From Clostridia bacterium (GTDB lineage Bacteria > Bacillota > Clostridia > Christensenellales > Aristaeellaceae): a stretch of DNA of 64,000 bases. This document shows, piece by piece, positions 1-64,000 of this stretch. Under the pieces are notes generated by a model. The model did not search any database, was not told the origin of the DNA, and saw nothing but the letters and a program-made list of their open reading frames with translations. Positions within the stretch are counted from its first letter, which is position 1. Every line of letters starts with the position of its first letter. Both the position numbers and the translations under genes were made by a program. The stretch lies in contig JAFQOD010000047.1 of the NCBI GenBank assembly GCA_017395685.1, forward strand, positions 1 to 64,000. The letters run 5' to 3'.

Positions 1-105
1 GAACTGATAGACTACCTGGATTACTACAACAACCGTCGTATCAAAGCAAAGCTTAAGGGCTTGCCGCCTGCTCTTCACAGACAACAAGCCCTATCGGCTG
101 CTTAA
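1..105 (+). CDS. IS3-family transposase, C-terminal tail (partial)
   Basis: Frame 1 is open from the window edge to a TAA at 103-105 and encodes the last 34 residues of a transposase. The DYYNNRRIKAKLKGL signature followed by a PPALHRQ segment is the usual end of the DDE integrase domain of IS3/IS150-group OrfB proteins, just after the catalytic glutamate helix. The rest lies outside the window, so I cannot say whether the copy is intact. Confidence 0.8.
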   Translation, partial: ELIDYLDYYNNRRIKAKLKGLPPALHRQQALSAA

Positions 106-140
106 TCTATTCTTATGTCTAACTTTTTGGGGTCACTTCA
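1..140 (+). mobile_element. Right end of an IS3/IS150-like insertion sequence
   Basis: After the transposase stop there are 35 bases ending in GGGGTCACTTCA at 140. IS3-family terminal inverted repeats end in CA and IS150-group ends often carry a GGGGTCA-like core. The inferred right boundary is therefore 140. The left end, the direct repeats and the target site cannot be seen. Confidence 0.6.
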
Positions 141-168
141 GCCTTGACGGACGGGCAGGGAGCTTTCA

Positions 169-1161
169 TTATAGAATGAATTTTTCCGGGGCAAGGGTCG
201 GCGCCAGGGCATGCAGCCCTTCCAGGGTGATGAGGGCGTCAGGGACAGGGCGGCATTCCGCCTGTATGTCATCCAGCAGCATCTGCCGCAGGAACAGCAG
301 CAGGGATTTTTCAATCCAGTATTGATATCGGGGGCCGGGCAGCTCCGCCCTCCGGCATTTCAGATACAGGGGCAGGCCATCCGATACATCGTGCCACAGA
401 TCAATGAAGGCAAAATCATAGGCCTCTTCTGCCATGGGGCCGGCCATATAATCAAAGGCGTCGGCGGCGATGATGCGGATTTTTTCTTTGCGGGGGAACT
501 GGGGCAGAAGATGCGCCCGGAACAGATCGATGATCTGATGATCCCGCTCAATGATGGTGACGGAGGATACAGCCTCCTTTTCCGAAATCATGAAGGGAAA
601 ATAGCCAAGGCCCAGGCCGAATACTGCCGTTTTCCCCTGGGCTTCACGGATGGGCGCAGCCATGGTTTCAATTTCGTTGGGGGTGATGGTCATCCATTCC
701 CGGCCGTCTTCCAGCACTGCCGGATAGGAAAAGTCATCCTCAAAACAGGAAAGTGGCTGGATTTCCCGGCCGTCGGCCAGGATAAAAGGATCGCCGCAGG
801 GGAAAAGCTGACCGGGCTGCCAGGAAAGATGGGTCATCTGCCAGCGGCCTTTTTTGATTTCCGGGAAATGAATGTGACGGTAATAAGGATTGCTGCGGTA
901 ACGATCGCTCTTCGAAAAAGAAAGGGCGGGGGAAAGGTAACGATCGATCAGCTGCCGGTGGGCAGGGGTGGTATCCGGCTCCAACCCGCAGGCAGCGGAG
1001 AGCAGGGCAATGCAGGCATCCTTCAGGGGCAGATTACAATCCTGGGCAAAGCCGCGGATTTCCTCCATGGAAAAAAGCCTGTCGCAATGGGTAAGCAGAT
1101 GGGCATAGAGGATTTGGGCCTGCTGATTTTGCCGGGAAAGCCGGAGCAGATGTTCTGACAT
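169..1161 (-). CDS. Class I SAM-methyltransferase-like protein
   Basis: A 330-residue protein starting at ATG 1161; a TTG at 1170 is in frame but has no better ribosome site. The second half has a Rossmann-type glycine motif (VFGLGLGYF, about residues 185-193), an acidic residue ending the next strand (TIIERD) and a later D-A-F-D segment, the layout of SAM-binding or spermidine-synthase-like folds. The first 100 residues are helical and unrecognised. No catalytic motif gives a substrate, so the methyltransferase call rests on the fold pattern. It is preceded by the repeat element at 1174-1382, which would form its leader. Confidence 0.5.
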   Translation of the reverse strand: MSEHLLRLSRQNQQAQILYAHLLTHCDRLFSMEEIRGFAQDCNLPLKDACIALLSAACGLEPDTTPAHRQLIDRYLSPALSFSKSDRYRSNPYYRHIHFPEIKKGRWQMTHLSWQPGQLFPCGDPFILADGREIQPLSCFEDDFSYPAVLEDGREWMTITPNEIETMAAPIREAQGKTAVFGLGLGYFPFMISEKEAVSSVTIIERDHQIIDLFRAHLLPQFPRKEKIRIIAADAFDYMAGPMAEEAYDFAFIDLWHDVSDGLPLYLKCRRAELPGPRYQYWIEKSLLLFLRQMLLDDIQAECRPVPDALITLEGLHALAPTLAPEKFIL

Positions 1162-1173
1162 GAGATTCAACGC

Positions 1174-1382
1174 ATGCCCTGTGCCTTACGGCCGGTGCAT
1201 GCTTTGCTCCTTTCGTATCTTGGCTGTTTCTTATGCGTTTCTTTGAGCCGCAACGAGACATATGTTTTTCCTTCCCCAAGCTTCACTGGAAAATGGGAGG
1301 GAAAGAGCGAAAAGATATATCCAGTAACAGTTTTCTTTGGATGGGTGTGGGAAGGGGTTTCTTTTTCAAAAGAAACCCCTTC
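1174..1382. repeat. Dispersed intergenic repeat, copy A
   Basis: This stretch between tex and the methyltransferase-like gene shares blocks in the same order with the tandem repeat at 37003-37452: a GCATGCC...GCATGC inverted pair, CTTATGCGT, GAGCCGCAACGAGA, a CACTGG block, TTTTCTTTGG, and a terminal palindrome built around TTTCTTTTTCAAAAGAAA. The flanking genes are unrelated. Its function is unknown. Confidence 0.65.
1351..1382 (-). terminator. tex: Perfect 15-bp palindrome downstream of tex
   Basis: The arms at 1351-1365 and 1368-1382 are exact complements with a two-base loop, 15 bases beyond the tex stop. No U-tract follows the stem; the T and A runs lie inside the stem near the loop. It may still act as a bidirectional terminator or an mRNA end protector. 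Confidence 0.5.
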
Positions 1383-1396
1383 TCGCTTATCGTTTA

Positions 1397-3547
1397 TTAT
1401 GTTCTTCCTTTGACCATGGTGAGGGCGATGCGCTTTTTCTTTTCATCCACGTCCACCACCCAGACCTTTACGATATCGCCTACCTTCACGATTTCGGAGG
1501 GATGGCGGATGAAGCGTTCAGCCATGCGGGAGATATGCACCAGGCCGTCCTGATGCACGCCGATATCCACGAATGCCCCAAAGTCGATCACATTGCGGAC
1601 GGTGCCGGTCAGCTCCATGCCGGGCTTCAGATCCTTGATATCCAGTACATCCGTGCGCAGCACCGGCTTGGGCAGCTCATCACGGGGATCCCGGCCGGGC
1701 TTTTGCAGTTCGGAAAGGATATCCTTCAGCGTGGGCAGGCCGATCTGCAGCTCAGATGCCAGCTTGTCCAGGCCGTATTCTTCCGCCTTTTCCCCGATGC
1801 CGGGCACGCCGCCGTTTTTGACGGCCTTCACATCATATTGCAGCAGGGCAAGCAGCGCCTTGGCGGCATCATAGCTTTCCGGGTGTACGGCGGTGGCGTC
1901 CAGGGGATTTTTGCTGTCCATCACCCGGAGGAAGCCGGCGCACTGCTCAAAAGCCTTGGGCCCCAGCTTGGGCACCTTTTTCAGTGCAGCCCGGCTGGCA
2001 ATGCCGTTTTCTTCCCGGTAGGCCACAATATTCTTGGCCAGGGCCGGGCCGATGCCCGCTACATGGGAGAGCAACTCTGCAGAGGCTGTGGATACCTCTA
2101 CGCCCACCAGGTTTACGCACTGCTCCACAACGCCGTCCAGGGCGCTGGTGAGTTCATTTTGCTTCAGATCATGCTGATACTGACCCACACCGATGGCCTT
2201 GGGATCAATTTTCACCAGCTCAGCCAGGGGATCCTGCATCCGCCGGGCAATGGATACGGCGGAGCGGAGGGATACATCAAATTCCGGAAATTCCTGGGCA
2301 GCCAGCTTGCTGGCGGAATAGACGGATGCACCGGCCTCGCTGACAATCACATAGGCGACGCCCGGCATTTCCGGCAGCAGGGAGGCGATGAATTGCTCGC
2401 TTTCCCGGGATGCGGTGCCGTTGCCGATGGCGATGGCGGTAACGCCGTGCTCCTTTACCATCCGCTTGATCAGCCTGGCGGATTGGGCTTTCTGGAATTC
2501 CTGGCCGGGGAGGGTGAAATGCCCCACGCCGGTTTCCAGCACTTTGCCGTTTTCATCGATTACTGCCAGCTTGCAGCCGGTGCGGAAGCCGGGGTCTACC
2601 CCCAGGGTTACTTTACCCTTGATGGGTGGCTGCATCAGCAATTGATGCAGATTCTGGGAAAACACCCGGATGGCGGCCACGTTGGCCCGATCGGTAAGCT
2701 CATTCCGGATTTCCCGCTCCATGGAGGGGAAGAGCAGCCGTTCCCAGGCGTCTTCACAGGCCAGCTGCACCTGCTGGGAGGCGGGGCTGCCGGGCCGGAC
2801 GAAGGAAAGATAAATCTGATGCAGCGCCTTTTCTTCCGGGGCTTTCAGAGTGACCTTCAGGAATTCTTCACGCTCCCCCCGATTGATGGCCAGGATGCGG
2901 TGAGCGGCTATTCTGGGAACAGGTTCCTGATATTCGTAATACATCTGGTATACGCTGTCTTCTTCCTTGGCGGCCCGGGTTTCGATGACGCCTTCCCGGA
3001 GCAAAAGCGCCCGCATATCCTTGCGAAGAGCAGCATCATCGCTGACGGATTCGGCGATGATATCCCGTGCGCCGGCCAGGGCGCTTTCAGCATCCAATAC
3101 ATCCTTTTCTTCGCTGATATATTTGGCCGCTTCCTGGGCAGGATCGGCCTTGGGAAGCTGCAGCAGCAGCCACAATGCCAGGGGCTCCAGCCCCTTTTCT
3201 TTGGCGATGGTGGCCCGGGTGCGGCGCTTGGGCCTGAAGGGACGATATAAATCCTCCAGTTCAGAAAGGGTCTTGGCGGCGGAAAGTTTTGCGCTCAATT
3301 CTTCCGTCAGCACTCCCTGATCGGTCAGGCTTTTTTCGATTTCCTCCCGGCGCTTTTCCAATCCCCGCAGGTATTCCAGCCGCTCGGAGAGCTCCCGCAG
3401 CACCTGATCATCCAAAGAACCGGTGGCTTCCTTGCGGTATCGGGCGATGAAAGGGATGGTGTTTCCTGCATCCAGCAGTTCGATTACGGCCTGCACCTGC
3501 TGGGGACGCAGGGAAAATTCCTTTGCAAGAATCACAATAAAATCCAT
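1397..3547 (-). CDS. tex: Tex family S1-domain RNA-binding protein
   Basis: A 716-residue cytoplasmic protein close to the usual Tex length. In order it has a helical N-terminal region (IPFIARYRKEATGSLDD near residue 30, typical of Tex), a YqgF-like RNase H fold starting at GVDPGFRTG (about 314), tandem helix-hairpin-helix segments (about 480-570, VAGIGPALAKNIV) and a C-terminal S1 domain (about 640-710, GAFVDIGVHQDGLVHIS). Tex proteins bind nucleic acid and are linked to transcription and RNA turnover; the exact role here is inferred. Its ATG directly follows the MATE gene stop (TGAATG), which implies translational coupling. Confidence 0.95.
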   Translation of the reverse strand: MDFIVILAKEFSLRPQQVQAVIELLDAGNTIPFIARYRKEATGSLDDQVLRELSERLEYLRGLEKRREEIEKSLTDQGVLTEELSAKLSAAKTLSELEDLYRPFRPKRRTRATIAKEKGLEPLALWLLLQLPKADPAQEAAKYISEEKDVLDAESALAGARDIIAESVSDDAALRKDMRALLLREGVIETRAAKEEDSVYQMYYEYQEPVPRIAAHRILAINRGEREEFLKVTLKAPEEKALHQIYLSFVRPGSPASQQVQLACEDAWERLLFPSMEREIRNELTDRANVAAIRVFSQNLHQLLMQPPIKGKVTLGVDPGFRTGCKLAVIDENGKVLETGVGHFTLPGQEFQKAQSARLIKRMVKEHGVTAIAIGNGTASRESEQFIASLLPEMPGVAYVIVSEAGASVYSASKLAAQEFPEFDVSLRSAVSIARRMQDPLAELVKIDPKAIGVGQYQHDLKQNELTSALDGVVEQCVNLVGVEVSTASAELLSHVAGIGPALAKNIVAYREENGIASRAALKKVPKLGPKAFEQCAGFLRVMDSKNPLDATAVHPESYDAAKALLALLQYDVKAVKNGGVPGIGEKAEEYGLDKLASELQIGLPTLKDILSELQKPGRDPRDELPKPVLRTDVLDIKDLKPGMELTGTVRNVIDFGAFVDIGVHQDGLVHISRMAERFIRHPSEIVKVGDIVKVWVVDVDEKKKRIALTMVKGRT

Positions 3548-4897
3548 TCAGGCAATCCTCCTGTGTGCGTATTTGGCAATCCGGAGATAGTAGGTAATCA
3601 GCAATAGGATGGCAGCCCCGATCCAAGCGGAAATTTCGGCAATGAATACTCCGTCGGCCCCCAGCAGAGCAGGCAGCGTCAGCGCAACGCCCACCCGCAT
3701 CAAGAATTCCACCAGCCCGGAAATCATGGGCATCACCGTATCCCCCATGCCCTGCAGGGCGGAGCGGTATACGTATAATAAGTAGAGGCTGGGAAGGGCA
3801 TAGAGCATGATATTCAGATACCGCTGCCCCACATCCAATACATATTCGATCTGCGCTTCGGCAGGATCTACAAACAGGGAAAGAATGGGCCGCCCCAGGA
3901 TCAGCAGTGCCCCCATGATGATCAGGGAGGTGAGCAGGGAAAGCAGCGCCCCTGCACGCACGCCTTTTTTGACCCGGTCCATTTTCTGCGCCCCGAAATT
4001 CTGGCCGGTATAGGCCCCCAGGGCGCCGCCGAAGGATACAGCTGCCATTTCCATCAGGCCGTAGAGCTTGTTGGTGGCGGTATAGCCGGCGATGAAATCG
4101 CTCTCATAAGGATTGATTACCCGCTGCAGCACCATGCCGCCGATGCCGATTACCGCATTCTGGGCTGCCAGAGGCGTGCCCAGCTTCAGCAGCCTGCCGC
4201 CCATTTCCGGCCGCCACTTCAGATCATCCTTTTCAAAGCGGATGGCAGGGATTTTCCGGATGACGATAAAGCAATAAACGGCGGATGCGCCCTGGGCAAT
4301 GACGGTGGCCATCGCTGCCCCGGCGATACCCCAACGGAATATCATTACGAACAGGGCATCCAATACGATGTTGATCACCGAGGCGATGATCATGGCATAT
4401 AGGGGAGAACGTGAATCCCCCACGGCCCTGAGGATGGCGGCCTGCACATTATAGGCCCCCAGAATGGGCAGGGCGGCAAAGCAGATGCGCAGATAGAGCA
4501 CTGCCTGATCATAAATGTTCAGCGGGGTTTCCAGCAGCGTCAGCACCGGATGAATCAGCACCTGGCTGATTACCACCAGCAGGGTAGAGATCACCATGGT
4601 AAGCGTTACAGAAAGGCCTACCGCCCGCTTCACATCCTGCATTTCCCCGGCGCCGAAGAATTGGGAAATCAATACGGAGAAGCCCTGGGTATAGCCCCAG
4701 ATGATGCCAAGGATCACCCAGTTGAACCAATCGGCAGCGCCCACTGCAGCCAGGGCGAGGGTGCCGGCGCCGCGGCCTACGAAGGCGGCGTCCACCAGGG
4801 TATAAAGCTGTTGGCAGATATTGCCTGCCATCATGGGCAGGGCGAAGGTGATCAGCAGCCCCAAAGGGCGGCCGACGGTCATATCCCGGGTTTTCAT
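3548..4897 (-). CDS. MATE family multidrug/cation exporter
   Basis: A 449-residue polytopic membrane protein with about twelve hydrophobic segments in two related halves. Family-typical elements are the N-terminal GRPLGLLITFALPMM, the QQLYTLVDAAFVGR segment in the first helix pair and the matching AAQNAVIGIGGMVLQR in the second half. MATE proteins export organic cations or drugs by Na+ or H+ antiport; the substrate cannot be told from sequence. It is the first gene of a two-gene unit with tex, with GGAGG-like spacing before ATG 4897. A terminator for the upstream cwlD separates it from that gene. Confidence 0.93.
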   Translation of the reverse strand: MKTRDMTVGRPLGLLITFALPMMAGNICQQLYTLVDAAFVGRGAGTLALAAVGAADWFNWVILGIIWGYTQGFSVLISQFFGAGEMQDVKRAVGLSVTLTMVISTLLVVISQVLIHPVLTLLETPLNIYDQAVLYLRICFAALPILGAYNVQAAILRAVGDSRSPLYAMIIASVINIVLDALFVMIFRWGIAGAAMATVIAQGASAVYCFIVIRKIPAIRFEKDDLKWRPEMGGRLLKLGTPLAAQNAVIGIGGMVLQRVINPYESDFIAGYTATNKLYGLMEMAAVSFGGALGAYTGQNFGAQKMDRVKKGVRAGALLSLLTSLIIMGALLILGRPILSLFVDPAEAQIEYVLDVGQRYLNIMLYALPSLYLLYVYRSALQGMGDTVMPMISGLVEFLMRVGVALTLPALLGADGVFIAEISAWIGAAILLLITYYLRIAKYAHRRIA

Positions 4898-4975
4898 AAG
4901 GGCCTCCTTATCATGCAGCGTGCACAGGCCATTATACGGGATTTTTTTGAGAAACGCAAGGGAAGGAACGAGAAA

Positions 4976-5005
4976 AGCCCTGCCTTTCCTGAGAAAAGCA
5001 GGGCT
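4976..5005 (-). terminator. cwlD: Rho-independent terminator after cwlD
   Basis: On the minus strand an AGCCCTGC / GCAGGGCT stem with a loop of about 14 bases is followed by a short T-rich tail. It lies just past the cwlD stop and before the MATE gene start. Confidence 0.7.
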
Positions 5006-5011
5006 GGAAAA

Positions 5012-5716
5012 TCAGGGAGAGGATAAGGAAAAATATTCGATGATGCCGTCGTGAATGGCCTTGGCGATCCGGTATTGATATTCGGGGGAGAGCAGCATGG
5101 CCTCTTCCGCGCTGTTGGAAAGAAAGCCGCATTCAATCAGTACCGATGGGATATTCAGCGACAGCATGAAATAATCCCCGGAAAGGGCGGATCGCTCCTT
5201 GGAGGGATTCAGCCCCTGGATCAGCTGCTCCTGCATCACCCCTGCCAGTAGCCGGCTTTTTTCCTGCCCCTTTCTGTAGAATACCTGGGGCCCGGATTCG
5301 CTCCGATCCCGATATTCATTCATGTGGATGCTGATGAGCATTTCGGCCTTGCCGGATGCGGCCTTCTCCAGCCGGGCGGTCAGATCCTGCCGCTTGTTCT
5401 GGCTGTATTCCATATCGCTTTCCCGGCTCATGATCACCTGGGCGCCGCTTGCCAGAAGCAGCTTCTGCAATTTTTCAGTTACCTGCAAATTGATTTCCTT
5501 TTCCCATTTTCCGGAATCTTTTGCGCGGGCGCCCCCGTCAATGCCCCCGTGCCCGGCGTCAAGAAAAAGGATACGGCCGGATAAGGGCCCAGCGGCTTCA
5601 TGGACGGGCCGTGCTCTTTGGGCAGGCTTGGCAGGCCGGGCCGGGATGGCCAGCCCTATGGCCAGCAGCAGGCATGCTGCCGCAAAGGCGGCCCATTCCT
5701 TCCATTTCTTTTTCAT
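5012..5716 (-). CDS. cwlD: N-acetylmuramoyl-L-alanine amidase, CwlD-like
   Basis: A 234-residue protein with an N-terminal membrane or signal segment (about residues 8-25) and a single Amidase_3 domain. The zinc ligands are visible: His in FLDAGHGGIDGG, Glu in KEINLQ, His in SIHMNEY, with the catalytic Glu in LIECGFLSN. Length and single-domain layout match CwlD, which prepares muramic-delta-lactam in spore cortex peptidoglycan with PdaA. A vegetative amidase with the same fold is possible, but the upstream sigma-E-like promoter favours sporulation. It diverges from the DnaA-box region. Confidence 0.85.
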   Translation of the reverse strand: MKKKWKEWAAFAAACLLLAIGLAIPARPAKPAQRARPVHEAAGPLSGRILFLDAGHGGIDGGARAKDSGKWEKEINLQVTEKLQKLLLASGAQVIMSRESDMEYSQNKRQDLTARLEKAASGKAEMLISIHMNEYRDRSESGPQVFYRKGQEKSRLLAGVMQEQLIQGLNPSKERSALSGDYFMLSLNIPSVLIECGFLSNSAEEAMLLSPEYQYRIAKAIHDGIIEYFSLSSP

Positions 5717-5737
5717 GTGGTCACCCCCCGATGAAAT

Positions 5738-5772
5738 GAAATATGCATATTTTTTAAAGAATATGCTGTCAA
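5738..5772 (-). promoter_or_regulatory. cwlD: Possible sigma-E/sigma-A promoter for cwlD
   Basis: Read on the minus strand, GCATATT (5766-5760) fits the sigma-E -35 consensus. Fourteen bases later comes CATATTTC (5745-5738), a partial match to CATACANT. A TTGACA (5772-5767) just upstream could serve sigma-A but has only a weak TATGCA 17 bases on. This is inference from consensus only. Confidence 0.4.
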
Positions 5773-5804
5773 GTCACAAAAGTTTGAACTTTTCAGAAAT
5801 TTGC

Positions 5805-6119
5805 TTATTCACAAATTATCCACCATCCATTTATTTCTTATTCATGCATTTATACAGTATATTCATGCATATCCCGTGGAAAAAGTGAGGATTTGCGTCC
5901 ATCCGCCCTGAATATCCGGTATAGGGCGTTAGGAATTATGCGGAAATGATGAATGATGAAACTTTCCACATTATCCACAGAGTTATCCACAGAAAAAACG
6001 ATCAAAACCCGCGATAAATCAAGGTTTTTCAGAGAGAATGTGGAAAACTTAACCCAAGCCGGAAGTTATCCACAGAGAAAAAGTGAATAAATTGAAAGTT
6101 ATCCACAAAGTTATCCACA
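5805..6119. promoter_or_regulatory. DnaA-box cluster, candidate replication origin
   Basis: Five exact copies of the DnaA box TTATCCACA lie on the plus strand at 5971, 5983, 6066, 6099 and 6111. Near matches TTATTCACA (5805) and TTATCCACC (5816) lie to the left. The 5717-6350 interval is non-coding, AT-rich and divergent, with all genes to its left on the minus strand and the next two on plus. The two close pairs, spaced 12 bases start to start, suit cooperative DnaA binding. dnaA and dnaN are not nearby, so an origin, a DnaA-titrating site or a regulatory site are all possible. The rest of the interval shows no gene. Confidence 0.65.
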
Positions 6120-6285
6120 GGATATCCCCAAGATAGAATGAAAAGAATATAATCCAATCGTTACAGAATTGTAATAATTCCCTACTTGACAAAGAATTTA
6201 TGCATTATTTGCATATAAAAAAGGATGGAAAAAGCGGGAAGAATGGGGCCGGATCAGTCGTTGATTGGAATGATAGGATTTTTGG

Positions 6286-6315
6286 ATGACAAGCGGCTCT
6301 TTTCTGTGCTATAAT
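6286..6315 (+). promoter_or_regulatory. Promoter for the 6351 membrane protein and dus
   Basis: A perfect TATAAT at 6310-6315 has a poor -35 (ATGACA, 6286-6291, 18-base spacer). It lies 35 bases before the GTG start at 6351. Confidence 0.45.
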
Positions 6316-6350
6316 GGGCAGGCAAGGGCTGGAAGGAAGGAGGGCGGCAG

Positions 6351-6887
6351 GTGAAGTATCTGAGACGGTTGATCTGGTATATTTCTTCCCGGCTGCTGAT
6401 TTTGTGCTGTGTGCTGGGGCTGATGATCATGGCCTTTTATTTTTCCATGAACGCCACCAACATTTATATTATTTTGAAGGACGGCATGGCCAAACGGGCC
6501 CAGGTGATCATGATGGGAGAGGAAGCGGAACTGACCAATTATTTCTCCCAGGCCTGTCTGGATCGCGATCACCAGCTGACAGAGGCCCTGAACGGCCAAT
6601 CGGCTTACCAGAATTATTACAATATTACTGGGTTTGATCACCGCATTTCCCTGGATTCCTTCTGGTGCTGGCCCTGGGATGATAATGCGCAGGTGGTGAT
6701 CACGGAAAGAATTCCCGCCATTGACGGGAAGCTGCGCTCTTCCGCCCGGGAAGCGGCCACTGCCGCAGGGCTGAGCCTTTCTTCCCCAAAATGGCAGGCC
6801 ACCCAGTATACTGTATTGCTGGGCCGGGAAAATGGGCAATGGCATGTAAAAAATCTGACGGCCACCCGGGTGTTTCCCGGGGAATAG
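6351..6887 (+). CDS. Small membrane-anchored protein of unknown function
   Basis: 178 residues, starting at GTG 6351 behind a GGAAGGAGG site. A basic N-terminus (KYLRRLIWY) precedes one strongly hydrophobic segment (about residues 12-34), which would leave the remaining 140 residues outside the membrane. The soluble part has no motif I recognise; it is rich in aromatic residues around FDHRISLDSFWCWPWDD and ends with a beta-rich stretch. It lies 12 bases before dus and probably shares its transcript, next to the DnaA-box region. Confidence 0.75.
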   Translation: MKYLRRLIWYISSRLLILCCVLGLMIMAFYFSMNATNIYIILKDGMAKRAQVIMMGEEAELTNYFSQACLDRDHQLTEALNGQSAYQNYYNITGFDHRISLDSFWCWPWDDNAQVVITERIPAIDGKLRSSAREAATAAGLSLSSPKWQATQYTVLLGRENGQWHVKNLTATRVFPGE

Positions 6888-6899
6888 AGGAGAAATGAT

Positions 6900-7847
6900 T
6901 TGACGCCAAAGATTACACTGGCCCCCATGGCGGGGATTACGGATCAGGTATTTCGCCGTATTTGTTTTCAGATGGGCTGCGATGAGGCCACAACCGAGAT
7001 GGTCAGTGCCCAGGGATTTTTAACCGCCCCCAAAGACCGGAATGCCTATAAGTTTTTGCTGGCCCGCTTTCCTGAGGAGGGCCCGCTTGCCGTACAAATC
7101 TTTGGCAGTCAGCCCCATTTCATGGCCGAGGCTGCGGCTGGGCTGACCGAACTGGGGAAATTCTGCGCCATTGATATCAATATGGGCTGCCCTGCCCAGA
7201 AGGTGGTGGGCGGCCAATCAGGCAGCGCCCTGATGAAGGATCCGGATCTGGCCGGCCGCATTGTGGAGGCGGTCAAGGCATCCACCCTTCTGCCGGTAAC
7301 GGTGAAAATGCGCATTGGCTGGAATGATGAAAATAAAAATGCCGTTTCCTTTGCGAAAACGGTGGAAAGCGCCGGGGCGGATGGGCTTACCGTTCACGGC
7401 CGCACCCGGATGCAGCAATATGCCGGCAAAGCGGATTGGGATATGATTGGCCAGGTCAAGGCGGCGGTCCGGATTCCTGTGATTGCCAATGGGGATATTG
7501 TGGATGGAAGCAGCGCCGTTTCCTGCCTGCATTTTACCGGATGCGACGGTGTGGCAGTGGGAAGAGGGGCCTTGGGCAATCCCTGGATATTTTCCCGGAT
7601 CAGGCAAGCACTTCGCGGAGAGGAAGAGCGTTTACCCCCTGTATCGGAAATTATTGAAACCGCTATGGCGCATGCCCGGGAAATGGAAAAATGGAAGGGA
7701 GAAAAGAGCGCCGTACTGGAAATGCGAAAGCATTTCGCCTGGTATGTGACGGGGCAGCGGGGCGTTGCAAAAATGCGTACGAGGCTCAATCTGGCAAAGA
7801 ATTTTCAGGAAGCTGAAGAAATTCTGCGTTTGCTGGAGGTGGAATGA
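6900..7847 (+). CDS. dus: tRNA-dihydrouridine synthase (DusB family)
   Basis: A 315-residue FMN enzyme that reduces uridine to dihydrouridine in tRNA. The TIM-barrel signatures are present: APMAGITDQVFR at the N-terminus, DINMGCPAQKVV with the catalytic Cys near residue 100, VHGRTRMQQYAG, the NGDI strand and the phosphate-binding GVAVGRGALGNPWIF. TTG at 6900 is chosen because GAGGAGA lies seven bases upstream and the next residues align with the family start. The third helical RNA-binding domain is complete. It follows the small membrane gene with a 12-base gap. Confidence 0.95.
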   Translation: MTPKITLAPMAGITDQVFRRICFQMGCDEATTEMVSAQGFLTAPKDRNAYKFLLARFPEEGPLAVQIFGSQPHFMAEAAAGLTELGKFCAIDINMGCPAQKVVGGQSGSALMKDPDLAGRIVEAVKASTLLPVTVKMRIGWNDENKNAVSFAKTVESAGADGLTVHGRTRMQQYAGKADWDMIGQVKAAVRIPVIANGDIVDGSSAVSCLHFTGCDGVAVGRGALGNPWIFSRIRQALRGEEERLPPVSEIIETAMAHAREMEKWKGEKSAVLEMRKHFAWYVTGQRGVAKMRTRLNLAKNFQEAEEILRLLEVE

Positions 7848-7908
7848 TCAATGAATACAGGATCACGGCATCGCAAAAGAAGCTGGCGATCTTGTTTTAT
7901 ATTTGAGA

Positions 7909-7947
7909 AAAAAGCTGCTGCGGAAATTGCTTCCGCAGCAGCTTTTT
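7909..7947. terminator. Bidirectional terminator between dus and the SH3b gene
   Basis: A 16-bp stem (AAAAGCTGCTGCGGAA with its complement) with a short loop is flanked by A- and T-runs on both sides. It can end transcripts of the converging dus and SH3b-repeat genes. Confidence 0.9.
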
Positions 7948-7974
7948 AATCATTGATTACGTATCAAATCAGAG

Positions 7975-10074
7975 TTACTTCAGATAACTGGAAACGACGT
8001 AGCCGACCTGACCGTCCACGCTGACTTTGGTGTACAGGCCATGTTCGCTGACTACTTTCACCACTGTGCCGTTGGCCAGTTCAGCAATGATGTTGCTCTT
8101 GTTGGCGGTGCTGGTGCTGGTACGGAGGTTGACAAAGGAGCTCTTGGCATTGGCTATCGTCTTGAAGACAGAGCCGGAAGGCGCAGACTGCTGATTGTCA
8201 TTGTTGTCATCACCGTCTTCTTCGCTGCCGGGCTGTTCGCTGTCAGGCTGTTCGCTTTCAGCTTCTACTTTCTTCAGTTTGCTGGCACCCATATAGCCTT
8301 CCTTGCCGTCCACAGATACCTTGCACCAGCCGTCAGCGGTGCTGAGTACGGTAACCTTGGTGCCGTTGGGATAGGAGCCCAGAATATCGGAAGTGGTGTT
8401 GGGTTCGCTGCGCAGACGCAGCTTGGCGGTGCTGCCGGTGTTTACCTCGGCCTGATAGGATACGGTGCTACCGGGCTGTTCGCCTTCTTCGGGCTGTTCA
8501 GCATCAGCAGTTGCGGTTTCCAGATAAGAGGCTACTACATACCCCTGATTGCCGCCGGCAATTACCAGGGCCCAGCCGTTGGCAGTGGCATAAACCTTTA
8601 CTTCGGCGCCGTCATTGAGGAACTTGATCAGGTTGTTGGATTTCTTTTCGGGGGTGGAGCGGAGGGCCAGCTTGCCGCCCTTTACCTTCATCAGCTTATA
8701 TTCGCCGGGAAGAGAAGGGGCTTCGGGCTGTTCGGTTTCCTCTCCGTCGGGCTGATCTTCTTCGGTTTCCACCTTTTCCAGATAGGAAGATACCATAAAG
8801 CCGACCTGGCCGTCAACGGCAACCTGAGCCCAGCCGTTGGCAGTGGCGTATACCTTTACTTCCGTGCCAGTATTATAGAAGCAGATGACATTGTTGGATT
8901 TCTTCACGGGAGCGGTACGGAAAGCCAGCTTGCCGCCCTTTACTTTCATCAGGGTATATTCGCCGGGAAGGGCAGGGGCTTCGGGCTGTTCATTTTCGTC
9001 TTCCTCGGGCTGATCTTCTTCGGCCTGCACCTTTTCCAGGAAGGAGGTCATCATATAGCCGACCTGGCCGTCAACGGCAACCTGAGCCCAGCCGTTGGCA
9101 GTGGCGTATACCTTTACTTCGGTACCGGTATTGTAGAAGCAGATGACATTGTTGGATTTCTTTTCAGGGGTGGAGCGGAAGGCCAGCTTGCCGCCCTTTA
9201 CCTTCATCAGGGTATATTCGGAAGGAAGGGAGGGCGCAGGGGCCTGTTCACCGTCTTCACCTTCGGCGCCTTCGTTTTCAGTACCTTCGCCTTCAGAATC
9301 TTCAGCAGTAACAGCTTCCAAGGCAGAAGTGAGCATATAAACAACCTTGCCGTCCGCATAGACGATGGACCAGCCGTTGCTGTTGTTACGGGTGATGAGA
9401 ACTTCCTTTCCGGCGTCATAGGTGGCGACCACGGAAGCGCTGGAGCGGGGCTCGGAGTACGCATTGGTGCCGTCTTCCTTTACCTTGGCGGCAGTGCCGG
9501 TGGGGGCGGGAGGAGTGGTGTCGGTTCCATCGTCGGGTGTATCGGTGCCTTCACCGGCACCGGGAGCATCGGCGCCTTCATCTTCGCTGGGATTGGTGGC
9601 GGTCAAATAAGTGTAGAAAGAGAAGCCTTCCTTGCCATCGGCGGAGATGCAGGCCCAGCCGTCTTCCACATAATATACCAGCACCTGGGTGCCGTTGGGC
9701 AGTTCCTCAATCAGGGCGCCGTTAGGGGCTTCACGGAAATTGAGACCGGAGGATTTGCCGGTTTCCACCCACATGGTGGTGGGATTGGGATTCTTTTTGG
9801 TCAGATAAGAAGTATAAATGAAGCCGGTCTTTTCATCATAGGTGACTTCGGCCCAGCCGTTTTCAATCTCGATAACGGTAACGGCGGCATCATCAGGCAC
9901 CTGGGTGATGATGGTGCTGGTCTGGGTATTGGCTTCGGAGCGCATATTCACATAATTTTTTGCCACTACGTACATCGTGGTGCCGCTTTCAGCATGAACT
10001 GCGGCGGGCAGGATTGTGGCGACGCACAAAACCAGCGTGCATGCCAGGCAAAGAAGCTTCCGGAACTGTTTCAT
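7975..10074 (-). CDS. Secreted protein with eight bacterial SH3 repeats
   Basis: 699 residues from ATG 10074, which has a GGAGG site five bases upstream; an upstream in-frame extension lacks one. A signal peptide (residues 1 to about 29, ending VHAES) leads to eight SH3b domains of about 60 residues, each with the N-(M/L/F)R-S and D-G-W pattern. Acidic, Pro/Thr/Glu-rich linkers join them. Repeats 4-6 are almost identical. SH3b domains usually bind peptidoglycan or its cross-bridge; no catalytic domain follows, so a wall-binding or adhesive role is inferred. Confidence 0.88.
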   Translation of the reverse strand: MKQFRKLLCLACTLVLCVATILPAAVHAESGTTMYVVAKNYVNMRSEANTQTSTIITQVPDDAAVTVIEIENGWAEVTYDEKTGFIYTSYLTKKNPNPTTMWVETGKSSGLNFREAPNGALIEELPNGTQVLVYYVEDGWACISADGKEGFSFYTYLTATNPSEDEGADAPGAGEGTDTPDDGTDTTPPAPTGTAAKVKEDGTNAYSEPRSSASVVATYDAGKEVLITRNNSNGWSIVYADGKVVYMLTSALEAVTAEDSEGEGTENEGAEGEDGEQAPAPSLPSEYTLMKVKGGKLAFRSTPEKKSNNVICFYNTGTEVKVYATANGWAQVAVDGQVGYMMTSFLEKVQAEEDQPEEDENEQPEAPALPGEYTLMKVKGGKLAFRTAPVKKSNNVICFYNTGTEVKVYATANGWAQVAVDGQVGFMVSSYLEKVETEEDQPDGEETEQPEAPSLPGEYKLMKVKGGKLALRSTPEKKSNNLIKFLNDGAEVKVYATANGWALVIAGGNQGYVVASYLETATADAEQPEEGEQPGSTVSYQAEVNTGSTAKLRLRSEPNTTSDILGSYPNGTKVTVLSTADGWCKVSVDGKEGYMGASKLKKVEAESEQPDSEQPGSEEDGDDNNDNQQSAPSGSVFKTIANAKSSFVNLRTSTSTANKSNIIAELANGTVVKVVSEHGLYTKVSVDGQVGYVVSSYLK
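8518..9220 (-). repeat. 258-bp in-gene tandem repeat encoding SH3b units 4-6
   Basis: The CAGCCGTTGGCAGTGGC block recurs at 8573, 8831 and 9089, exactly 258 bases (86 codons) apart, with near-identical sequence around each copy. The third copy lacks the full linker. The high nucleotide identity points to recent duplication or gene conversion. Confidence 0.85.
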
Positions 10075-10124
10075 AATTTGGCCTCCTATGTAAATATAGT
10101 GATAGTGAAGCAATTTACGGCAAC

Positions 10125-10152
10125 AGTATACAAAAAAATCTTTTCAAGTCAA
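10125..10152 (-). promoter_or_regulatory. Sigma-A promoter for the SH3b-repeat gene
   Basis: On the minus strand TTGACT (10152-10147), a 16-base spacer and TATACT (10130-10125) lie about 50 bases before the start codon. Confidence 0.75.
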
Positions 10153-10526
10153 CAACGGTGAAGAAAAGGAATCGTAATATTTATCTTCTTTATCCTTTTG
10201 CGATCGTAACGGAAAATCAATAATTGTAAACTGGGATGGAAGGAATCCCTCGATATAGAGGCAAAAGAAAGGAGAAAACACGAAATATTGGGTTGCATCT
10301 GTTCATGTAAAAAACAAAATTGTGCGGGAGAACTTCATAATTTTTTAAGAATCGTCAGTTGTAAATTTTCTATTTTCAAAAAGAAAAAATGGAAGAATCG
10401 GCTGGAAAACGGCCGCGAAATAAAAATACCTTCTTTTGCTTTTCCGGGAAGACGGAAGCAGGAGGATATACCGTATAGTATTTGTTGCAAATCTCTTAAA
10501 GAATGCAAATTGCTTCGAAAAAGGGA
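10153..10526. other. AT-rich intergenic stretch without a recognised gene
   Basis: About 370 bases, distinctly AT-richer than its surroundings. A TTG-initiated 80-codon frame (10288-10530, plus) follows an AAGGAGAA site, but its Lys/Cys-rich product resembles nothing I know. No riboswitch core or clear terminator was found. It probably holds the upstream control regions of the two divergent genes. Confidence 0.5.
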
Positions 10527-10556
10527 TTGACAAAACAGGTGTTGCAAAGGTATAAT
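10527..10556 (+). promoter_or_regulatory. Strong sigma-A promoter for yceD-rpmF
   Basis: Perfect TTGACA (10527-10532) and TATAAT (10551-10556) with an 18-base spacer, 30 bases before the yceD start. Confidence 0.88.
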
Positions 10557-10585
10557 ATCATTCGGTCACGATAGGAGTGATTTGC

Positions 10586-11119
10586 TTGTTGCTGGACATT
10601 TCCCGCGCCCTGCGCGCTCCCGGAGAGGATATCCCCTTCCTGCATCGTGATGAAATCCCGCCGCAGGAGATCCTGGGTGAAACGGTTACGTTTCATGATG
10701 TGATCCTGTCCGGGCATTATTCCTTCGCAGGTGAAAGCCTGCATATCCGGGGCACCTTGACTGCAGAAGCGGATGGGGTCTGCGGCGGCTGCTTAAAGCC
10801 GGTGAAGTATCCCATTGAAGTGGAATTTGATGAAATTTTCACCCGCCAAAGCCGTTATTCCCGGGTGGAGGAAGCCTCCTCCGATGATGAGGAGGAACGC
10901 CTGATGTTTGAAGGTTCGAAAGTAGAGCTTTCCCATCTGGCATTAACCCTGGCTGTATTGGAGCTTCCCTTAAGGTTTATCTGCGGGGAAGATTGCCCGG
11001 TTCTTGACGCCCTGCAGCCGGATGATGAACCCCATACGCATGCTTGCCAGAAGGACATGCCCGACCAGCATCCTTTTTCGGCATTGCAGCAATTGCTGAC
11101 AAAGGATCAGGAGGTGTAA
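10586..11119 (+). CDS. yceD: YceD/DUF177 family protein
   Basis: About 177 residues. TTG 10586 is preferred because AGGAG ends eight bases upstream and the product then starts M-L-L-D-I-S, as is usual in the family; GTG 10577 overlaps that site. The C-G-G-C-L-K-P segment and the following acidic V-E-F-D-E-I-F strand are the family hallmark, with a second Cys pair (ICGEDCPVL) near the end. YceD genes almost always precede rpmF, as here with a three-base gap. The family has been tied to 23S rRNA accumulation; the mechanism is not evident from sequence. Confidence 0.85.
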   Translation: MLLDISRALRAPGEDIPFLHRDEIPPQEILGETVTFHDVILSGHYSFAGESLHIRGTLTAEADGVCGGCLKPVKYPIEVEFDEIFTRQSRYSRVEEASSDDEEERLMFEGSKVELSHLALTLAVLELPLRFICGEDCPVLDALQPDDEPHTHACQKDMPDQHPFSALQQLLTKDQEV

Positions 11120-11122
11120 GTT

Positions 11123-11314
11123 ATGGCTCTGCCCAAAGGAAAAGTTTCGAAGGCTCGCGGCCGTTCCCGTCGCGCCAATTGGAAGCTGTCTCTGCCCGCT
11201 ATCGTGGAATGCTCCCAGTGCCACAAGATGAAGCTGGCTCACCGCGTTTGCAAGCATTGCGGCTACTACGATGGCAAGCAGGTCGTCGTTGTAAACGAAG
11301 AAAAGAACGCGTAA
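11123..11314 (+). CDS. rpmF: 50S ribosomal protein L32
   Basis: 63 residues, basic, starting MALPKGKVSKARGRSRRAN. Two CxxC pairs (CSQC and CKHC) show the zinc-binding form of L32 rather than the cysteine-free paralogue that replaces it under zinc shortage. It is cotranscribed with yceD. Confidence 0.98.
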   Translation: MALPKGKVSKARGRSRRANWKLSLPAIVECSQCHKMKLAHRVCKHCGYYDGKQVVVVNEEKNA

Positions 11315-11399
11315 AAAGCGCATTCAAGGCAAAACCGTTGCCTGACTCCTGAAGGGGGATATTGCATCCTCCTTCAGGATTTCTTCATAAGCCTGAAGA

Positions 11400-11627
11400 A
11401 CGGGAGGAGTATGCCTTTATCCCCCTCAGAGAGAGCGGTTCACCGGCTGAAAGACCGCTTGGGAAGGAAACGGCAGAAAGTCGCCCGGGAGGGCTGCAGG
11501 TGAAAGCAGAGTAGCCTGTGCGATTTGCGCCCGTTACAGCGCATAGAGGCAATGAAAGTTTCTTTCATTGCGAATGAAGGTGGTACCACGGAGTCGCTCC
11601 GTCCTTTGGGACGAGAGGGCTTTTTTG
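11400..11627 (+). promoter_or_regulatory. T-box leader controlling valS
   Basis: The conserved T-box stretch (AAGGTGGTACCACGG) is at 11577-11591, preceded by a stem I region with a GAGAGAGCGG apical segment and followed by a GTCC/GGAC terminator hairpin with a T-run (to 11627). A GTA in the likely specifier loop (11511-11513, after AGCAGA) fits valine and the valS gene downstream. Uncharged tRNA-Val would stabilise the antiterminator. The specifier position is inferred from context, not from a folded model. Confidence 0.9.
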
Positions 11628-11658
11628 TTTTTATACGCATCGTTGAGGAGGAAGAAAA

Positions 11659-14370
11659 ATGAGCGAAACCTTCAACATGGAAAAGACCTATAATCCCCAG
11701 GCCATTGAAAAGGAAACCTATGAAAAATGGGAATCCTCCGGCGCATTTGCCCCGAAGATTGATCCTGAAAAGAAACCCTTCACCATCGTGATGCCGCCCC
11801 CCAATGTAACGGGCCAGCTTCACATGGGCCATGCCATGGATGGTACGCTTCAGGATGCCCTGATCCGCTATCATCGCATGAAGGGCGATCCCACCCTGTG
11901 GCTGCCCGGCACCGATCATGCTTCCATCGCCACGGAAGTAAAGGTAGTGGAAAAGCTGCGTAAGGAAGGCATCACCAAGGAACAGCTGGGCCGGGAAGGC
12001 TTCCTGGAACATGCATGGGCCTGGAAGAATGAATACGGTGGCCGCATTACCCGCCAGCTGCGGCGGATGGGCGCCTCCTGCGATTGGAGCAGGGAACGCT
12101 TCACCATGGATGAGGGCTGCTCCAAGGCAGTGCGGGAAGTGTTCGTGCGCCTGTATGAAAAGGGCCTGATCTATCAGGGCAACCGGATGATCAACTGGTG
12201 CCCCTGCTGTGTTACCTCCATTTCTGATGCTGAAGTGGAATATGAGGAAAAGGACGGCAACTTCTGGCATCTGCTTTATCCTGTCAAGGAAACCGGGGAA
12301 AAGCTGGAGCTGGCCACTACCCGTCCCGAAACCATGCTGGGCGATACCGCCGTTGCCATCAACCCCAATGATGAGCGCTATGCCCATTTGCACGGCTGCC
12401 ATGTGATCCTGCCCCTGATCAATAAGGAAATTCCCATCGTATGCGATGAGCATGCGGATATGGAAAAGGGCACCGGCGTGGTAAAGATCACCCCTGCCCA
12501 TGACCCCAATGACTATGAAGTGGGCCAGCGGCATAACCTGCCCATTGTGCGGGTATTCACCAATGACGGCCATATGACCGGCGCCGCCGACAAGGCCATT
12601 GCAGACGAAATTTTTGCTTCCGGCAAGGCCTCCGTCAATGAACCCGAGGTGCTGGATTGCGGCAAATATGCCGGCATGACCACTGCCGAGGCCCGGAAGG
12701 CCATCGTGAACGATCTTACCGAACTGGGTCTGCTCAAATCTGTAGAGCCCCTCAAGCATGAAGTGGGCACCTGCTATCGCTGCCATACCGTGATTGAGCC
12801 CATGGTATCCAAGCAGTGGTTTGTGAAGATGGAGCCCCTGGCCAAGCCTGCCCTGGAGGCGGTAAAGAGCGGCGAAACCAAGTTCGTTCCCGATCGCTTT
12901 GCCAAGATCTACTATAATTGGATGGAAAACACCCGGGATTGGTGCATTTCCCGCCGTCTGTGGTGGGGCCATCGCATTCCCGCCTGGTATTGCGAAGAAT
13001 GCGGCGAAACCATCGTTGCCCGTGAAGATCCCACCGTTTGTCCCAAGTGCGGATGCCAGCATCTCCATCAGGATGAGGATGTACTGGATACCTGGTTCTC
13101 CTCCGCCCTGTGGCCTTTCTCTACCCTGGGCTGGCCGGAACAGACGGATGATCTGAAATATTTCTATCCCACCAATACCCTGGTCACCGGTTATGATATC
13201 ATTTTCTTCTGGGTGGCCCGGATGATCTTCTCCGGTATCGAGAACATGGGCAAGCCCCCCTTTGATACCGTGGTCATTCACGGTCTGGTGCGCGATGCCC
13301 TGGGCCGCAAGATGTCAAAGTCCCTGGGTAACGGCGTGGATCCTTTGGAAGTCATTGATCAGTACGGCGCCGACGCCCTGCGCTTTTCCCTGGTAATGGG
13401 CATTTCTCCCGGCAACGATACCCGCTATTCCACCGAGAAAGTGGAAATGGCCCGGAATTTTGCCAACAAGGTGTGGAATGCTTCCCGCTTCGTGCTGATG
13501 AATCTGGATGGGGAGGAATCTCTGGAGGGCAAGGAACTGCTGCTGCCCGATCAGTGGATTCTGACCAAATTCAATGAAGCGGTGCGCCAGATCAGCAAGA
13601 ATATGGAAGAGGCCGAATTCGGCCTGGCCGCCCAGAAAATCTATGATTTCACCTGGAGTGAATTCTGCGATTGGTATATCGAACTGGCCAAGGGCGGTTT
13701 GCTGGGCGATGATCTGAACCGGAAGGCCGCCGTGCGCGCTGTGCTGCAGCATGTGCTCTCTGGCCTGCTTAAATTGCTGCATCCCTTCATGCCCTTCCTT
13801 ACCGAAGAAGTATACAAGAACCTGCCCGGCAAGGCGGATGCTTCCTGCATGCTGGCTGACTGGCCCAAGGCGGATGACGCTTATGAATTCACTGCAGAAA
13901 GCAACCGGATGGAGGGCATCATGGAAATGATCCGTGCCATCCGCAATATCCGCGCCAATATGAATGTGCAGCCCTCCATGCGTGCACGGCTGATGATCCG
14001 CCCCAGCGAGGGATGGGATCGGGCACTTTCCGGCGCTGAAATCTATTTCCAGCGCCTGGCCGGTGTGAGCCAGCTGGAAATTCGGGATAAGAATGCGGAA
14101 ATCACCGAAAAGACGGTGAGCGCTGTCTGCGCTGCCGGTGAATTCTTTATCCCCCTGGGCGAACTGGTAGATTTTGAAAAGGAAAAGGCACGCCTGAATA
14201 AGGAATTGCAGAAGCTGCAGGGCGAAATCGCCCGGGCAGAAGGCAAGCTGAATAATCCCGGCTTCGTTTCCAAGGCCCCCGCCAATCTGGTGGCCGCCGA
14301 ACAGGAAAAGCTGGCCAAGAACAAGGAAATGCTCTCTACCCTGGAAGCGAGAATTGCTGAACTGGGGTAA
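11659..14370 (+). CDS. valS: Valyl-tRNA synthetase
   Basis: A 903-residue class Ia synthetase that charges tRNA-Val. The HIGH motif appears as HMGH in [17 protein letters not shown] (about residues 45-60). A CP1 editing domain ([17 protein letters not shown]) follows, then the KMSKS loop ([14 protein letters not shown]), the anticodon-binding helical domain and a C-terminal coiled-coil ([18 protein letters not shown]) typical of ValRS. The length is normal. GAGGAGG precedes the ATG, and the T-box leader links expression to tRNA-Val charging. Confidence 0.98.
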
Positions 14371-14383
14371 GTATTGATTTTTT

Positions 14384-14425
14384 CCGGGGAAACCATTCTT
14401 TGCAGCCAAAGAATGGTTTCCCCGG
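14384..14425 (+). terminator. Hairpin after valS
   Basis: Perfect 18-bp arms (14384-14401 and 14408-14425) with a six-base loop lie 13 bases past the valS stop. No T-run follows, so termination strength is uncertain. Confidence 0.55.
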
Positions 14426-14432
14426 TCCCCTT

Positions 14433-14496
14433 CCAAGAAAGCTTTACTGGATTTTTCTTGACTGAAGGAAAGTAATAGATTCCCAGTGGAGCTTGG
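14433..14496 (+). other. Inverted repeat in the rsmH leader
   Basis: CCAAG...GCTTTACTGG (14433-14450) can pair with CCCAGTGGAGCTTGG (14482-14496), ending next to the rsmH ribosome site. The second arm in reverse complement is nearly identical to the CCCAAGCTTCACTGG block of the repeat at 1174-1382. It may be a degenerate member of that family. Confidence 0.4.
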
Positions 14497-14511
14497 GAAA
14501 GGAGAAACGAT

Positions 14512-15444
14512 ATGGATTTTCATCATGTGCCGGTGCTGCTGAAGGAAGTGCTGGAATATTTAGACCCCCGAAAAGGCCAGGTATTCGCTGACGGCACCCT
14601 GGGCGGCGGCGGCCACAGCGGGGAAATCCTGAAAATGATGGGGGAGGGCACCCTCTACGGTATCGATCGGGATGAAGCGGCCATTCGGGCGGCCTCTGCC
14701 CGGTTATCCATATATCCCGGCTTTCATGCGCTCCATGGCAATTTCCATGATGTGAAGCAGCTTTTGCCGGAAGGGATTCGCCTGAACGGGGGGCTATTGG
14801 ATCTTGGCGTTTCCTCCCATCAATTGGATACCCCGGACCGGGGCTTTTCCTATCATGAGGATGCGCCCCTGGATATGCGGATGGATACATCCAAGGGCAT
14901 GACCGCCGCCGATTATGTGAATACCGTATCCGAAAAGGATTTTTGCCAGGCCCTTCGGGATTATGGCGATGAAAAATGGGCGGCACGGATTGCCCAGATC
15001 CTGATTGAAAAGCGAAAGCAATCCCCCCTTCGCACCACCCAGGATCTGGTGAAGGTGGTGGACGCCGCCATTCCCAAGGCCGTACGCCGCAAGGATGACG
15101 GCCATCCCGCCCGCCGTACCTTCCAGGCGGTGCGCATTGTGGTAAACGATGAACTGGCCCCCTTGGAAAAGGCCATCAGCGATTGGGTGGATCTGCTCCT
15201 CCCCGGCGGCCGCCTGGCGGTGATCACCTTCCATTCCATTGAAGACAGGATTGTGAAGCTGGCCTTCCGGAAGCTGCAGAATCCCTGCACCTGCCCGCCC
15301 AAGGCACCCATCTGTGTCTGCGGCAAAAAGCCTTTGGGGAAGGCCATCGGCGGGGCCATCAAGGCAACAAAAGATGAGCTTAACGATAATTCCCGTTCCC
15401 ACAGCGCCACCCTGCGGGTATTTGAAAAGGGGGAAAAGGCATGA
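14512..15444 (+). CDS. rsmH: 16S rRNA (cytosine-1402-N4)-methyltransferase RsmH
   Basis: 310 residues. N-terminal HHVPVLLKEVLEYLDP, the SAM motif DGTLGGGGHSGEIL (about residues 24-37), LDLGVSSHQLD, and the C-terminal ITFHSIEDRIVK and SHSATLRV segments are diagnostic of MraW/RsmH. It adds the N4 methyl group of m4Cm1402 in the ribosomal P site. The gene usually sits beside mraZ and ftsL in the division cluster; here it overlaps rsmI by four bases (ATGA). Confidence 0.97.
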   Translation: MDFHHVPVLLKEVLEYLDPRKGQVFADGTLGGGGHSGEILKMMGEGTLYGIDRDEAAIRAASARLSIYPGFHALHGNFHDVKQLLPEGIRLNGGLLDLGVSSHQLDTPDRGFSYHEDAPLDMRMDTSKGMTAADYVNTVSEKDFCQALRDYGDEKWAARIAQILIEKRKQSPLRTTQDLVKVVDAAIPKAVRRKDDGHPARRTFQAVRIVVNDELAPLEKAISDWVDLLLPGGRLAVITFHSIEDRIVKLAFRKLQNPCTCPPKAPICVCGKKPLGKAIGGAIKATKDELNDNSRSHSATLRVFEKGEKA

Positions 15445-16295
15445 GCACCCTGTATGTCGTGGCTACCCCCATCGGCAATCTTTCCGATATGAGCCCAAGG
15501 GCCATTGAAACGCTGAAGAATGTTTCTCTGATCTGCGCCGAGGATACCCGGGTCACCAAGAAACTGACCAATCATTTCGGCATCGATACGCCCCTGATTT
15601 CCTGCCATCAGCATAATGAAAAAGGCCGGGGCCAGGAGATCACCGATCGGATGCTGGCGGAAGATATCGATGTGGCGGTGGTCACCGACGCCGGCACCCC
15701 TGCCATTTCCGATCCGGGAACGGAAATCGTGCGCATTGCGGCGGAAAAGGGCATTCCGGTGATAGCCATTGCCGGGCCTACCGCTTTTGCGGCGGCGGTT
15801 TCCGTCAGCGGTTTTGATTTTTCTTCCTTTACCTTTTATGGCTTTCTGCCCAGGGAGAATAAGGAACTGAAGGAAAAGCTTGCGGATATCGGTCGGAAAT
15901 CCGAAGGCGCCATCTTCCATGAATCCCCCTACCGGGTAAAGAATCTGGTGGCGATGATCGGCGAAACGCTGCCGGGGGCAAGGCTTTCCGTCAGCTGCGA
16001 TCTGACCAAGCTGCATGAATTGACCATCCGGGGCACGCCGGAAGAGGTGCTTGCCATGCTGGAGGCCAATGAAAAGAGCGAAAAGGGCGAATACTGCCTG
16101 GTGGCGGATCTGCGGGGCGTACAGCTTCCCGAAGAAAAGCCGGTGATTCAGGCATCCCTGGAGGCCCGGATTTTTGATCTGCTGCTGCAGGATGTTTCCA
16201 TCCGGGATGCGGTGGAGCAGCTGGTAAGCGAAGGGGAAAAGAAGAATGCTGTAAAGGCCGCTTCTTTGAAAGTAAAGGAATTGCTGGATTTATAA
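15441..16295 (+). CDS. rsmI: 16S rRNA (cytidine-1402-2'-O)-methyltransferase RsmI
   Basis: A 284-residue tetrapyrrole-methylase-fold protein. Characteristic parts are LYVVATPIGNLSDMSPRA at the N-terminus, CAEDTRVTKKL, the SAM loop VTDAGTPAISDPG (about residues 75-88) and FYGFLPRE. It adds the ribose methyl group to the same nucleotide that RsmH modifies. The ATGA overlap with rsmH implies coupled translation, and a terminator closes the pair. Confidence 0.97.
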   Translation: MSTLYVVATPIGNLSDMSPRAIETLKNVSLICAEDTRVTKKLTNHFGIDTPLISCHQHNEKGRGQEITDRMLAEDIDVAVVTDAGTPAISDPGTEIVRIAAEKGIPVIAIAGPTAFAAAVSVSGFDFSSFTFYGFLPRENKELKEKLADIGRKSEGAIFHESPYRVKNLVAMIGETLPGARLSVSCDLTKLHELTIRGTPEEVLAMLEANEKSEKGEYCLVADLRGVQLPEEKPVIQASLEARIFDLLLQDVSIRDAVEQLVSEGEKKNAVKAASLKVKELLDL

Positions 16296-16300
16296 GATGA

Positions 16301-16330
16301 AACGCAGAAGGCGATGCTTTCTGCGTTTTT
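16301..16330 (+). terminator. Terminator of the rsmH-rsmI unit
   Basis: AACGCAGAA (16301-16309) pairs with TTCTGCGTT (16319-16327), followed by T residues. Confidence 0.88.
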
Positions 16331-16331
16331 C

Positions 16332-16359
16332 TTGACTTTGTCTGAAAAAATGATATGAT
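16332..16359 (+). promoter_or_regulatory. Promoter for the alpha/beta hydrolase gene
   Basis: TTGACT (16332-16337), a 16-base spacer and TATGAT (16354-16359), 24 bases before the start codon. Confidence 0.65.
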
Positions 16360-16382
16360 GAAAGAAAAAATGGAGGAAATAT

Positions 16383-17117
16383 ATGCGCTGCATTTTTGAT
16401 AGGGAGTATGCTCCCGGCTGTGCCTTGGATATTTATCTTCCGGATAATGAAGTAAAGGCCATCTTCATCTATTTCCACGGCGGCGGGCTGGAGGCCGGGG
16501 ATAAAAAGGATGCGGCTGTGTTCGCAGATTATCTTGCTGATCGCGGCATTGCCCTGATCAGCCCCAATTACCGGATGTATCCTGGGGCAAAATATCCGGA
16601 ATTTATTGAGGATGCTGCGCTGGCGGTCAAGTGGGCATTTGATCATATGCCGGATTATACCCCCTGCCGGAAATTTTTCATCGGCGGCAGCTCGGCCGGC
16701 GGGTATCTTTCCATGATGCTGTGCTTTGATAGGCAATATCTGGGGAAGCATGGCATTGATCCCATGATGATTACAGGCTATATCCATGATGCCGGTCAGC
16801 CCACCTGTCATTTCAATGTGCTCAGGGAGCGGGGAATCGATTCCCGCCGGGTGATCGTGGATGATTCCTGCGCCTTGTATCACATCGGAACCCAGAAGGA
16901 ATATCCTGCCATGCTGTTCCTGGTATCCGATCAGGATATGAAAAACCGCTATGAGCAGACCATGCTGGTCCTTTCCACCTTGAAGCATTTCGGTCATGAG
17001 AAGAATATTCATCTCAAGGTGCTTCACGGCGGCCATTGCCATTATGTGGGCAGGGCACCGGATGGGAATGGCCTTTCCCTGGGGGAAATGGCGGCGGCAT
17101 TCATTGAAAGCATTTGA
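16383..17117 (+). CDS. Alpha/beta-hydrolase, esterase/lipase-like
   Basis: A 244-residue cytoplasmic protein. The oxyanion loop FHGGG (about residues 34-38), the nucleophile elbow GGSSAGGYL (Ser near residue 102), a late Asp (VSDQDMKNR) and His (HGGHCHY) give the triad layout of the hormone-sensitive-lipase/BD-FAE group. The substrate is unknown; small acyl esters or acylated sugars are typical. It has its own promoter and GGAGG site and is closed by a terminator, so it is a single-gene unit. Confidence 0.85.
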   Translation: MRCIFDREYAPGCALDIYLPDNEVKAIFIYFHGGGLEAGDKKDAAVFADYLADRGIALISPNYRMYPGAKYPEFIEDAALAVKWAFDHMPDYTPCRKFFIGGSSAGGYLSMMLCFDRQYLGKHGIDPMMITGYIHDAGQPTCHFNVLRERGIDSRRVIVDDSCALYHIGTQKEYPAMLFLVSDQDMKNRYEQTMLVLSTLKHFGHEKNIHLKVLHGGHCHYVGRAPDGNGLSLGEMAAAFIESI

Positions 17118-17129
17118 TAATGATATTTT

Positions 17130-17161
17130 CCGGGATCCTTTTTCGGGATCCCGGTTTTTTT
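17130..17161 (+). terminator. Terminator after the hydrolase gene
   Basis: CCGGGATCC pairs with GGATCCCGG across a short loop, followed by seven T residues. Confidence 0.93.
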
Positions 17162-17172
17162 GTGCCCAAGGC

Positions 17173-17201
17173 TTGCGAAATAGATGAAAATCGGCGATAA
17201 T
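17173..17201 (+). promoter_or_regulatory. dnaX: Promoter for dnaX
   Basis: TTGCGA (17173-17178), a 17-base spacer and GATAAT (17196-17201) lie directly after the preceding terminator and 23 bases before the dnaX ATG. Confidence 0.6.
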
Positions 17202-17223
17202 AGATATATTGGAGGTGCTTTTC

Positions 17224-18822
17224 ATGTATCAGGCATTGTACCGGGTCTGGCGGCCCAAAACTTTTTCCGATATGGTGGGCCAGGAGGCCATCGTGCGTAC
17301 CCTGCGCAATCAGGTGATGGGGGAAAGGGTAGCCCATGCCTATCTTTTCTGCGGCAGCCGGGGCACCGGTAAAACCAGCGCTGCCCGTATCCTGACCCGG
17401 GCCATCAATTGCACGAATCCCCATAATGGCGATCCCTGCGGAGAATGTGATTCCTGCCGGACCATTGAAAGCGATACCTCCTTTGACGTATATGAAATGG
17501 ACGCTGCCAGCAACAGCCGGGTGGAAGAAATCCGGGAACTGCTGGAAAAGGTGGATTATCCGCCCCAGTTCAGTAAATACAAGGTGTATATCATCGATGA
17601 AGTGCATATGCTTTCCAATGCGGCTTTCAATGCACTCTTGAAGACGCTGGAGGAGCCGCCGGAATACATGGTCTTCATTCTGGCAACCACTGAGCCTCAG
17701 AAGCTGCCGGCTACCATCCTTTCCCGGTGCCAGCGATATGATTTCGGCCGGTATTCCGAGCCCCAGATCGTGGGTCATCTGGAAAAGGTGGTATCATCCA
17801 GCGGCATGCAGGCCGATCCTGAGGCCCTTTCCCTCATCGCCCGGGCGGCAGAGGGGGGCATGCGCGACGCCCTTTCCATCCTGGATATGTGCATGGGCGG
17901 GGATAAGGTGACGGAAGAGGCGGTCCGTGCCGCTCTGGGCACGGCGGACCGGGCCTTCCTGTTTTCCTTTGCCGGGGCGCTGGCTGACCGGAATGGGGGC
18001 GAGGCCCTGCGCCTGATCGATGAGCTGATGCGTACCGGCCGGGATGTGCAGGTATTTCTCAAGGATCTGTCCGCCCATTTCCGGCTGCTGATGGCGGCCC
18101 GGCTGTGCGGCGCCGATGGGGATGTGCTGGGGGTTACCGGGGAGAATGCCAGGCGGTATCTTGCCCAGGCAGAAAGCTTCTCTCAGGAGCGGCTGCTGCG
18201 TACCCTGGAGGCCTGCATGCATGCGGAGGCGGATACCCGCTGGGCGGCTTCTGCCCGGTCGGTATTGGAGATTTTCTCCCTGCGGATCTGCGATCAGCCG
18301 GAGAATAAGGATGTGGATGCGCTGCTGGAAAGGATTTCCGAGCTGGAAATGCGCATTCTGGAATTGGAAAAGAACGGGGTGCGGGTTCAGGCACCGGCCA
18401 CATCCCCGACGCCGGCCGCTCCTAAAGGGCCTGTCCGCAGGGAAGCGCCTATCGTGGAAACCCCGGTGCCCAAGGGCAATAAGCTCCCCAAGGACGTATG
18501 GAATGATGCGCTGAAATTCCTCAAGAAATTTGAGCCCGGGCTGTTTGGCCCCCTTTCCCAGGGAAAATACGGCGGATATCAGGATGGGGTGTATAAGGCG
18601 CTGTTCGGCCAGACGGAAGAGATTTTTATGACCATGCTTTCTTCCCCTGACCGGAAGGCCAAAATCGAAAATGCCCTCAATCAGTGCGGGGCAGAGAATG
18701 CCCGTTTTGAGGCTGCGCCCCGGGAAATCCTGGTGGATCCGGATAAAGAAAAAAGGGAAGAAAAGAATGTATCCGGCCTGATTGATATGTTCGGCCGGGA
18801 TAAGGTGCAGATTGATGATTGA
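17224..18822 (+). CDS. dnaX: DNA polymerase III subunit gamma/tau
   Basis: 532 residues from ATG 17224, which has GGAGGTG seven bases upstream; an in-frame TTG overlaps that site. This AAA+ clamp-loader subunit has Walker A (GSRGTGKTS, about residues 44-52), a four-Cys zinc module starting CTNPHNGDPCGECDSC, the YEMDAASNSRVEEIREL segment, Walker B (YIIDEVHML) and SRC arginine finger (LSRCQRYDF). A Pro/Ala linker near residue 395 leads to a short tau-like domain. Unusually, neither ybaB nor recR follows; a GNAT gene overlaps the end. Confidence 0.97.
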   Translation: MYQALYRVWRPKTFSDMVGQEAIVRTLRNQVMGERVAHAYLFCGSRGTGKTSAARILTRAINCTNPHNGDPCGECDSCRTIESDTSFDVYEMDAASNSRVEEIRELLEKVDYPPQFSKYKVYIIDEVHMLSNAAFNALLKTLEEPPEYMVFILATTEPQKLPATILSRCQRYDFGRYSEPQIVGHLEKVVSSSGMQADPEALSLIARAAEGGMRDALSILDMCMGGDKVTEEAVRAALGTADRAFLFSFAGALADRNGGEALRLIDELMRTGRDVQVFLKDLSAHFRLLMAARLCGADGDVLGVTGENARRYLAQAESFSQERLLRTLEACMHAEADTRWAASARSVLEIFSLRICDQPENKDVDALLERISELEMRILELEKNGVRVQAPATSPTPAAPKGPVRREAPIVETPVPKGNKLPKDVWNDALKFLKKFEPGLFGPLSQGKYGGYQDGVYKALFGQTEEIFMTMLSSPDRKAKIENALNQCGAENARFEAAPREILVDPDKEKREEKNVSGLIDMFGRDKVQIDD

Positions 18823-19567
18823 GCTGTTTGACAGGGAAGGGCGCGCTGCGCTGCTTCCCTTTTATCTGAATACGAAGGATACCCTGCTGCTTTCCGGGCT
18901 GCAGGGGCATTTGGGCAGGGCGTTTTTATCGGATCAGAAGAAATCCAGCCTGGTGATAGTGCAGGGATTCATTTTTCTTGGTGGGGAGCCGGATGAGGCC
19001 TTCTTCCGCCAAGCCATGGCCTGCGATCCGGGATGGTTCCTCACTTTTTCCGGCAGCAAGGAATGGCTGGCGGTGGCGGCGGCGTGGGGGGCCAATATTG
19101 CCATAACCCGTTACGATATTGAAAATCCGGCTGCTTTTGACCGGGAAAAACTGCAGAAAATGGCGCTGCCCCCATCAGGATTTGAAATCAGGCGGGCGGA
19201 TGAGAAACTGTACCGGCAGTGCCTTTCCCTTCCCTGGGGCAATGATGTGGTATCCGCCTATCAGGATTATGATGATTTCCTGGCTCATGGCAGCGCAGTA
19301 TTCGCCCTGGAGGGCGATCGGATCGTGGCGGGCTGCGGCGCCTATGCCCATGCAGACGGGCAATGGGAAATAGAAATTGATACCCATCCCGATTATCGCA
19401 GGCGGGGGCTGGCGGCAGCCTGCGGGGCAGCCTTTCTGCTGCTATGTATGGAAAAGGGGATCACGCCCCATTGGGATGCCATGACCCCCATCAGCTTGTC
19501 CCTGGCAAAAAAACTGGGTTTTGGCAAGGCCCACCCATATCTGGTGGTTTGCAGGGAAGGGGAATAA
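18815..19567 (+). CDS. GNAT family N-acetyltransferase
   Basis: 250 residues from ATG 18815, which overlaps the dnaX stop by eight bases; the frame extends upstream but inside dnaX. The C-terminal half has the GNAT acetyl-CoA signature: a VAGCGAYAHADGQWEIEI strand pair, then the pyrophosphate-binding loop HPDYRRRGLAAACGAA (about 190-205) and LAKKLGFGKAH. The N-terminal half resembles the GNAT_acetyltran (ZmaR-like) group. The acetyl acceptor is unknown. Confidence 0.8.
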   Translation: MIELFDREGRAALLPFYLNTKDTLLLSGLQGHLGRAFLSDQKKSSLVIVQGFIFLGGEPDEAFFRQAMACDPGWFLTFSGSKEWLAVAAAWGANIAITRYDIENPAAFDREKLQKMALPPSGFEIRRADEKLYRQCLSLPWGNDVVSAYQDYDDFLAHGSAVFALEGDRIVAGCGAYAHADGQWEIEIDTHPDYRRRGLAAACGAAFLLLCMEKGITPHWDAMTPISLSLAKKLGFGKAHPYLVVCREGE

Positions 19568-19636
19568 ATGACCGCTGATTTCCGTTGATATGGCGTGTGA
19601 AGTTTTAAGAAAAATATAATTTTTGCGTCGAAAGTG

Positions 19637-19664
19637 TTTACAAATTGTTAAGTTATGTTATACT
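19637..19664 (+). promoter_or_regulatory. Promoter for the 19710 membrane protein
   Basis: TTTACA (19637-19642), a 16-base spacer and TATACT (19659-19664). Confidence 0.65.
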
Positions 19665-19709
19665 AAAGGGTGCGAAGGATTATTTTTTCTGTTTTGGAAA
19701 GGAGCGCCT

Positions 19710-20798
19710 ATGAACGGAAACCGCGGCCAGTATACATCGGCCCCGCTATATAATATGAAAAATAAACAGCGGAAATCTGCCGCTGCCGAAACCGGTGAGC
19801 AGCGTCCCCGGCGCTTTGGGGCGCTGGGATTGACGGTTACGCTGGTGCTGCCGGTTCTGTTTCTGGTGGCGCTGGTGGTACCGGTAAATATCATCCGGTG
19901 GATCTTCCTGGGCGCTGTGGTGGTATCGGTGGCGCTGATGTGGATCCTGGGTGCCTTTGTGCGCAATGCCCGCAGCACCCTGACCATCGTCTATGCCGCC
20001 TTGGCGGTCGTCATCGGCTTGGCCCTGTTTATGAACAGCCAGGCGCCGGAAGTGCAGCGCACCTCCGCCAATGTGCAGCAGCAGGATGCTCTTTTTTCCG
20101 AAAATAATGCGGATGCCCTGGCGGCGCTGCTCAATGGCAATGTAACCCCGGCCCCTACGGTAAATGCCAACAGCGAAACCATCTCTGCCGCGAAAAAGCA
20201 GATGATTCAATTCCTGGAATATTGGAGCATCAATTCAGTGCCCGGCATGCTGTCCCTGTGTACACCCTCCTGGGTGGCAAAGTATGAAGAACCGGAAACG
20301 GAATTGTTTCAGCTGATCAGCGGCGCCCGGCCGGAATCCTATGAGTTTGAATCCATTTCCGGCAGCGACGGGGATACATCCCGTACCGCCACGCTGAAGG
20401 TGATGCTCAATGCCAATAACGGTACCCCCGCTACCATGAACCGGCTGCAGGTGCTTTTGTTCCGGGTGAACGGCACCTGGTACATTGATCCCCAATCCCT
20501 GAAGGGCACCCCCATTGATGCGGCGGCAGAAGCGGCCCAGCAGAACCGGCAGATCATCAGCTCCACCATCGTGCCCACCGCCACCCCCGATCCTCAGGCG
20601 GAGGCCAATAGGTTCTACGTCTATTACAATAAGGAGGCCAACGGCAGCTATTATCATGCCGAACATATCTGCGATGCGGTCAGCCAATCCTATTGGCCGC
20701 TGACAGCGCTGGATTTCAGCCTGATCAACAGCCAGCAGTTCAAAAAGCTGCAGCCCTGCGAGGTATGCAATCCTCCTGCCCGGCCCAATGCTTTCTGA
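19710..20798 (+). CDS. Membrane protein with C-terminal Cys/His cluster, unknown function
   Basis: 362 residues from ATG 19710 (GGAAAGGAG site); a longer in-frame start lacks one. After a basic cytoplasmic N-terminus come three hydrophobic segments (about residues 45-65, 68-88, 92-112). A soluble, probably external domain follows, with an NTF2-like centre (QMIQFLEYWSIN...VNGTWYIDP). The last 40 residues contain YYHAEHIC and PCEVC, a Cys/His arrangement like small metal-binding modules such as the Ada N-terminal type. I do not recognise the family as a whole. It converges with the SPOR gene, six bases apart. Confidence 0.78.
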   Translation: MNGNRGQYTSAPLYNMKNKQRKSAAAETGEQRPRRFGALGLTVTLVLPVLFLVALVVPVNIIRWIFLGAVVVSVALMWILGAFVRNARSTLTIVYAALAVVIGLALFMNSQAPEVQRTSANVQQQDALFSENNADALAALLNGNVTPAPTVNANSETISAAKKQMIQFLEYWSINSVPGMLSLCTPSWVAKYEEPETELFQLISGARPESYEFESISGSDGDTSRTATLKVMLNANNGTPATMNRLQVLLFRVNGTWYIDPQSLKGTPIDAAAEAAQQNRQIISSTIVPTATPDPQAEANRFYVYYNKEANGSYYHAEHICDAVSQSYWPLTALDFSLINSQQFKKLQPCEVCNPPARPNAF

Positions 20799-20804
20799 TC
20801 GCGG

Positions 20805-21617
20805 TTAAGCAGCCAGCATAGCAGCATATTCTGCCAGACGGACAATGCATAATAAATGACAGTATTTCACACCCGCCCCCAGGCGGGTTTTTCCTTGCTG
20901 GGAAAGGGCGCTTTCCAGGCTTTGGGATAATTCTGCCAACATGTTTTCCAGCGGCTGCACCGCCGGATGGGGAGAGACGCCGAAGAACTGATCCAGCCGT
21001 TTTTCCAGGGAAAGCAGGGTATCCTTTCTGGATTGAAGGGCAGAGCGGATATCTGTTTCCGGAGCAGTTTGCTGATCCAGAGAGATGGACAGCTGGCTCA
21101 GATGCAGCGCCGTTTGATGCAGGGCGTCATATATATCGGAAAGGGCGGTCAGCTGGGCTTTTTGCCCGGTCATATGCAATGTGATTTCCGGGCTGTGTAT
21201 TTCAAATACATAGGCTTCCACGCTGTGCAGGGATTGCAGCTGATTCTGCACGGCCTGGGCCTCTGCCCGGCTTTCATAGGCGGCGGCCAGCACCCGGAAT
21301 TTTTCCCGGGTATCGATAAAGCCTGCCGCCCCCCGGGCCTGATAGCCTGCTGCCAGGGAAAGGGCGGATGATTCCTGCTCGAACACGCCCAATTGAAGTG
21401 CATACCAGCTTTGCCCCGGCAGGATCAGGGTACGCTGATCGGGGGCGGTTTCCTCTGGGCTCAGGGTGGGGGCAGGGGGCAGGGCAAGGGGAAGATCCCC
21501 TTTCTGATAGAAATGCCATGCAGCGCCCAAGATGCCCAGCAGCAGGATTGCAATCAGCCAGCCCCTTCCGCGGCGATAGGCCTTGTACCGTTTGATTTTC
21601 AGCTTGCCAGCGCGCAT
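20805..21617 (-). CDS. Membrane-anchored SPOR-domain protein
   Basis: 270 residues from ATG 21617 (GGAGG eight bases upstream; the frame extends further without a ribosome site). A basic stretch, one transmembrane helix (about residues 20-38) and a Pro-rich linker precede a SPOR domain (about 65-145; WYALQLGVF, then FRVLAAAYESRAEA), which binds denuded glycan at division or sporulation septa. A helical region follows. The last 25 or so residues overlap an opposite-strand terminator and may be poorly conserved. It follows murG and a terminator. Confidence 0.82.
   Translation of the reverse strand: MRAGKLKIKRYKAYRRGRGWLIAILLLGILGAAWHFYQKGDLPLALPPAPTLSPEETAPDQRTLILPGQSWYALQLGVFEQESSALSLAAGYQARGAAGFIDTREKFRVLAAAYESRAEAQAVQNQLQSLHSVEAYVFEIHSPEITLHMTGQKAQLTALSDIYDALHQTALHLSQLSISLDQQTAPETDIRSALQSRKDTLLSLEKRLDQFFGVSPHPAVQPLENMLAELSQSLESALSQQGKTRLGAGVKYCHLLCIVRLAEYAAMLAA
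20872..20892 (+). terminator. Terminator for the 19710 gene, inside the opposing CDS
   Basis: CCCGCC, a four-base loop, GGCGGG and five T residues. It lies within the 3' end of the minus-strand SPOR gene. Confidence 0.75.
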
Positions 21618-21683
21618 AGATCCCGCCTCCTTACGGCTGGATTGTATGCGTACTTTTTTTGCATTATGCTGGAAAAAGGGCAT

Positions 21684-21711
21684 AAAAAATGCTCCGGTAT
21701 TCCGGAGCATT
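21684..21711 (-). terminator. murG: Terminator after murG
   Basis: Ten-bp stem AATGCTCCGG/CCGGAGCATT, followed on the minus strand by a T-run. It separates murG from the SPOR gene. Confidence 0.92.
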
Positions 21712-21720
21712 CAGAATAAT

Positions 21721-22788
21721 TTACGATTTCTTTTCTACTTGATGGATCATTTCCAGCACTGGCAGGGTGCCGTCGGCAGGGGGAGCATCGGTGAGTGCCT
21801 TCACCAGGACATCTTTTTCTTCCATCAGCTTCATAATGCCTTCGTACAGGGAATCCTTGGTCATATTCTCCTGGAGAAGCACGTGGCACAGGCCCCGCTT
21901 TTCAAAGGACTGAGCATTGAGAATCTGATCGCCCCGGCTGGCCCCCTTGGGATAGGGCACCAGCAGCATGGGCTTTTTCAGGGCCTGGAATTCACAGATG
22001 GCATTGCTGCCCGCCCGGGAAAGCACAAAATCGGCACAGGCCAGGGCATCGGGCAGATCATCGGAAAGGAATTCGAACTGGGTATAGCCCGGCAGGCTCT
22101 TCAGGCTTTCATCGGTATTGCCTTTGCCCACGATGTGCAGCACATCCATCTTTTCCAGCAGTTGAGGCAGTGCTTCCCGCAGGGCCTTATTGACGCTCTG
22201 GGCGCCGGAGGAGCCGCCCATCATCATCAGAATAGGCTTATTTCCGGAAAAACCGCACAATTCAAGCCCCTTTTCCCGGGAACCGGAGAAAAGCTGGGGA
22301 CGCATGGGGGTGCCTGTGCAGACGGCCTTTTCCCCCAGGGCTTTCTGGCATTCGGGGAAAGTGGTGGCGATTTTCTTGGCGAATTTGGAGCTGATTTTAT
22401 TGGCCAGGCCGGGGGTGAGATCGCTTTCATGGCATACCACGGGTACCCTGTGCAGCCAGGCACCGATGACGGCGGGCACGGAAACAAAGCCGCCCTTAGA
22501 GAAGCATACATCCGGCTTCAGCTTGCCCATCAGATGGGCAGATTGGAAGGCACCGGCGATCACCCGGAAGGGATCGGTGAAATTCTTCCAATCGAAATAA
22601 CGGCGCAGCTTGCCGCTCTTGACGGCATGATAGGTGACGCCGGGCAGATCCATCATCTTATGCTCAATGCCGTCCTGGGTGCCGATATAGTGAATATCAT
22701 AGCCTTCTTCGATCAGATGGGGCAGCAAGGCCAGATGAGGGGTTACATGCCCTGCGGTGCCGCCGCCGGTCAATACAATGCGCTTCAA
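21721..22788 (-). CDS. murG: UDP-GlcNAc:lipid I GlcNAc transferase MurG
   Basis: A 355-residue GT28 enzyme that turns lipid I into lipid II on the inner membrane face. The N-terminal LTGGGTAGHVTPHLAL loop binds the membrane/diphosphate side. MMMGGSSGAQSVN and the donor-site region VLSRAGSNAICEFQALKKPMLLVP are present, at normal length. The gene stands alone here instead of inside the division and wall cluster, with its own promoter and terminator. Confidence 0.97.
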   Translation of the reverse strand: MKRIVLTGGGTAGHVTPHLALLPHLIEEGYDIHYIGTQDGIEHKMMDLPGVTYHAVKSGKLRRYFDWKNFTDPFRVIAGAFQSAHLMGKLKPDVCFSKGGFVSVPAVIGAWLHRVPVVCHESDLTPGLANKISSKFAKKIATTFPECQKALGEKAVCTGTPMRPQLFSGSREKGLELCGFSGNKPILMMMGGSSGAQSVNKALREALPQLLEKMDVLHIVGKGNTDESLKSLPGYTQFEFLSDDLPDALACADFVLSRAGSNAICEFQALKKPMLLVPYPKGASRGDQILNAQSFEKRGLCHVLLQENMTKDSLYEGIMKLMEEKDVLVKALTDAPPADGTLPVLEMIHQVEKKS

Positions 22789-22822
22789 AATCAGCGCCTC
22801 CTTTAATCAATGATCATTTTCC

Positions 22823-22852
22823 ATTATATCACAAGCGGGGGAGGATATACAA
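22823..22852 (-). promoter_or_regulatory. murG: Promoter for murG
   Basis: On the minus strand TTGTAT (22852-22847), an 18-base spacer and TATAAT (22828-22823). Confidence 0.65.
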
Positions 22853-22860
22853 CCTGCGAA

Positions 22861-24165
22861 TTATTTCCCCAGCATGATATTGAGAATTTCGTGATCGGTA
22901 TCCCGCATGCCTTCCCGGCCCATCCGGGCGGTATTGGCGATGGTCTGATCAATATCGTTGGTGACGATGCCTTCCCCGTCCCCGAAGGCACGGCCTTCCA
23001 TGGCCATCAGATGCCCCAGGATGGCAGCATCCACGGCGGAGGCAATCTTGGCGGCGCAGGAGGGCTTGGCCCCATCGCAAACAATGCCCGCCACATTGGC
23101 CAGGGTATTGGTGATGGTATCGCCGATCTGCTTATCGTTGCCGCCGGAAAGGAAGGTAATGCCCGCCCCGCAGCCGCAGGCAGCGGATACGGCGCCGCAG
23201 AAAGCGCTCAGCTTGCCCATATCTTTTTTGATATAGATGCTGGTCAGGTTGCTCAGCGCCAGGGCGCGGTATTTCATTTCATCGGATACGGCCAATTCAT
23301 AGGCGTAGGTCAGCACCGGCATGGTGACGGTGATGCCCTGATTGCCGCTGCCGGAATTGATCACCACCGGCATGACACAGCCGCTCATCCGGGCGTCGCT
23401 GCCGGCTGCGGCCAGGGCGCGGGCGCGGATTTTCACATCCTGCTTGCCGTAATAGCGCAGCAGTGTGGCGCCGATTCTTTCCCCATAAGGGTTCTTCAGC
23501 CCTTCCATGGAGATCTTCGTATTCATTTCTTCCTGCCGCTTCAGGGCGTCCAGCGCAGGGGCAATATCCCCTTCCCGGCAGAAGTGGATGATATCGGAAA
23601 GATTCATCTGCCCGTAATCGGCCAGGGGCTGATCTTCGGCGCAGGTGGGCACGGACAGATCCTGGAAAAGGATTTTGCCGTTCTTTTCAATTCGGGTGAT
23701 GTGGGTATGGGCATCCCGGATTTCCACCACGGCCTGATCATTTCCTGCGGTAGCAGTGATCACGATCATCAGATTGGGCACATTTTCAATCAGATCCACC
23801 TGGCAGTAATCCGTTTTCAGCAGTTCCTTTGTTTTTTTCAGATGATCAGGTGTGACGGGGGTGAGCACCTGCAGCTTCATGGCCGCATCGCCCCCCACTG
23901 CCCCCAGGATGGCGGCAGGCTTCACGCCCTTCAGGCATCCGGTACCCGGCACAATGACGCCCTTTACATTCTTGATGATATTGCCGGAGCATCCCACCAT
24001 CATCTTTTCCGGCATGCAGCCCAGCGTATCCCGGGCTGTGGCGGCGGCATAGGCGATGGCAATGGGCTCGGTGCAGCCCAGGGCCAGCACCAATTCCTGA
24101 TTGAGAATATGGGCATAACAGGGAATGCCTTGGGTACAGGGGGCGGGAGCGGCTTCGGGAGTCAT
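22861..24165 (-). CDS. L-cysteine desulfidase / UPF0597 (CyuA-like)
   Basis: 434 residues from ATG 24165, which has GGAGG nine bases upstream; a nearer ATG at 24174 abuts that site. The protein belongs to the iron-sulfur serine-dehydratase-alpha-like group. The Cys-bearing motifs are GCTEPIAIAYA, GCSGNIIKN, VPGTGCLKG and VCDGAKPSCAAKI, with an SGSGNQGITVTMP segment. Relatives such as CyuA/YhaM break cysteine into pyruvate, ammonia and sulfide; serine deamination is the alternative. It is a single-gene unit. Confidence 0.85.
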   Translation of the reverse strand: MTPEAAPAPCTQGIPCYAHILNQELVLALGCTEPIAIAYAAATARDTLGCMPEKMMVGCSGNIIKNVKGVIVPGTGCLKGVKPAAILGAVGGDAAMKLQVLTPVTPDHLKKTKELLKTDYCQVDLIENVPNLMIVITATAGNDQAVVEIRDAHTHITRIEKNGKILFQDLSVPTCAEDQPLADYGQMNLSDIIHFCREGDIAPALDALKRQEEMNTKISMEGLKNPYGERIGATLLRYYGKQDVKIRARALAAAGSDARMSGCVMPVVINSGSGNQGITVTMPVLTYAYELAVSDEMKYRALALSNLTSIYIKKDMGKLSAFCGAVSAACGCGAGITFLSGGNDKQIGDTITNTLANVAGIVCDGAKPSCAAKIASAVDAAILGHLMAMEGRAFGDGEGIVTNDIDQTIANTARMGREGMRDTDHEILNIMLGK

Positions 24166-24255
24166 GGCGATCATCCTCCGTATCTGCATTTCATGGATCT
24201 ATTATACTGCTTCAAGCGTTATTTTGAAAGTGCATTTCATCATTTTTCGATAAAA

Positions 24256-24291
24256 AAGAAAAATCCGGGCCCGTGATTTTTCAGGCCCGGA
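24256..24291 (-). terminator. Terminator of the uxaC-eda unit
   Basis: CCGGGCC/GGCCCGG stem with a loop of about 12 bases, followed on the minus strand by ATTTTTC. Confidence 0.88.
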
Positions 24292-24334
24292 GGAATGCTG
24301 CATCCCTTGCGTTTGCAGCATACAGGAAGCATTC

Positions 24335-25297
24335 TTATGCCATCATCAGATGAATGGCGAAACCGGCGATTTCATCCTTAAGATAGATGAACTTCATCCG
24401 GCCATCGGGGGTGAAGGTGGCGGTTTCTTCATCGAAAGCAAAGCCGCGCTGCTCCATATGCCACTTGGCACGATCCACATTCTTGGTGCCGATGGCGATG
24501 TGGCCGTGGGTGCCGCGGAACCAGGTCTTCATCATTTCGAAGGATTCACCTACGAACAGGCCTTTTTCGCTTTCCTTCTGCATGGGCCAGCCCAGCAGGG
24601 CGGAGAGCTTCTTGGCTTCGGCGACGGCGGTTTCGGCATCCTGATTATTGACGCCGATGTGCTTTACATGCAGGCCCAGCATCACATTGACGGCTTCCCG
24701 GGCCAGCCGTTCGATCTTATCCCAATCCTTGGCTTCGATGGCGTCATCGGGCACCATCCAGCTGCCGCCGCAGGCAGCGATCTTGGGGAAGGCCAGGTAT
24801 TCAGGCAGATTCTTTTCATTGATGCCGCCGGTGGGCACGAATTTCACATCGCCGTAGGGGGCAGCCATGGCCTTGATCAGCTTCAGGCCGCCAAGGGCTT
24901 CGGCGGGGAAGAATTTTACCGTCTTGAGCCCGAAGGACAGGGCGGCTTCGATATCGCTGGGATTGGCGCAGCCGGGCAGCACGGGATAGCCCTTATCGAT
25001 GCAGTGCTTTACCACCACAGGATTCAGGCCAGGGGCTACGATATAGCCGGCGCCGGCGTTCCAGGCACGGTCTGCCTGTTCGCAGGTGAGCACGGTGCCT
25101 GCGCCCAGCAGCACTTCAGGCAGCGCTTCATGCACCAGACGGATGGCCTCTTCGGCGGCATCGGTGCGGAAGGTAATTTCAGCAACGGGCAGACCGCCGT
25201 TCTTCAGCGCCCGGCAAAGGGGCACGGCATCCTCCGCTTTTTTCACCTTGATTACAGGAACCAGACCGGCCAGGGAAAGCTGCTTGAGCATATCCAT
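24335..25297 (-). CDS. eda: KDPG/KHG aldolase fused to a VOC (glyoxalase-like) domain
   Basis: 320 residues. Residues 1 to about 210 form an Eda TIM barrel: VPVIKV, the catalytic Glu in AEITFRT, the GAGTVLT loop and the Schiff-base Lys in TVKFFPAEALGG (about 133). Residues 215-320 match the VOC fold (LHVKHIGVNN, then HGHIAIGTKNVDRA). Eda splits 2-keto-3-deoxy-6-phosphogluconate into pyruvate and glyceraldehyde 3-phosphate, the last step of hexuronate breakdown that uxaC upstream begins. The role of the VOC part is unknown. Confidence 0.93.
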   Translation of the reverse strand: MDMLKQLSLAGLVPVIKVKKAEDAVPLCRALKNGGLPVAEITFRTDAAEEAIRLVHEALPEVLLGAGTVLTCEQADRAWNAGAGYIVAPGLNPVVVKHCIDKGYPVLPGCANPSDIEAALSFGLKTVKFFPAEALGGLKLIKAMAAPYGDVKFVPTGGINEKNLPEYLAFPKIAACGGSWMVPDDAIEAKDWDKIERLAREAVNVMLGLHVKHIGVNNQDAETAVAEAKKLSALLGWPMQKESEKGLFVGESFEMMKTWFRGTHGHIAIGTKNVDRAKWHMEQRGFAFDEETATFTPDGRMKFIYLKDEIAGFAIHLMMA

Positions 25298-25320
25298 AAA
25301 AATTCATCCTCCTGCTTTGA

Positions 25321-26721
25321 TTAAATGCCGAAATAATTCTTGGCGTTGTTATAGCTGATATCCATGACCAGCTGCTTAAGGGCCTCTTCATCGTAGGGAT
25401 ATTCCCCGTTTTCCACCCAGGTGCCGATGAGATTGCACAGAATGCGGCGGAAATATTCATGCCTGGGATAGCTGATGAAGGAGCGGCTGTCGGTGAGCAT
25501 GCCCACGAAAGCGCCCAGCACGCCCAGGTTTGCCAGGGTGCGCATCTGCTCTTCCATGCCATCCTTCTGATCCAGGAACCACCAGGCGGAGCCCATCTGG
25601 ATCTTGCCCTTCACGCCGGACTGCTGGAAATTGCCCAGCATGGTGCCGATCACATGATTGGCGGCGGGATTGAGGGAATAGAGGATGGTTTTGGGCAGCT
25701 GGCCCTGGGCATCCTGCAGATCCATCAGGCGGGAAAGATTGTGGGCGATGGCGGCGTCGGTGATGGAATCGAAGCCCACATCGGGCCCGTAGCGGCGGAA
25801 CATGGCGGTATTGTTATTGCGCATGGCATTCATGTGATACTGCTGCGCCCAGCCCCGCTGGGCATACATGCCGCCCAGCCCGGCCATCAGCACGGTGCGG
25901 TAGCTATCGATATGCTTCTGCTTCATTTCTTCTCCTTCCATGGCGGCATGGAAGGCTTTATCCGCCTGCTTGAAGGAAGGCTCGCCATAGGGCACGGTAT
26001 CCAGGGCATGATCGGAAATGCGGCAGCCGCAGGCGTGGAAGTATTCCACCCGCCGTTCCAGAGCGGTCAGCACATCGGCAGTGGATTTGATTTCCATTCC
26101 GGCAGCCCGGGAAAGCTGATGAATGTAATCCGCAAAGCCGGCACGGTCAATATTAATGGCCTTGTCCGGACGGAAGGTGGGCAGCACCCGGGCACGCAGC
26201 TTGCCCTCGGCAGCGATGGCCTGATGGAAGGCCAGATCATCGATGGGATCATCGGTGGTGCACAGATAATCCACATTGAATTTATCGATCAGGCCCTGGG
26301 CACGGTATTCATCCTTCTGCAGCAGTTCGCTGGTATAATCGAAAATTTCAGCGGCGGTATTCTTATTCAGGGGCGTATTGACGCCGAATACCCGCTGCAG
26401 CTCCAGATGGGTCCAGTGATAGAGGGGATTGCCGATGGCATGGGAAAGAGCGTCGGCAAAGGCGATGAATTTCTGCTTGTCATCCCCGTCCCCGCGGATC
26501 AGATCCTCATCCACGCCCCAGGAGAGCATAGCACGCCACTTGTAATGATCGCCGCCCAGCATCAGATGGGTGATATTGTTGAATTTGATATTCTGGGCAA
26601 TTTCCCGGGGGGAAAGATGGCAATGATAATCGATAATGGGCATCTTGGCTGCCGCTTCGTGATACAGCATTTTGGCGGTATCGTTGCTCAGCAGGAAATG
26701 CTCATCCATAAAAGGACGCAT
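25321..26721 (-). CDS. uxaC: Glucuronate (uronate) isomerase
   Basis: 466 residues, the normal UxaC length. IIDYHCHLSPREIAQN near residue 30 carries the metal-binding His-x-His of the amidohydrolase-like fold. A TDDPIDDLAFH segment and a late WWFLDQKDGMEEQM stretch are family typical. It converts D-glucuronate to fructuronate or galacturonate to tagaturonate. The gene leads a two-gene unit with eda (23-base gap), behind a strong sigma-A promoter. No kdgK, uxaB or transporter lies in the window. Confidence 0.96.
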   Translation of the reverse strand: MRPFMDEHFLLSNDTAKMLYHEAAAKMPIIDYHCHLSPREIAQNIKFNNITHLMLGGDHYKWRAMLSWGVDEDLIRGDGDDKQKFIAFADALSHAIGNPLYHWTHLELQRVFGVNTPLNKNTAAEIFDYTSELLQKDEYRAQGLIDKFNVDYLCTTDDPIDDLAFHQAIAAEGKLRARVLPTFRPDKAINIDRAGFADYIHQLSRAAGMEIKSTADVLTALERRVEYFHACGCRISDHALDTVPYGEPSFKQADKAFHAAMEGEEMKQKHIDSYRTVLMAGLGGMYAQRGWAQQYHMNAMRNNNTAMFRRYGPDVGFDSITDAAIAHNLSRLMDLQDAQGQLPKTILYSLNPAANHVIGTMLGNFQQSGVKGKIQMGSAWWFLDQKDGMEEQMRTLANLGVLGAFVGMLTDSRSFISYPRHEYFRRILCNLIGTWVENGEYPYDEEALKQLVMDISYNNAKNYFGI

Positions 26722-26753
26722 AAAATGACCCTCCTTATTAATTCTTTTTCCTT

Positions 26754-26782
26754 ATTATAATCTGGTCTGGAAAGAAAGTCAA
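26754..26782 (-). promoter_or_regulatory. Sigma-A promoter for uxaC-eda
   Basis: On the minus strand TTGACT (26782-26777), a 17-base spacer and a perfect TATAAT (26759-26754), 32 bases before the uxaC ATG. I could not identify an operator. Confidence 0.85.
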
Positions 26783-26799
26783 TTCCGGGAAAATGAAGG

Positions 26800-27408
26800 T
26801 TACTTCTGCAGGGCGGATTTCAGAAATCCCGAAAGGATATCTACAATCCGGGCGTTTTTGCCGCCCTTCATCACTACCACATCGGCCTCCTGGATATAAT
26901 TGCGGATATAGCGGTCATACATGGGCTTGACGGTGGCCAGATACTGGGCGGCGATATTATCGATGGCCCGGCCCCGATCCTTGATGTCCCGGCGGATGCG
27001 GCGCAGCAGGCATACATCCGGCTCTACCTGGATGTAGAGCTTGAGGAACATTTTTTCCAGCAGCCGCTGATCATAGAAGGAATGGATGCCCTCCACAATC
27101 AGCACATCCGCCGGCTGGATCACTTCGGTGGTATCTGCCCGTTTATGCTGGGTAAAATCATAGGCCTTTCTGGTGATGGAGCGGCCGTTGAGCAGGCTGC
27201 ATACATCCTCATAGAGCAGATCATGATCGAAGATGCAGGGCTCATCATAATTGAGCTTGGTTCTTTCTTCAAAGGTCAGATGGGAATGATCCAGATAATA
27301 GGCATCCTGATTGAGCACCACGCTGGTGGCGCCGATATCCCGGACCAATTCCCGGGCCAGAGTGCTTTTGCCGGAGCCACTGGCCCCGCATACCCCAATG
27401 AAAAGCAT
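26800..27408 (-). CDS. udk: Uridine kinase
   Basis: A 202-residue P-loop kinase: [14 protein letters not shown] (Walker A, residues 5-18), the QDAYYLDHS nucleoside-site Asp/Tyr, DEPCIFDHDLL and VIVEGIHSF-type Walker B strand, RRIRRDIKDRGRA lid. It phosphorylates uridine or cytidine in pyrimidine salvage; a phosphoribulokinase-like relative is less likely at this length. It diverges from the yqfC cluster. Confidence 0.9.
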   Translation of the reverse strand: MLFIGVCGASGSGKSTLARELVRDIGATSVVLNQDAYYLDHSHLTFEERTKLNYDEPCIFDHDLLYEDVCSLLNGRSITRKAYDFTQHKRADTTEVIQPADVLIVEGIHSFYDQRLLEKMFLKLYIQVEPDVCLLRRIRRDIKDRGRAIDNIAAQYLATVKPMYDRYIRNYIQEADVVVMKGGKNARIVDILSGFLKSALQK

Positions 27409-27552
27409 AGCGATCTATCCTTTCACCCATTTTCACCAAAATACCGCAAAATCTGCCCTGCGTCAAGCATTACCGGGGATGGAAACAAAAAAATTTGCTT
27501 TTTTGCTCTTGTTTTTTCTTTCTGTGCATAGGATGGCCCGGGAGGGATGAAT

Positions 27553-27807
27553 ATGCATGGATTTTCCCTGGCGCCTAAAGAGGTACAGTCCCGTCAGCCC
27601 AGAATTCAGCTTACCGGCCGGGAGGAAGTATTGATAGAGCAGCATACCGGGCTTTTTTCCTATGAAACCAGATGCATCCGCATCCGTACAAGGATGGGGA
27701 TCGTGACGATAAAGGGGGAAAATCTGGTGATTGCCTTCTTTGGGACGGAGGATCTATTGATCCGGGGCAGGGTGGATCAGATCGGCATGGAGGATCAGGC
27801 GGGATGA
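27553..27807 (+). CDS. yqfC: Sporulation protein YqfC (YabP/YqfC family)
   Basis: 84 residues from ATG 27553; GGAGGG at 27541-27546 is the right distance from it, whereas the in-frame ATG at 27547 touches the site. PRIQLTGREEVLIEQHTGL, TRMGIVTIKGENLVI and DLLIRGRVDQI are the family pattern. YqfC genes precede yqfD in spore formers and belong to the sigma-E regulon in Bacillus; I saw no convincing sigma-E box here. The end overlaps yqfD by four bases. Confidence 0.88.
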   Translation: MHGFSLAPKEVQSRQPRIQLTGREEVLIEQHTGLFSYETRCIRIRTRMGIVTIKGENLVIAFFGTEDLLIRGRVDQIGMEDQAG

Positions 27808-28946
27808 GGAATATGATGAAAGTGAAATGCACGCTGCAGGGCCTTGGGGCAGAAAAGCTGCTCAATGCCTTGCAAAAGCAGGGGATTATTCTGGCCGATG
27901 TGGAGCGGAGGCAGGATCGATCCATCGTCATTGAGTGCAGCAAGGGGCAGTATGCCCGGATTCAGGGCCTGGCCCGGGAAAAAGGATTTACACTGTCTGA
28001 TGCCCGGCCGGCAGGGATTTACCGGCTGCTTACGCTTCTGGCCAGGCGGCGGGGGCTGCTGATCGGGATGGCATTGTGCCTGGGGCTGATGATTTACGCC
28101 ATGGGCTTCATCTGGCAGATCAACATCGAAAATGCCGGGGCCTATGAAGGGGAAGTGCGCTTGTTTTTGCAGGAAATGGGCATCCATCCCGGTCTTCGCC
28201 GGGCGGATGTGGATATATCTGATTTGCGGGAGCGATTGGAATGGCGGCTTCCCAAGGTGAAATGGGTGCGGGCAGAATATAAAGGAGTAGCCCTGAAAAT
28301 TGCGCTGGAGGAGGGCACGCCGCCGCCGGATATTCAATCCCACAGGGGAAACGGCGATCTGGTGGCAGCAGAGGATGGGCTGCTGCTGAGGATTACCTGC
28401 CATGCGGGAACGCCAGTGGTCAGCGCCGGGGATTTTGTAAAAAAAGGCCAGGTGCTGATCCGGGGGGAGGAGCGGGGACGGGAGGGACAGGCGGTAGCCG
28501 TTCAGGCAGGGGGCGAAGCCATTGCCCGCATCTGGGTTAGCACCGGGGCAAGGATTTCGCTGAATGAAATGCTTTCCCTGCCCACCGGAAGAGAGGAAGA
28601 AAGGAAGGTCATCATCACCCCCTTTTTCAGCCTTCCCCTTGGAAAGGAGCCGGATTTTCTCACCTGGGATGTGGAGCGGCAGGATCAGCACCCTGGCGGC
28701 ATCTGGCTGCCTGTGACGGTGCGGAGAGAGCGATATATGGAAATTGCCCTGGAGGAAGGGGGAAGGGATGCTGAATCAGCCCGGCAGGAGGCGGGAAAAG
28801 CGGCCCTGCGGCTGCTGCATCAGGCCCTTTATCATGAGAATATTGTTGACAAATGGTTAGAATTTCGTATGATAGAAGGGGATACTATTGCTGCGACGGC
28901 AACAGCGGAAATCCACCGGAATATTGCCGTTCGCCAGATCAACTGA
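27804..28946 (+). CDS. yqfD: Sporulation protein YqfD
   Basis: 380 residues from the overlapping ATG 27804. A small N-terminal domain (LQGLGAEKLLNALQKQGI) precedes one transmembrane helix (about residues 88-110) and an external region with WRLPKVKWVRAEYKGVALKIALEEG, the hallmark of YqfD/SpoIV-associated proteins. The function in sporulation is known genetically but not biochemically. Cotranscription with yqfC and phoH is implied by close spacing. Confidence 0.9.
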   Translation: MRNMMKVKCTLQGLGAEKLLNALQKQGIILADVERRQDRSIVIECSKGQYARIQGLAREKGFTLSDARPAGIYRLLTLLARRRGLLIGMALCLGLMIYAMGFIWQINIENAGAYEGEVRLFLQEMGIHPGLRRADVDISDLRERLEWRLPKVKWVRAEYKGVALKIALEEGTPPPDIQSHRGNGDLVAAEDGLLLRITCHAGTPVVSAGDFVKKGQVLIRGEERGREGQAVAVQAGGEAIARIWVSTGARISLNEMLSLPTGREEERKVIITPFFSLPLGKEPDFLTWDVERQDQHPGGIWLPVTVRRERYMEIALEEGGRDAESARQEAGKAALRLLHQALYHENIVDKWLEFRMIEGDTIAATATAEIHRNIAVRQIN

Positions 28947-28962
28947 AGGAGATGCCTGAGGA

Positions 28963-29922
28963 TTGCAATTGACGCTTGAAAATATGGAAACCTATCTGTC
29001 TCTCTTTGGCATGAACGACCGGAACATGGCCGCCCTTGAGCAGGAACTGAATGTAGCCGTGGCTCTGCGGGGCCAGGAAATTCAGGTGCAGGGGGAGAAG
29101 GAAAATGCTGCCTTGGCCGAAATGGTGATTGTAAAATTGATTGATATGCTCCATCACGGCCAATTGATCGATGCTTCCCGCATCCGGTATGCGGTGGCCC
29201 TGGCCCGGGAAGGGCGATTGGATGAAATTGAAGAAATTCTGTCCGATGTGGTGGCCATCACCCATCGGGGCCGCCGGATCCAGTGCAAAACCCTGGGCCA
29301 GCGGGAATATATCTCCGCCGTCCGGGAAAGTGAACTGACCCTGGCCGTTGGCCCTGCAGGCACGGGCAAAACCTATCTTGCCATGGCCATGGCGGTGGTG
29401 GCGCTGAAAAATAAGGAAGTGGAGCGGATCGTGCTCACCCGGCCTGCCGTAGAGGCAGGGGAAAAGCTGGGCTTTCTGCCCGGCGATATGACCCAGAAGG
29501 TGGATCCTTATCTTCGTCCCCTGTATGATGCCTTATATGAGATGATGGGCGTGGAAAGCTATCAGCGGCTGGTGGAACGGGGCACATTGGAAGTGGCCCC
29601 CCTGGCCTTTATGCGGGGACGCACCCTGTCGGATGCCTTTATTATCCTGGATGAGGCCCAGAATACCACCCCGGAACAAATGAAAATGTTTTTGACCCGC
29701 CTGGGCGCCGGATCCCGCTGTATTGTGACGGGGGATGTATCTCAGATCGATCTGCAGAAAGGGCGTAAAAGCGGCCTGATCGAGGCCATGGATGTATTGA
29801 ACGGGGTGCCCGGCATCCGTATCGTGGAATTGACAGCCAAGGATGTGGTGCGCCACGAACTGGTGCAAAAGATTGTACGGGCATACGAAGCCTATGAATC
29901 AAAGGAAGGGAAAAAGGAATGA
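28963..29922 (+). CDS. phoH: PhoH family P-loop ATPase
   Basis: 319 residues starting at TTG 28963, with AAGGAG eleven bases upstream. An N-terminal KH-like segment precedes the PhoH domain: GPAGTGKTYLA (Walker A, about residue 128), RPAVEAGEKLGFLPGD, FIILDEAQNTTPEQ (Walker B), and SRCIVTGDVSQIDL. Proteins at this locus are linked to RNA metabolism and ribosome maturation together with YbeY. It overlaps pgpH by four bases. Confidence 0.95.
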   Translation: MQLTLENMETYLSLFGMNDRNMAALEQELNVAVALRGQEIQVQGEKENAALAEMVIVKLIDMLHHGQLIDASRIRYAVALAREGRLDEIEEILSDVVAITHRGRRIQCKTLGQREYISAVRESELTLAVGPAGTGKTYLAMAMAVVALKNKEVERIVLTRPAVEAGEKLGFLPGDMTQKVDPYLRPLYDALYEMMGVESYQRLVERGTLEVAPLAFMRGRTLSDAFIILDEAQNTTPEQMKMFLTRLGAGSRCIVTGDVSQIDLQKGRKSGLIEAMDVLNGVPGIRIVELTAKDVVRHELVQKIVRAYEAYESKEGKKE

Positions 29923-32417
29923 ATAACCGTTCCGCAAAGAAAAAAAAGCGTACCAGGGGATGGCTGATGCGGTATCTGCATTCTCCCTCTGCCCTGCGGC
30001 TGTTGATCGGCCTGGTGGGCACGGCTGTGCTGCTGGTGATCTTTGAGATGGCCATTGCCCCTGTCCGGTACGATCTGAAGGTGGGCGTGGTGCCCGCCCA
30101 GACCATTGCTGCCACCAAGGATGTGGTGGATGAAATCAGCACCGAGCAGGAAAGAAACCGCGTTGCCGCTCAGGTAACGCCTGTCTATCGGTATCAGGAG
30201 GGCATTACGGAAAGCGTGATGGCCCATTTTGATCAGATCTTTGCTCAGCTCCGAGCGGTGCGCCAATATGGCGCCATGCTGCCGGATCAGTCCGCCACCC
30301 GGATCTATACTGCGGAAGAAAGGCAGTATGCCCGGGATATGCTTACCCTGGTAACATTACAGGATTATCAGATTTCCACCCTGCTGCGCTGCAGCCAGAA
30401 TGAGCTGGATGAGGCGTATGCCCTTTTGTATGCGGCTTTGCAGAGCACCATGCAGGGCAGGGTTATTGAAGGGAAGGTATCCCAGGCGATTACCAGCATC
30501 CGTCAGATTGTGGATTACCGCATGTCCATTTCTCTGGGCCAGAATATTGTGCCTGCGGTGCTCAAGGCCTGCGTGCAGCCCAATATGCTCATCGATCAGG
30601 AAGCCACGGAAAATGCCCGGAATGAGGCCAGAAGCAAGGTCGAACCCGTGATCTATAAGCAGGGCCAGAATATTGTGGTTCGGGGTGAAGGTCGTATCAC
30701 AGCCAATCAGCTGGCGATGCTTGCCAATCTGGGCCTGCTCAGCGACGGGCAGATTGATGTGACGGTGTATTTCGGTTCAGCGGTGCTGGTGCTGCTGGTG
30801 ATTGGCTGCATGCTGCTGCTTCTGAACCGGGCAGAATATAAAATTATGGGGGATACCCCCCGGTTTGCCCTTCTGTTTATTGTTCTGATTATTTCTCTTT
30901 CGGTTTGCGTGCTGGCGAGGCTGTTGGATTCCTATCTGATGCCTACGGTTATGTGCGCTCTGCTGGCAACTGCCCTTCTTGGCGCCAAGCCCGGCCTGAT
31001 CTGCAATGTGGCGCTGACGGTACTGGCGGCTGCCCTGGCGGCCGGCGGCAGCGAGGCATACAGCGAAAAAATGGTGCTGATCATCATTACCGGCATTCTT
31101 TCGGGTACGGTGGCCATCATGGTGATTCAGCAGAAGATCAGCAAGCTGCGCATGCTGCTGGTCGGGCTGGGGGCCAGCGCAGTGGATTTCCTGGCCTGTA
31201 CGGCCCTGGGCCTGATGACGGCCAGCGATCTTTCCGGCGCTTTGCAGATGGCCATGCTCCGGGCCGGGGGCACCATTGCCGGTACCATTCTGAGCATTGC
31301 GCTCCAGCCCTTCCTGGAAATGCTGTTCAATCTGCCCACGCCTATGAAACTGATGGAACTGGCCAATCCCAATCAGCCCCTGCTGCGCAGGCTGCTGCTG
31401 GAGGCGCCGGGTACCTATCATCATTCCACCATTGTTTCCAATCTGGCGGAGGCGGCGGCGGAGGCCGTGGGCGCCAATCCCCTGCTTGCCCGTGTGGGCG
31501 GCTATTATCACGATATCGGCAAGCTGAAGCGCCCCCTCTATTTCAAGGAAAACCAGATGGCGGATCAGAATGCCCACGATCACACCAATCCGGAGGTATC
31601 CGCTGCCATCGTTACCGCCCATACCAGGGATGGCCTGGCCATGGCCAAGGCCTATCGCCTGCCCCAGGCGGTGCAGGATATTATCTACGAGCATCATGGG
31701 GATACGCCTGTGATGTATTTCTACCATAAGGCGCTGCAGCTGGCAGGCGGAAAGCCGGTGGATATCGATTCTTACCGCTACGACGGCAAGCCCCCAAGGA
31801 CCAAAGAAGGGGCTATTGTGCTTTTGTGCGATACCATCGAAGCGGCAGTGCGTACCATGAAAAATCCCACCCCTGCAGGCATCGAGGAATTCATTGTGAA
31901 GCTGGTGAGAGGCAAACTGGAGGATGGCCAGCTCAGCGACAGCCCCCTGACGCTGCAGGATATTGATAAGATCTGCGCTGCGGCCACTACTGTGCTCGCT
32001 GGCGTATTCCATGAGCGCATTGAATATCCGGATATGGAAGAACCCCATCGGCTGCAGCCTTCCCAGCGCTTGGAAAGTGCAGAGGAGGAGAAGAAGGAAG
32101 ATCAGGATGGGGAAATTCCGGTCATTCAGATGCCCGTTCCCGAAGAACTGCCCACCCTGGAAATGAATAAAAATGAACTGGCCCCTGTGGTGGTGCCCCA
32201 GGCTGTGACCCTGCCTCTGGCTGTGGCGCCGCCGCCCACCATCGGGCCGGTGGAAATTGATACCCTTGTTTATATGGAGCCGCTTCCCACCAAGGAACAG
32301 GAAAAGGAAATGCTGGAGGCCCAGGCAAAGGAAGGGGAAAAACAGCCGGAAGAAACACCGCAGACGGAAACAGAAGCGGCAGAAGAACCCAATCAGCCGG
32401 AGGAAAAAATTCAATGA
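29919..32417 (+). CDS. pgpH: 7TM-HD phosphohydrolase (PgpH/YqfF-like)
   Basis: 832 residues: an N-terminal transmembrane helix (about 28-46), an external 7TMR-HDED domain (about 55-270), seven transmembrane segments (about 280-480) and a cytoplasmic HD domain with HHSTIVSNL and YYHDIGKL (His-Asp near 529). Homologues such as Listeria PgpH hydrolyse cyclic di-AMP. The tail after about residue 720 is Pro/Glu-rich and longer than I expect for the family. Position between phoH and ybeY matches other Firmicutes. Confidence 0.95.
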   Translation: MNNRSAKKKKRTRGWLMRYLHSPSALRLLIGLVGTAVLLVIFEMAIAPVRYDLKVGVVPAQTIAATKDVVDEISTEQERNRVAAQVTPVYRYQEGITESVMAHFDQIFAQLRAVRQYGAMLPDQSATRIYTAEERQYARDMLTLVTLQDYQISTLLRCSQNELDEAYALLYAALQSTMQGRVIEGKVSQAITSIRQIVDYRMSISLGQNIVPAVLKACVQPNMLIDQEATENARNEARSKVEPVIYKQGQNIVVRGEGRITANQLAMLANLGLLSDGQIDVTVYFGSAVLVLLVIGCMLLLLNRAEYKIMGDTPRFALLFIVLIISLSVCVLARLLDSYLMPTVMCALLATALLGAKPGLICNVALTVLAAALAAGGSEAYSEKMVLIIITGILSGTVAIMVIQQKISKLRMLLVGLGASAVDFLACTALGLMTASDLSGALQMAMLRAGGTIAGTILSIALQPFLEMLFNLPTPMKLMELANPNQPLLRRLLLEAPGTYHHSTIVSNLAEAAAEAVGANPLLARVGGYYHDIGKLKRPLYFKENQMADQNAHDHTNPEVSAAIVTAHTRDGLAMAKAYRLPQAVQDIIYEHHGDTPVMYFYHKALQLAGGKPVDIDSYRYDGKPPRTKEGAIVLLCDTIEAAVRTMKNPTPAGIEEFIVKLVRGKLEDGQLSDSPLTLQDIDKICAAATTVLAGVFHERIEYPDMEEPHRLQPSQRLESAEEEKKEDQDGEIPVIQMPVPEELPTLEMNKNELAPVVVPQAVTLPLAVAPPPTIGPVEIDTLVYMEPLPTKEQEKEMLEAQAKEGEKQPEETPQTETEAAEEPNQPEEKIQ

Positions 32418-33313
32418 GCATGAAATTGGAGCTGGAATGGCTGGTTGATCCGCTGCCCGGTGCAGAAAAATTGCTCAATCGTACAGCGGAGGAATGCCTG
32501 AAGGCAGAGGGAATTACGTTTCCCGGCTATGCTCAGCTGCAGATAACCGATGATCAGGGAATCCATGAGATCAACCGGGAATACAGGGGAGTGGACAGGC
32601 CCACCGATGTGCTGTCCTTTCCCTCCATGCCCTGCACCCCGGATCAGACGCTGGGCGCCAATCCCAGGCGCATGCTGCGGGAAAGGGATGAAACGGGATA
32701 TTGCTTCCTGGGGGATATCATCATTTCCCTGCCCAGGGCAAGGGAACAGGCGGCGGAATACGGGCACAGCCTGGAGAGAGAATTATGCTATCTTACCGCC
32801 CATGCCCTGTTTCATCTGATGGGCTACGATCATATGAATGATAAGGATAAAGAAAGGATGCGGGCTATGGAAGAAAAGGCATTGAATCAGGCGGGCGTCG
32901 CCCGGGTAACGGATGAAGAATTGATCGCCCTTTCCCAGAAAGCCATGGAATTTTCCTATTCCCCCTATTCCCATTTCAAGGTAGGGGCTGCACTGCTGGG
33001 GAAAAGCGGCAAGGTGTATACCGGCTGCAATATCGAAAATGGATCCTATGGCGCCACCAATTGTGCCGAGCGCACTGCTCTTTTCAAGGCGATCAGCGAA
33101 GGGGAGCATGAGTTTTCCGCCATCGCTATCGCTGCGGAAAAATCCGCCCCCTGGCCCTGCGGCATCTGCCGCCAGGCGCTCAATGAATTTGCCCCCGATA
33201 TCCGGGTGATTGTCACCTGGGATGGCAATCGGGATGAAGCGCCCCTGCCCGTTCTGCTGCCCCATGGCTTTGGCCCCAAGCAGGGCACGCTGGATTTTCT
33301 GGGGAAAGAATGA
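32414..33313 (+). CDS. ybeY-cdd: Fusion of YbeY endoribonuclease and cytidine deaminase
   Basis: 299 residues in one frame. Residues 1 to about 155 are YbeY: INREYRGVDRPTDVLSFP, and the metal site HALFHLMGYDH (about 129-139) with its three His. Residues 165-299 are cytidine deaminase: SPYSHFKVGAALL, the zinc/proton-shuttle motif CAERTAL (about 217), and PCGICRQAL (about 248). YbeY acts in 16S rRNA maturation; Cdd deaminates cytidine. In Bacillus these are separate genes with dgkA between. The start overlaps pgpH by four bases. Confidence 0.95.
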   Translation: MSMKLELEWLVDPLPGAEKLLNRTAEECLKAEGITFPGYAQLQITDDQGIHEINREYRGVDRPTDVLSFPSMPCTPDQTLGANPRRMLRERDETGYCFLGDIIISLPRAREQAAEYGHSLERELCYLTAHALFHLMGYDHMNDKDKERMRAMEEKALNQAGVARVTDEELIALSQKAMEFSYSPYSHFKVGAALLGKSGKVYTGCNIENGSYGATNCAERTALFKAISEGEHEFSAIAIAAEKSAPWPCGICRQALNEFAPDIRVIVTWDGNRDEAPLPVLLPHGFGPKQGTLDFLGKE

Positions 33314-33636
33314 TTATGGCGGAAAAGCAGTATGATAAGCTGATCCGGGATGGCATTCCCGAAATCATCCGCGCCTCCGGCAAGGAATGCACCTGCCGGG
33401 TGCTGAGCCAGGAGGAGTATCTTGCGCGGCTGGATGAGAAGCTCCAGGAAGAATTGAATGAATATCTGGAAAGCGGATCCCTGGAGGAACTGGCTGATCT
33501 GACGGAAGTGATCCATGCTGTGGTCCGTGCCCGGGGATATGCGCTGGAGGATCTGGAGCGTGTACAGGCGGATAAGGCAAGAAAGCGGGGCGGCTTTGAA
33601 AAGCGGCTGCTGCTGGAAAAGGTAACCGAAGAATAA
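33310..33636 (+). CDS. MazG-like nucleotide pyrophosphohydrolase
   Basis: 108 residues (ATG 33310, overlapping the fusion gene by four bases; ATG 33316 is a possible alternative). YDKLIRDGIPEIIRASGK, then KLQEELNEYLE and EELADLTEVIHAVV, give the E-x-x-E...E-x-x-D helices that hold Mg2+ in all-alpha NTP-pyrophosphatases. It is probably a house-cleaning enzyme for noncanonical nucleotides; this is inferred from the fold. It sits between cdd and era, not usual at this locus. Confidence 0.8.
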   Translation: MIMAEKQYDKLIRDGIPEIIRASGKECTCRVLSQEEYLARLDEKLQEELNEYLESGSLEELADLTEVIHAVVRARGYALEDLERVQADKARKRGGFEKRLLLEKVTEE

Positions 33637-33644
33637 GGCAATGA

Positions 33645-33686
33645 AAATGCCTCCCGGACGGATGATACCGTTCAGGAGGCATTTTT
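33645..33686. terminator. Bidirectional terminator
   Basis: AAAATGCCTCC pairs with GGAGGCATTTTT across a loop of about 20 bases, between the converging pyrophosphohydrolase and EamA-type genes. Confidence 0.88.
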
Positions 33687-33696
33687 CTTTGATTTT

Positions 33697-34578
33697 TTAC
33701 AGGCTCAGCATGATGATGCTCACCATGGCCAGGGCAATGCCTGCCCATTGCACTTTGCCGATTCTTTCCTTGAACAGGATCAGGGAATACAGGGCAGAAA
33801 GCACCACGCCGCTGCCGTTATCGATGGTAAAAAGAACGGTGGCATTTTCCAGCAGCGTCAGCACATACAGCACCAGATGCACTGCGATGGTAGCGGATAT
33901 GCAGCAGATCAGCAGATAAAGCAGCGGCTTTTTGGGAATTCTGAAGCCCTCTGCCAGCGCCTTTCGATCCCGGATCAATTGATAAACGGTATAGAGCACC
34001 GCCATGCCCAGGAAGGTAAGGATGATCATTTCATTGCGCTGGGCGCCGTTCATTTCTGCCTGCTGAACATTCATCAGGATGGAATAAAAACCGTTGGAGA
34101 AGAAAAGCAGCAGACACCAGAACAGGAAGGCCCTGGAATTTCCTTTCAAGGACAGGCCCTTCAGATTCATCAGCACCAGGGATACCATCATCAGCCCGAT
34201 GGCAATCAGCTGCACTGCCCCCAGGGATTTCCCCATGAACAGCGCCTCATGGATCATGGGCAGGATAATAGCGCCGTAGAGCATGCACAGCATCTGGAAG
34301 GAATAGGATCCGCTGCGGCTGGCCTGGATCATGGCGGTATTGTAGATCAGCAGCATCACTGCATTGCCGATCCCGCAGATCAGGGTGATGGTGGAAAAAG
34401 AAAATTGGAATCCTGCCACAAACATGGTGGCAATGCCGGCAAAGGCGCCGTAGGCAATGGAAAACACCGCTGATACGATGCCTGCATTCCTCTGATGATA
34501 ACTTTCGGAAAACAGCTTGCAGAACAGGGATTGGAAGGAAAAAAGCAGCACCATCAGGGCAACCAGCAATGCGGTCAT
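33697..34578 (-). CDS. EamA/DMT-superfamily transporter
   Basis: 293 residues with about ten hydrophobic helices in two five-helix halves, as in DMT-superfamily permeases; the C-terminal half ends GSGVVLSALYSLILFKERIGKVQWAGIALAM, here split as the typical GSGVVLSALY and FKERIGKVQW motifs. The substrate is unknown; metabolites or amino acids are usual. The gene is inverted relative to the surrounding yqfC-era cluster, which suggests later insertion. Confidence 0.85.
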   Translation of the reverse strand: MTALLVALMVLLFSFQSLFCKLFSESYHQRNAGIVSAVFSIAYGAFAGIATMFVAGFQFSFSTITLICGIGNAVMLLIYNTAMIQASRSGSYSFQMLCMLYGAIILPMIHEALFMGKSLGAVQLIAIGLMMVSLVLMNLKGLSLKGNSRAFLFWCLLLFFSNGFYSILMNVQQAEMNGAQRNEMIILTFLGMAVLYTVYQLIRDRKALAEGFRIPKKPLLYLLICCISATIAVHLVLYVLTLLENATVLFTIDNGSGVVLSALYSLILFKERIGKVQWAGIALAMVSIIMLSL

Positions 34579-34683
34579 GTGATCAGACCTCGCTTTTGTA
34601 AAGGCTATTGATTATTATACGGTATACGATGCATTTGTCAATGGAGGAAATTTTATAAAGGGGATGCAAATTTGCCGGAGATA

Positions 34684-34692
34684 TGATATAAT
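34684..34692 (+). promoter_or_regulatory. era: Extended -10 promoter for era
   Basis: TGATATAAT (TG at 34684-34685, TATAAT at 34687-34692) is an extended -10. No good -35 is seen. An own promoter makes sense because the inverted transporter gene cuts era off from the upstream cluster. Confidence 0.5.
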
Positions 34693-34754
34693 GCCTCTGT
34701 TGCAGCATTCCAAGAAAAAATGACTGCAGGATCATAAGAAAGGAAATGAATCTC

Positions 34755-35648
34755 ATGGCGAAAGAATTTCACTCCGGCTTTGCTACCATCGTAGGCCGTC
34801 CCAATGTGGGCAAATCCACGCTGCTCAATACCCTGGTGGGGGAGAAGGTGGCCATCGTGTCCAGCCGTCCCCAGACCACCCGGAACCGGGTGATGGGCGT
34901 AATGGGCGGGGATAATGCCCAGATCGTCTTCGTGGATACCCCCGGCATCCATAAGCCCCGCACCAAGCTGGGCGAGTTTATGGTCAAATCCATCGAAGAG
35001 GCCATGGAGGGCATTGACGCCCTGCTGGTGCTGGTGGATGTTACTGCCATCGGCCCCCATGACCGGGCCATCGTGCAGGATATGGGCCGGAAAAAGGTAT
35101 ATAAACTGCTGGTGCTCAACAAGATTGACCTGGTGGAGCCCCAGGCGCTCCTTTCCATCATCGATTCCTTCAAGGAAGCGGGATATGACGGCATTCTGCC
35201 CGTCAGCGCCCGCACCGGGGATGGGGTGGAAAATCTGAAAAAGATGCTGGCGGATCATCTGCCTGTCGGTCCCCAGTATTTCCCCGATGATATGCTTACC
35301 GATCAGCCGGAGCGGGATATCTGCGCCGAGCTGATCCGGGAAAAGGCACTGCGGAATCTGCGGGATGAAGTGCCCCATGGCGTGGGTGTGGAAATGATGG
35401 CCATGAAGAAGATGAATGATAACTTCATGGAAATTGACGCCACAATCTATTGCGAGCGGGATTCCCATAAGGGCATCATTATCGGCAAGCGGGGCGCCAT
35501 GCTGCAGAAAATCGGCGGCGAGGCCCGTGCGGATATTGAATCTTTGCTGGGCATGCATGTCAATCTGCAGCTGTGGGTAAAGGTCAGGCCCGGCTGGCGG
35601 GATTCTGCCGAGGATCTGAAAACCCTGGGCTATGTGCAGAACAGGTAA
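34755..35648 (+). CDS. era: GTPase Era
   Basis: 297 residues from ATG 34755; an earlier ATG at 34746 is too close to the AAAGGA site. G1 is GRPNVGKSTLLN (about residues 13-24), with SRPQTTRNRVMGV, G3 DTPGIH and G4 NKIDLV. A C-terminal KH domain (IIGKRGAMLQKIG, LQLWVKVRPGWR) follows. Era binds the 3' end of 16S rRNA and checks 30S assembly. The next gene starts five bases after the stop. Confidence 0.98.
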   Translation: MAKEFHSGFATIVGRPNVGKSTLLNTLVGEKVAIVSSRPQTTRNRVMGVMGGDNAQIVFVDTPGIHKPRTKLGEFMVKSIEEAMEGIDALLVLVDVTAIGPHDRAIVQDMGRKKVYKLLVLNKIDLVEPQALLSIIDSFKEAGYDGILPVSARTGDGVENLKKMLADHLPVGPQYFPDDMLTDQPERDICAELIREKALRNLRDEVPHGVGVEMMAMKKMNDNFMEIDATIYCERDSHKGIIIGKRGAMLQKIGGEARADIESLLGMHVNLQLWVKVRPGWRDSAEDLKTLGYVQNR

Positions 35649-35653
35649 CAACG

Positions 35654-36514
35654 ATGGAACATACATTTGATGCGGGGCAGGTATTAATCTGCCCCCTTTG
35701 CCATAAGGCGCTGAAACAACAGGTGAATGGCAGTCTGCAATGCGTGAAAAAGCATTGTTTTGATCGTTCCCGCCGGGGCTATGTGAATTTTGCCCCTGGG
35801 AAAGGGGCGCAGAAATATTCCAGGGAGCTGTTTGAATGCCGCCGGGCCATCTTCCAGGATGGATTCTATGCCCCGGTGGTGAAGGCACTGGGGGATATTC
35901 TGCTGCAGCGGGCAAGAAAGCCCCGTGCCAGGATACTGGATGCAGGCTGCGGGGATGGCTATTACGCCAGGGAGCTTTCCCAGAAATTCCCCAACCGGCT
36001 GGATGTGTATGCCTTCGATCTTTCCCGGGATGCTGTTGATCTGGCCGCCCGGGGCGAAAATAAAGTCACCTGGATGGTGGCCGATCTGACCCATATCCCG
36101 GTGAAAAATGGGGGCATGGATGGGGTACTGGATATTTTCACCCCTGCCAATTATGGGGAATTTTCCCGGGTGCTGGCCCCCGGCGGGCTGCTGATCAAGG
36201 TGATCCCGGCGGAAAATTATCTGATTCAATTGCGCCAGGCCGCTTCTGAGCAGCTGCGCAGCGCCACCTATTCCAATGAACGGGTGACCGATTATTTTGA
36301 AAAGCATTTCGCCCTCATCGATCGCCGCCGCATTACCCATACCCTGCCGGTGAATGAGGAACAGAAAAAGCATTTTGCCCGAATGACCCCCATGATGTTC
36401 GGGGTGGATACCGATCAATTGGATCTTTCCGCCATCGAAGAAATGACCGTGGATGTGGAAATTCTGGTGGGCAGGCGATTGCCTTCCGCCGGAAAAAAGC
36501 CGGAAAAGAAATAA
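35654..36514 (+). CDS. rlmA: RlmA-like 23S rRNA (guanine-N1) methyltransferase
   Basis: 286 residues from ATG 35654, with only a weak ribosome site; coupling to era is likely. The N-terminal zinc module has CPLC (13-16), a later Cys and HCFD. It is followed by RRGYVNF and the SAM motif ILDAGCGDGYYAREL (about 96-110), then DLTHIPVKNGGMDG-type strands. This layout matches RlmA(I/II), which methylates G745 or G748 of 23S rRNA; which position is modified cannot be told. Confidence 0.88.
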   Translation: MEHTFDAGQVLICPLCHKALKQQVNGSLQCVKKHCFDRSRRGYVNFAPGKGAQKYSRELFECRRAIFQDGFYAPVVKALGDILLQRARKPRARILDAGCGDGYYARELSQKFPNRLDVYAFDLSRDAVDLAARGENKVTWMVADLTHIPVKNGGMDGVLDIFTPANYGEFSRVLAPGGLLIKVIPAENYLIQLRQAASEQLRSATYSNERVTDYFEKHFALIDRRRITHTLPVNEEQKKHFARMTPMMFGVDTDQLDLSAIEEMTVDVEILVGRRLPSAGKKPEKK

Positions 36515-36520
36515 CAAATA

Positions 36521-36557
36521 AACCCTTCGTATGACTAGTGGACATACGAAGGGTTTT
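36521..36557. terminator. Bidirectional terminator after rlmA
   Basis: AACCCTTCGTATG (36521-36533) pairs with CATACGAAGGGTT (36543-36555), with T and A runs at the two ends. It sits between converging genes. Confidence 0.93.
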
Positions 36558-36574
36558 GATATTTGGAGATATGA

Positions 36575-36961
36575 TTAAATAGAAATCCACCAACAGACGC
36601 CGTATTTATCAATGATGGTGGCACAGTATTTGCTCCAGGGCAGCTCATGGATGGGTTCCAGCACAACGCCACCGCTGCTCAGTACATCAAATGCCCGCTG
36701 AACAGCTTCCTCGCTGCCCATTTCAAAAGCATTGAAGGTCATGGTTTCCCATTTCATACGATGTATAAATGCTACATCACAGGGGTTTTTTGCTTCGGCA
36801 AGCGCTAAAAACCCTTCGCCATTTACCGATAATTCACAGTGAGCATAGGCTGTACCTGCAGCATCTTTGATTTCAAATGTAATCTCTGCACCAAATGCGT
36901 TGCAATAGGTTTCAGCAGCTTCAATACTATTCTTTACATATACTTGCGTGTAGTTTTTCAT
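36575..36961 (-). CDS. VOC family (PhnB-like) protein
   Basis: 128 residues: one vicinal-oxygen-chelate domain. TQVYVKNSIEAAETYCNAFGAE and a terminal DKYGVCWWISI match the PhnB/3-demethylubiquinone-methyltransferase-like group. The metal ligands of true glyoxalases are not clearly present, so no reaction is assigned. The gene is visibly AT-richer than its neighbours and sits next to the repeat array at 37003, which suggests acquisition by transfer. Confidence 0.8.
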   Translation of the reverse strand: MKNYTQVYVKNSIEAAETYCNAFGAEITFEIKDAAGTAYAHCELSVNGEGFLALAEAKNPCDVAFIHRMKWETMTFNAFEMGSEEAVQRAFDVLSSGGVVLEPIHELPWSKYCATIIDKYGVCWWISI

Positions 36962-37002
36962 CAGCTTTTACTCTTTCTTGGAATCCAATCATTACTCAGT
37001 TT

Positions 37003-37410
37003 CACTGGGATGATTGTTGGTGGGGAAAAATCAGAAAAATCCAGAATTAGTTTTCTTTGGAGATTGATCGCATGCCTTGCGCCCGAGGGCTTGGGCATGC
37101 TTCGCCTCTTCCGGTTCTTTTGTTTCTCTTATGCGTCTCTTCGAGCCGCAACGAGAAGCTTGTTTACACCAGCAGCACTGGGATGATTGTTGGTGGGGAA
37201 AAATCAGAAAAATCCAGAATCAATTTTCTTTGGAGATTGATCGTATGCCTTGCGCCTGAGGGCTTAGGCATGCTTCGCCTCTTCCGGTTCTTTTGTTCCT
37301 CTTATGCGTCTCTTCGAGCCGCAACGAGAAGCTTGTTTATACCAGCAGCACTGGGATGATAGTTGATTGGGAAAAATTAGAAAAATCCAGAATCAATTTT
37401 CTTTGGGAGA
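37003..37410. repeat. 173-bp tandem repeat, two units plus a partial third
   Basis: The CACTGGGATGAT block starts at 37003, 37176 and 37349, an exact 173-bp period. Within each unit are a GCATGCC...GCATGC inverted pair and a GAGCCGCAACGAGAAG block. Units 1 and 2 differ at a few positions. The array is non-coding, and together with the palindrome at 37413 it corresponds to the single copy at 1174-1382. Confidence 0.9.
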
Positions 37411-37412
37411 GT

Positions 37413-37452
37413 GCGAGAGGGTATTTCTTTTTCAAAAGAAATACCCTCTCGC
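37413..37452 (-). terminator. Perfect 19-bp palindrome downstream of the RCC1 gene
   Basis: Arms 37413-37431 and 37434-37452 are exact complements with a TC loop, seven bases past the RCC1 gene stop. The loop-proximal TTTCTTTT core is the same as at 1351-1382, but the outer stem has different bases that still pair. Confidence 0.6.
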
Positions 37453-37458
37453 ATAATA

Positions 37459-38631
37459 TCAGTCTAAAATCAAGTCCATTCCATTGGGGGTCATGGTGTA
37501 TTTGCTGTCAGCGGTGCCTTCGCCCTGCTGGCCGAATTTACTGATGCCGGCGGAAAGCAGGGTGCCATCCTTGGTCATGGCGATGACGAAGAGGCTGCCC
37601 CCCTGCACCAGCACCACATCGCTATCCCAGCACTTGCCGGGCAGCACCCCTTCAGAGGCGGAGGAACGGAAGCCCTGGCCCAGCTGACCGTAGCTGTTAT
37701 TGCCCCAGGACCAGAGGGAGCCATCGGACAGGATGGCGTAGGTCTGGCTGGAATAGGCGGCCACAAAGGTGACCGGCAGGGGCAGGGGCACGGCAGTGGG
37801 GGTTTTCACTGTTTTTCCTTTGGTATCATAGCCCAGCTGGTGCATGTCATTTTTGCCCCAGGTCCACAGGGTGCCTTCCTGATCCAGCAGCACCACGCTG
37901 GCGCCGCAGGCATCGACGTAAGCAATATCAATATCTCCGGTATCGATTTTCACGGGGGTCAATTGATTTTTGTTGGTGTCGGGCAGCAGGGTGTTGAATT
38001 CATTATCGCCCCAGCCCCACAATTGGCCGTCCCCGTCCAGCGCCAGGGAAAATTTGCCCCCGCAGACGATCTGCACGATATTGGAAAGGGGCAGCTTCTG
38101 GGGCGTCTGGATTTTCTTGGTGTTGCCATTACCTACCTGACCCTGACTGTTGCGGCCCCAGGCATAGACCTCTCCGCTTTCGGTGAGCATCATGGCATGG
38201 CCGAAGCCGGTGGCCATGGCGGCGGGAGCTTCGGGCAGCTTGGTCAGCACATGGGAGGAATAGGTGCCCTCTTTCAGGGTAAGGGGCAGGTAAGAATTGT
38301 TGCCCACGCCGAATACCCGGCCGTCCGTCAGCCACAGAAAGCTGTAATCGGAGGCGGTGACCACATCCTGAAGAAGTGCAAGATCGATATCGGCATTCTT
38401 GGTTTTAAAATCGCTTACCTTATAGGTCTGCTTATTATTGCCCTTGCCCAATTGGCCGAATTGATTATCCCCCCACACCCGGATATTGCCTTCCGTATCC
38501 CGGGAATAGGCGAAGCTGCCGCCGATGGACAGCATGACGGATCGGCCGTCCTCCAGCTCATAAACATAGGCGGAGGCAGAAGAAATCATCAGGCAAAGCA
38601 GCAGGACAGCTGCCAGCATTTTTTTCAGCAT
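37459..38631 (-). CDS. Secreted RCC1-repeat beta-propeller protein
   Basis: 390 residues with a signal peptide (1 to about 21, ending ASA-Y). The rest consists of RCC1-like blades, seen as repeated W-G-D-N/W-G-x-N-x-x-G-Q-L-G motifs (VWGDNQFGQLGKG, AWGRNSQGQVGNG, TWGKNDMHQLG, SWGNNSYGQLGQG). Such propellers bind proteins or ligands; no catalytic domain is attached. It is the last gene of a three-gene unit, its ATG overlapping the Lgt-like stop by one base (TGATG). Confidence 0.9.
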   Translation of the reverse strand: MLKKMLAAVLLLCLMISSASAYVYELEDGRSVMLSIGGSFAYSRDTEGNIRVWGDNQFGQLGKGNNKQTYKVSDFKTKNADIDLALLQDVVTASDYSFLWLTDGRVFGVGNNSYLPLTLKEGTYSSHVLTKLPEAPAAMATGFGHAMMLTESGEVYAWGRNSQGQVGNGNTKKIQTPQKLPLSNIVQIVCGGKFSLALDGDGQLWGWGDNEFNTLLPDTNKNQLTPVKIDTGDIDIAYVDACGASVVLLDQEGTLWTWGKNDMHQLGYDTKGKTVKTPTAVPLPLPVTFVAAYSSQTYAILSDGSLWSWGNNSYGQLGQGFRSSASEGVLPGKCWDSDVVLVQGGSLFVIAMTKDGTLLSAGISKFGQQGEGTADSKYTMTPNGMDLILD

Positions 38632-39599
38632 CAGCGGATATCCTCCTTATGGATGCGGCGGAAGGTGAGGAAGATGAGGCCGGCCAGGGTGAGCGCCATC
38701 ACCCCATAGATCAGCAGCTTGGGCAGGTTGGTCTTATCCAGGGCGAAAATGGTGCCGATGCACAGGATAATACCCAGCAGCATCAATATCAATTCCCGCC
38801 AGAAGGCGCCCATGCCAAGCCCCTTTTTTCTGGCCAGAAGCAGCGGAATGAACAGGGAAAGGAACAGCATCACAGCCAGGCCGATATGGGTGACCCGGGC
38901 AAAAATGAAGATATAGAGCACATCATCGCACCGGAAGCATTCCGGAATGATCTGGCTGACCGCAAGCAGCAGGGCACAGCAGAGGGAAAGGGAACCGGGT
39001 TTCCGGAAGCTTCTGCCCAGGAAGAACAGAATTACGCCCACAATCAGCGCCAGGAAGCCTTCAATGAATGCCACATTGAGCATCCAGGCCTCGCTCCATT
39101 CATTATAGCTGGCCAGGGGCGCAAAGGCAAAGGGGGAATCCTCCAGGGGGATGCCGTAGCCCTCGCCGCTGAGGGGCTCAATAAAGCGCATGAAAGCAAA
39201 GAAGGCGATGGCAGGCAGAACGGCATGATCCAGCAGGACAGCCGCCCGCTCTTTTGTCAGTTTTTTGCATAAAGGGGCAGCCAGTACGGCCCCCAGCATC
39301 ACGCCTGCCACACTGACGCCGCCGGCGGCGGAATCAAAGAAGGGGGCAAAGCCCAGGTATTCCCCCATCTCATCATAGGTGAGGGTATCCATCCTTACCA
39401 GGAAGAAAATCAGCCGGCCCAGGAACAGGCCCAGCAGCCCGGCGGTCAGGGCATACAGCAGGGAAGCCTTGCGGCTTATCTTGTATCGGGGGGCGATAAA
39501 AATCATCAGCCCCGCCAGCAGCAGATATCCTGCCCCTGCCAGCAGCGCATAGAGGGTAATTTCCGTTCCGAAAAGGGAAACCATCGAAAGATCCATCAT
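38631..39599 (-). CDS. Divergent Lgt-like polytopic membrane protein
   Basis: 322 residues with at least seven hydrophobic segments. FDSAAGGVSVAGVMLGAVLAA and FFAFMRFIEPLSGEGYG align by eye with the H-G-G-L-x-x-G and R-x-G-N-F-x-N-x-E-x-x-G regions of prolipoprotein diacylglyceryl transferase, but the canonical G-N-F-I-N is lost. It may transfer a lipid or have another role; the activity is inferred weakly. It starts one base after the glycosidase stop and overlaps the RCC1 gene. Confidence 0.55.
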   Translation of the reverse strand: MMDLSMVSLFGTEITLYALLAGAGYLLLAGLMIFIAPRYKISRKASLLYALTAGLLGLFLGRLIFFLVRMDTLTYDEMGEYLGFAPFFDSAAGGVSVAGVMLGAVLAAPLCKKLTKERAAVLLDHAVLPAIAFFAFMRFIEPLSGEGYGIPLEDSPFAFAPLASYNEWSEAWMLNVAFIEGFLALIVGVILFFLGRSFRKPGSLSLCCALLLAVSQIIPECFRCDDVLYIFIFARVTHIGLAVMLFLSLFIPLLLARKKGLGMGAFWRELILMLLGIILCIGTIFALDKTNLPKLLIYGVMALTLAGLIFLTFRRIHKEDIR

Positions 39600-39600
39600 A

Positions 39601-40560
39601 TCATTTCACCAGCGTAGCAAAGTAGATAACGTCGCCCAGGAAGCGTTCAATTTCCGGGCAGTTGTATTTGACATAGCTGAGCTTACCGGTCTTGGCATCC
39701 TTTTTCTTGAAAACCAGGGTGGAGCTGTTGCCGCCATCCAGGTTGTAGGCCAGTTCGCAGCCGTCTTCATTCAGTTCCTTGCCCAACTTTTCGCACAGGG
39801 CGGCAAATTCATAGATGGTCATGCCCTTGTTATTCTTGGTCTGGGGGCCGTTGCAGGTGATCAGCAGATATTCCAGGGGGGCAATCTGCGCAATGGCGGA
39901 GCGTTGGGTGTTATTCTGGGAACCGATATCTTTGTTCAGATAGCTTTCATCGATGCGGCTGACCCCGTTTTCCACCAGCGCAGGGCCGAAACAGAATACC
40001 TGATACATATTCTGCTGATTTTCTTCATAATAGGCCTGGTAATCTTCCTTGCTGCACAGGGGGAGATAGGAAAAATTCCCGTTCATATCGATGACCAGCA
40101 GATCGGATTTGCCTTCGGAAATATTGCGCACCTGTTTGCCTTGGCGCAGCACCACTTGCACCACTTTGGTCTTGGTATAGAAGTCGCCGTTGAGGGCCAC
40201 CACGGCATTTACCTTATTGGCCACAAAGCGGCCCTTGAAATTGGCCTCGGATGCACGGGCCACAAAGGCGGCCTTGGGGGATTGATAAACGGCGGCGGGG
40301 ATGGTGCGCAGCTGGGAAGGATGGGAAATCTTCACATGGGCGCAGGCATAATCGGTATCTGCAAAGCGGCCTTCATAAATTTTTACGGAAATGGATTCAT
40401 CCTGATATTCCGTATTGGAAAGATAATTTTCATTCTTGGGCTTGGCGCCGAAGGAAAGATTATTCATGGGCAAGGGATCAAATCCCTCGGCCAGGGCGGT
40501 AAAGCAGGGCAGCACCAGCATTACAGCCAGGAAAAGGATGATGCATTTCTTTGCAGACAT
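39601..40560 (-). CDS. Secreted phosphodiester glycosidase (NAGPA/DUF2233) family protein
   Basis: 319 residues from ATG 40560 (AAGGAG nine bases upstream). A signal peptide (about 1-26, ending ALA) precedes the NAGPA-like domain. VALNGDFYTKT, EYLLITCNGPQ and the end motif AYNLDGGNSSTLVFKK are the family marks. Relatives remove GlcNAc-1-phosphodiesters or act in exopolysaccharide handling. A hydrolytic role on a phosphodiester-linked surface glycan is inferred. It is the first gene of the unit. Confidence 0.85.
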   Translation of the reverse strand: MSAKKCIILFLAVMLVLPCFTALAEGFDPLPMNNLSFGAKPKNENYLSNTEYQDESISVKIYEGRFADTDYACAHVKISHPSQLRTIPAAVYQSPKAAFVARASEANFKGRFVANKVNAVVALNGDFYTKTKVVQVVLRQGKQVRNISEGKSDLLVIDMNGNFSYLPLCSKEDYQAYYEENQQNMYQVFCFGPALVENGVSRIDESYLNKDIGSQNNTQRSAIAQIAPLEYLLITCNGPQTKNNKGMTIYEFAALCEKLGKELNEDGCELAYNLDGGNSSTLVFKKKDAKTGKLSYVKYNCPEIERFLGDVIYFATLVK

Positions 40561-40600
40561 GGCAGTAATCTCCTTCAAAAAGCGATATTTATACCCATAC

Positions 40601-40629
40601 AGCATACCATAGATCCTGCTTAAAATCAA
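40601..40629 (-). promoter_or_regulatory. Promoter for the glycosidase-Lgt-like-RCC1 unit
   Basis: On the minus strand TTGATT (40629-40624), a 17-base spacer and TATGCT (40606-40601). Confidence 0.6.
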
Positions 40630-40664
40630 GGATTTTAGATGGACTGAATATCAGGCAGCATATG

Positions 40665-40692
40665 AAAAAAGGCCCGGCAAAAAGGCCGGACC
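40665..40692 (-). terminator. Terminator of the MacAB-like operon
   Basis: GGTCCGGC/GCCGGGCC stem, followed on the minus strand by six T residues, 15 bases past the last gene of the operon. Confidence 0.92.
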
Positions 40693-40707
40693 GGGGAAGG
40701 GAGAGGA

Positions 40708-41787
40708 TCAATTTTCCGGGGTGATCAGCAGATGCATGCCGTAATGCACGGCGCTGGGATCATCCAGCCGGATATAGACGGCGTAGCTGGCTGCCTCCTC
40801 TTCTTCGGTGGTTTCGGAAACGGTATCCGCCAGGAGGGAAATGCGCTCGATGGTACCGGCCATGACGGTTTCATTGCCAGTGCCATAAGAAAATTCGGCT
40901 TTTACCCTGCCGCCTGGCTGAATGGATGCAAGATCCCCTTCATAAACGGCGGCCTGTATCCTCAGTGCGCTGTCGGGATAGAAAGTGATCACGGCAGCAT
41001 CTGCTGTAAGAACTGTGCCAGGGGCGATATCCACGGTGGCGATGACGCCGCTTTCCCGGGCTTTGATAGCGCTGCTTACCTCTTCGCCGGGCTGGAAGGC
41101 CCCCTCCAGGGTTTCAAAGAGCAGATCCCCCTTTTTTACCTGCTGCCCGTTTTCCACATGCCAGGCAACCAGACTGCCTGTGCCGGTATAGGCAATGGGA
41201 TCCACCCGGCTGGTTTTGCCCTTGCCGATTCTGCTTTTGGCAGCGAAATTTTCTGTCCGATAGATATTCACCGATTCACTGGATTCGAAATTGCCGCTGA
41301 TTACTTCTACCGTGAAGCTGGTACCGCTGACGGTGGTCACCCGGCCCAGGCCCTGGTGACTGGTGTAGGTATATCCCCGCAGGTATACCATTTCGCCGGG
41401 ATGCACCAGCCGGTTTTCCTCCAGATCATAGGCGGTGGCTGTGGAAGCGGAGATGGTGTAGGTGTAGGCGGGCTCCAGATAGGCTGGGCTGCCGTAACGG
41501 GCGGTAATCTGATCGATGGTATCACCGGGCTGGCCGAAGAGATAGATGATCCCATCCTGCTGGGCATAAACTTTTTCTGTTTCCAGCAGGGCGATGGTAT
41601 CCCCTTCGTTGATTTTCTGCCCGGCATATACATTGACCTGGGATACGGCGCCGCCAATGGGGGAGATGAGGGTGCTGGTCTGCAGGGATACCACCGTTCC
41701 GCTCAGGGTAAGGGCATCCTCTGCCAGGGCAGGGGCGATTGTGCAGCAAAGCAGCAGGCACAGCATCAGGGCGATCATTTTTTTCAT
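40708..41787 (-). CDS. Second secreted HlyD/MacA-like adaptor protein
   Basis: 359 residues from ATG 41787 (an AGGAG site eleven bases upstream; an in-frame TTG is too close to it). A signal peptide (to about residue 22, PALAED) leads to a split biotinyl-lipoyl-like domain (ISPIGGAVSQVNVYAGQKINEGDTI and later WHVENGQQVKKGDLLFETL), then a beta-barrel region (VYEGDLASIQPGGRVKAEF). It lacks the long coiled coil of Gram-negative adaptors. As the fourth gene of the operon it is a second adaptor next to the MacA-like one. Confidence 0.82.
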   Translation of the reverse strand: MKKMIALMLCLLLCCTIAPALAEDALTLSGTVVSLQTSTLISPIGGAVSQVNVYAGQKINEGDTIALLETEKVYAQQDGIIYLFGQPGDTIDQITARYGSPAYLEPAYTYTISASTATAYDLEENRLVHPGEMVYLRGYTYTSHQGLGRVTTVSGTSFTVEVISGNFESSESVNIYRTENFAAKSRIGKGKTSRVDPIAYTGTGSLVAWHVENGQQVKKGDLLFETLEGAFQPGEEVSSAIKARESGVIATVDIAPGTVLTADAAVITFYPDSALRIQAAVYEGDLASIQPGGRVKAEFSYGTGNETVMAGTIERISLLADTVSETTEEEEAASYAVYIRLDDPSAVHYGMHLLITPEN

Positions 41788-41811
41788 GGCAATCAATTCT
41801 CCTTTTCTGAT

Positions 41812-43023
41812 TTACATAGCCCGGAGGGCGTCAATGGGATTGAGTTTACTGGCTTTTCTGGCAGGAGCCCAGCCGAAAATGATGCCGACGGCTGCGGAAA
41901 AGCCCACCCCCAGGAAAATGGCGCCGGAGGAAATTACAAAGGTCATTTCCATCACCTGGCACAGCAGGAAGGACAGGGCCAGCCCCAGCACCACCCCCAG
42001 CAGGCCGCCGATGAGGGAAAGCAGGAAGGATTCGATAAGGAATTGCATCTGAATCTGCCAGGATACCGCCCCCACCGCTTTTTTCAGGCCGATTTCCATG
42101 GTGCGCTCTGTAACGGTGGTGAGCATCATATTCATGATGCCGATGCCGCCCACCAGCAGCGCAATGGAGGCAATACCGGCCAGCAGCGTGCTCACCATGG
42201 AAAGCATGGATTCCATTGTTTCCTCAATGCTGCTCATGGTGGTGATGGTGAAGCAATCCTCCTCATAGCTGAACATGATATCCATCTTTTCTTCGATGGC
42301 GGAGGATGCACCTTCCGAATCTGTTCCTTCAGACAGGTATACGGTAAAGGAGGTAACGGTATTGGTGTTATTCATTTTCATTCCCGTGGTATAGGGAATC
42401 AGGATATCGGCGCTGCCGCTCATCAGGGAGGCGATGGAGCCATCCCCCTCTTCGCTGATCAGCCCCACCACCAGGAAGGGCACCCCGTCGATCAGGATCT
42501 GCTGGCCGATGGGATCCACGCCGAAGAAGAAGGCATCCACCATGTCCTGATTGATCAGGCATACGAAGGAGGAATTTTCCTCATCCACGATATTGAGCTG
42601 CCTGCCCCGGGATACCACATCCTTATTCCTTAAGAAATAATAGGAATTTTTTCCGGAGATGGAAACGGCGCTTTCATAGCTTCCGCCCCGGGATACCCTT
42701 GTATTGAGGGATACATTGGGGGTGATGCCGTCGATTTCATTCATAAGGGTCAATTCATCCAGATCGGCGGTGGTCATGCCTTCCTTCAGATCGCTGCCCG
42801 ATACCGATACGGAAAGGGTGCCTGCGCCCATGGATTGGAAGGAGGAGGAAAGGGTGCCGGAAAAGCCGGAAACGGTGGTAATCAGGGCGATGACCGCCAT
42901 GACGCCGATCAGGATGCCCAGCACCGTCAGGAAGGAACGGATGCGGTTGCTCATGATGTTTGCAAAGGACATACGGATGCATTCCCACAGCATGATGATA
43001 GGTTTGCGGAGGCCTTTAATCAT
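41812..43023 (-). CDS. MacB-like ABC transporter permease
   Basis: 403 residues. One N-terminal transmembrane helix preceded by the NRIRSFLTVLGILIGV motif, a periplasmic-type domain (about 50-270) and three C-terminal helices starting TLLAGIASIALLVGGIGIMN form the FtsX/MacB topology. ERTMEIGLKKAVGA is the cytoplasmic coupling segment. Such permeases drive export or mechanotransmission together with the ATPase upstream, which overlaps by eight bases. Confidence 0.95.
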   Translation of the reverse strand: MIKGLRKPIIMLWECIRMSFANIMSNRIRSFLTVLGILIGVMAVIALITTVSGFSGTLSSSFQSMGAGTLSVSVSGSDLKEGMTTADLDELTLMNEIDGITPNVSLNTRVSRGGSYESAVSISGKNSYYFLRNKDVVSRGRQLNIVDEENSSFVCLINQDMVDAFFFGVDPIGQQILIDGVPFLVVGLISEEGDGSIASLMSGSADILIPYTTGMKMNNTNTVTSFTVYLSEGTDSEGASSAIEEKMDIMFSYEEDCFTITTMSSIEETMESMLSMVSTLLAGIASIALLVGGIGIMNMMLTTVTERTMEIGLKKAVGAVSWQIQMQFLIESFLLSLIGGLLGVVLGLALSFLLCQVMEMTFVISSGAIFLGVGFSAAVGIIFGWAPARKASKLNPIDALRAM

Positions 43024-43717
43024 GGGCTGCGTCGCCCCCTTCCGTCAGTTCGCCGTCAATGATATGCACCACCCGATGGGCATAGGCGGCGATATTCATA
43101 TCATGGGTGATCATGATGATGGTGCGGCCCTCCTGATTCAGTTCTTCAAACAGAGCCATTACCTGGCGGCCGGTTTTCTGATCCAGGGCGCCGGTTGGCT
43201 CATCTGCCAGCAGAATGCTGGGATTGCCCACCAGCGCCCGTGCGATGGCTACCCGCTGCTGCTGGCCGCCGGATAATTGATTGGGATAATGATGCAGCCG
43301 ATCGGATAGACCCACCCTGCACAGGATTTCTGTAGCCCGGCGTTTTCGCTCGCCGGGGGATACGCCGGCATAAATCAGCGGCAATTCCACATTTTTCAGG
43401 GCGTTCAGCCGGGGCAGCAGCTGGGAATTCTGGAATACAAATCCGATTTCCTGGCTGCGCAGATTTGCCAGTTCCCCATCGGTCAGATCGGAAATCCGCC
43501 TGCCCTGCAGGATATACTCTCCGGAAGAGGCGGTATCCAGGCAGCCGATGATATTCATCAGGGTGGATTTTCCGCTGCCGGAGGGGCCCAGCACCGAAAG
43601 ATATTCCCCTCTGCGGAGGGACAGGCAGATATTTTTGAGAATATGGGCCTGTTCATCCCCCATGGGATAGGATTTATTGATGTTTGTCATCTGAAAGAAG
43701 GCTTTTTCATCTGTCAT
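43016..43717 (-). CDS. MacB/LolD-like ABC transporter ATPase
   Basis: 233 residues: Walker [13 protein letters not shown] (about 44-55), Q-loop FVFQNSQLL, signature [15 protein letters not shown], Walker [13 protein letters not shown] and the H-loop ITHD. The LSGGQQQR and DEPTGALD forms are typical of the MacB/LolD class. It powers the downstream permease and lies four bases within the MacA-like gene end. Confidence 0.97.
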
Positions 43718-44760
43718 TGCCGACCACCGCCAAAGCTGGGCGTGCCGCCTTCCGTATTGCGCTGCTGGCGCATATTCTGCATCTGGGAAGGATCGAAATT
43801 ATTCCGGCCGCCGCCGTTATTGAATTGCTGCTTGCCGAACATGCTGGAAAACAGGCTGGCAATGCCGCTTTCGGTTTCCTCTTCTGTTTCCACATATACT
43901 ACGTCATTGGCGGAAAGGCCGCCGGTGATTTCCACATAATTGCCGTTGCTGACGCCTGTGGTGACGTAGACGGGCTCCAGCGTTCCTTCGCTGTTTTCCA
44001 TGTAAACATAGGCCTGATTGGCGGCGTCAAAACTGAGGGCGTCCATTTTCAATATCACCACATTTTCCGCCTCTTCCTGGGGAATGGTTACGGTGACCTG
44101 CATGCCGGGATAGAGGCCCTGGGGCACATCCACATAGGCAGTGGCCGTATAATAGGCCACGGATCCGGCGGAGGAGGAAATATAGTTGATGCCGGCGATT
44201 TCAGAATCCATTTCAATTTCTGTGGCGGTGGCGGTGATCCGGCAGCTTTGGCCCACGGATACATGGGAGATATCGTATTCATCCACCCGGATGGATACCT
44301 GCATTTGATCAAAATCCGCCACCTGGATGAGGGAATCCCCGGCGGCCACTTTATCATTGGCCCCGACATACAATTGATTGATTCTGCCGTCGAATTCGGC
44401 CGTGATTGCCTGCCCGTTGGCCATGCGCATCAGGATATCGCCTTCCTTTACCTGATCGCCGGCGGCCGCATATACGCTGCGTACCGTGCCGGAAGAGGAA
44501 GCGGTATAGGTGGCATTGTCAATCAGCTGCAGGCTGCCACTGAAGCTGAGGGAATTGGAGATGGTGCCCATGGAGGCGGTATAGCTGTCATAGGTGATGG
44601 TGTATTCCGCTTTCAGCTTGTCAATGAAAAGCATCACTGTGCCTGCCAGCAACAGCAGGATTACAAAAAGAATGATTCCTTTTCTGATGCGCTTTTTCCA
44701 TTTTCCGTTCCGTTTCCGGGAATGCTTTGCTGTTTCTTCCATACGATTCTCCTTTATCAA
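43714..44760 (-). CDS. MacA-like efflux adaptor protein
   Basis: 348 residues, membrane-anchored by one helix (about 25-45) after a Lys/Arg-rich start. The lipoyl-like halves (SSSGTVRSVYAAAGDQVKEGDILM and FDGRINQLYVGANDKVAAGDSLI) are followed by a beta-barrel with VDVPQGLYPGMQVTVTIP. The C-terminus is Gln/Asn/Gly-rich and disordered. In Firmicutes such proteins work with MacB-like transporters to export peptides or lipophilic compounds. It is the first gene of the four-gene operon. Confidence 0.92.
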   Translation of the reverse strand: MIKENRMEETAKHSRKRNGKWKKRIRKGIILFVILLLLAGTVMLFIDKLKAEYTITYDSYTASMGTISNSLSFSGSLQLIDNATYTASSSGTVRSVYAAAGDQVKEGDILMRMANGQAITAEFDGRINQLYVGANDKVAAGDSLIQVADFDQMQVSIRVDEYDISHVSVGQSCRITATATEIEMDSEIAGINYISSSAGSVAYYTATAYVDVPQGLYPGMQVTVTIPQEEAENVVILKMDALSFDAANQAYVYMENSEGTLEPVYVTTGVSNGNYVEITGGLSANDVVYVETEEETESGIASLFSSMFGKQQFNNGGGRNNFDPSQMQNMRQQRNTEGGTPSFGGGRQ

Positions 44761-44887
44761 TGATGATGGCTCTCTCTTGTTTTCTCATGGCTGGATCCTG
44801 GATCAGTATAAGAAAAAGATGTGAATGGGAATGAAATGGGATTTAAACAAACAATGGATGAATTGTGAAATTTTGAGAAACAAAAAA

Positions 44888-44967
44888 GCCATTCCGCTTT
44901 TTCGGAATGGCAGGAGGCTTCCGTGTGACCGCTTGATATAGAAAACCGCCGGCTGAACAGCCGACGG
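44888..44967 (-). terminator. Two tandem terminators after plsC
   Basis: Read on the minus strand, CCGTCGGCT/AGCCGGCGG (44967-44946, one mismatch, then TTTTC) is followed by GCCATTCCG/CGGAATGGC (44911-44888, then six T). The remaining bases to 44760 show only the start region of the MacA-like operon. Confidence 0.85.
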
Positions 44968-44978
44968 CCGGAAAAAAA

Positions 44979-45641
44979 TCATTTCTTTTTCTGCTTCCGG
45001 GCAGTGAATTGGTATTCCTTGCGCATATCCCAGAAGGTGTGCTGGATGCGGCTGCACATTTCCTGGATGGTATCAGCGTTCATGCCCTGCTCATACAAAT
45101 CGGAGAGGGGCATGGGATCGCCCACATACACATGGGTGCGGCGGAACAGCTTCAGCTTATTCTGGATATAGACGGGCAGCACCAGGGCCTTGGAACGGAA
45201 GGCCAGCACGGCGGCGCCTGTTTCCACTTCGCTCATCATATCGGGCAGATGGCGGGTGCCTTCGGGGAAGATGCCCAGCACCTTGCCCTCCCTGAGCACC
45301 TGATTGCATTGCCGCATGGCCTGCAGATCGGTATTATGCCGGTCCACGGTAATCATATGCAGCTTAGTAACCAGCCAGGCCAGGGCCTTATTCTTGGTCA
45401 GCTCTTTTTTGCCTACAAAGCGGATTTCATGGGCACGGCAGCCCACGGCGATAATGACGGGATCGATCCAGCTCTGGTGATTGGCCAGCAGCATATAGGG
45501 GCCTTCCCGGTCCATGCCCGTGGGGTTATGGTATTTGACGGGGAGCAGGGTATGGAAAATTGCCCTAACCAGTATGCAGCCTTTGGAATAGACAAAGGTG
45601 CGTTCCCTCTTTTGCTTCTTTTCCGTATTGATTTCAGCCAT
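44979..45641 (-). CDS. plsC: 1-acyl-glycerol-3-phosphate acyltransferase (PlsC-like)
   Basis: 220 residues from ATG 45641 (GGAGGC site five bases upstream, eight-base overlap with cmk). NHQSWIDP (the H-x4-D motif, about residue 53), VGKKELTKNK and FPEGTRHLPD (about 127) are the catalytic and phosphate-binding motifs of the family. It makes phosphatidate at the membrane. The cmk-plsC order is common in Clostridia. Confidence 0.93.
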   Translation of the reverse strand: MAEINTEKKQKRERTFVYSKGCILVRAIFHTLLPVKYHNPTGMDREGPYMLLANHQSWIDPVIIAVGCRAHEIRFVGKKELTKNKALAWLVTKLHMITVDRHNTDLQAMRQCNQVLREGKVLGIFPEGTRHLPDMMSEVETGAAVLAFRSKALVLPVYIQNKLKLFRRTHVYVGDPMPLSDLYEQGMNADTIQEMCSRIQHTFWDMRKEYQFTARKQKKK

Positions 45642-46308
45642 GCCGTGCCTCCACAATCGATAAAATCGCCTGTACCGTTTCTTCAAAATCCAGATCAGAG
45701 GCATCCACCAGAATGGCATCCTCCGCCTGGCGCAGCGGGGTCAGCTTCCGGGTGGTATCCTGCAGATCCCGGGCGTTTACCTCGGCCAGAATTTCTTCAA
45801 AGGGGGTCTGATCCCCCTTTTCCCTCAGCTGCAGCATCCGCCTGCGGGCACGTACTTCCGGGGAAGCGGTGAGGAAAATTTTTGCCGTGGCATCGGGAAG
45901 CACCACGGTGCCGATATCCCGGCCGTCCAGCAGCATGGGCTGCTGCTGGGCCATTTCCTGCTGGCGCCTGACCAGCATGGAGCGCACCGCCACATACCGG
46001 GATACGGCGCTGGCGGCCCCGCCTGCTTCCTGGGTGCGGATGGCACTGCTTACATCCCGGCCGTTGAGGAGGGTGACCTGCTTCCCATCCTGATACCGCA
46101 CATCCACATTGGCGCCGCCTACTTCGCACATCCGGCATACCTTTTCTTCATCCATGGGATCGATGCCATTTTCCAGGGCGGCCAGGCCCACAGCCCGGTA
46201 CATGGCCCCGGTATCCAGATGCAATATGTTCAGGCGCTTGGCCACCTCATCGGAAATGGTGGATTTACCCGCACCCACAGGGCCGTCGATGGCGATGGTT
46301 AACGGCAT
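45634..46308 (-). CDS. cmk: Cytidylate kinase
   Basis: 224 residues from ATG 46308, where the family start (LTIAIDGPVGAGKSTIS) begins and a GGAGAG site sits upstream; the frame extends further. The P-loop is AIDGPVGAGKST, followed by LHLDTGAMYRAVG, LDGRDIGTVVLPDA and RLQLREKG-type lid residues. It phosphorylates CMP and dCMP. The stretch between here and hutP is 29 bases. Confidence 0.97.
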   Translation of the reverse strand: MPLTIAIDGPVGAGKSTISDEVAKRLNILHLDTGAMYRAVGLAALENGIDPMDEEKVCRMCEVGGANVDVRYQDGKQVTLLNGRDVSSAIRTQEAGGAASAVSRYVAVRSMLVRRQQEMAQQQPMLLDGRDIGTVVLPDATAKIFLTASPEVRARRRMLQLREKGDQTPFEEILAEVNARDLQDTTRKLTPLRQAEDAILVDASDLDFEETVQAILSIVEARHG

Positions 46309-46337
46309 ATCGGTCTCTCCTTGCTTTTGTATCATTC

Positions 46338-46760
46338 TCAGATGGCCCGGTGCCCCAGACCTACACATACTTCATTGAGGTGAACCAGCCCCACGCACAG
46401 GAATACGGCCACCGCCACATGCTCGCCCCTGCGGGCTACGGCGATCTTTCCGCCGATGGACAGGCCAAAGGCCTTTCCGGATACCTGGGAGATGGCCTCG
46501 TGGGCGGCACCGGCAACAGCGCCCTGCTCATGATGGGTATCGGAAATGACCTTTTCCCGCCGGGCGGCGATGACGGCCCGCTCAATCAGCTTCATGACGC
46601 TTTGATTGTATTCCCCGCCGTAATCGGCGGCAGCGGTCAGGATGCCCTGCTGGGCAAATTCGCTGCGCATTTGGGCTTCCTCTTCCCGGGAAGAGGAAAG
46701 GGACAGGGAGATGGCAGCCCGGGCCACTTCCCGGCTGCCGGCATTTTCCATCATTTCCAT
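46338..46760 (-). CDS. HutP-family RNA-binding regulator-like protein
   Basis: 140 residues from ATG 46760 (AAGGAGG upstream). The general pattern follows Bacillus HutP, an RNA-binding antiterminator: an N-terminal VARAAISLSLSSSREEE helix, central IERAVIAARREKVI and GAAHEAISQVSGKAFGLSIGGKIAVARRG, and an end VCVGLGHRAI. From memory, two of the three Bacillus metal-ligand His seem replaced by Gly, and the last is kept. No hut genes are present; it leads a unit with cmk and plsC. Confidence 0.72.
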   Translation of the reverse strand: MEMMENAGSREVARAAISLSLSSSREEEAQMRSEFAQQGILTAAADYGGEYNQSVMKLIERAVIAARREKVISDTHHEQGAVAGAAHEAISQVSGKAFGLSIGGKIAVARRGEHVAVAVFLCVGLVHLNEVCVGLGHRAI

Positions 46761-46796
46761 GGGCGTCCTCCTTGCTGGGCGGCTTGCCCTGCGTTT

Positions 46797-46825
46797 ATTG
46801 TAGAGGCAATGCTGATTTCCGTCAA
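46797..46825 (-). promoter_or_regulatory. Promoter for hutP-like, cmk and plsC
   Basis: On the minus strand TTGACG (46825-46820), a 17-base spacer and TACAAT (46802-46797). Confidence 0.7.
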
Positions 46826-46829
46826 GAGG

Positions 46830-48359
46830 CTAAATATCCTGATTTTCGGCCTTTCCGAAGGTGGCGGCAAGATGGGCGATCCAATCCTGCTGCAGGGCAC
46901 TCCAATCCTTTTGCAGCACATGCTCCGGGGTGCCTTCCCTCAGGATAAGGCCCATCTTTTCATTGCCGTAGTGCTGTTCCAGATAGTAGGCAAAGGAACG
47001 GATGGCATTGAGTGTGCGGCTGCCGGGGGTGAAAAGATCGTATTGGCCGTGGGAATAGCAAAGATAATGATAAACTTCAGGCGGATCGGGGAAATATGAA
47101 AGCACTTCCCCCTGATCCATGGCATCCAATACCGGCCCCCAGTATTCTGCCTGGGCATCGGAAAGATCATACCAGAGGGTATAAACCAGTTCATCCTGGG
47201 GGTTTTTCTGGCCCTGGATTTCAAAATAGGTGGCCGCAAGCTCCGTCAGGAACCAGGCCTGATCCCCCTCATACCAGCCCAGTGTGCAGGCATGCACATA
47301 TTCATGGATCAGATCGTCAATGCCGGAGGGGGCGATGGGGCCGTTTCCATCGTAATGGGTGTAGAGGCTGCGGGCAGGCGCCCCCTTGTTTCCGGCAAAA
47401 AGGAAGGGGCTGCCGGATGGGGAAATCCCCAGGGCCTGATCCACTTTAGCCAGATCATCTTCCGTTTTCCAGACAGTGTTGAACAGGCTGTCGAAGCTAT
47501 GCACCAGCCAGTAATCCTCAGGATCAGAATAATCCTTGTGGATATACCATTCCCCGTGCGCGGTGGAAATCACCAGGGGATAGCTGCTGCCCGCAGCGCC
47601 GAAACGGAGGGCGGGCAGATGGGTATAGAGCTGGGTTTCCGCTCCGGCGGATTGCAGAAATTCATTCATCAGGGCAATATAGCGCTGATTGAATGCATCC
47701 GCATTCTCTTCCTGCAGCATGGATTGCAGCTGATCTTTTTCAGAAAGGAAGGCGCAGAAGCGCACCGCCATATCCTGTACGAAGGGAATATTGGTTTCAT
47801 TCCCATCCAGAAGATCCGAAAAACAGGGATACAGCAGCATGAATGCGGATAAATGGGATTCATCGTTATAAAAACGCACCATCCCTTTATCATTGAATCG
47901 GAGCTCATGGCCGGAAAGCCCGGCATTTTTGCAGATCTGATCGGCATAGCCAAAGAGCAGCCCATAGTGGGTATATTCGCCCCGGAGGGCCTGCAGGGTA
48001 GCAATGGCCTGGATCATGCCGGATTCATCGTCAGGGGAGAGGAAAATCTGCTTTGTTTCGCTGATAACCCAGGGATCATAACCGGGCAGAATGCAGAATG
48101 TAAGGCCGGAGACATTCAATTGATCCATCAGTGCTTCCTGGCGGCCAATAAACTGATCCCTGGTTTCCTTGGGAATATCCCTGGAAAACAGATAGAGGGC
48201 CCGCTCAGAAGCATAGCTGAATCCCGGCTGGGTGTTGACAGGCTGGTTCCCAAAGGGCTCCAGGAAGGATACATCAGCATCTGGGATGTATTCGTATGCA
48301 CCGGCACAGCCTGCGGTCAGCATCAGCAGAAGGCAGGCAAGTAAAACACAGCGCTTCAT
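46830..48359 (-). CDS. Lipoprotein with HExxH metallopeptidase-like motif
   Basis: 509 residues. A lipobox (LTAGC, Cys near residue 18) follows a hydrophobic signal, so the protein should be anchored outside the membrane. About residue 353 lies HEYVH, and 18 residues later TELAATYFE, the spacing of a gluzincin-type zinc site (HExxH plus a downstream Glu). The rest is Tyr/Asp/Phe-rich and unrecognised. It is a putative surface zinc peptidase; it could be a non-catalytic relative. It starts 35 bases after hslU ends. Confidence 0.72.
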   Translation of the reverse strand: MKRCVLLACLLLMLTAGCAGAYEYIPDADVSFLEPFGNQPVNTQPGFSYASERALYLFSRDIPKETRDQFIGRQEALMDQLNVSGLTFCILPGYDPWVISETKQIFLSPDDESGMIQAIATLQALRGEYTHYGLLFGYADQICKNAGLSGHELRFNDKGMVRFYNDESHLSAFMLLYPCFSDLLDGNETNIPFVQDMAVRFCAFLSEKDQLQSMLQEENADAFNQRYIALMNEFLQSAGAETQLYTHLPALRFGAAGSSYPLVISTAHGEWYIHKDYSDPEDYWLVHSFDSLFNTVWKTEDDLAKVDQALGISPSGSPFLFAGNKGAPARSLYTHYDGNGPIAPSGIDDLIHEYVHACTLGWYEGDQAWFLTELAATYFEIQGQKNPQDELVYTLWYDLSDAQAEYWGPVLDAMDQGEVLSYFPDPPEVYHYLCYSHGQYDLFTPGSRTLNAIRSFAYYLEQHYGNEKMGLILREGTPEHVLQKDWSALQQDWIAHLAATFGKAENQDI

Positions 48360-48394
48360 GATCGGGCCTCCTTTTCAAAAGATTCTTTGGTTGA

Positions 48395-49798
48395 TCAGAG
48401 AATATACCGCTTCATATCCTGCTGCTTGGCGGCCTTCAAATGATCCTGCACATACTGGGCGGTGATGGTGAGATAGACGTCGGGCATCATATCGCCGCCG
48501 GCATTGAAGGATACATCCTCCAGCAATTCTTCAAATACCGCATGCAGCCGCCGGGCGCCGATATCCTCGCCCGTTTCATTGGAAAGCATGGCAATACGGG
48601 CGATTTCCCGCAGGGCATCTTCATCGAAGGTGAGATGCACCTTATCTACTTCCAGCAGGGCGGTATATTGGCGGGTGATGGCGTTATCGGTCTGGGTCAG
48701 GATGGCCACGAAATCATCCTGGGTTAGGCTTTTGAGATTTACATGCACGGGGAAACGGCCCTGCAGCTCCGGAATCAGATCGGAAACCTTGGCCACATGG
48801 AATGCGCCGGCGCCGATGAACAGCATAAAATCAGTGCGCACGGGGCCGTATTTTGTATTGACGGTGGAGCCTTCCACGATGGGCAGGATATCCCGCTGCA
48901 CGCCTTCCCGGCTGACGTCCGGGCCATGGCCGGATCCGCCTTTGCCTGCAATCTTATCAATTTCATCCAGGAATACAATGCCGCTCTGTTCGCAGCGCTG
49001 CAGCGCCTCATCCCGCACTGCATCCTCATCGATCAACTTCTGGGATTCTTCCTGGATCAGAATTTCCCGGGCTTCTTTCACCTTCACATGGCGGATTTTC
49101 ATCTTCTTGGGCATCATGCCGCCCATCATATCGCCGATGCTGATGGAAGCGCCGCCCACCTCCAGTTGCGGGGCGCTTTCTTCCACTTCGATTTCCAGTT
49201 CTTTCTCTTCCAGTTCGCCCCGGCGCAGCTGTTCCCGCACTTCATCCCGTTTTTTACCGACGGCGATTTTTTCTTCTTCCGTGGGTTCGGGCTCGGTCTT
49301 GGTACGGCCCAGGATGAAATCCAGGGGATTGTTATTCTGATTCTGCTTCTTGGGAGGATGGAGCAGCAATGTAACTAGCCGGTCTTCCGCCAGCACCTGG
49401 GCGCGGGTCTTGACTCGGGCGGTATGCTCTTCCTTTACCATCCGGACGGAATTTTCCATCAGATCCCGGATGATGGATTCCACATCCCGGCCCACATAAC
49501 CCACTTCGGTGAACTTGGTAGCCTCTACCTTGATGAAGGGAGCGTCCACCAGTTTGGCCAGGCGGCGGGCAATCTCCGTTTTGCCGACGCCGGTGGGGCC
49601 GATCATGAGGATATTCTTGGGATAGATTTCTTCCCGCATTTCCGCCGGCAGCTGGGAGCGGCGATAGCGATTGCGCAGGGCGATGGCCACAGCACGCTTG
49701 GCCTCATCCTGGCCGATGATGTAGCGATCCAGTTCTCGCACCACTTCCCGGGGGGTCAGTTCATGCCGGCCGGGGCCCAGGGCCTTTACTTCGCTCAT
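48395..49798 (-). CDS. hslU: ATP-dependent protease ATPase subunit HslU
   Basis: A 467-residue AAA+ unfoldase. [23 protein letters not shown] opens the protein; Walker A is [13 protein letters not shown] (about residue 68). An I-domain insertion (about 110-245) is followed by [13 protein letters not shown] (Walker B) and the [15 protein letters not shown] sensor 2 region. It feeds HslV, whose gene ends two bases upstream. The GGAGGTG ribosome site overlaps the hslV stop. Confidence 0.98.
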
Positions 49799-49800
49799 GA

Positions 49801-50334
49801 TTACACCTCCTCCACGATGATATTATGGTTGGTATAAACGCAGATGGAGGCGGCAATATGCAGTGCTTTTTCTGCAATTTCCCGGGCGGACAGATCGGTA
49901 TTCTGGATCAGTGCGCGGGCAGCGGCCAGGGCATAATTGCCGCCGGAGCCGATGGCCATTACCCCGTCGTCCGGGCTCATGACCTCGCCGGTACCGGACA
50001 GCATCAGCATGCCGTCCTTGTCGGCCACGATCATCATGGCCTCCAATTGACGCAGGGCCTTATCGCTGCGCCAATCCTGGGCCAGCATTACGGCTGCACG
50101 CTCCAGATTGCCGCCGCACTGGGTCAGCTTATCCTCAAAGCGCTCTGCCAGGGTGAAGGCGTCGGCCACGGAGCCCGCAAATCCGGTGACTACCGTATCA
50201 TTGAAAATCCGGCGCACCTTCTTGGCCGTGCCCTTGAAAATGGTGTGTTCTCCCATGGTCACCTGGCCGTCGCCGGCGATGGCGATCTGGCCGTTGCGGC
50301 ATACGCCGCAGATGGTGGTTCCTCGAAATTGCAT
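49801..50334 (-). CDS. hslV: ATP-dependent protease proteolytic subunit HslV
   Basis: 177 residues from ATG 50334 (GGAGG site upstream; the open frame continues into the hairpin-rich gap without one). After a five-residue propeptide (MQFRG) comes the N-terminal Thr nucleophile (TTICGV, Thr6). [15 protein letters not shown] and [16 protein letters not shown] are typical of the proteasome-like fold. With HslU it forms the HslVU protease. A short propeptide is known for Gram-positive ClpQ/HslV. Confidence 0.97.
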
Positions 50335-50771
50335 CAATGTTTTCCTCCGTAAATACTGTTGTGGGGACGTCTTGGGGCTTCCGCAGCCCCAAACCCTGCG
50401 CCAGAGGTCATCAACCTCTGGACTCCAATCGACGATGTCTGATAGTTTAACAAAACAACTTTTTTTCCGTCTGAAACGTTGAGAACGGGATTGATTTTGC
50501 TTCTGGGCGAATGAAAACGATGAAAAATCCACGGGAAAAGCGTACTTTTCCCTGGGATTTTCATTCGTTTTCCCCGGATGCATAGAATGCATCCGGGTTG
50601 GCGGCAGAGCCGCCTGCCCAGAAGCTTTGTATGCATTAGCAGCTTATGTGGCAGCAGGAAATCGCTGTAAAGGAGAAATTGCCTGTTCTGCAAGAGGGGT
50701 CCAGGGATGAAATCCCTGGTTCGGGGGTACGGGGGCGGAAGACGCCCCTGCCCGGTCGTTCCCCTGCCAGG
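50335..50771. repeat. Hairpin-rich intergenic array between hslV and trmFO
   Basis: A 437-base gap with no plausible gene. Perfect or near-perfect stems in order: TTGGGGCT/AGCCCCAA (50372-50392), CCAGAGGT/ACCTCTGG (50401-50421), a long arm pair (50513-50572), an 11-bp stem (50573-50597), GGCGGC/GCCGCC (50600-50614), CCAGGGAT/ATCCCTGG (50701-50719) and GGGGCG/CGCCCC (50732-50748). xerC/codV usually occupies this place in the conserved cluster. The leader of hslV is inside. Confidence 0.8.
50499..50625. other. Possible four-way-junction element
   Basis: GCTTCTGGGC (50499-50508) is the exact complement of GCCCAGAAGC (50616-50625). Between them lie exactly three hairpins: 50513-50572, 50573-50597 and 50600-50614. 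The closed stem plus three arms gives a four-way junction in RNA or cruciform DNA on either strand. Function unknown. Confidence 0.6.
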
Positions 50772-52064
50772 TCACAGCTCCTTTTTCAGCGCCGCGATCT
50801 TTTCCAGCGCCCTTTCTGCAATCTTTTCATAGCGCTGGATTTTATTGCGGATTCTTCCCGGCCAGCCATCGATGATGCCGTAGGTGACATTCATGGGCTG
50901 GAAGGCACTGTTGGGGGTGGAGATATAGTGGCCCAGGGCGCCAAGGGCAGTTTCCCGGGTGAAATCGAGGGGGGCTTTTCCCTGCATCTGGCGTGCCATG
51001 GCAATGCCGGCCACCAGACCGCTGCCCGCAGATTCCACATAGCCCTCCACGCCGGTCATCTGCCCGGCGAAATAGAGATGGGGCCGGGCAATCATCTGGA
51101 AATGATGATTGAGCAGGCCGGGGCTGTTGAGGAATGTATTTCGGTGCATGACGCCGTATCGGGCGTATTCCGCATTTTCCAGGCCGGGGATCATGCCGAA
51201 TACCCGCTTCTGTTCCGGGAATTTCAGCCTGGTCTGGAATCCCACAAGATTATAAAGCGTTCCGGCAGCGTCATCCTGCCGAAGCTGCAAAACGGCATAG
51301 GCTTCCCTGCCCGTTTTGGGATCGGGCAGGCCTACCGGCTTCATGGGGCCGAAAGCCAATACCATATGCCCGCGCCTGGCCATGGATTCCACCGGCATGC
51401 AGCCTTCGAATACCTTCTTTTCTTCAAAGCCATGGATGGGGGCGGTTTCCGCTTCCAGCAGGGCCAGGACGAAGGCATCGTATTCATCTTTGCTCATGGG
51501 GCAGTTGAGATAATCCTCGCCCCGGCCATAGCGGGAAGCACGGAATACCTTATCCATATTCAGGGATTCGGCTGTTACGATAGGGGCGGCGGCATCATAG
51601 AAATTGAGGGTGGAAACCTCAGGCATCTGTGCGATGGCCTCCGCCATTTTATCGGAGGTCAGGGGACCTGTGGCGATGATGGCGGGGGTATCGGGGATTT
51701 CCGTTACTTCCCGGTATTCCAATGTTACCAGGGGATGATTTTTCAGCTTTTCGGTAATGAAGCCGGAAAAGGTATCCCGGTCCACTGCCAGGGCGCCGCC
51801 GGCGGGCACCTTGGCATGATCCGCTGCCTGCATGATCAGGGAATCCAGGGCCCGCATTTCTTCCTTCAGCAGGCCCACCGCATTCTGGATGCGGTCGGAA
51901 CGCAGGGAATTGGAACAGACCAATTCAGCAAACAGGGGTGAGGAATGGGCAGGGCTCATGGAGAGGGGCTTTTGCTCAATCAGGGTAACGGGAATCCCCC
52001 GTTTTACCAATTGCCATGCTGCTTCGCAGCCTGCCAGCCCTGCGCCGATTACGGTGACACTCAT
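50772..52064 (-). CDS. trmFO: Folate-dependent tRNA uracil-54 methyltransferase TrmFO
   Basis: 430 residues. [21 protein letters not shown] is the FAD-binding start, then [26 protein letters not shown] (with the family's conserved Cys replaced or elsewhere), [19 protein letters not shown] near residue 335 and [16 protein letters not shown]. It uses methylenetetrahydrofolate and FADH2 to make ribothymidine 54. The ATG overlaps the topA stop by four bases. Confidence 0.97.
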
Positions 52065-54184
52065 TCTTCATCCTCCGTATGCGCTGCGGCTACCTCTACC
52101 CGGTGGCGGCAGGTTTCATTGCTGCAAAGATGCCAGGTTTCGCCTTTGCGGGAACGCTTCAGGGTCATGAAGCTGCCGCACTTTTCACATTTTTCATTGA
52201 CCGGCATTTCCCAGGAGACGAAATCGCATTCGGGGTAATGCTCGCAGCCGTAGAATTTCCGGTTTTTCCGGCTGGTTTTTTCCAGCAGCCTTCCGCCGCA
52301 CTGGGGGCAGCTGGCATCGATATAATTGAGGATGGGCTTGGTATTGCGGCATTCGGGGAAATTGGGACAGGCCAGGAATTTGCCGTAGCGGCCCACCCGG
52401 TATACCATCTGGGCGCCGCATTTATCGCAGATCACGTCGCTGGGCTCATCCTTGATTTCCACCTTTTCAATATCCTTTTCTGCATTTTCCAGCATTTCCT
52501 TGAAATCGGGATAGAAATCATGGAGCACCTGACGCCAATCCATTTCGCCTTCTTCCACTTCATCCAATTGATCTTCCAGAGCGGCGGTAAATTCGGTATC
52601 CACCACGGGGCCGAAATATTCAATCATCATGGCATTGATCATACGGCCCAGTTCTGTGGGGAAGAGCCGCTTGTTTTCCCGCATGACGTAGCCCCGGGCG
52701 ATAATGGTGGTGATGGTGGGGGCATAGGTGGAGGGACGGCCGATGCCCTTTTCTTCCAGCATCCGCACCAGGGAAGCTTCGGTATAGCGGGCGGGGGGCT
52801 GGGTGAAATGCTGCTGGCTTTCCACCGATTCAATGATGACGGGGGCGCCTTCTTCAAACTGGGGCAGGGTGGATTCGGCGGCCTCCTGGGCTTCATCGGT
52901 GCCTTCTTCGTATACGCAGGTAAAGCCGGCAAAACGCTTATGCTCGCCATAGAAGCGCATGCCGACGCCGTTCCCTGCCACATCCATATTCAGGGTATCG
53001 TATATGGCAGGCTTCATCTGGCTGGCCAGGAAACGGGAATATATCAGCCGGTAAAGCTGGAATTGTTCTTTGGTCAGGGATGCCTTGATAGATTCGGGGG
53101 TCCGGGTCACATCGGTGGGACGGATGGCCTCGTGGGCGTCTTGGGCATTGCGGCGGCCTTTGAATTCGTTGGGGGTTTCGGGCAGATAATCATTGCCGAA
53201 GCGCTCAGGAATATAGGCACGGACGGCGGCGAGGGCCTCTTCGGAAATATGCACGCTGTCGGTACGGATATAGGTGACGATACCCTGGGTGCCTTCCCCT
53301 TCCAGATCCACGCCTTCATAGAGCTGCTGCACCACCTGCATGGTTTTCTGGGTGGTGAAATTCAGCTTGCGGCCGGCCTCCTGCTGAAGGGAGGAGGTGG
53401 TGAAGGGCGGCGCAGGCAGCTTTCGCTTTTCGCCGGATTTGATGCCGTACACAGCGAAATGGGCATTTTCTACCCGGTCACGGGCCTCCAGGGCCTCCTG
53501 CTCGTTATGCAGCTCTGCCTTTTTGCCATCCAGGGTGGAAAGCTTCAGGGTGAAGGTGGTTTTCCGGCCCCGGGCGCTGGGCAGCAGGGCGTTGGCGGTC
53601 ACATCCCAGTATTCTTCAGGAATGAAATCTTCAATATCCTGTTCCCGGTCCACCACAAGGCGGGTGGCAACGGACTGCACCCGGCCGGCGGACAGGCCTT
53701 TTTTAACCTTGGCCCACAGCAGAGGACTGATCTGATAACCCACCAGCCGGTCCAGGGCGCGGCGTGCCTGCTGGGCATCCACTTTATTGAGATCGATAGG
53801 CCGGGGATTTTGCAGGGCCTGCTCCACGGCACGCTGGGTGATTTCATGGAATTCAATGCGGCAGGGCGCATTCACATCCATGCCCAGGGTATGGGCCAGA
53901 TGCCAGGAAATGGCCTCGCCCTCCCGGTCAGGGTCGGTTGCCAGATAGATCCGGGAGGCGGTTTTGGCCTCTTTGCGGATCTTGGTGAGGATTTTACCCC
54001 GGCCGTGGATGGTGATATATTTCATTTCAAAGTTGTTTTCTGCGTTTACGCCCAGCTGGGATTTGGGCAGATCGCGCACATGGCCCTGAGAGGCCTCTAC
54101 CTTATAGCCACGGCCCAGGAATTTGGCGATGGTGCGGGCCTTGGCGGGGGATTCCACGATAATCAATTTACTTGCAGATGCCAC
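52061..54184 (-). CDS. topA: DNA topoisomerase I
   Basis: 707 residues from GTG 54184 (GGAGG eight bases upstream). TOPRIM domain starts [19 protein letters not shown] and includes [16 protein letters not shown]. The catalytic Tyr is in [11 protein letters not shown] (about residue 300). Three C-terminal zinc ribbons follow (CDKCGAQM...[15 protein letters not shown]...[15 protein letters not shown]...CSNETC). It relaxes negative supercoils. The order dprA-topA-trmFO is conserved in Firmicutes. Confidence 0.98.
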
Positions 54185-54206
54185 GATACATTCCTCCGTT
54201 TTAAGA

Positions 54207-55295
54207 TCAGGGTTTTATCCGGGCAAAGGCCCGGCCGGGCCGCCGCTCAATCTGGCCGCTCAATTCCAGCAGCGTCAGATGGGGGGTCAATTCTTCTACC
54301 GGCATGCCCGTTTCCTGTAATAATTCATCCAGTGTTTTTTCTTCTATCGCCAGGGCCCGCAGCACTGGATCCTCCATATCCTCATCGCTGAGGAGGAAGG
54401 ATGCCTGCTCCGGCCTCTTTGCTTCCCATTCCATGAAGGAAAGGATATCCTGGCCGCAGGTGCATATGGCCGCGCCCTCCTTCAATAATTTCAGGGGCAG
54501 TTCACTGCCCGGCGCATCCACATTGCCCGGCAGTGCGAATACTTCCCTTCCCTGATCCAGGGCGTGATTGATGGTGGAGTGGGTGCCGCTTCTTTCCTGG
54601 GCCTCGATCAATAATACGCCGTCGGAAAGCCCGGATATGATGCGGTTTCTTACCGGAAAATGATGGGCAAGAGGCGGCGCAGAAGGGGCAAGTTCTGTGA
54701 TGATGGCGCCGCCGCCATCCACAATCTGCTGGGCCAGTGCTTTATTTTCCGGCGGATAGCTGACCGACAGGCCGCAGCCCAGCACAGCGATCGTTTTGCC
54801 TCCGGCCTCCAAAGCCCCCAGATGGGCGGCGGAATCGATGCCCCGGGCCAGGCCGCTTACGATGGTTACTCCTTTTTCGGCCAGCTCCCGGGCGATGCGG
54901 CGTGCCTGCTGGGTGCCGTATCGGCTGCTTCTGCGGGCGCCCACGATGGCAATGGCCGGAGCGTGGGGCGGGGGCAGCTGACCGCGGATGAAAAGCACAT
55001 CCGGCGCATCCTCAATGGCGGCAAGGCCCAGCGGATAATCATGATCCCCGAAGAAAATGGCCCTTGCAGAAAGCTGATCCATTGCCTGCAGCACCTCCCG
55101 GCAGCGGGATCGCTTCAGATCGGCCAGCAGGGAAAAGGCGCTTTCCCCCAGGAGATCATAGAAGGCGGGGGAAAACTGATCCCACAGGGCCAGGGGGCCG
55201 CCGTGCAGCTGCTGCAATTGATCCAGCCGGCTCCATGCACCCATGGGCGCTGCCTGCAGCCAGATACGGGCCAGTTGTTCATTGGTGTAATCCAT
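54207..55295 (-). CDS. dprA: DNA-processing protein DprA
   Basis: A 362-residue protein that protects incoming single-stranded DNA and loads RecA during transformation. The Rossmann-like domain shows IAIVGARRSSRYGTQQARRIA (split: AIVGARRSSRYGTQ), VSGLARGIDSAAHLGAL, TIAVLGCGLSVSYPPEN and EALPGNVDAPG-type sites. A C-terminal winged helix (about 300-360) follows. It lies three bases after comM. Whether the strain is competent cannot be told. Confidence 0.96.
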   Translation of the reverse strand: MDYTNEQLARIWLQAAPMGAWSRLDQLQQLHGGPLALWDQFSPAFYDLLGESAFSLLADLKRSRCREVLQAMDQLSARAIFFGDHDYPLGLAAIEDAPDVLFIRGQLPPPHAPAIAIVGARRSSRYGTQQARRIARELAEKGVTIVSGLARGIDSAAHLGALEAGGKTIAVLGCGLSVSYPPENKALAQQIVDGGGAIITELAPSAPPLAHHFPVRNRIISGLSDGVLLIEAQERSGTHSTINHALDQGREVFALPGNVDAPGSELPLKLLKEGAAICTCGQDILSFMEWEAKRPEQASFLLSDEDMEDPVLRALAIEEKTLDELLQETGMPVEELTPHLTLLELSGQIERRPGRAFARIKP

Positions 55296-55298
55296 GGA

Positions 55299-56834
55299 TC
55301 AGCCTCCCCAGTATTTGCTGTCCAGCGCCCGGTATTGAATGGCCTCGGCAATATGGGCGGGGGAGATGGCAGCTTCGCCTGCCAGATCGGCGATGGTGCG
55401 GGCTACCTTGATGATGCGGGTATAGCCCCGCATGCTGACCCCCATTTTTTCCACTGCCCGGGCAAGCAGCATCTGGGCCTGGGAAGACAGGGGACAGAGT
55501 TCCTTCAGGGCGCTGCTGTCCATCTGGGCATTGCAGAAAATATGATGGACAGAAAGGCGATTAAGCTGCCGCTCCCGGGCCTTCTGCACCCGGGCCCTGA
55601 CAGTGGCGGAATTTTCCGCCGGAGCAGCGGCATTGATTTCGCTGACGGGCACGGCGTCCACTTCCACCTGCAGATCGATGCGATCCAGCAGCGGCCCGGA
55701 AATTCGGTTCAGATATCGTTTGATGGCAAATTCCCCGCAGTTGCACTGGCGGGTGCGGCTGCCATAATATCCGCAGGGGCAGGGATTCATCCCTGCCACC
55801 AGCATGCAGCGGGACAGATACTGGGCCCGGGCGCGCACCCGGGATACGGACGCCACCCCGTCCTCCAGGGGCTGGCGCAGGGCTTCCAGGACGCTGGGAG
55901 CATATTCCGGCAGCTCATCCAGGAAAAGCACCCCATTATGGGCCAGGGAAATTTCCCCCGGCTTGGCGTCTGCGCCGCCGCCTACCAGGGCAGGGGCGGA
56001 TACGGCATGATGAGGTGTGCGGAAGGGACGCTGGGTCATCAGGCCCTCTCCCGGCTTCAGCAGCCCGGCCACCGAATGAATGCGGGTGGTTTCACAGGCC
56101 TCTTCAAAGGTCATCTGGGGCAGGATGCCGGGAAGGCACCGGGCCAGCATGGTTTTACCGCTGCCGGGCACCCCGATCATCAGCAGGTTATGGCCGCCTG
56201 CTGCGGCAATTTCCAGTGCCCTGCGTGCCCCCTGCTGGCCCTTTACCAGGGAAAGATCCAGAATGGGGGCGCTTTGGGACAGGCTTTCTTCATAGGGGAT
56301 CTGGATCTGGGCAGGGATGGGCATCCGGCCGCTGAGGTGATCCACCGCCTGGGCAAGATTATCCGCCGGATAAATGAGCATGCCGGAAAGGGACTGCACC
56401 TCAGCAGCATTGGCCCTTGGCAGCACCACGGCCTCGATCCCTCTCTGACAGGCGGCAATGGCCATGGACAGGGCGCCCCGAACGGGGAGCAGCGATCCAT
56501 CCAGGGATAATTCCCCCAGCAGCAGCGTTTTTGTCAGATCGGGCAGGCTGACCTGGCGGGATGCAGCAATAATGGATATGGCGATGGGCAGATCAAAGGC
56601 TGCCCCTTCTTTTTTCAGATCGGCGGGGGAAAGATTGATGGTGATTTTTCCGCCAGGCATGGCATAGCCGGAATTGCGCAGGGCGCCGGTCACCCGATCC
56701 TTGCTTTCACGGACGGCGGTATCGGGAAGGCCGACCATGGAAAAGCCGAAAATGCCGCCTGTCACATCCGTTTCCACCAGTACCGGCTGTCCATCCACGC
56801 CCTGCAGGGCGAAGCATAATGTTCTTGCCAGCAT
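55299..56834 (-). CDS. comM: YifB/ComM family Mg-chelatase-like AAA+ ATPase
   Basis: 511 residues. An N-terminal ChlI/Lon-like domain (ITINLSPADLKKEGAAFDLPIA) precedes Walker A GVPGSGKTMLARC (about residue 220), Walker B NGVLFLDELPEYA and a zinc-like CPCGYYG...CNCGE pair. Relatives such as ComM are branch-migration helicases used in natural transformation. The gene pairs with dprA and shares its transcript. Confidence 0.96.
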   Translation of the reverse strand: MLARTLCFALQGVDGQPVLVETDVTGGIFGFSMVGLPDTAVRESKDRVTGALRNSGYAMPGGKITINLSPADLKKEGAAFDLPIAISIIAASRQVSLPDLTKTLLLGELSLDGSLLPVRGALSMAIAACQRGIEAVVLPRANAAEVQSLSGMLIYPADNLAQAVDHLSGRMPIPAQIQIPYEESLSQSAPILDLSLVKGQQGARRALEIAAAGGHNLLMIGVPGSGKTMLARCLPGILPQMTFEEACETTRIHSVAGLLKPGEGLMTQRPFRTPHHAVSAPALVGGGADAKPGEISLAHNGVLFLDELPEYAPSVLEALRQPLEDGVASVSRVRARAQYLSRCMLVAGMNPCPCGYYGSRTRQCNCGEFAIKRYLNRISGPLLDRIDLQVEVDAVPVSEINAAAPAENSATVRARVQKARERQLNRLSVHHIFCNAQMDSSALKELCPLSSQAQMLLARAVEKMGVSMRGYTRIIKVARTIADLAGEAAISPAHIAEAIQYRALDSKYWGG

Positions 56835-56865
56835 CGGCCTCCACCTCTCTTTTACATCATTGGTA

Positions 56866-59800
56866 TTAATACCACAGCCAGTTGGGGAACCATTTCATCA
56901 TTTCCAGCCATTGCTGGGGCACTTCCACGCCGCTGGCGTAGGGGAAGAAGGCGATGAACAGCACACCGGCGATGGCAAGCAGCACGATCAGGGTGATCTT
57001 TGCCGCCTTTTCCCATTTTTCTCCCAGCCAATCCAGGCACATCAGGGTACACAGGATGATGAAAGGTACGCTGGGGAAATAGTGATAAATATAGGTGCCT
57101 CTGGGTACCAGCACCCAGGGAAGGTATTGAGCCGCAAAGCAGATCAGCAGCAGCGCATACCGGGGATCATCCTTTTCTGCATGCAGGGCGATGGTATAAT
57201 CCCTGCGGAAATGCCGCTTGGCCCACAGGATCATCACCCCAAATAAACCAATCAGACCCACCCACCATACGGCAGGATTGCCCATGGCCATGATGGTGGA
57301 TTGCATGCCGGGGGCTTCCGTATTGGATTGGAAATACCACATGGGCTTACCGATCACCGGCCACTGATACCAGGGCGTATTGAAGAAATGATCGGCGCCG
57401 AAGCCGGATTGGCCGTGATAGCCCAGCATACCGCCCACTTCGCCGGTATTGAAATAATCGCCTACGGCCGCCTCAATCACCTTCTCCACCGTCACCCCGC
57501 CGGAAGGGGCAAAATAGGGGATGTAGGAAAGGTAATAGATCAGAAGCGGAATGAAAATGAACAGCACAAAGCAGCTGCCGATGGTGGCAAGCAGCCGGGG
57601 AATGCCGGCGCCGGCCGCCGTTTGTTCTTCCGGGGTGCGCTTTTTGACGGGGATTTCAGCGGCCCACAAATGCTCCCGGTACCGCCGCCAAAGCCCGAAG
57701 AACAGGATCAGGGCCAGGCCTACTGCAGCATACACCCCGGTCCATTTACTGGCAATGGCACAGCCCATGCATAGGCCTGAAAGGGCCAGGGGGATCAGCG
57801 TCTTCCAGAAGGGCGTCTTATAATAATCCAGATAGAACCAGCGCAGCATGAAATACACTTCCCAGATGATGAACAGCACCACGAAGCTATCGATGGTGGC
57901 AATTCGGGTCTGGGTAAAGTGCATCAGATCGAGGGCCATGAGCAGGATTGCGCCCAGGCCGCCCCACTTTTTCCTTATCAGCAGATGCCCCAGCAGATAC
58001 ATCCCCGGCAGCATCAGCACCCCGGCCAGAGCGCCCGCAAAGCGCCAGCCAAAGGGCGTCATGCCAAAGAGGGCGATGCACCAGCTGATCAGCACCTTGC
58101 CCAGGGGCGGATGGGTGGTTTCGTAGGGGTGAATGCCGTGCAGGTGCTCATAACCGGTACGGGCATGATAAATTTCATCAAAATAGGTGGAGTTATACCA
58201 GCCGGGATTGCCCTCCATGGTGCCCGGTTCATCCACAAGAGGGGCAGGATCATGATTGGCCAGGGAGGAAGTAATGGATGCAGGGGAAATACATTCACCG
58301 GTTACGGTATCCCGGAACAGCAGCTCAAAGAGGGGCAGCCCATAATGATTGGCGGTGAGGCGCACATAGCGGGCGGTGATATCGGCGGCAAAGGGGCTGC
58401 CGGAATAATCGCTGACAGGCTTCCATTTGAAGCAATCGCCGTAATGGAGAGGGGCGGAATAGGCATATTCCCAATATGTTCCATCCTTGCCGGTTTCTAC
58501 GGTGAAGCCAGTCTGATCAAAGCTGTGAATGCCTTCAAAATAGAACAGATTGAATTGCTTTTCTTCCCCCAGATCGATGATGACCTGTTCATCCGGATCC
58601 CTGGATTGCCAGAGGGTCTGGGGCGCTTTGGTGGAGCCCAGATTGACAAATGCCAATACGGCATAGGCGGCTGTAATGGAAAGCATGAGGATGTAATCCC
58701 GCTTTTTCAGCCGGGGCAGGGGCTTATTATCATGCCGGGGGGCAGTACGGGGCAGGAGGGGAGCAGCAGAAACCGCAGCGGAATCCTTCTTTTCCGCCAT
58801 CGGTACAAGCGCAGCGGCCCTATCCGTAATCAGGCAGGAAACCATGACGGCGTATCCGCACAGCAGACAATTGACGGCGGATACCAGATATTCGATCCAG
58901 GCCATATCGCTGGCGAGCTGATAGGCAGGGGCGTCCAGATGGGCCTCAAAACCGCCGATGCGGATATTGCGGTCCAGGGCGCAGCCCACATTCAGGAAGC
59001 CTGTCAGGGTAATGCCCAGGGCCAGATACAGAATGCGCTTATCCTTTTTCAGGAAATAGGCAAGCCACAAAAGCCCCACACAGGGGAACAGATATCTTTC
59101 ATGCATCATGGAGCCGGTGCAATACAGCATCAGCAGCATCACAGCCCCCAGCAAGGGCAGATTTCTGATATCACCGCCCAGAATATAGAGGGCGCCTGTC
59201 AGCAGCACGGCATAGGCGATCATGATAGAGCCCAGATTGGAATAGGTAAGAACCCCAAACAGGGCCATCACCAGCAGCACCATAGCCAGCAGCAGGGAAA
59301 GACCGGCCATCACCAGCAGGCGGATTCTGCCTTCCCGGCTGCGCCATTTTTCCCGGATGCCCCCTTTATCCATCAGCACAGAAGCAATCAGGGGCAGCAC
59401 GGAAATCAGATACACGATGAAAATCATCACCGCTTCGCCGCTGATATTGGTTTCCACGCTGATCCAGTTTTTGCCCAGCAGGAAATAAATATTGCAGGCG
59501 TTCAGAGTGACGTAATTATACTGCACCATGGTTTCGCTGTAGAGGGTGATCAGCCAGGAGATACCGCCCCGGTTGATGGAAAAGGGCACGATGATCAGGG
59601 CAGCCGCAGCAATGGCAATGGCAAGCCCCATCAGGCTGTCCTTGAGGATTTCCTTCCGGCGGTTCAGATCGCGCCATCCATTGATCAGATGGAATGCCAG
59701 GGCGATCAGGCCCAGGGGGCCGAACATCAGCGCTTGGGGCTTGACCAGGATGGATACCACGTAGACGGGCAGGGCAATTTTCCACTGTCCCCGCAGGGCA

Positions 59801-61005
59801 TACAGCACCGTCAGTACGATCAGAAGGGTCAGCACGGCATCCGCCTGACCCCAGGCAGCACCGGTGACCAGCACCAGGGGATTGAAGGCATACAGGCAGG
59901 AAAGGGCCAGGGCGCCTTTCCAGGGAAGATGCTTTTTGCCTTCCGTATAAATGATCAGGCACAGGGCAAGATCGGCAGCAATGGGGGGCAGCTTCACCAT
60001 CCAATCGGTGACGCCGCCAAAGAAATTGCCCATGGCCCCGATCAGGCCAAGGATCAGAATATAGCCGGGGGGATAATCGCAGTGGCCCCCGTAGGTTTCA
60101 TAAAACTGATAGAAATCGGCAGGGCCGGTTCGGACAAACTGGGATCCCCAGCTTTTGAAGCAGCCCATATCCACATCATATCCGGGCACCATCAGGGCGA
60201 TCATCATGCGGATGACGGCGCTCAGCACCAGGATGCAGCCCAGGATTATCAGGGGCCTTCGCCGGAGGGCAGGCTTTTCCTGCAATTCATCCTTGGACTT
60301 GCGCAGGAAGGGCAGCGTCAGATAGCAAAGGCCGGCATAAAGCACGGAAAACAGGATCAGCATCAGTGCGCCGGTGCCATCGCTTTCGGGCTGGGATTCC
60401 GGCTGGGCTTTGGGCAGATACCATGCTGTTTCCCAATAATCAGCGGGCACGGAATCCACCCGGTTCAGGGTAATGCTGTCAAAGGAGGCGGTGCCGGTGG
60501 CTTCGCCGCTGTAGCCGCCCAGGCGCACCAATACATTCACATAATTCTGCTCGCTTCCGGTGCGGCCGTATAGGGATACCTCCGTCCATTCGCCCTGGGT
60601 ATCATAGATGCAGTCGGAATAGACGTGCAGACCTTCGATGGAAAGATTGGCCCCACGCCCGCCTTCTGCAGATGCCTTGATATAGCCGTGAAGATGATAC
60701 AGGGTATCGGGGGATACCATCACCGTCTGGGCATAGCGGGCGTCATTGGGCCCCAGGTTTTCAATGGATACGCCGGGGCCGTCATAGCCATCCGTCGTAT
60801 CATAGATTGTATAGCCCTGGGGAATATAAGCCTCGGTATACCAGCCCACAGGCACGCCCTGATCATCGATTTGATCGAAGGATCCATTCACAATCAGGTT
60901 ATCATAGGTGCCCTCCGGTTCCGGGGAGCGCAGCGCAAAAAACAGGATCACTCCTGCAATGATCAGGGCGGCTGCCCCCAGCAGATACCAAGCTCTCTTC
61001 TTCAT
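56866..61005 (-). CDS. Giant fusion of two GT-C membrane glycosyltransferases
   Basis: 1379 residues. In order: one N-terminal helix; a jelly-roll carbohydrate-binding-like domain (about 35-195, DNLIVNGSFDQIDDQG); a polytopic GT-C module (about 230-735) with the early acidic loop GYDVDMGCFKSWG near residue 275; a discoidin-like beta-sandwich (about 785-895); and a second polytopic module of the protein O-mannosyltransferase type (about 900-1379) with FDEIYHARTGYE near 944 and HPPLGK. Both modules would use lipid-linked sugars outside the membrane. It is inserted between comM and yraN. Confidence 0.88.
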   Translation of the reverse strand: MKKRAWYLLGAAALIIAGVILFFALRSPEPEGTYDNLIVNGSFDQIDDQGVPVGWYTEAYIPQGYTIYDTTDGYDGPGVSIENLGPNDARYAQTVMVSPDTLYHLHGYIKASAEGGRGANLSIEGLHVYSDCIYDTQGEWTEVSLYGRTGSEQNYVNVLVRLGGYSGEATGTASFDSITLNRVDSVPADYWETAWYLPKAQPESQPESDGTGALMLILFSVLYAGLCYLTLPFLRKSKDELQEKPALRRRPLIILGCILVLSAVIRMMIALMVPGYDVDMGCFKSWGSQFVRTGPADFYQFYETYGGHCDYPPGYILILGLIGAMGNFFGGVTDWMVKLPPIAADLALCLIIYTEGKKHLPWKGALALSCLYAFNPLVLVTGAAWGQADAVLTLLIVLTVLYALRGQWKIALPVYVVSILVKPQALMFGPLGLIALAFHLINGWRDLNRRKEILKDSLMGLAIAIAAAALIIVPFSINRGGISWLITLYSETMVQYNYVTLNACNIYFLLGKNWISVETNISGEAVMIFIVYLISVLPLIASVLMDKGGIREKWRSREGRIRLLVMAGLSLLLAMVLLVMALFGVLTYSNLGSIMIAYAVLLTGALYILGGDIRNLPLLGAVMLLMLYCTGSMMHERYLFPCVGLLWLAYFLKKDKRILYLALGITLTGFLNVGCALDRNIRIGGFEAHLDAPAYQLASDMAWIEYLVSAVNCLLCGYAVMVSCLITDRAAALVPMAEKKDSAAVSAAPLLPRTAPRHDNKPLPRLKKRDYILMLSITAAYAVLAFVNLGSTKAPQTLWQSRDPDEQVIIDLGEEKQFNLFYFEGIHSFDQTGFTVETGKDGTYWEYAYSAPLHYGDCFKWKPVSDYSGSPFAADITARYVRLTANHYGLPLFELLFRDTVTGECISPASITSSLANHDPAPLVDEPGTMEGNPGWYNSTYFDEIYHARTGYEHLHGIHPYETTHPPLGKVLISWCIALFGMTPFGWRFAGALAGVLMLPGMYLLGHLLIRKKWGGLGAILLMALDLMHFTQTRIATIDSFVVLFIIWEVYFMLRWFYLDYYKTPFWKTLIPLALSGLCMGCAIASKWTGVYAAVGLALILFFGLWRRYREHLWAAEIPVKKRTPEEQTAAGAGIPRLLATIGSCFVLFIFIPLLIYYLSYIPYFAPSGGVTVEKVIEAAVGDYFNTGEVGGMLGYHGQSGFGADHFFNTPWYQWPVIGKPMWYFQSNTEAPGMQSTIMAMGNPAVWWVGLIGLFGVMILWAKRHFRRDYTIALHAEKDDPRYALLLICFAAQYLPWVLVPRGTYIYHYFPSVPFIILCTLMCLDWLGEKWEKAAKITLIVLLAIAGVLFIAFFPYASGVEVPQQWLEMMKWFPNWLWY

Positions 61006-61014
61006 GGATACTCC

Positions 61015-61347
61015 TTAAAATGCGTTTTTGATATGCCGGATGCCGGCGGCGCTGATTTCAATCACATCAAAGCGCACGGCGGATGCGGCATGGGTATCAA
61101 GATACTGGCCGGCGGCAAAGCGCAGATGCTGCTGCTTTTGGCGGTTGACAGCCCTTGCTCCCTCTCCCATTCTGCCCCGGGGACGGGATTTTACCTCAAT
61201 CATCACCAGGGTATCGCCCTCCCGGGCGATGATATCGATCTCCCCGTGGGCAGTGCGGTATCGCTTTTCCAGGATCCGCATGCCCATTTTCTTTGCATAC
61301 CGGGCGGCACGAAGCTCCCCCAGCAGCCCTGTTTCATGAATGTTCAT
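61015..61347 (-). CDS. yraN: YraN/UPF0102 family endonuclease-like protein
   Basis: 110 residues, start overlapping rnhB by four bases. TGLLGELRAARYAKKMG, HGEIDIIAREGDTLVMIEVKSR and the middle Arg/Gln region are the family pattern, with the D-x(n)-E-x-K nuclease-like centre. The biological role is poorly known; Holliday-junction or DNA-repair functions are suspected because it travels with rnhB and comM/dprA. Confidence 0.92.
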   Translation of the reverse strand: MNIHETGLLGELRAARYAKKMGMRILEKRYRTAHGEIDIIAREGDTLVMIEVKSRPRGRMGEGARAVNRQKQQHLRFAAGQYLDTHAASAVRFDVIEISAAGIRHIKNAF

Positions 61348-61958
61348 ACAAAATTTTTGATGAAGGAACGCCGGTGCGCAGGGCAGGGGCCCAATTTCTT
61401 CAGGGCAGCAATATGCTGGGCGGTGCCATAGCCCTTATGCTTGGCAAAGCCGTAGCCGGGATAAATCTGATCCAATTGTTCCAATTGCCGGTCCCGGGTC
61501 ACTTTGGCGATGATGCTGGCCGCCGCAATGGAATAGCACAGGGCATCCCCGTGGATGATGCCCCGTTCCTCGCCGGGCAATCCAAGATTGGAAAGGGCGT
61601 CCAGCAGATACAGCTGGGCAGGGCAGCCCTGGGCGGCCCTTCGCATGGCATTCTTGGTGGCCTCCAGGATGTTGACGGCATCGATCTCTTCGGGGGATGC
61701 TTCCCCTACCCCCACGAACAGGGCGGTCCGCATGATTTCATCATACACCTTTTCCCGGCGGGAAGCGGAAAGCTTTTTGCTGTCATCCACCCATTCCAGC
61801 AGGGGAGAAGGGGGCATCACCACGCAGGCGGCCACCACATTTCCGCATAAGGGGCCTCGCCCTGCCTCATCCATGCCGGCAAAGCAGATGCCCTGCTGCC
61901 ACAGGGGCAGATCGGTCTGGGTCAGAATCTGCAGCCGTTCCTCACGCTTGCTGGTCAT
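61344..61958 (-). CDS. rnhB: Ribonuclease HII
   Basis: 204 residues from ATG 61958 (GGGAGG nine bases upstream; the frame extends into rbgA without a site). The active-site motif AGMDEAGRGPLCGNV carries Asp and Glu; VDDSKKLSASRRE, and IIAKVTRDR follow. It removes ribonucleotides and primers from DNA. It overlaps rbgA by 17 bases and yraN by four. Confidence 0.96.
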   Translation of the reverse strand: MTSKREERLQILTQTDLPLWQQGICFAGMDEAGRGPLCGNVVAACVVMPPSPLLEWVDDSKKLSASRREKVYDEIMRTALFVGVGEASPEEIDAVNILEATKNAMRRAAQGCPAQLYLLDALSNLGLPGEERGIIHGDALCYSIAAASIIAKVTRDRQLEQLDQIYPGYGFAKHKGYGTAQHIAALKKLGPCPAHRRSFIKNFV

Positions 61959-62805
61959 TTTCTTTTTCCTCCCGGGGGGATTCCAGGGTAATGCGGCCCA
62001 GCTTGCCGCCCCGGAATTCATCCAATACTACTTTGCAGGCTCGTTCGGTATCGGTGATGCCGCCCTTCATCAGGAAGCCGCGGCCCCGGCAGACGGCGTC
62101 CAGCAGATCGGGGCCGGTCAGGGTCAGATCCTTGATTTTGAAGCGCTCTTCCACCGCTTTGGGCACCATGGCGATCATATCGGTGAGCAGCTGGATAGCC
62201 AGCTGCGCGGTATCCAGCACATCATCCTTGATGGAGGCGATGTAGGCCAGCCGCCGTGCGGCCAGGGGATCATCCAGCCGGGGCCAGAGCAGGCCGGGGG
62301 TATCCATCAATTCCAGATAGGGGGAAATCTTTACCCACTGATTGGCCCGGGTGACGCCGGGCATATCCCCTACCTTGGCAATGGATCCGCCGTGCAGCCG
62401 GTTGATCAGGGTGGATTTTCCTACATTGGGCACCCCGACGATCATGGCCCGTACCGTTTTTTTGATGCCCCGCTGGGCGGCCCTCTCCACTGTTTCCCGG
62501 GCGGCTTTGTCGATCAGATTCAGGGCTTGCCTGGCCTGACGGTTCATATCCAGGGCCTGACAGGGAACCCCCTCTTTCCGCAGTACGCTGAGCCATTGAT
62601 CGGTGAGCTTGGGATCGGCCAGATCGCTTTTGCCCATGATCAGCACCCGCTGCTTTTTTTCTATCAGCCGCTTCAGATCAGGATTGCGGCTGGACAGGGG
62701 CAGGCGGGCATCGCATAATTCGATGACCACGTCTACCCGGGATAATTGTTCGCTCAATAATCTTTTTGCCCGGGCCATGTGCCCTGGATACCAGTTAATT
62801 TCCAT
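61942..62805 (-). CDS. rbgA: Ribosome biogenesis GTPase RbgA (YlqF)
   Basis: A 287-residue circularly permuted GTPase. INWYPGHMARAKR opens the protein; G4 comes first, but reads MGKSDLAD instead of NKxD; then G1 GVPNVGKSTLI (about 126-136) and G3 DTPGLLWP (about 170), and a C-terminal RNA-binding helix bundle. RbgA completes 50S assembly. First gene of the minus-strand cluster; its leader (62806-63016) holds only control sequence. Confidence 0.96.
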   Translation of the reverse strand: MEINWYPGHMARAKRLLSEQLSRVDVVIELCDARLPLSSRNPDLKRLIEKKQRVLIMGKSDLADPKLTDQWLSVLRKEGVPCQALDMNRQARQALNLIDKAARETVERAAQRGIKKTVRAMIVGVPNVGKSTLINRLHGGSIAKVGDMPGVTRANQWVKISPYLELMDTPGLLWPRLDDPLAARRLAYIASIKDDVLDTAQLAIQLLTDMIAMVPKAVEERFKIKDLTLTGPDLLDAVCRGRGFLMKGGITDTERACKVVLDEFRGGKLGRITLESPREEKENDQQA

Positions 62806-62950
62806 AAATAATTCCCTTTCCAGAAAAATTCCAAAAAATGGAACACTAATGTATGAATGCGTTCTTCTTAAGTAATATCACTTTTTCCAATAAAACGCAA
62901 GAGCAAATTTCATCTGTTTACATTTCCGCCTCAAAGGATTCACAAAAATG

Positions 62951-62981
62951 GCATATTCAATTCTCTTGCCGCACATAATAT
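62951..62981 (+). promoter_or_regulatory. Weak sigma-E-like promoter candidate
   Basis: GCATATT (62951-62957) and CATAATAT (62974-62981) resemble the sigma-E hexamers, but the spacer is 16 bases, longer than usual. It lies 36 bases before the nucleotidyltransferase start. Confidence 0.25.
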
Positions 62982-63016
62982 CAATATGCATTCTGCATAA
63001 GAAGGAGATGTGGCAT

Positions 63017-64000
63017 TTGTCGGTACAGGCGATTATCATGGCAGGGGGCGAAGGGGTGCGGCTCAGACCGCTGACGCTGAATCTGCCCAAGCCCCTGGTG
63101 CCGCTGCTGGGGGAGCCGGTAATGGGCTATGCGCTGAAGCTGCTGAAGATGCACGGCATCACGGATGTGGGGGCCACCTTATGCTATCAGCCCAGAAAAA
63201 TCCGCGCTGCCTTCGGCAAAGGGGAAAAATATGGGGTCAAATTGAAATATTTTGAGGAAACATCCCCCATGGGCACGGCGGGCAGCGTCCGCATGGCCAG
63301 GGAACAATTGAAGGGCACCTTTCTTGTTTTATCCGGGGATGGGCTGACCGATTGTGATCTGACCCGCGCCCTTTCCTTCCACAAAGAAAAAAAGGCATTG
63401 GCCACACTGGTGCTGCGCAGGGTCAGTGTGCCGCTTCCCTATGGGGTGGTGATGTGCGATCAGGAAAACCGCATCACCCGCTTTATTGAAAAGCCCACCT
63501 GGAGCCGGGTTTTCAGTGATTTGGTCAATACCGGCATCTATATTCTGGAACCGGAAATTTTTGATTATATACCCGAAACGGGCACCCCGGATTTCGGCAG
63601 GGATATCTTTCCTGCGCTGATGGAGGCTGGCATTCCTTTGTACGGCTTTGAAACCACCGGTTACTGGTGTGATGTGGGGGATCAGCGGGCCTATCTTTCC
63701 GCCCAGCAGGCGCTGCTCCGGGGCGAGGTGGCGCTTCCCCACGATCAGGGTATTCACGAAACGGCCAGGGTGGATGCCAGCGCCCGGATCGTGGGCCATT
63801 GCCTGATTGGCAGGGATGCCGTTATCGGGCCAGGGGCAGTGATTGAGAATGCCGTTATCGGGGAAAGGGCGGCAATCGGCCCCGGCGCAGTGATATCAGA
63901 CAGCTGTCTGTGGGAAAAAACGGTGGTGCAGGAAAGGGCTAGTCTGTCCAGCTGCATTCTGTGCGATGGGGCCGTGGCCAGAAAAGGGGCGCAGATTGCA
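63017..64000 (+). CDS. Sugar-1-phosphate nucleotidyltransferase (partial, 3' truncated by window)
   Basis: Starts at TTG 63017 (AAGGAG nine bases upstream) and stays open for 328 codons to the window edge. IIMAGGEGVRLRPLT with the LPKPLVPL motif (residues 6-33) is the nucleotide-binding start; LSGDGLTDCDL holds the metal-binding Asp, and IEKPTWSRVFSDLVNTGIY follows. From about residue 250 hexapeptide repeats form a left-handed beta-helix (IGPGAVIENAVIG). It resembles mannose-1-phosphate guanylyltransferases, often fused to a phosphomannomutase whose part would lie beyond 64000. Confidence 0.9.
   Translation, partial: MSVQAIIMAGGEGVRLRPLTLNLPKPLVPLLGEPVMGYALKLLKMHGITDVGATLCYQPRKIRAAFGKGEKYGVKLKYFEETSPMGTAGSVRMAREQLKGTFLVLSGDGLTDCDLTRALSFHKEKKALATLVLRRVSVPLPYGVVMCDQENRITRFIEKPTWSRVFSDLVNTGIYILEPEIFDYIPETGTPDFGRDIFPALMEAGIPLYGFETTGYWCDVGDQRAYLSAQQALLRGEVALPHDQGIHETARVDASARIVGHCLIGRDAVIGPGAVIENAVIGERAAIGPGAVISDSCLWEKTVVQERASLSSCILCDGAVARKGAQIA

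Follow-up and report, generated by a model that had tools for sequence, protein, structure and literature searches.

Upstream of a cwlD-like amidase gene, a conserved array of DnaA boxes occupies an intergenic gap and, judged from its sequence, is probably a region through which bound DnaA controls cwlD and which is distinct from oriC. The array lies in the window, i.e. the whole 64-kb stretch of DNA analyzed here, which is the first part of a contig of 112,668 bases (C43) in a 2.83-Mb genome of 79 contigs. Most of what is known of the lineage comes from metagenome assemblies.

A dense DnaA-box array between divergent genes

The features of the gap and its surroundings are listed below by window position.

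5012 to 5716, minus strand: cwlD-like N-acetylmuramoyl-L-alanine amidase gene (Amidase_3; closest NCBIfam model is spore CwlD, below its trusted cut-off)
5717 to 6350, no strand: intergenic candidate control region with the DnaA-box array
5762 to 5773, minus strand: conserved CTTGACAGCATA, a -35-like TTGACA overlapping GCATA and reading towards cwlD (TGTCAAG in 24 of 27 genus loci)
5778 to 5793, no strand: conserved palindrome AAAAGTTTGAACTTTT, putative operator (at most two substitutions in 19 of 27 genus loci)
5805 to 5813, plus strand: near DnaA box TTATTCACA
5816 to 5824, plus strand: proximal near DnaA box TTATCCACC (most relatives have a perfect box at about the same distance from cwlD)
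5971 to 5979, plus strand: perfect DnaA box, first of a pair 3 bp apart (12-bp register)
5983 to 5991, plus strand: perfect DnaA box, second of the first pair
6039 to 6047, minus strand: inverted near box TTTTCCACA, 56 bp from the first pair (a perfect inverted box in most relatives)
6066 to 6074, plus strand: perfect DnaA box, 27 bp past the inverted box
6099 to 6107, plus strand: perfect DnaA box, first of the second pair (3 bp apart)
6111 to 6119, plus strand: perfect DnaA box, second of the second pair
6161 to 6191, plus strand: right edge of the conserved block, a TTACA-N4-TGTAA inverted repeat followed by cTTGACA
6286 to 6315, plus strand: sigma-70-like promoter ATGACA-N18-TATAAT (11/12) for the right-hand gene
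6351 to 6887, plus strand: small membrane protein gene, 178 aa (kept in 113 of 120 family genomes)

The five perfect copies of the box TTATCCACA (5971, 5983, 6066, 6099 and 6111) and the two near matches (5805 and 5816) reported in the initial annotation were all found at those positions. That list was correct in every site but had overlooked the inverted near box at 6039 on the minus strand, which is part of the array. Box affinity was inferred from the consensus match alone. The sequence TTATNCACA occurs six times in the window, every copy inside the gap, against 1.0 expected from shuffles. The description of the gap as AT-rich, gene-free and divergent also holds: its G+C content is 38% compared to 55-56% around it, a search for short genes between 5717 and 6350 gave no convincing ORF, and the genes on both sides are transcribed divergently. 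No Sda-like gene was recognized in the gap, and a search of it against Rfam returned a single match, below threshold.

In the 2.83-Mb genome, 45 perfect copies of TTATCCACA were counted, compared to four of the reversed-pattern control. Perfect boxes at most 500 bp apart are present at only three sites, namely the cwlD gap (five), upstream of dnaN (three) and upstream of dnaA (two). The cwlD-gap cluster is the densest of the three, and the Poisson probability of five perfect boxes in 634 bp is 9e-13, which bears out the earlier remark that such tightness is not expected by chance. Nothing beyond the general possibility speaks for chance clustering or for a functionless inherited sequence. With P about 1e-12 and box conservation far above that of the flanking sequence in 27 genomes, this explanation has a negligible probability.

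The product of the cwlD gene contains an Amidase_3 domain. Its best NCBIfam model is TIGR02883 (CwlD), with 179 bits against a trusted cut-off of 221.55; by this score below the equivalog cut-off, the amidase is CwlD-like.

Conservation of the array with cwlD

The initial annotation had made its reading depend on conservation of the boxes in relatives. Each of the 27 genus genomes with a cwlD match (the own genome included) has three to six perfect boxes ahead of this gene, with fixed spacings of 12, 56, 27 and about 34 bp. The order within the genus starts with a proximal box about 80-170 bp from cwlD, followed by the pair in 12-bp register, the inverted box 56 bp further, the next box after another 27 bp, and then one or two more. 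The same-strand pair in 12-bp register is kept in 28 of 32 loci. Across the 27 genus loci, conservation amounts to 93% in the box columns and 57% in the other columns (permutation P < 2e-4). On this alignment, the box cluster is real and under selection.

In the family as a whole, cwlD was found in 17 of the 50 genera. Most of the cwlD loci examined in other genera have upstream boxes, often with the 12-bp pair, while few or no perfect boxes occur in the cwlD-bearing relatives L357-L359 and L376. In other families of the order, 12 of 20 loci carry one or more perfect boxes ahead of the cwlD relative; the 12-bp pair is frequent there, about 200-260 bp upstream. Among 66 named loci from the genome scan, arrays are present throughout L116-L121 (close relatives, among them Candidatus Ventricola intestinavium), and nearly all cwlD loci of Paenibacillus, Bacillus and other Clostridia are without arrays. 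As a separate observation, two further perfect boxes of G077, 53 bp apart, form a pair outside the cwlD, dnaN and dnaA regions (C3:2,968,740-2,968,801, L405).

The other neighbor of the array, the small membrane gene, encodes a protein without Pfam or NCBIfam match and precedes dusB in the window. (Further along, at 7975-10113 and on the strand opposite to dusB, lies a gene for a protein with about seven bacterial SH3 repeats.) A control region that serves mainly the small gene and dusB, with cwlD incidental, would agree with the position of the array between both genes and with the conserved TTGACA motif that faces right. However, the right-hand neighbor varies while the boxes stay. In 11 of the 27 genus loci, a few of which are truncated by contig ends, no small gene was found to the right of the array, which still stands with cwlD; in G017 and G024 the small gene is demonstrably on a different contig. 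Conversely, of the 30 small-gene loci examined, the 27 that are not beside cwlD contain no perfect box, and an assignment of the boxes to the small gene was thus rejected. The predicted promoter of the right-hand gene is its own and lies 167 bp past the last box, which also counts for control of cwlD. Control of the small gene is hence quite improbable, and by gene neighborhood the array is linked to cwlD rather than to its other neighbor.

Further conserved elements accompany the boxes. The palindrome AAAAGTTTGAACTTTT sits between the -35-like motif of cwlD and the proximal box. The GCATA in CTTGACAGCATA pairs in some relatives with a second GCATA (5742-5746 in the window) exactly 20 bp off, and TATG-N16-TATG is present in 10 of the 27 genus loci. 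The spacing of the two GCATA elements may point to a sporulation sigma factor. At the other end, the right-edge motif is recognizable in most relatives, mostly even where the right-hand gene differs.

Location of the replication origin

The initial annotation had also considered that the array is a chromosomal replication origin displaced from dnaA. Dense boxes with a fixed geometry in an AT-rich gap would fit such a role. It was found, however, that a complete origin lies elsewhere. In the own genome, dnaN is on contig C52 and dnaA on contig C19. The region upstream of dnaN reads TTATCCACA TTTTCCCCAGGG CTACTACTACTA AATATATATATATAA (G000:C52, L034:4799-6435), that is, a DnaA box, GC-rich DNA, the CTACTACTACTA trios and an AT-rich stretch, which is the layout of a basal unwinding system (BUS). 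The trio consensus 3'-GAT-5' and the model of a box plus trios have been described (PMC6669920). Of the dnaN loci examined, about half have runs of four to five CTA triplets; variants such as CTAATACTACTACT, which score 2 under a strict count, are present in several more, and a few have no trio run (e.g. L312 and L381). Within the genus, most dnaN loci have CTA runs. None of the cwlD gaps examined contains a CTA trio run, in agreement with the earlier failure to find a convincing DnaA-trio there.

The distribution of parS points the same way. In 13 of 17 genomes, perfect parS sites and dnaN are on one contig (C52 in the own genome); in the remaining four (G001, G002, G006 and G019), the parS sites are on a third contig. 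In none of the 17 genomes are they on the cwlD contig (G002 has no cwlD match).

GC skew was computed on stretches of genome. In G141, a single contig of 3.26 Mb, the skew turns from negative to positive at 1.65-1.68 Mb, the site of dnaN-recF and a box cluster, and dnaA lies 1.2 Mb from dnaN. In the 3.97-Mb contig of G077, the skew has a positive sign between about 60 kb and 2.0 Mb and a negative sign between 2.25 and 3.96 Mb. With dnaN at 64 kb and dnaA at 16 kb (about 46 kb between them), this pattern places the origin near both genes. The cwlD gene of G077 and its two boxes are far from there, at 2.83 Mb, with a skew of -0.093 and -0.082 on the two sides, inside one replichore.

Within the genus, contig skew is weak and mixed. 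The own contig reaches just 6 kb on one side of the array, and third-position skew corrected for gene direction is noisy. On the dnaN contig, the skew is V-shaped in G021, G020 and the own genome, but not in G012 or G028. On the cwlD contig, its sign is the same on both sides of the array in G001, G014 and G021, and it is flat in G028; it is V-shaped in G012, where the minimum lies no more than about 3 kb from the array, as an origin at cwlD would have it. The proposed skew check thus had a divided outcome: the minimum is near dnaN in G141 and G077, G012 fits cwlD, and the one-sided skew of some contigs is consistent with an origin at the array.

Because of the trios, parS and the two near-complete relatives, oriC is very probably upstream of dnaN and not at the cwlD array, and an origin function of the array itself is very improbable. 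The earlier suspicion of an oriC away from dnaA proved right for this lineage: oriC stayed with dnaN while dnaA moved. The dnaA gene could be located as proposed; it has two perfect boxes upstream compared to five at cwlD.

Some further observations were made in these regions. The origin region of G141 (C1:1,670,700-1,672,200, L294) lies upstream of dnaN and contains DnaA-trios. On C19 of the own genome (L033:8921-12951), dnaA adjoins soj/parA, parB and recR, apart from the parS on the dnaN contig. In G018 (C55; L325 and L327), an in-frame TGA or a frameshift interrupts dnaN, possibly an assembly error. Near oriC of the own genome, a 1001-aa protein with many peptidoglycan-binding repeats is encoded (C52, L034:9310-12315); it matches the SleB spore-lysis model through repeated stretches and may not be a true SleB.

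Proposed DnaA control of cwlD

Three readings had been offered at the outset (a displaced origin, a DnaA-titrating or reactivation locus, and a replication-linked switch for cwlD). The first is not supported. The switch has the best support, since it is cwlD that the array follows and not its other neighbor. Control of cwlD by DnaA is most likely also since DnaA binds close pairs of boxes and controls sda and other genes. The DnaA of E. coli prefers box pairs 2-3 bp apart (PMC11317965), and in B. subtilis sda is switched on by DnaA, with further genes, ywlC and vpr among them, seemingly repressed by it (PMC4447404). DnaA control outside the origin is thus already known for a few targets. None of the papers searched joins cwlD with 'DnaA box'.

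In the proposed mechanism, DnaA, probably in its ATP form, would bind cooperatively to the tandem pairs 3 bp apart. The DnaA on these pairs would then join that on the inverted box and the proximal box, so that a single nucleoprotein complex forms about 90-400 bp ahead of the cwlD start. Transcription of cwlD would thereby be tied to DnaA activity and hence to the replication state. Occupancy of the boxes by DnaA, the sign of its effect on cwlD and the phase in which it would act (sporulation or growth) are predictions from the sequence.

The B. subtilis sda region is similar in that eight DnaA sites lie upstream of a sporulation-related gene, away from oriC, where DnaA acts as transcription factor (PMC4447404). 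Here, however, the target is a CwlD-like amidase instead of Sda, and DnaA control is predicted. Two further systems outside the origin are known (PMC5295017): the multi-box clusters of B. subtilis, which differ from the present array in their host genes, whereas the array tracks one gene across an order; and datA of E. coli, with five boxes away from oriC. Compared to datA and DARS, the array stands at a promoter region and follows cwlD, and IHF sites are not shown here. An oriC with a BUS likewise has DnaA boxes in an AT-rich intergenic gap, but the array is without DnaA-trios, and parS and skew point to dnaN.

The main rival is a DnaA-titration or DnaA-recycling locus of the datA, DARS or B. 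subtilis cluster type, with cwlD as mere host gene. The array is the strongest box cluster in the genome, has a fixed geometry and lies outside oriC. Deletion of six non-origin clusters leads to early initiation in B. subtilis, and titration is inferred for these clusters and proposed for E. coli datA with its five boxes (PMC5295017); DARS1, DARS2 and datA reportedly make up a large fraction of the titration power in E. coli (PMC12371093). Such a locus needs no particular gene, yet the array keeps with cwlD when the other neighbor changes and is absent beside the small gene where cwlD is not adjacent. In addition, G141, which has no cwlD match, also has no comparable box cluster outside its origin region, and conserved promoter-like motifs lie between the array and cwlD. 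Titration alone is therefore rather unlikely, although it could coexist with control of cwlD.

Several points count against DnaA control of cwlD. The shift in initiation timing upon removal of box clusters in B. subtilis is one, and linkage to a gene does not by itself make a box cluster its regulator. The distal part of the array is 250-400 bp from cwlD, beyond most activator sites. The relatives with few or no boxes (L357-L359 and L376; eight of the 20 order-level loci) and the amidase score below the CwlD cut-off weigh in the same direction.

Implications

DnaA control of cwlD would add a peptidoglycan amidase to the DnaA targets, across an order of mostly uncultured gut Clostridia. We give roughly even chances to the broader proposal that this link is old and order-wide, with DnaA directly controlling a CwlD-type amidase via a fixed-geometry multi-box complex, in a lineage where dnaA has also left oriC. 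An oriC beside dnaN, with dnaA up to 1.2 Mb away, cautions that neither the densest box cluster nor dnaA is a safe guide to an origin. The conserved array at cwlD offers a clear test of a tie between replication and wall remodelling or sporulation; if the proposal is true, wall chemistry (of the spore cortex or in cell separation) would be coupled to the replication state.
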